Positions 1 to 12,706 of a stretch of 12,706 nt of DNA are shown piece by piece (positions within the stretch are counted from its first letter, which is position 1; every line of letters starts with the position of its first letter). The notes under the pieces are model-generated. The model saw nothing but the letters and a program-made list of their open reading frames with translations, was not told where the DNA came from and did not search any database. The DNA comes from Erythrobacter sp. CCH5-A1 (GTDB lineage Bacteria > Pseudomonadota > Alphaproteobacteria > Sphingomonadales > Sphingomonadaceae): contig NZ_LSKQ01000089.1 in the NCBI RefSeq assembly GCF_001557115.1, positions 1-12,706 of the forward strand, written 5' to 3'. Made by a program: the position numbers and the translations under genes.

Positions 1-32
1 CTCCCCGCGCGTCCCCCCGCCCGCATTGCCGC

Positions 33-109
33 ATCTCCCGATCCGTGATCCCGAGCTTGCGCCATGTCAGAACCGGAGCCGCTTCGCCTACCTCCCGGGA
101 TCGGGAGAT
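33..109. repeat. 12-bp inverted repeat pair upstream of luxR-type gene
   Basis: Positions 33-44 (ATCTCCCGATCC) are the exact reverse complement of positions 98-109, with 53 nt between the arms. A related 7-mer, CGGGATC, occurs on the plus strand at 96-102 and on the minus strand at 47-53. The repeated motif therefore appears several times in both orientations just upstream of a regulator gene. This could be a cluster of operator half-sites or one large stem-loop in an upstream transcript. The identity of the binding protein is unknown. Confidence 0.45.
90..109. promoter_or_regulatory. lux-box-sized palindrome, candidate operator
   Basis: The 20-nt site 90-109 has arms CTCCCG (92-97) and CGGGAG (102-107) around GGAT. 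It begins ACCT and ends AGAT. Classical lux boxes are also 20 bp, begin ACCT and end AGGT, but identity to the Vibrio fischeri box is only about 9 of 20, mainly at the outer bases. It lies about 90 nt upstream of the LuxR-type start and well upstream of the proposed promoter. It could be an autoregulatory site of that protein; this is inference from position and symmetry. Confidence 0.3.
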
Positions 110-139
110 TGACAAGGCGCGCGCACCATGTGGCGGCGC

Positions 140-168
140 GTGACAAGCGCTGAGCTCACGGCTATTCT
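140..168 (+). promoter_or_regulatory. candidate sigma-70-type promoter for luxR-type gene
   Basis: GTGACA (140-145, five of six matches to the -35 consensus) is followed by a 17-nt spacer and TATTCT (163-168, four of six to the -10 consensus). This predicts a transcript start near 175 and a short leader of roughly 24 nt before the ATG at 199. A perfect TTGACA lies at 109-114 but has no -10 at normal spacing. TTGACAAGGCGC (109-120) and GTGACAAGCGC (140-150) are near-repeats 31 nt apart, about three helical turns. Confidence 0.35.
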
Positions 169-198
169 CGGCGGCGCTCAAGGCGCGAAGGGGGCGTG

Positions 199-924
199 AT
201 GCAGCAGTGGATGGCCGATCTGATGCCGGTGCTGACTGCCAGCGATCCGAAGGCCGCGACTGCGCGTTTTCGGGAACAGGTGCTGGCGCGCGGGGCGAGT
301 TATTTTCAGGCGCGCGCCTATTCCCGGCCCGTGGGACGCCTGACCTCGCAGCGCCACTATGCCGCAGGCGGCGTGATCGAGCGGCACGCTGTCCCCGGAT
401 GGGAAGGCAGCGCCTCGTTCAACTTCATCTGCTTTGACAAGAACCCCCTGCTGCGCCCGATCCGCGAAGGCCGTACGCGCTATCGCTTCAGCGACTTTGC
501 CCCGCATCGCGACCGCCGCTTCGGCGACTATTGGGAGGCGCTGTCCGAAGCGCGCATCGGCGAGGCCCTGTGCGCGACCTCCTATGGTCCGGCGGGGCGG
601 ATCGCTTCGGTCCATATCGGGTTTGCGGAAGGCGCCCCCCCGCCCGATTGCGCGCGAGCGGTGCACCGCGCGGCCTTGTTGTTCACTGATCATCTGGTCG
701 ATCTGGCGCGCCCGGCACCCGAAACACCGCCCCCCGCGCTCACTCCGCGCGAGGCGGATTGCCTCGCCTATGTCGCGGAAGGCAAGACCGATTGGGAAAT
801 CGCGGTGATCCTCTCGCTGTCCGAGGCGACGGTGCGCTTCCATATCGACAATGCGCGCGCCAAGCTCGATGCCGCAACCCGTGCCCATGCGGTGGCCAAA
901 TGGGCTAGCCTGGGGCAGCTGTAA
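199..924 (+). CDS. LuxR-family regulator with autoinducer-domain-like N-terminus (LuxR solo)
   Basis: This is a predicted transcription factor of 241 residues, the usual length for quorum-sensing LuxR proteins. The C-terminal helix-turn-helix (about 181-236) is clear: an LTPRE start, then Glu185, Leu189 and Gly195 at the spacing of the invariant LuxR Glu178/Leu182/Gly188, then SEATVRFHIDNARAKL as recognition helix. The N-terminal part (about 20-170) resembles the autoinducer-binding fold, with Trp68 and a DKNPLL segment where classical receptors have an Asp-Pro pair. Asn82 seems to replace the ligand-contacting Asp. No luxI synthase is in the window, so it looks like a solo. The ATG at 199 is preferred over the adjacent GTG at 196 because AAGGGGG (188-194) is better spaced from it. 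The ligand is unknown: AHL, another small molecule, or none. Confidence 0.85.
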   Translation: MQQWMADLMPVLTASDPKAATARFREQVLARGASYFQARAYSRPVGRLTSQRHYAAGGVIERHAVPGWEGSASFNFICFDKNPLLRPIREGRTRYRFSDFAPHRDRRFGDYWEALSEARIGEALCATSYGPAGRIASVHIGFAEGAPPPDCARAVHRAALLFTDHLVDLARPAPETPPPALTPREADCLAYVAEGKTDWEIAVILSLSEATVRFHIDNARAKLDAATRAHAVAKWASLGQL

Positions 925-959
925 GCGGGGACAGCGGCCGATCACGGGCCGCGCCCGCT
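924..959 (+). terminator. compound hairpin after luxR-type gene, candidate terminator
   Basis: An inner perfect 6-bp stem, GCGGCC (934-939) with GGCCGC (947-952), has a 7-nt loop. It sits inside an outer 6-bp stem, AGCGGG (924-929) with CCCGCT (954-959). It begins at the last base of the stop codon. There is no run of T afterwards, so an intrinsic terminator is only plausible; it could instead be an mRNA-end structure or part of the purB leader. Confidence 0.4.
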
Positions 960-1025
960 CTTGCCATTCGCGCCCTTGCCGCCTAGCCGCTCCGGCGAGT
1001 TCGACCCCGCAACCGGAGCCCTTCC

Positions 1026-2336
1026 ATGGTCCCCCGCTACGCCCGCCCTGCCATGACCGCCCTGTGGGAGCCCGAGGCGAAATATCGCATCTGGTTCGAG
1101 ATCGAGGCGCACGCGACGCAGAAGCTCGCCGATCTGGGCGTCGTGCCGCAGTCTGCCGCCAAGGCGCTGTGGGACTGGTGGGCGACCGATCCGAAGATCG
1201 ACGTGGAGGCAATCGACGCCATCGAAGCGGTGACCAAGCATGACGTGATCGCCTTCCTCGACTGGGTGGCGCGCGAGGTGGGCGAGGAAGCGCGCTTCAT
1301 GCATCAGGGCATGACCAGCTCCGACGTGCTCGACACGACGCTCTCGGTGCAGCTGGCGCGGGCGAGCGACATCCTGCTCGCCGATCTCGACGCGTTGCTC
1401 GCCGCGATCAGGACCCGCGCCGAGGAGCACAAATACACCCCCACCATCGGCCGCAGCCACGGCATCCATGCCGAGCCGGTGACCTTCGGGCTGAAGCTTG
1501 CCGAAGCCTATGCAGAATTCAGCCGCTGCCGCACCCGTCTGGTGGCGGCGCGCGCGGAGATCGCGACCTGCGCCATCTCGGGCGCGGTCGGCACCTTTGC
1601 GAACGTCGATCCGGCGGTCGAGGCCTATGTGGCCGAGCAGCTCGGCCTCGAAATCGAGCCCGTCTCCACCCAGGTTATCCCGCGCGATCGCCATGCGATG
1701 TATTTCGCCACCCTCGGCGTGATCGCCAGTTCGATCGAGCGGCTCGCCACCGAAATCCGCCACCTGCAGCGTACCGAGGTGCTCGAGGCCGAGGAGTATT
1801 TCTCCCCCGGCCAGAAGGGCTCCTCCGCCATGCCGCACAAACGCAACCCGGTGCTGACCGAGAACCTCACGGGATTGGCGCGCGTGGTCCGCTCCGCCGT
1901 CACCCCCGCGCTCGAGAATGTCGCGCTGTGGCACGAGCGGGACATCTCGCACTCCTCGGTCGAGCGCTACATCGGCCCGGATGCGACCATCACGCTGGAT
2001 TTCGCCCTCGCGCGGCTGACCGGCGTGGTCGAGAAGCTGCTCGTCTACCCGGAGCGCATGGCGAAGAACATGAACCGCATGGGCGGCCTCATCCACTCGC
2101 AGCGCGTACTGCTGGCGCTGACGCAGGCGGGGCTGACGCGCGACGAGAGCTACCGCCTCGTCCAGCGCAACGCCATGAAGGTGTGGGAATCGGACGGCGC
2201 GCTCTCGCTGCTCGATCTGCTCAAGGCCGACCCCGATGTCACCGCCGCGCTCAGCCCTGCGCAGCTCGAAGAGAAGTTCGACCTCGGCTACCATTTCAAG
2301 CACGTCGACACGATCTTCGCCCGGGTGTTCGGATGA
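1026..2336 (+). CDS. purB: adenylosuccinate lyase
   Basis: PurB splits succinyl-AICAR and adenylosuccinate, releasing fumarate, in purine synthesis; it is cytoplasmic and normally tetrameric. The 436-residue product is full length. It begins with the family-typical MVPRYARPAMTALW. It carries the fumarase/aspartase-superfamily signature GSSAMPHKRNP at residues 265-275, which includes the mobile-loop catalytic serine. GRSHGIHAEP (142-151) supplies the His145 expected as general acid, and His72 and His93 match the other active-site histidines of the Bacillus enzyme as I recall it. The start is supported by CGGAG at 1013-1017, 8 nt upstream. It lies 101 nt after the regulator and 76 nt before the lapA-domain gene; hairpins on both sides suggest it may be its own transcription unit or have modulated read-through. 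Confidence 0.97.
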   Translation: MVPRYARPAMTALWEPEAKYRIWFEIEAHATQKLADLGVVPQSAAKALWDWWATDPKIDVEAIDAIEAVTKHDVIAFLDWVAREVGEEARFMHQGMTSSDVLDTTLSVQLARASDILLADLDALLAAIRTRAEEHKYTPTIGRSHGIHAEPVTFGLKLAEAYAEFSRCRTRLVAARAEIATCAISGAVGTFANVDPAVEAYVAEQLGLEIEPVSTQVIPRDRHAMYFATLGVIASSIERLATEIRHLQRTEVLEAEEYFSPGQKGSSAMPHKRNPVLTENLTGLARVVRSAVTPALENVALWHERDISHSSVERYIGPDATITLDFALARLTGVVEKLLVYPERMAKNMNRMGGLIHSQRVLLALTQAGLTRDESYRLVQRNAMKVWESDGALSLLDLLKADPDVTAALSPAQLEEKFDLGYHFKHVDTIFARVFG

Positions 2337-2342
2337 GGGCGC

Positions 2343-2383
2343 GGGTGCTGGACTTGGGAGCCGAATGGCTTAGGTTCGCACCC
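2343..2383 (+). promoter_or_regulatory. three-part stem-loop between purB and lapA-domain gene
   Basis: The predicted RNA pairs GGGTGC (2343-2348) with GCACCC (2378-2383), then GGAC (2350-2353) with GTTC (2374-2377, one G-U), then AGCC (2359-2362) with GGCT (2367-2370) around a GAAT loop. That is 14 base pairs in one arm, starting 6 nt after the purB stop and ending 13 nt before the next ribosome-binding site. No T tract follows. It may be an inefficient terminator, a processing site or a stabilising structure. Confidence 0.4.
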
Positions 2384-2412
2384 ACCAGGGGCCACCGGGA
2401 GACACAACCTTC

Positions 2413-2829
2413 GTGAAAGTCCTTCGCACCATCATCTGGGTTCTGGCCGCGCTCGGCTTCCTGGTGTTCGCCATCTACAACTGGCAGCCGGTCGAACTGC
2501 GGCTGTGGCAGAACCTCGTGCTCGAGACCAAGGTGCCTATGCTGGCGCTGCTGGCCTTCACCGCCGGCTTCCTGCCGATGTGGGCGGTGCACCGCAGCGT
2601 GGTGTGGAGCCTGAACCGCCGCCTGCGCACGCTCGAAAATTCGCTGAAGAACAGCGTGATGCCGCACCGCGCCGACACGAGCGCAGGACCGGTCACCCCG
2701 CCGCTGGCGGACAGCCCTGTGGACAAGCCCGGGAAAAGTGGGGGAGAAGAAGGCGACGCTTTCGACATTTCCGATAGCGGCAGCGATAGCGGCGCCACGG
2801 GCAGCGACGGGGGGAGCGCGGGCGAATGA
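2413..2829 (+). CDS. LapA-domain (DUF1049) inner-membrane protein
   Basis: This is a small membrane protein of 138 residues with the LapA-domain layout. There is a first hydrophobic helix (about 4-22), the typical YNWQPVELRLW segment, a second helix (about 42-60), then a basic region and short amphipathic stretch (NRRLRTLENSL). In E. coli the related LapA/YciS works with LapB in lipopolysaccharide regulation; the role here is not shown by sequence. The C-terminal third (from about 85) is low-complexity, rich in Ser, Gly, Asp and Glu, and probably disordered. The start is GTG, with GGGAGA at 2397-2402, 10 nt upstream. The stop overlaps the pyrF start (ATGA), implying translational coupling. 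Location directly before pyrF is, as I recall, common in sphingomonads. Confidence 0.85.
   Translation: MKVLRTIIWVLAALGFLVFAIYNWQPVELRLWQNLVLETKVPMLALLAFTAGFLPMWAVHRSVVWSLNRRLRTLENSLKNSVMPHRADTSAGPVTPPLADSPVDKPGKSGGEEGDAFDISDSGSDSGATGSDGGSAGE
2772..2795 (+). repeat. 12-bp tandem duplication encoding Ser-Asp-Ser-Gly
   Basis: CGATAGCGGCAG (2772-2783) is followed immediately by CGATAGCGGCGC (2784-2795), two in-frame 12-bp units differing at two bases. They encode the SDSG repeats in the acidic tail of the LapA-domain protein. This looks like a slippage-generated expansion in a disordered region. Confidence 0.6.
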
Positions 2830-3500
2830 GCAATCCGGTCTATCTGGCGCTGGACGTGCCCCAGCTCGAACCGGCCAAGGCGCTGGTCGAGAAGGTCAAG
2901 GCCCATATCGGCGGGGTCAAGCTCGGCCTCGAGTTCTTCTGCGCCCACGGCGCGCACGGGGTCCACGAAATCGCCCATTGCGGGCTGCCGATCTTCCTCG
3001 ACCTCAAGTTCCACGACATCCCCAACACCGTCGCCGCCGCGATGCAGGCGATCCATGTCTATGAACCCGCGATCGTCACCGTCCATGCGAGCGGCGGGCG
3101 CGCGATGATGGAGGATGCGAAGGCGGCTGCGGCCGCGGGCACCAAGGTGGTCGCGGTGACGATGCTTACCAGCCTCGATGCGAACGACCTGACCGCCACC
3201 GGCGTCTATGGCAGCGCCGAGACGCAGGTCATGCGCCTCGCCGAGCTCGCCCACGCGGCGGGCCTCGACGGGATCGTGTGCTCCGGGCAGGAGGTCGGCA
3301 TGGTGAAGAAGGCGTGGAAGGACGGCTTCTTCGTCGTCCCCGGCCTGCGTCCTGCCGGGAACGGCACCGGCGACCAGAAGCGCGTCGTCACCCCCCGCGC
3401 CGCGCGTGACAACGGCGCGAGCGTCCTCGTCATCGGCCGCCCGATCAGCCGCGCGGAGGACCCGGCCGCCGCAGCTCGGGCGATCGAGGCGACGCTCTAG
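2826..3500 (+). CDS. pyrF: orotidine 5'-phosphate decarboxylase
   Basis: PyrF converts OMP to UMP, the last step of de novo pyrimidine synthesis, as a cytoplasmic (beta/alpha)8 barrel dimer. The product has 224 residues, slightly compact for the family. Asp10 (ALDV), Lys32 (VKLGLEFF) and the signature FLDLKFHDIPNT supply the catalytic Asp-Lys-Asp set (Asp59, Lys61, Asp64). Phosphate-binding elements are PGLRP (Arg175) and GRPI (Arg205). The ATG overlaps the preceding stop by 4 nt. The stop is followed 10 nt later by the VOC gene, so the gene sits inside the operon without an obvious promoter of its own. Confidence 0.97.
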   Translation: MSNPVYLALDVPQLEPAKALVEKVKAHIGGVKLGLEFFCAHGAHGVHEIAHCGLPIFLDLKFHDIPNTVAAAMQAIHVYEPAIVTVHASGGRAMMEDAKAAAAAGTKVVAVTMLTSLDANDLTATGVYGSAETQVMRLAELAHAAGLDGIVCSGQEVGMVKKAWKDGFFVVPGLRPAGNGTGDQKRVVTPRAARDNGASVLVIGRPISRAEDPAAAARAIEATL

Positions 3501-3510
3501 GCGAACAGGC

Positions 3511-3873
3511 ATGGCGGACGAGGCCACCCCCAACCTGCCCTCCCGCGATTTCGCCGCAACCGCCGCCTACTACGCCAAGCTCGGGTTCGAAGAGGACTAC
3601 CGCTCCGACGGCTGGATGATCCTCTCACGCGGGGATCTGAAGCTCGAATTCTTCCCCTACCCCGATCTCGATCCCTTCCAGTCGTCCTTCAGCTGCTGCC
3701 TCAGGCTCGACGATCTCTCCGCGATGATGGCGCTGGTCGAGGCCAGCGGGGTGCCCGATGCGCGCCGCGGCATCCCGCGCTATCACCCCGCCGCGCCCGA
3801 TCCGAGCGGGCTCACCATCGCCTATCTGATCGACCCCGACGGAACGCTGCTGCGACTGATTCAGAACGACTGA
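3511..3873 (+). CDS. bleomycin-resistance-type VOC (glyoxalase-fold) protein
   Basis: This small cytoplasmic protein of 120 residues has the vicinal-oxygen-chelate fold in its bleomycin-resistance (Ble/BRP) form. Typical family segments are the N-terminal NLPSRDF (8-14), YYAKLGFEEDY (20-30), LKLEFFPYPDLDP (43-55), SCCLRLDDL (61-69) and the C-terminal DPDGTLLRLIQND (108-120). Such proteins bind bleomycin-like drugs as dimers without modifying them; many chromosomal members have no known ligand. The ATG at 3511 starts the homologous region directly. AGGCGA (3499-3504), overlapping the pyrF stop, could serve as ribosome-binding site. It lies 2 nt before a GNAT gene, an arrangement reminiscent of a bind-and-acetylate drug-resistance pair. 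Base composition matches its neighbours. Confidence 0.85.
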   Translation: MADEATPNLPSRDFAATAAYYAKLGFEEDYRSDGWMILSRGDLKLEFFPYPDLDPFQSSFSCCLRLDDLSAMMALVEASGVPDARRGIPRYHPAAPDPSGLTIAYLIDPDGTLLRLIQND

Positions 3874-3875
3874 GC

Positions 3876-4409
3876 ATGACCGACACCGTCGCGATCACCG
3901 CCGCCTCCCCTGCCGACGCGCCCGCGCTGAAAGACCTGCTCGAAGCCGCCTATCGCGGCGATTCGGCGCGTCAGGGGTGGAACCACGAGGCCGACATCCT
4001 CGACGACGAGCGCATCGGGCGCGAGGAGCTCGTTGCACTGCTCGCCGATCCGGCGGTGACGATCCTCACAGCACGCGACGCGGGCGCGCTGGTCGGCTGC
4101 GTCGCGGTAACGCGCAAGGACGAGGCGCTCGGCTATCTCGGGATGCTGTGCGTGCTTCCCACGCTGCAATCCTCCGGCCTTGGCCGCAAGCTGCTCGATG
4201 CGGCGGAGGACCACGGGCGCGCGCTCGGGCTTGCGACGATGGAAATGACCGTGATCGACAGCAGGGAGAGCCTGATCGCCTGGTATGTCCGGCGCGGCTA
4301 TGGCTTCACCGGCGAGACCCGCCCCTTCCACGAACTGCGCCCCGCCGATGCCGAGACCGGCCCGCAGATCACCTTCGTGGTGCTGGAAAAGCATCTCGGC
4401 CCCGCGTAA
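3876..4409 (+). CDS. GNAT-family N-acetyltransferase
   Basis: This is a predicted acetyl-CoA-dependent acyltransferase of 177 residues with a single GNAT domain. The acetyl-CoA-binding motif A is visible as YLGMLCVLPTLQSSGLGRKLL (about 87-107), with the Q98-x-x-G101-x-G103 pyrophosphate loop. The later IAWYVRRGYGFTGETRPF (134-151) is the usual motif B region. The acceptor substrate cannot be read from sequence. The start lies 2 nt after the VOC gene and the stop 10 nt before trpF, so it is certainly co-transcribed with them. The N-terminal segment AAYRGDSARQGWNHEADIL recurs, as I recall, in an uncharacterised proteobacterial GNAT subgroup. Drug or small-molecule acetylation is possible but unproven. 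Confidence 0.88.
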   Translation: MTDTVAITAASPADAPALKDLLEAAYRGDSARQGWNHEADILDDERIGREELVALLADPAVTILTARDAGALVGCVAVTRKDEALGYLGMLCVLPTLQSSGLGRKLLDAAEDHGRALGLATMEMTVIDSRESLIAWYVRRGYGFTGETRPFHELRPADAETGPQITFVVLEKHLGPA

Positions 4410-4419
4410 GGCCCGGCGC

Positions 4420-5048
4420 ATGGCTGGCACTCTTGTGAAAATCTGCGGGATTTCGACCCTCGAGACCCTCGCCGCAACGGTGGGCGCCGGGGCGAGCCAT
4501 GTCGGCTTCGTCCATTTCGCCAAGAGCCCGCGCCACCTCAGCCTCGCCGATGCCGCGATGCTGCGGCGGCAGGTGCCCGATCACGTCAAGGCGGTGCTGC
4601 TGCTGGTGAACCCCGATCCGGCCCTGCTGGCCGAGGCGGTGCGCACCATTGCCCCCGACGTCGTCCAGTTCCACGGGGCCGAGCCCCCCGAAACCCTCGC
4701 CCGCTTCCGCGCCGAGACGGGGATCGAAGCCTGGCGCGCCATGGCCGTCCGGGATGCCGAGAGCCTCGCCAAGGTCGCCGCCTTCCGCGGTGCGGCCGAC
4801 CGCGTGCTGCTCGATGCGCCCGCCACCGCGCTCCCCGGCGGCAATGGCACGGCCTTCGACTGGAGCCTGCTTGCGGGCTGGCAGGCCCCGCTCGCCTGGG
4901 GGCTGGCGGGAGGCCTCACCCCCGCCAATGTCGCCGATGCTATCCGCCTGACCGGCGCGCCGCTGGTCGACACTTCCTCCGGGGTCGAGCGCGGCCCCGG
5001 CATCAAGGACGTGGACAAGATCGCCGCCTTCTGCAAAGCCGCGCGGCT

Positions 5049-5052
<4 letters not shown>
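4420..5052 (+). CDS. trpF: phosphoribosylanthranilate isomerase
   Basis: TrpF performs the Amadori rearrangement of PRA to CdRP in tryptophan synthesis. The 210-residue barrel has the hallmark VKICGI with catalytic Cys9, [14 protein letters not shown] (29-42), VVQFHGAE (81-88), LLDAP with catalytic Asp132, and the phosphate-binding [11 protein letters not shown] (161-171) and DTSSGVE-x3-GIKD (184-197). The ATG at 4420 is chosen because the homologous protein begins there; the open frame upstream is only the shadow of the GNAT gene. AAGG (4408-4411) lies 8 nt before it. The stop overlaps the trpB start as ATGA. It is a stand-alone TrpF, not a TrpC-TrpF fusion. Confidence 0.97.
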
Positions 5053-6259
<1,207 letters not shown>

Positions 6260-6263
<4 letters not shown>

Positions 6264-6448
6264 ACAACGATTACGCGAGAGCGCTAGGCATCGGCCTGCT
6301 CCTCGCCGCCATTCCTCCCATCGCAGCCATTCTTGCGAGCTCTTTCGGCTTCGAGAGCACGAAGGCTGCTGAAGAGGTTGTGCTCGCCTCCGCTCTCTTT
6401 TTCGTCATGGGTTCACTCATGAAGCTCAAAACTCGGTTGCTCGGATGA
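6260..6448 (+). CDS. 62-aa predicted two-helix membrane protein between trpB and trpA
   Basis: I do not recognise this protein. The frame runs from TTG at 6260, which overlaps the trpB stop (TTGA), to a TGA overlapping the trpA ATG (ATGA). It therefore fills the gap with coupled junctions on both sides. G-rich sequence at 6248-6257 may act as ribosome-binding site. The product has two hydrophobic stretches (about 8-28, rich in Leu, Ile and Ala with a Pro-Pro at 19-20, and about 39-54), split by the polar FESTKAAEE. Lys55, Lys57 and Arg59 follow, suggesting both ends are cytoplasmic. G+C is about 56% by hand count, against roughly 63-67% in stretches of trpB and trpA on either side, hinting at separate origin. 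The TTG start is inferred. It could be non-coding spacer, but the double overlap and hydrophobic pattern argue otherwise. Confidence 0.6.
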
Positions 6449-7224
6449 CCCGCCTCACCACCACCTTCGCCCAGCCCCGCCCCGCGCTCGTCTGCTTCAT
6501 CACCGCGGGCGACGGCGACACGGCAGCCAATCTCGATGCGCTGGTGGAAGCCGGGGCGGATGTGATCGAGCTCGGCATGCCCTTCACCGATCCGATGGCC
6601 GATGGCCCCGCGATCCAGAGCGCCAATCTGCGCTCGCTCGGCGCGGGCACGACTACCGCGGACGTGCTGCGTTACTCAACCGAATTCCGCGCGCGCCACC
6701 CGCACGTGCCGCTGGTGCTGATGGGCTATGCCAACCCGATGGTCCGCCGCGGGCCCGAGTGGTTCGCCGGGGCTGCCGCAGCTGCGGGCGTTGACGGCGT
6801 CATTTGCGTCGACATTCCGCCCGAGGAGGACGACGCGCTCGGCCCGGCCCTGCGCGCGAAGGGCATCGCCCCGATCCGGCTCGCCACCCCGACAACCGAC
6901 GCCGCGCGCCTGCCGCAGGTGCTCGAGGGTTCGGAGGGCTTCCTCTACTACGTCTCAGTCGCCGGGATCACCGGCAAGCAGCAGGCGCAGATCGCCAGCA
7001 TCGAGGCGAACGTCGCGCGCATCAAGCAGTCGACCGACATTCCCGTAGCGGTCGGCTTCGGGGTGCGCACGCCCGAGCAGGCGGCGGAAATCGCCAAGGT
7101 TGCTGACGGCGTCGTGGTCGGCAGCGCGCTGGTCGAAATCTGCGGCCAGTATGGCGCCGAGGCTCCGCAGCACCTCAAGACCCTGACCAAGGCGCTCGCC
7201 GAGGCCGTGCACTCGGCCCGCTGA
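6445..7224 (+). CDS. trpA: tryptophan synthase alpha subunit
   Basis: TrpA cleaves indole-3-glycerol phosphate to indole and glyceraldehyde 3-phosphate and passes indole to TrpB. The 259-residue barrel carries the signature IELGMPFTDPMADGP with catalytic Glu42 and Asp53, matching E. coli Glu49 and Asp60. Loop 6 appears as SVAGITG (171-177). The phosphate site is GFGV (204-207) and GSA (226-228). The start overlaps the end of the small ORF by 4 nt, so its translation is probably coupled to that ORF instead of trpB. An 82-nt gap separates it from accD, the longest inside this operon. Confidence 0.98.
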   Translation: MTRLTTTFAQPRPALVCFITAGDGDTAANLDALVEAGADVIELGMPFTDPMADGPAIQSANLRSLGAGTTTADVLRYSTEFRARHPHVPLVLMGYANPMVRRGPEWFAGAAAAAGVDGVICVDIPPEEDDALGPALRAKGIAPIRLATPTTDAARLPQVLEGSEGFLYYVSVAGITGKQQAQIASIEANVARIKQSTDIPVAVGFGVRTPEQAAEIAKVADGVVVGSALVEICGQYGAEAPQHLKTLTKALAEAVHSAR

Positions 7225-7257
7225 GGGAACTGCAACGCCACCCTGTGGATTGCTCCC

Positions 7258-7296
7258 ATGCCCGCCCATCTCGCCATGACGGGGAAACCCGGCTAA
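7258..7296 (+). other. possible 12-codon leader ORF before accD
   Basis: An ATG at 7258 opens a 12-codon frame ([12 protein letters not shown]) ending in TAA at 7294-7296. The stop's last base is the first base of the AGGA (7296-7299) that serves accD. The last codons contain CGGG-GAAA-CCCG (7280-7291), a 4-bp stem with a GNRA-type loop. Ribosomes finishing here would be placed at the accD start. With such a short frame, chance is a real alternative. Confidence 0.25.
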
Positions 7297-7306
7297 GGAC
7301 TTGCCC

Positions 7307-8158
7307 ATGAACTGGTTCACCCGCGTCCGCAATTCGCTCGGCTTTGCCTCGGAGAAGAAGACAACCGAGAAGGATCTGTGGATCAAGTGCCCCTCGTGCC
7401 AGGAGATGCTGTTCGTCGCCGATTACGAGGCGAACCTCAGCGTCTGCCCCAAGTGCGAGCATCACGGCCGCATCGGGGCGGACGCGCGGCTCGCGCTGCT
7501 GCTCGACGAAGGTTTCGAGGTGCTGCCCCTCCCCAAGGTCACCGAGGACCCGCTCCAGTTCAAGGACACCAAGAAATACACCGACCGCCTGAAGGCCGCG
7601 CGCGCTGCCAACCCGCATGAGGATGCCTTCGTGGTCGGATCGGGCTTCATCGACGCGCAGCCGGCGGTGGTCGGCGTGCAGGATTTCAGCTTCATGGGCG
7701 GCTCGATGGGCATGGCCGTGGGACAGGCCTTCTGCAACGGGGCGCAGAAGGCATTGGATCGCAAGTGCGCCTATGTCGTGGTGACCGCGGCGGGCGGCGC
7801 GCGGATGCAGGAGGGGATTCTCAGCCTCATGCAGATGCCGCGCGCGACGGTGATGACGCGGCGGCTGAAGCAGGCTGGCCTGCCCTATATCGTGGTGCTC
7901 TCCGACCCGACCACCGGCGGCGTGACCGCGAGCTACGCCATGCTCGGCGACATCCACATTGCCGAGCCCGGCGCCCTTATCGGCTTTGCGGGCCAGCGCG
8001 TGATCCAGGACACGATCCGCGAGCAGCTGCCCGAAGGCTTCCAGCGCGCCGAGTACCTCCACAAGCACGGCATGGTCGACATGGTCGTGCCCCGCCACGA
8101 GCTGAAAGCAACGCTGGCGCAGGTGCTCGACTATCTGGCGCCCGTGAAGGCGGCGTAA
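7307..8158 (+). CDS. accD: acetyl-CoA carboxylase carboxyltransferase beta subunit
   Basis: AccD pairs with AccA (not in the window) to transfer the carboxyl group from biotin to acetyl-CoA, the committed step of fatty acid synthesis. The 283-residue protein starts with the usual MNWFTRVR. Its N-terminal zinc ribbon is complete (Cys28-x2-Cys31 and Cys47-x2-Cys50). The crotonase-like domain shows GGARMQEG (163-170) and TTGGVTAS (202-209), the loops that stabilise the carboxybiotin and acyl-CoA intermediates. The ATG at 7307 is preferred to the TTG at 7301 because AGGA at 7296-7299 is 7 nt away. accD followed by folC is also the order in E. coli. Confidence 0.97.
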
Positions 8159-8163
8159 GTCCT

Positions 8164-8185
8164 CCCCTCCCGCCTGCGGGAGGGG
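8164..8185 (+). repeat. GC-rich hairpin element before folC (REP-like)
   Basis: CCCCTCCCG (8164-8172) pairs perfectly with CGGGAGGGG (8177-8185) around a CCTG loop, a 9-bp stem 5 nt after the accD stop. It is followed by a G-rich tail (8188-8196) up to the folC start. The sequence resembles a hairpin repeat I remember as abundant between genes in alphaproteobacteria, but only one copy is present here. The right arm contains GGAGG, a ribosome-binding sequence. No T tract follows, so a terminator is unlikely. Confidence 0.6.
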
Positions 8186-8197
8186 CCGGGGGTGGGC

Positions 8198-9538
<1,341 letters not shown>

Positions 9539-9546
9539 TACCGTCC

Positions 9547-9562
9547 GTCTCCTGTTGGAGAC
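9547..9562 (+). terminator. hairpin after folC, candidate operon end
   Basis: GTCTCC (9547-9552) pairs with GGAGAC (9557-9562) around TGTT, starting 8 nt after the folC stop. GAGACAC occurs twice (9558-9564 and 9567-9573), so GTCTC could pair with either copy. No T run follows. The position between convergent genes supports a role in transcript ending, but efficiency cannot be judged. Confidence 0.4.
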
Positions 9563-9686
9563 ACATGAGACACTGTCCAGGAACCGAAAACCGCTTCCTC
9601 TGCTGGCCACATCAACGCGCGCAGAATCAGGGTCAGGCATCTCATGCGGGCAAGAATGACCCGTCTTTTCCAAGTAGGAAAGCGCT

Positions 9687-11441
9687 TTAGATCTCCGGAT
9701 CGGGCGGCGGGGCATTCTCCGCCCGTCCCGACCGTGCCTGCCGCATCCATTCGATCACGCACAGCACTACGGCGATCCCGCCGATCAATGTCGTCAGGAT
9801 AAAGACATAGTTATAGCCGCGCTGCTCGATCATTTGCCCGAGCGCTCCGCGTCCCAAGGTGCCGATCAGCAGCGTCAGCGAAGCGAGCAGCGCGAACTGC
9901 ACTGCCGCATAGCGTTTGGCGACGATGCTCGAAAGCCAGGCGATATAGGCCGCACCAGCGATGCCAATCGCAAGGTTTTCCCAAAAGATCGTGAAGGCCA
10001 GCTTTGCCAGCCCAGGCGAGGGCGGCGCGGCGACGAAGAACAGGGGCGAAAGGCCCTGTGCCATCGAATTTACCAGCCAGGTGAAGCCGATAGCGTCGCT
10101 CGCCGCCTGCATCGCCGCACCGCCGACGGCAAGGTTGGCGTATAGCAAGTTGGTCGCCGCCGCCACTACTGCGCCGATGGTAAGCATGAACATTCGCCCC
10201 AACACCGTGATCAGCCAGCCACCTAGGGCAAGGCCGATCAGCACGGCGAAAATGCCAAGAATCTTCGAGGCGAAGGCGACATCCTCGCCGGTATAGCCAA
10301 GCTCCTTGAGGTAGAACGGATAGGCAAACACCCCCCAGACCGAATCCGTGATCCGGTAGGTCAGCACCAGCGCGAGCACCAGCATCAGCGACCAGCCCAT
10401 GCGGCTGACGAACTCGACCAGCGGTAGCACCAGCGCGCGGTAGAGGTGATCGGCAAAGGTGACCTCGCGCACCATGCCTTCCGGCAATTCAGCGGCGATG
10501 ACATTCACGCCCTGGCGTTGCTGCTTGACCACCCAGGCCGCGATGAAGGCCGGAAGCACGATTGTCGCCAGCACGATGAGCGGGCCATAAGTGGTGGTGA
10601 ATAGCGCGACGTCGGGTCGGGTCTCGGGACTCTCGGTCATCGAGCGGACCATGAACACCACGACCGTTCCGATTGCCCAAGCCCACAGCAGGCCGACAGC
10701 CAGCAGCGCGCGGCTGCGCACCTCCGGCGTCACCTCTCCCACAGCATAAAGCTCGGCCACCTCGCTGCGGTTGAAGGCGGCGTTGGCAGCGCGGTCCTCG
10801 CTCACCTCGGCATCGGGCGCGAACAGCCCGGCGATGCCGATTGCCAGCATGAAGGCGCCGAACATCACGTAGACGAAGGGCCAGCCATAACGGTCGGCCA
10901 TGATCAGCCCGATGGCGCCGCCGACCAGCGAGGCGAGACGGAAACCCATCTGAGTTATGGTCGAGAGGATGTCGATGGTCGCCACTTCGTCGGCGACATC
11001 GATACGCCAGGCGTTGATGGCGATGTCCTGTGTCGCGCTGGCGAAGGCGCCGACCGCCGCAAGCAGGCTGAACCACGCGAGGGCCGAGCGCGGGTCGAGC
11101 CCGCTCATCACCACCAGCGCGATGCCGATGACGAGCTGCATCGGCGCGATCCACTGCTTGCGCTTGCCGAGCTTGCGCAGCCCCGGAATGTCGACCTTGT
11201 CGAGCAGCGGCGACCACAGGAACTGGAAGGCATAAGCAAGGCCCACCAGCGAGAACACGCCCATCGTCTCGAGATCGACTTCAGCCTCTGAAAGCCAGGC
11301 GTAGAGCGTGCCGAGGAATAGCGCGGGCGGAAGGCCCTGTGCGAAGCCGAACAGCACCATGAAGCCGCTTTTCGGATTGCGCAGCGAACGCAGGAGTGTG
11401 CCCCAGCCCGGTTTGCCTGTTGCTGCCGATGCTTCGGCCAT
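9687..11441 (-). CDS. ampG: AmpG-family muropeptide MFS permease
   Basis: This is a predicted inner-membrane major facilitator that imports anhydro-muropeptides for cell-wall recycling. In many Gram-negatives this also feeds beta-lactamase induction. The 584-residue protein is closer in length to the long Pseudomonas AmpG than to the 491-residue E. coli one. Family features are [19 protein letters not shown] (35-53 from the GTG), [35 protein letters not shown] (138-152), [12 protein letters not shown], and a late [20 protein letters not shown] (489-508). Roughly 12-14 hydrophobic helices are visible, with hydrophilic inserts around 213-245 and 310-340. ATG at 11441 is chosen over GTG at 11450 because GGGAAGGA lies 10 nt from the ATG and only 1 nt from the GTG. 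The substrate is inferred from family. Confidence 0.85.
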
Positions 11442-11514
11442 GCTGCTCACGTCCTTCCCGTTGGCGCGGATTTCTGCGACACTAGCCGCTCAGGAGAGGA
11501 ATGGGGAAGAGAAC

Positions 11515-12675
11515 ATGAACCCAGTCGGCACAGCTGTCCCCACATTGCGTCCCACCCCCGGACAATTGGCCCTCGCCGAAGCGATCCGCGAAGGGCGCGC
11601 GAAGGTGGCGGGCGGGATCCAGACCGTGCCGGCAACGAACTACACCTGCCCCGATCACTTCGCGCGCGAGAAGGCGGCGCTGTTCGAGCGGCTGCCGCAA
11701 GTGATCTGCCCGAGCGCGCTGCTGCCCGAGCCCGGCATGGCCGTGCCGCACGACGCGACGGGCCGCCCGCTGCTGATCACCCGCGACGCACAGGGCAAGG
11801 CGCACGTCTTCCTCAACGTCTGCCGCCACCGCGGGACGCGGCTGGTGGAGGGCAGCGAAGTCCAGTGCGCCAAGCGGCTTGTGTGCCCCTATCACGCATG
11901 GACCTACCGGCTCGACGGCGGGCTGATGGCCCTCCCCCGGCCCGAGACCTTCCCGGGGCTCGACAAGGGCGACTTCGGGCTGGTCGAGCTGCCCAGTCTC
12001 GAGGCAGGCGGGTTGATCTGGTTTTCGCCGGCCGAGGGTGCGGACTTCAGCGCTGCACAGGAATTGGGCAGCGACTTCGACGCCTTCGGCCTCAGGAGCG
12101 CGCACCTGTTCCGGCGCAAGCTCCACACGGTGAAGGGCAACTGGAAGCTGATCATGGATGCCTTCCTCGAGAGCTACCATGTCACCCGGCTCCATGCCGC
12201 GACCATCGGCCCGTTCTTCAAGGACGGGATCACCGCCGGCGACCAGATCGGCCCGCACCAGCGCTCTGCCGTCGGGCGGCTGGAGGAGATGGAGGGCGTA
12301 GACCTCACCGACATGGCGAGCCTGCGCCGGGTGGTGACCTTCGCCTACCAGCTACTCCCCGCAACGGTGATCGTGCCGAGCCCCGATTACGTCAACGTGA
12401 TGGTGCTCATGCCGCAGGCAGCCGATCTGACGCTGGTCGAGGACTTCATGCTCATTCCCGAGGCACCCGCCACCGAGAAGGCGCTGGCGCATTGGGAGAA
12501 GAGCTGGAACCTGCTCGACGGCGGGGTTTTTGCCAGCGAGGATTTCCGGGCGGCGGAGCTCGGCCAGCAGGGGCTTTCGAGCGGCGCTGTCGATCACATC
12601 ACCCTCGGCACCCTCGAAGGCGGGATCGCGCGGTTCGACCAGATCGTGAGCGAAGCCTTGCGGGCGGCCCCGTGA
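11515..12675 (+). CDS. Rieske non-heme iron oxygenase, alpha subunit
   Basis: This is a predicted ring-hydroxylating or demethylating oxygenase of 386 residues. The Rieske [2Fe-2S] site is complete: Cys103-x-His105 and Cys124-x2-His127 ([10 protein letters not shown] ... CPYHAWTY). The catalytic domain has [19 protein letters not shown] (209-227), giving His222 and His227 as iron ligands and Asp215/Glu219 near the electron-transfer bridge. The third carboxylate ligand is probably Asp343 in [16 protein letters not shown]. The start at 11515 follows GGGGA (11503-11507) at 7 nt; the open frame upstream runs antisense to ampG. No ferredoxin, reductase or beta subunit is in the window, so electron partners must be encoded elsewhere. 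The substrate cannot be assigned. It is divergent from ampG with only 73 nt between the chosen starts. Confidence 0.9.
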
Positions 12676-12706
12676 GGGCCTAGGCGCCGCCCCCATGCCC
12701 ACCCAG

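Follow-up and report, generated by a model that had tools for sequence, protein, structure and literature searches.

What is a small open reading frame (ORF) doing between trpB and trpA? In E. coli, as a passage of PMC10666635 describes it, coupling of trpA to trpB needs the stop-start overlap between the two genes, with re-initiation mostly gone once the distance reaches about 20-38 nt. In the window, by which we mean the whole 12,706-nt stretch of Erythrobacter sp. CCH5-A1 analysed here (contig NZ_LSKQ01000089.1), coupling would be common to both systems, but the overlap is split in two by a third gene. The initial annotation had described this gene as a 62-codon ORF overlapping its neighbors by 4 nt on each side, and the sequence agrees on both points: the ORF lies at 6260-6448 on the forward strand with a TTG start and a TGA stop, its first four letters (TTGA) falling on the trpB stop codon (6261-6263) and its last four (ATGA) on the trpA ATG (6445). 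The stop-start overlap of the ATGA type by which coupled gene pairs are recognized was found at both ends.

The features of the junction are:

5049..6263, + strand: trpB (tryptophan synthase beta), from the ORF list and tblastn (72-98% identity in 80 loci)
6254..6257, + strand: GGAG ribosome-binding-like motif inside the trpB 3' end, upstream of the cassette ORF and 2 nt from its TTG
6260..6263, + strand: TTGA overlap of the cassette start codon and the trpB stop codon, from the sequence
6260..6448, + strand: cassette ORF of 62 aa, predicted to form a two-helix membrane hairpin, from the ORF list, hydrophobicity and model
6281..6337, + strand: hydrophobic segment 1, residues 8-26 (Kyte-Doolittle mean 2.31)
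6365..6421, + strand: hydrophobic segment 2, residues 36-54, with a basic tail after it (Kyte-Doolittle mean 1.66)
6445..6448, + strand: ATGA overlap of the trpA start codon and the cassette stop codon, from the sequence
6445..7224, + strand: trpA (tryptophan synthase alpha), from the ORF list

The lower G+C content reported for the ORF was reproduced in 100-base windows (53-61%, against 64-75% in windows clear of the ORF). GC at codon positions 1, 2 and 3 was 0.58, 0.44 and 0.68 in the ORF compared to 0.68, 0.43 and 0.92 in trpB, an order that is coding-like, though weaker than in trpB. The frame stays open farther upstream into trpB (GTG at 6020), and we assigned the start to the TTG because of the overlap with trpB and the length of the 62-aa relative described below. 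Two hydrophobic stretches and two predicted helices support the likely two-helix hairpin that had been proposed, AlphaFold2 placing helices at residues 2-28 and 34-61 with a mean pLDDT of 76.5 from an alignment of two sequences only. These sequence features suggest that the ORF is likely a real small gene, in register with trpB and trpA, and that its product is probably a membrane protein.

Relatives of the ORF and occupants of the junction across the family

We searched for relatives of the window ORF among 5.8 billion proteins, with candidates sharing exact 5-residue words and a threshold of E 0.01, and recovered its own protein and one independent relative, nothing else. This relative, encoded on a 510-bp contig, is also 62 aa long and is 84% identical without indels. 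The 298 family genomes held no convincing relative, with four weak matches (E 0.003-0.009) located inside long frames. The ORF had no match above cut-off in Pfam or NCBIfam (best E 0.1 and 0.027, respectively, far below cut-off) and none at E 0.01 in scans of Pfam, PADLOC and PHROGs, while inverted repeats of at least 12 nt were absent from positions 6200-6500 of the window. The initial annotation would have let its proposal stand or fall with the frame being kept by close relatives. The outcome is mixed: the frame is kept in the 84% identical sequence but not in the 298 genomes, where close relatives of the window hold other ORFs at the junction, often likewise doubly overlapping. In one such relative, L004, the flanks are about 91-95% identical to those of the window and the insert is different. 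The L004 insert (L004:2486-2989) encodes a hydrophilic protein of 168 aa with no Pfam match at E 0.01, in which the stretch around IRYQIKARR may resemble a PD-(D/E)XK nuclease.

The junction was surveyed in Sphingomonadaceae using 80 TrpA loci, the best of 589 candidates, and 100 regions from among the best matches listed in a search in which trpA was found in 286 of the 298 family genomes. Including the window and two non-trp loci, this gave 183 sequences, 181 with a junction and 174 distinct after removal of exact duplicates, in a sample biased to the TrpA sequences nearest the window. The 174 distinct junctions fell into 46 compact ones (gap ≤4 nt) and 128 with inserts of 97-2247 nt, with none between. 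For comparison we used 51 loci (L185-L236 minus L213) drawn from the best 30 or fewer matches per search and presumed to lie outside the family by TrpA identity of at most 61%. Gaps in the 45 measurable loci were ≤20 nt in 31, 21-90 nt in 10 and >90 nt in 4, after five loci without trpB inside 1.5 kb and one without a start were left out. Two of the presumed outside-family loci, L227 and L231, have inserts that are ordinary-sized ORFs. By these comparisons the trpB-trpA junction is an insertion hotspot in the family sample, its occupants differing from one another and numbering in the dozens, and the proposed origin of the window ORF as an insertion that kept trpA in register gains support from the junction comparison across the family. 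A literature search with partial coverage found no report of an insert hotspot at trpB-trpA. A passage of PMC2395257 mentions genes of unknown function between trpB and trpA for Flavobacterium, for Burkholderia and for a single contig from the Sargasso Sea; they share the position of the window ORF, but appear in that passage as single cases, with no mention there of turnover, coupling or a membrane-protein pattern.

Occupants of the site have turned over repeatedly. A trpB tree with 171 loci required at least 33 changes between compact and insert states, and two pairs of loci (L010/L099 and L098/L110) are about 91-95% identical on both sides with different inserts between. The most similar pairs mostly agreed, which speaks against very fast exchange: among 11 pairs with trpB at least 92% alike, 8 had inserts of the same family, 2 of different families and 1 had one compact member, compared to 8, 18 and 7, plus 1 pair with both compact, among 34 pairs with trpB 90-92% alike. 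Using cluster labels of the present analysis (FAM numbers), the FAM1 tree (10 of 13 loci) rejected the trpB topology (p-AU 5e-7), as did the FAM3 tree (p-AU 0.006; nine loci with the 61-aa form, three longer members left out), and trpB rejected both family topologies in turn, comparisons that are weakened in that trpB itself may recombine. FAM1 was located at trpBA in all six genomes with a match and FAM3 in five of seven, the other two having it elsewhere. FAM3-type genes off trpBA (L308:4911-5108 and L307:4817-5065) lie near a similar-looking gene of ~475 codons, in differing order.

Of the 128 inserts, 12 contain stretches that match the trpA 5' end or trpB 3' end. In L010, L016, L021 and L036 these measure no more than 22-33 nt and may be chance or repeats; in L034, L083, L087, L093, L113, L140, L142 and L153 they measure 49-155 nt. 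L093 carries 155 nt of the trpA 5' end and 29 nt of the trpB 3' end between its two ORFs. The trpB fragment of L140 runs to spacer position 353, where it overlaps by 4 nt the following ORF, which begins at 350. Our reading is that such fragments may mark alleles that became stacked when trpB-cassette-trpA segments recombined. Cassettes would spread among strains by homologous recombination in the flanking trpB and trpA sequences, normally with one cassette replacing another and sometimes with two being stacked.

Register of the inserts, ribosome-binding signals and probable coupling

Inserts of at most 300 nt were mostly in register. A single ORF bridged 59 of these 62 short inserts, compared to 16.3 in dinucleotide shuffles of kept length, and exact double overlaps were found in 49 of 62 compared to 9.5 in the same shuffles. 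The gap was 1 mod 3 in 50 of 62, as expected because a double 4-nt overlap needs such a length. Most short cassettes have their first codon on the stop of trpB and their last on the start of trpA. Longer inserts were less regular, such that across all 128 a single bridging ORF was present in 73 and absent in 55. Except in stacked loci, the start of the DUF559 ORF lies 24-67 nt beyond the stop of trpB, which, together with the 55 inserts lacking a single bridge, indicates that strict coupling is not required everywhere.

Three other junctions of the same loci served as controls, with one script for all. Gaps >90 nt occurred at trpF-trpB in 50 of 155 loci, trpA-accD in 27 of 167 and accD-folC in 23 of 73, versus 128 of 174 at trpB-trpA. 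Within these long gaps, one-ORF bridges numbered 4/50, 5/27 and 6/23, respectively, versus 73/128, and exact double overlaps 0, 0 and 2 versus 45 (53 by a finer script). The fairest control is trpA-accD, because 85 of its 167 junctions have a -4 overlap. The trpF-trpB gaps measured 713-927 nt in 13 of 72 loci, perhaps one extra full-length gene. We preferred these neighboring junctions as controls to a comparison of two 400-kb stretches from G268 and G041, where 8 of 39 close co-directional ortholog junctions differed by >90 nt (five by >590 nt, three by 93-120 nt), so that insertions between neighboring genes are not rare in general.

Ribosome-binding signals were assessed by the strength of the anti-SD duplex. 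Medians were -7.3 kcal/mol upstream of compact trpA (n = 46) and -7.5 upstream of cassettes (n = 87), compared to -3.5 for trpA behind exact cassettes (n = 53) and -2.9 at random positions in the window. In the window itself, the values were -12.9 kcal/mol upstream of the ORF and -2.9 upstream of trpA, and GGAG, GAGG and AGGA were all absent from the 15 nt upstream of the trpA start. A four-base motif was present upstream of trpA in 19 of 46 compact junctions, upstream of 37 of 87 cassettes and, where the cassette is exact, upstream of trpA in 16 of 53 cases (random 12%), a contrast that is small. In compact junctions the trpA ribosome-binding signal sits in trpB, and where there is an insert the same signal serves the cassette. 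Ribosomes finishing trpB would re-initiate on the cassette and then on trpA, so that trpA translation would depend on the cassette and in-register inserts would be favored. In loci like the window, we infer from these signals that trpA is now read through the cassette, the loss of which would then be costly. Inserts have apparently been swapped while trpA stayed readable by the ribosome.

This arrangement resembles that of MIRU elements, which insert at a start codon and carry their own ORF coupled to the next gene with -4 nt spacing, according to a passage of PMC12548453. The ORF of the window insert would likewise couple at the start codon, where it has a -4 overlap. However, MIRU are short repeats at start codons, unlike the dozens of unrelated, mostly membrane-like genes at one trpBA site, and the window ORF had no second convincing copy in the 298 genomes, as a repeat family of the MIRU type at many start codons would have. 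At accD-folC, both L008 and L022 carry repeat-like ORFs (37-38 codons) that overlap their neighbors by exactly 4 nt on each side, as in MIRU-like coupling.

Products of the inserts and selection on them

A membrane-like ORF was present in 88 of the 128 inserts, a DUF559 ORF in 22, both in 4 and neither in 14. The bridging ORFs of short inserts contained a membrane-helix-like stretch in 54 of 59 cases, compared to 6.4 in nucleotide shuffles and to 1 and 0 of 59 in their other two frames; they formed 45 clusters, of which 41 were membrane-like. We estimated dN/dS by Nei-Gojobori, with several synonymous distances saturated, and obtained 0.05-0.31 among the ten FAM3 pairs nearest each other (no value for one of them), 0.07 in FAM6, FAM7 and FAM8, 0.13 in FAM1 and 0.32 in FAM18. 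Values were higher in two FAM4 pairs (0.58 and 0.83), in a pair of the non-membrane FAM15 (0.38) and in repeat-derived ORFs at the same site (FAM2 and FAM17, 0.49-0.72). FAM3 is strongly conserved, with a length of 61 aa in 15 of 17 database matches (the query's own record included), 20 of 62 alignment columns invariant across 19 sequences and a two-helix model with a mean pLDDT of 93.9. The recurrent membrane cassette families thus appear to be mostly under purifying selection, and the low dN/dS together with the conservation and confident model of FAM3 argues that some recurrent cassettes encode selected proteins.

These data bear on whether the inserts could be translational bridges only, that is, arbitrary DNA kept open for the sake of trpA coupling with an inert peptide as product. 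Some inserts look that way, given that repeat-like ORFs in L049, L074 and L080 also bridge exactly and that the repeat-derived FAM2 and FAM17 show the elevated dN/dS given above. Yet the excess of membrane-like bridging ORFs over shuffled sequence and over the other frames, the mostly low dN/dS of the membrane families and the invariant columns of FAM3 all run against an inert peptide, and we regard this explanation of the site as unlikely.

Most occupants were unrelated in sequence. The 191 insert ORFs called by a greedy script formed 93 phmmer clusters, 72 of them singletons. A Pfam scan of 68 representatives matched nine families at E 0.01 with one member each, of which DUF559, Cupin_2 and GFA were above the cut-off where cut-offs were seen, and BPD_transp_1, DUF5970 and ABC2_membrane_6 were weak matches (E 0.002-0.008) whose cut-offs were not seen. 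PADLOC matched insert ORFs only with three mREase_II models, one member each and presumably the DUF559 ORF, while PHROGs matched nine families, again with one member each. Some occupants are not membrane-like: the inserts of L119 (L119:2888-3217) and L128 form the hydrophilic FAM19 pair (109-110 aa), with a weak CdiI_2 immunity match in L119 (E 0.005, below cut-off). A FAM11 gene lies inside stacked trpBA inserts with membrane ORFs and DUF559 in L140, L153 and L154, its L153 member having a Pfam GFA match above cut-off.

Many short cassettes are nevertheless alike in length and two-helix plan, which would be expected if they were members of one ancient, very fast-evolving trp-associated membrane protein diverged beyond likeness. 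Profile extension did join FAM3, FAM6 and FAM7 and placed the window ORF at E 0.013-0.016, and an iterative profile search added up to 25 ORFs, but reversed or locally shuffled decoys scored as well as the extended matches, and a single divergent family was rejected. With plainly different occupants (DUF559, cupin, GFA), 46 of 174 junctions lacking an insert and different ORFs occurring in tandem inside single inserts, common ancestry of this kind is quite improbable. Chance open frames in random spacer are hardly credible, for although a 62-codon open frame alone is unremarkable and two nearby operon junctions also show a few bridges, the surplus of exact double overlaps and of gaps of 1 mod 3, and the relative of the same length, 84% identical and free of indels, point the other way; a chance origin of the site as a whole is unlikely.

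We consider instead that the window ORF is probably one allele of a locus-specific cassette site for small accessory genes, mostly encoding membrane proteins, that are spread by recombination and coupled to trpA. The initial annotation had suggested that the protein acts on tryptophan transport or membrane association; neither role found support. The presence of unrelated proteins in the same position, and of 46 junctions with no insert, would speak against a dedicated trp function, and any tryptophan-specific role was dropped. The cassette products would be accessory membrane proteins selected for their own activity. Strain-variable defense, exclusion or immunity is a weak guess at what that activity might be, made because it would explain the exchange of unrelated proteins.

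DUF559 occupants, flanking repeats and known mobile systems

The DUF559 ORF of L008 matched PF04480 with E 8.5e-37, and all full-length DUF559 ORFs at trpBA formed one cluster. Among the best 29 matches to the L008 protein in 298 genomes, 28 preceded trpA on its own strand at a distance of 0-1.3 kb, a count that includes G052 (538 nt from trpA), where the presence of trpB is not confirmed. None of the next 17 matches was just upstream of trpA; near kin are expected first in this ranking because the query came from a trpBA site. Elsewhere, DUF559 ORFs follow trpA at 945-980 nt, in the same orientation, at G288:C1:1460459-1460815, G253:C1:1637589-1637939 and G132:C91:43491-43817, probably just after accD, which is possibly a second preferred site. 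A single clade of the site copies was not rejected (p-AU 0.78). Comparing the DUF559 tree with trpB gave p-AU 4e-10, and the reverse comparison 2e-35, while DUF559 and trpB distances were correlated (Mantel r 0.60, none of 2000 permutations as high); tree conflict combined with correlated distances indicates that both inheritance and transfer of DUF559 are likely.

Inverted copies of a 36-nt palindromic repeat flank the DUF559 ORF at the site, with both present in 33 of 42 loci and at least one in 41 (duplicate fetches counted), and no such arms were found at the 22 off-site DUF559 copies fetched. The copy in G061, the exception among the best 29 matches, also adjoins the repeat. The repeat occurred in all 24 genomes that carry the trpBA element (handles up to G285) versus 25 of 254 that lack it. 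With the copies at the element set aside, at least 18 of the 24 still have it. Counts ranged from 0 to 15 per genome at ≤2 mismatches, one genome without the trpBA element carrying 15 copies. Both the repeat and a DUF559 ORF are absent from the window.

The layout is that of RAYT/REP systems, in which a gene constantly lies between two inverted REPs (in the part of PMC2817692 concerned), in that DUF559 at trpBA lies between inverted palindromic repeats that recur elsewhere in the genome. The enzyme, however, is DUF559 rather than a Y1/IS200-like transposase, and its position appears nearly fixed at trpBA. A literature search with partial coverage found no report of DUF559 with REP arms. The domain often occurs in Vsr-like PD-(D/E)XK endonucleases, according to a passage of PMC12907096, and a part of PMC6083498 defines intronless homing by free-standing homing endonucleases. 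Like these, DUF559 is a nuclease-like gene between conserved genes, at the same place in many hosts and with a conflicting tree; unlike them, it is absent from the homing families named in that part of PMC6083498, and the window ORF is no nuclease. The junction might be a place of homing-driven allele exchange, in which the DUF559 nuclease between REP-like repeats, a RAYT-like unit with another enzyme, would cut junctions that are empty or hold a different occupant, repair from donor DNA would swap the trpB-cassette-trpA segment, and membrane genes such as that of the window would ride along, locked in place by the dependence of trpA; we regard this scenario as rather unlikely.

The trpB-trpA pair is a textbook case of coupling, yet it is split in 128 of the 174 junctions sampled. 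The trpBA site offers a natural experiment in how a biosynthetic operon can take up new genes and stay intact. It also yields dozens of small membrane proteins, so far unstudied, that are recognized by where they lie and not by sequence, and it possibly houses a REP system in which a nuclease takes the part of the RAYT.
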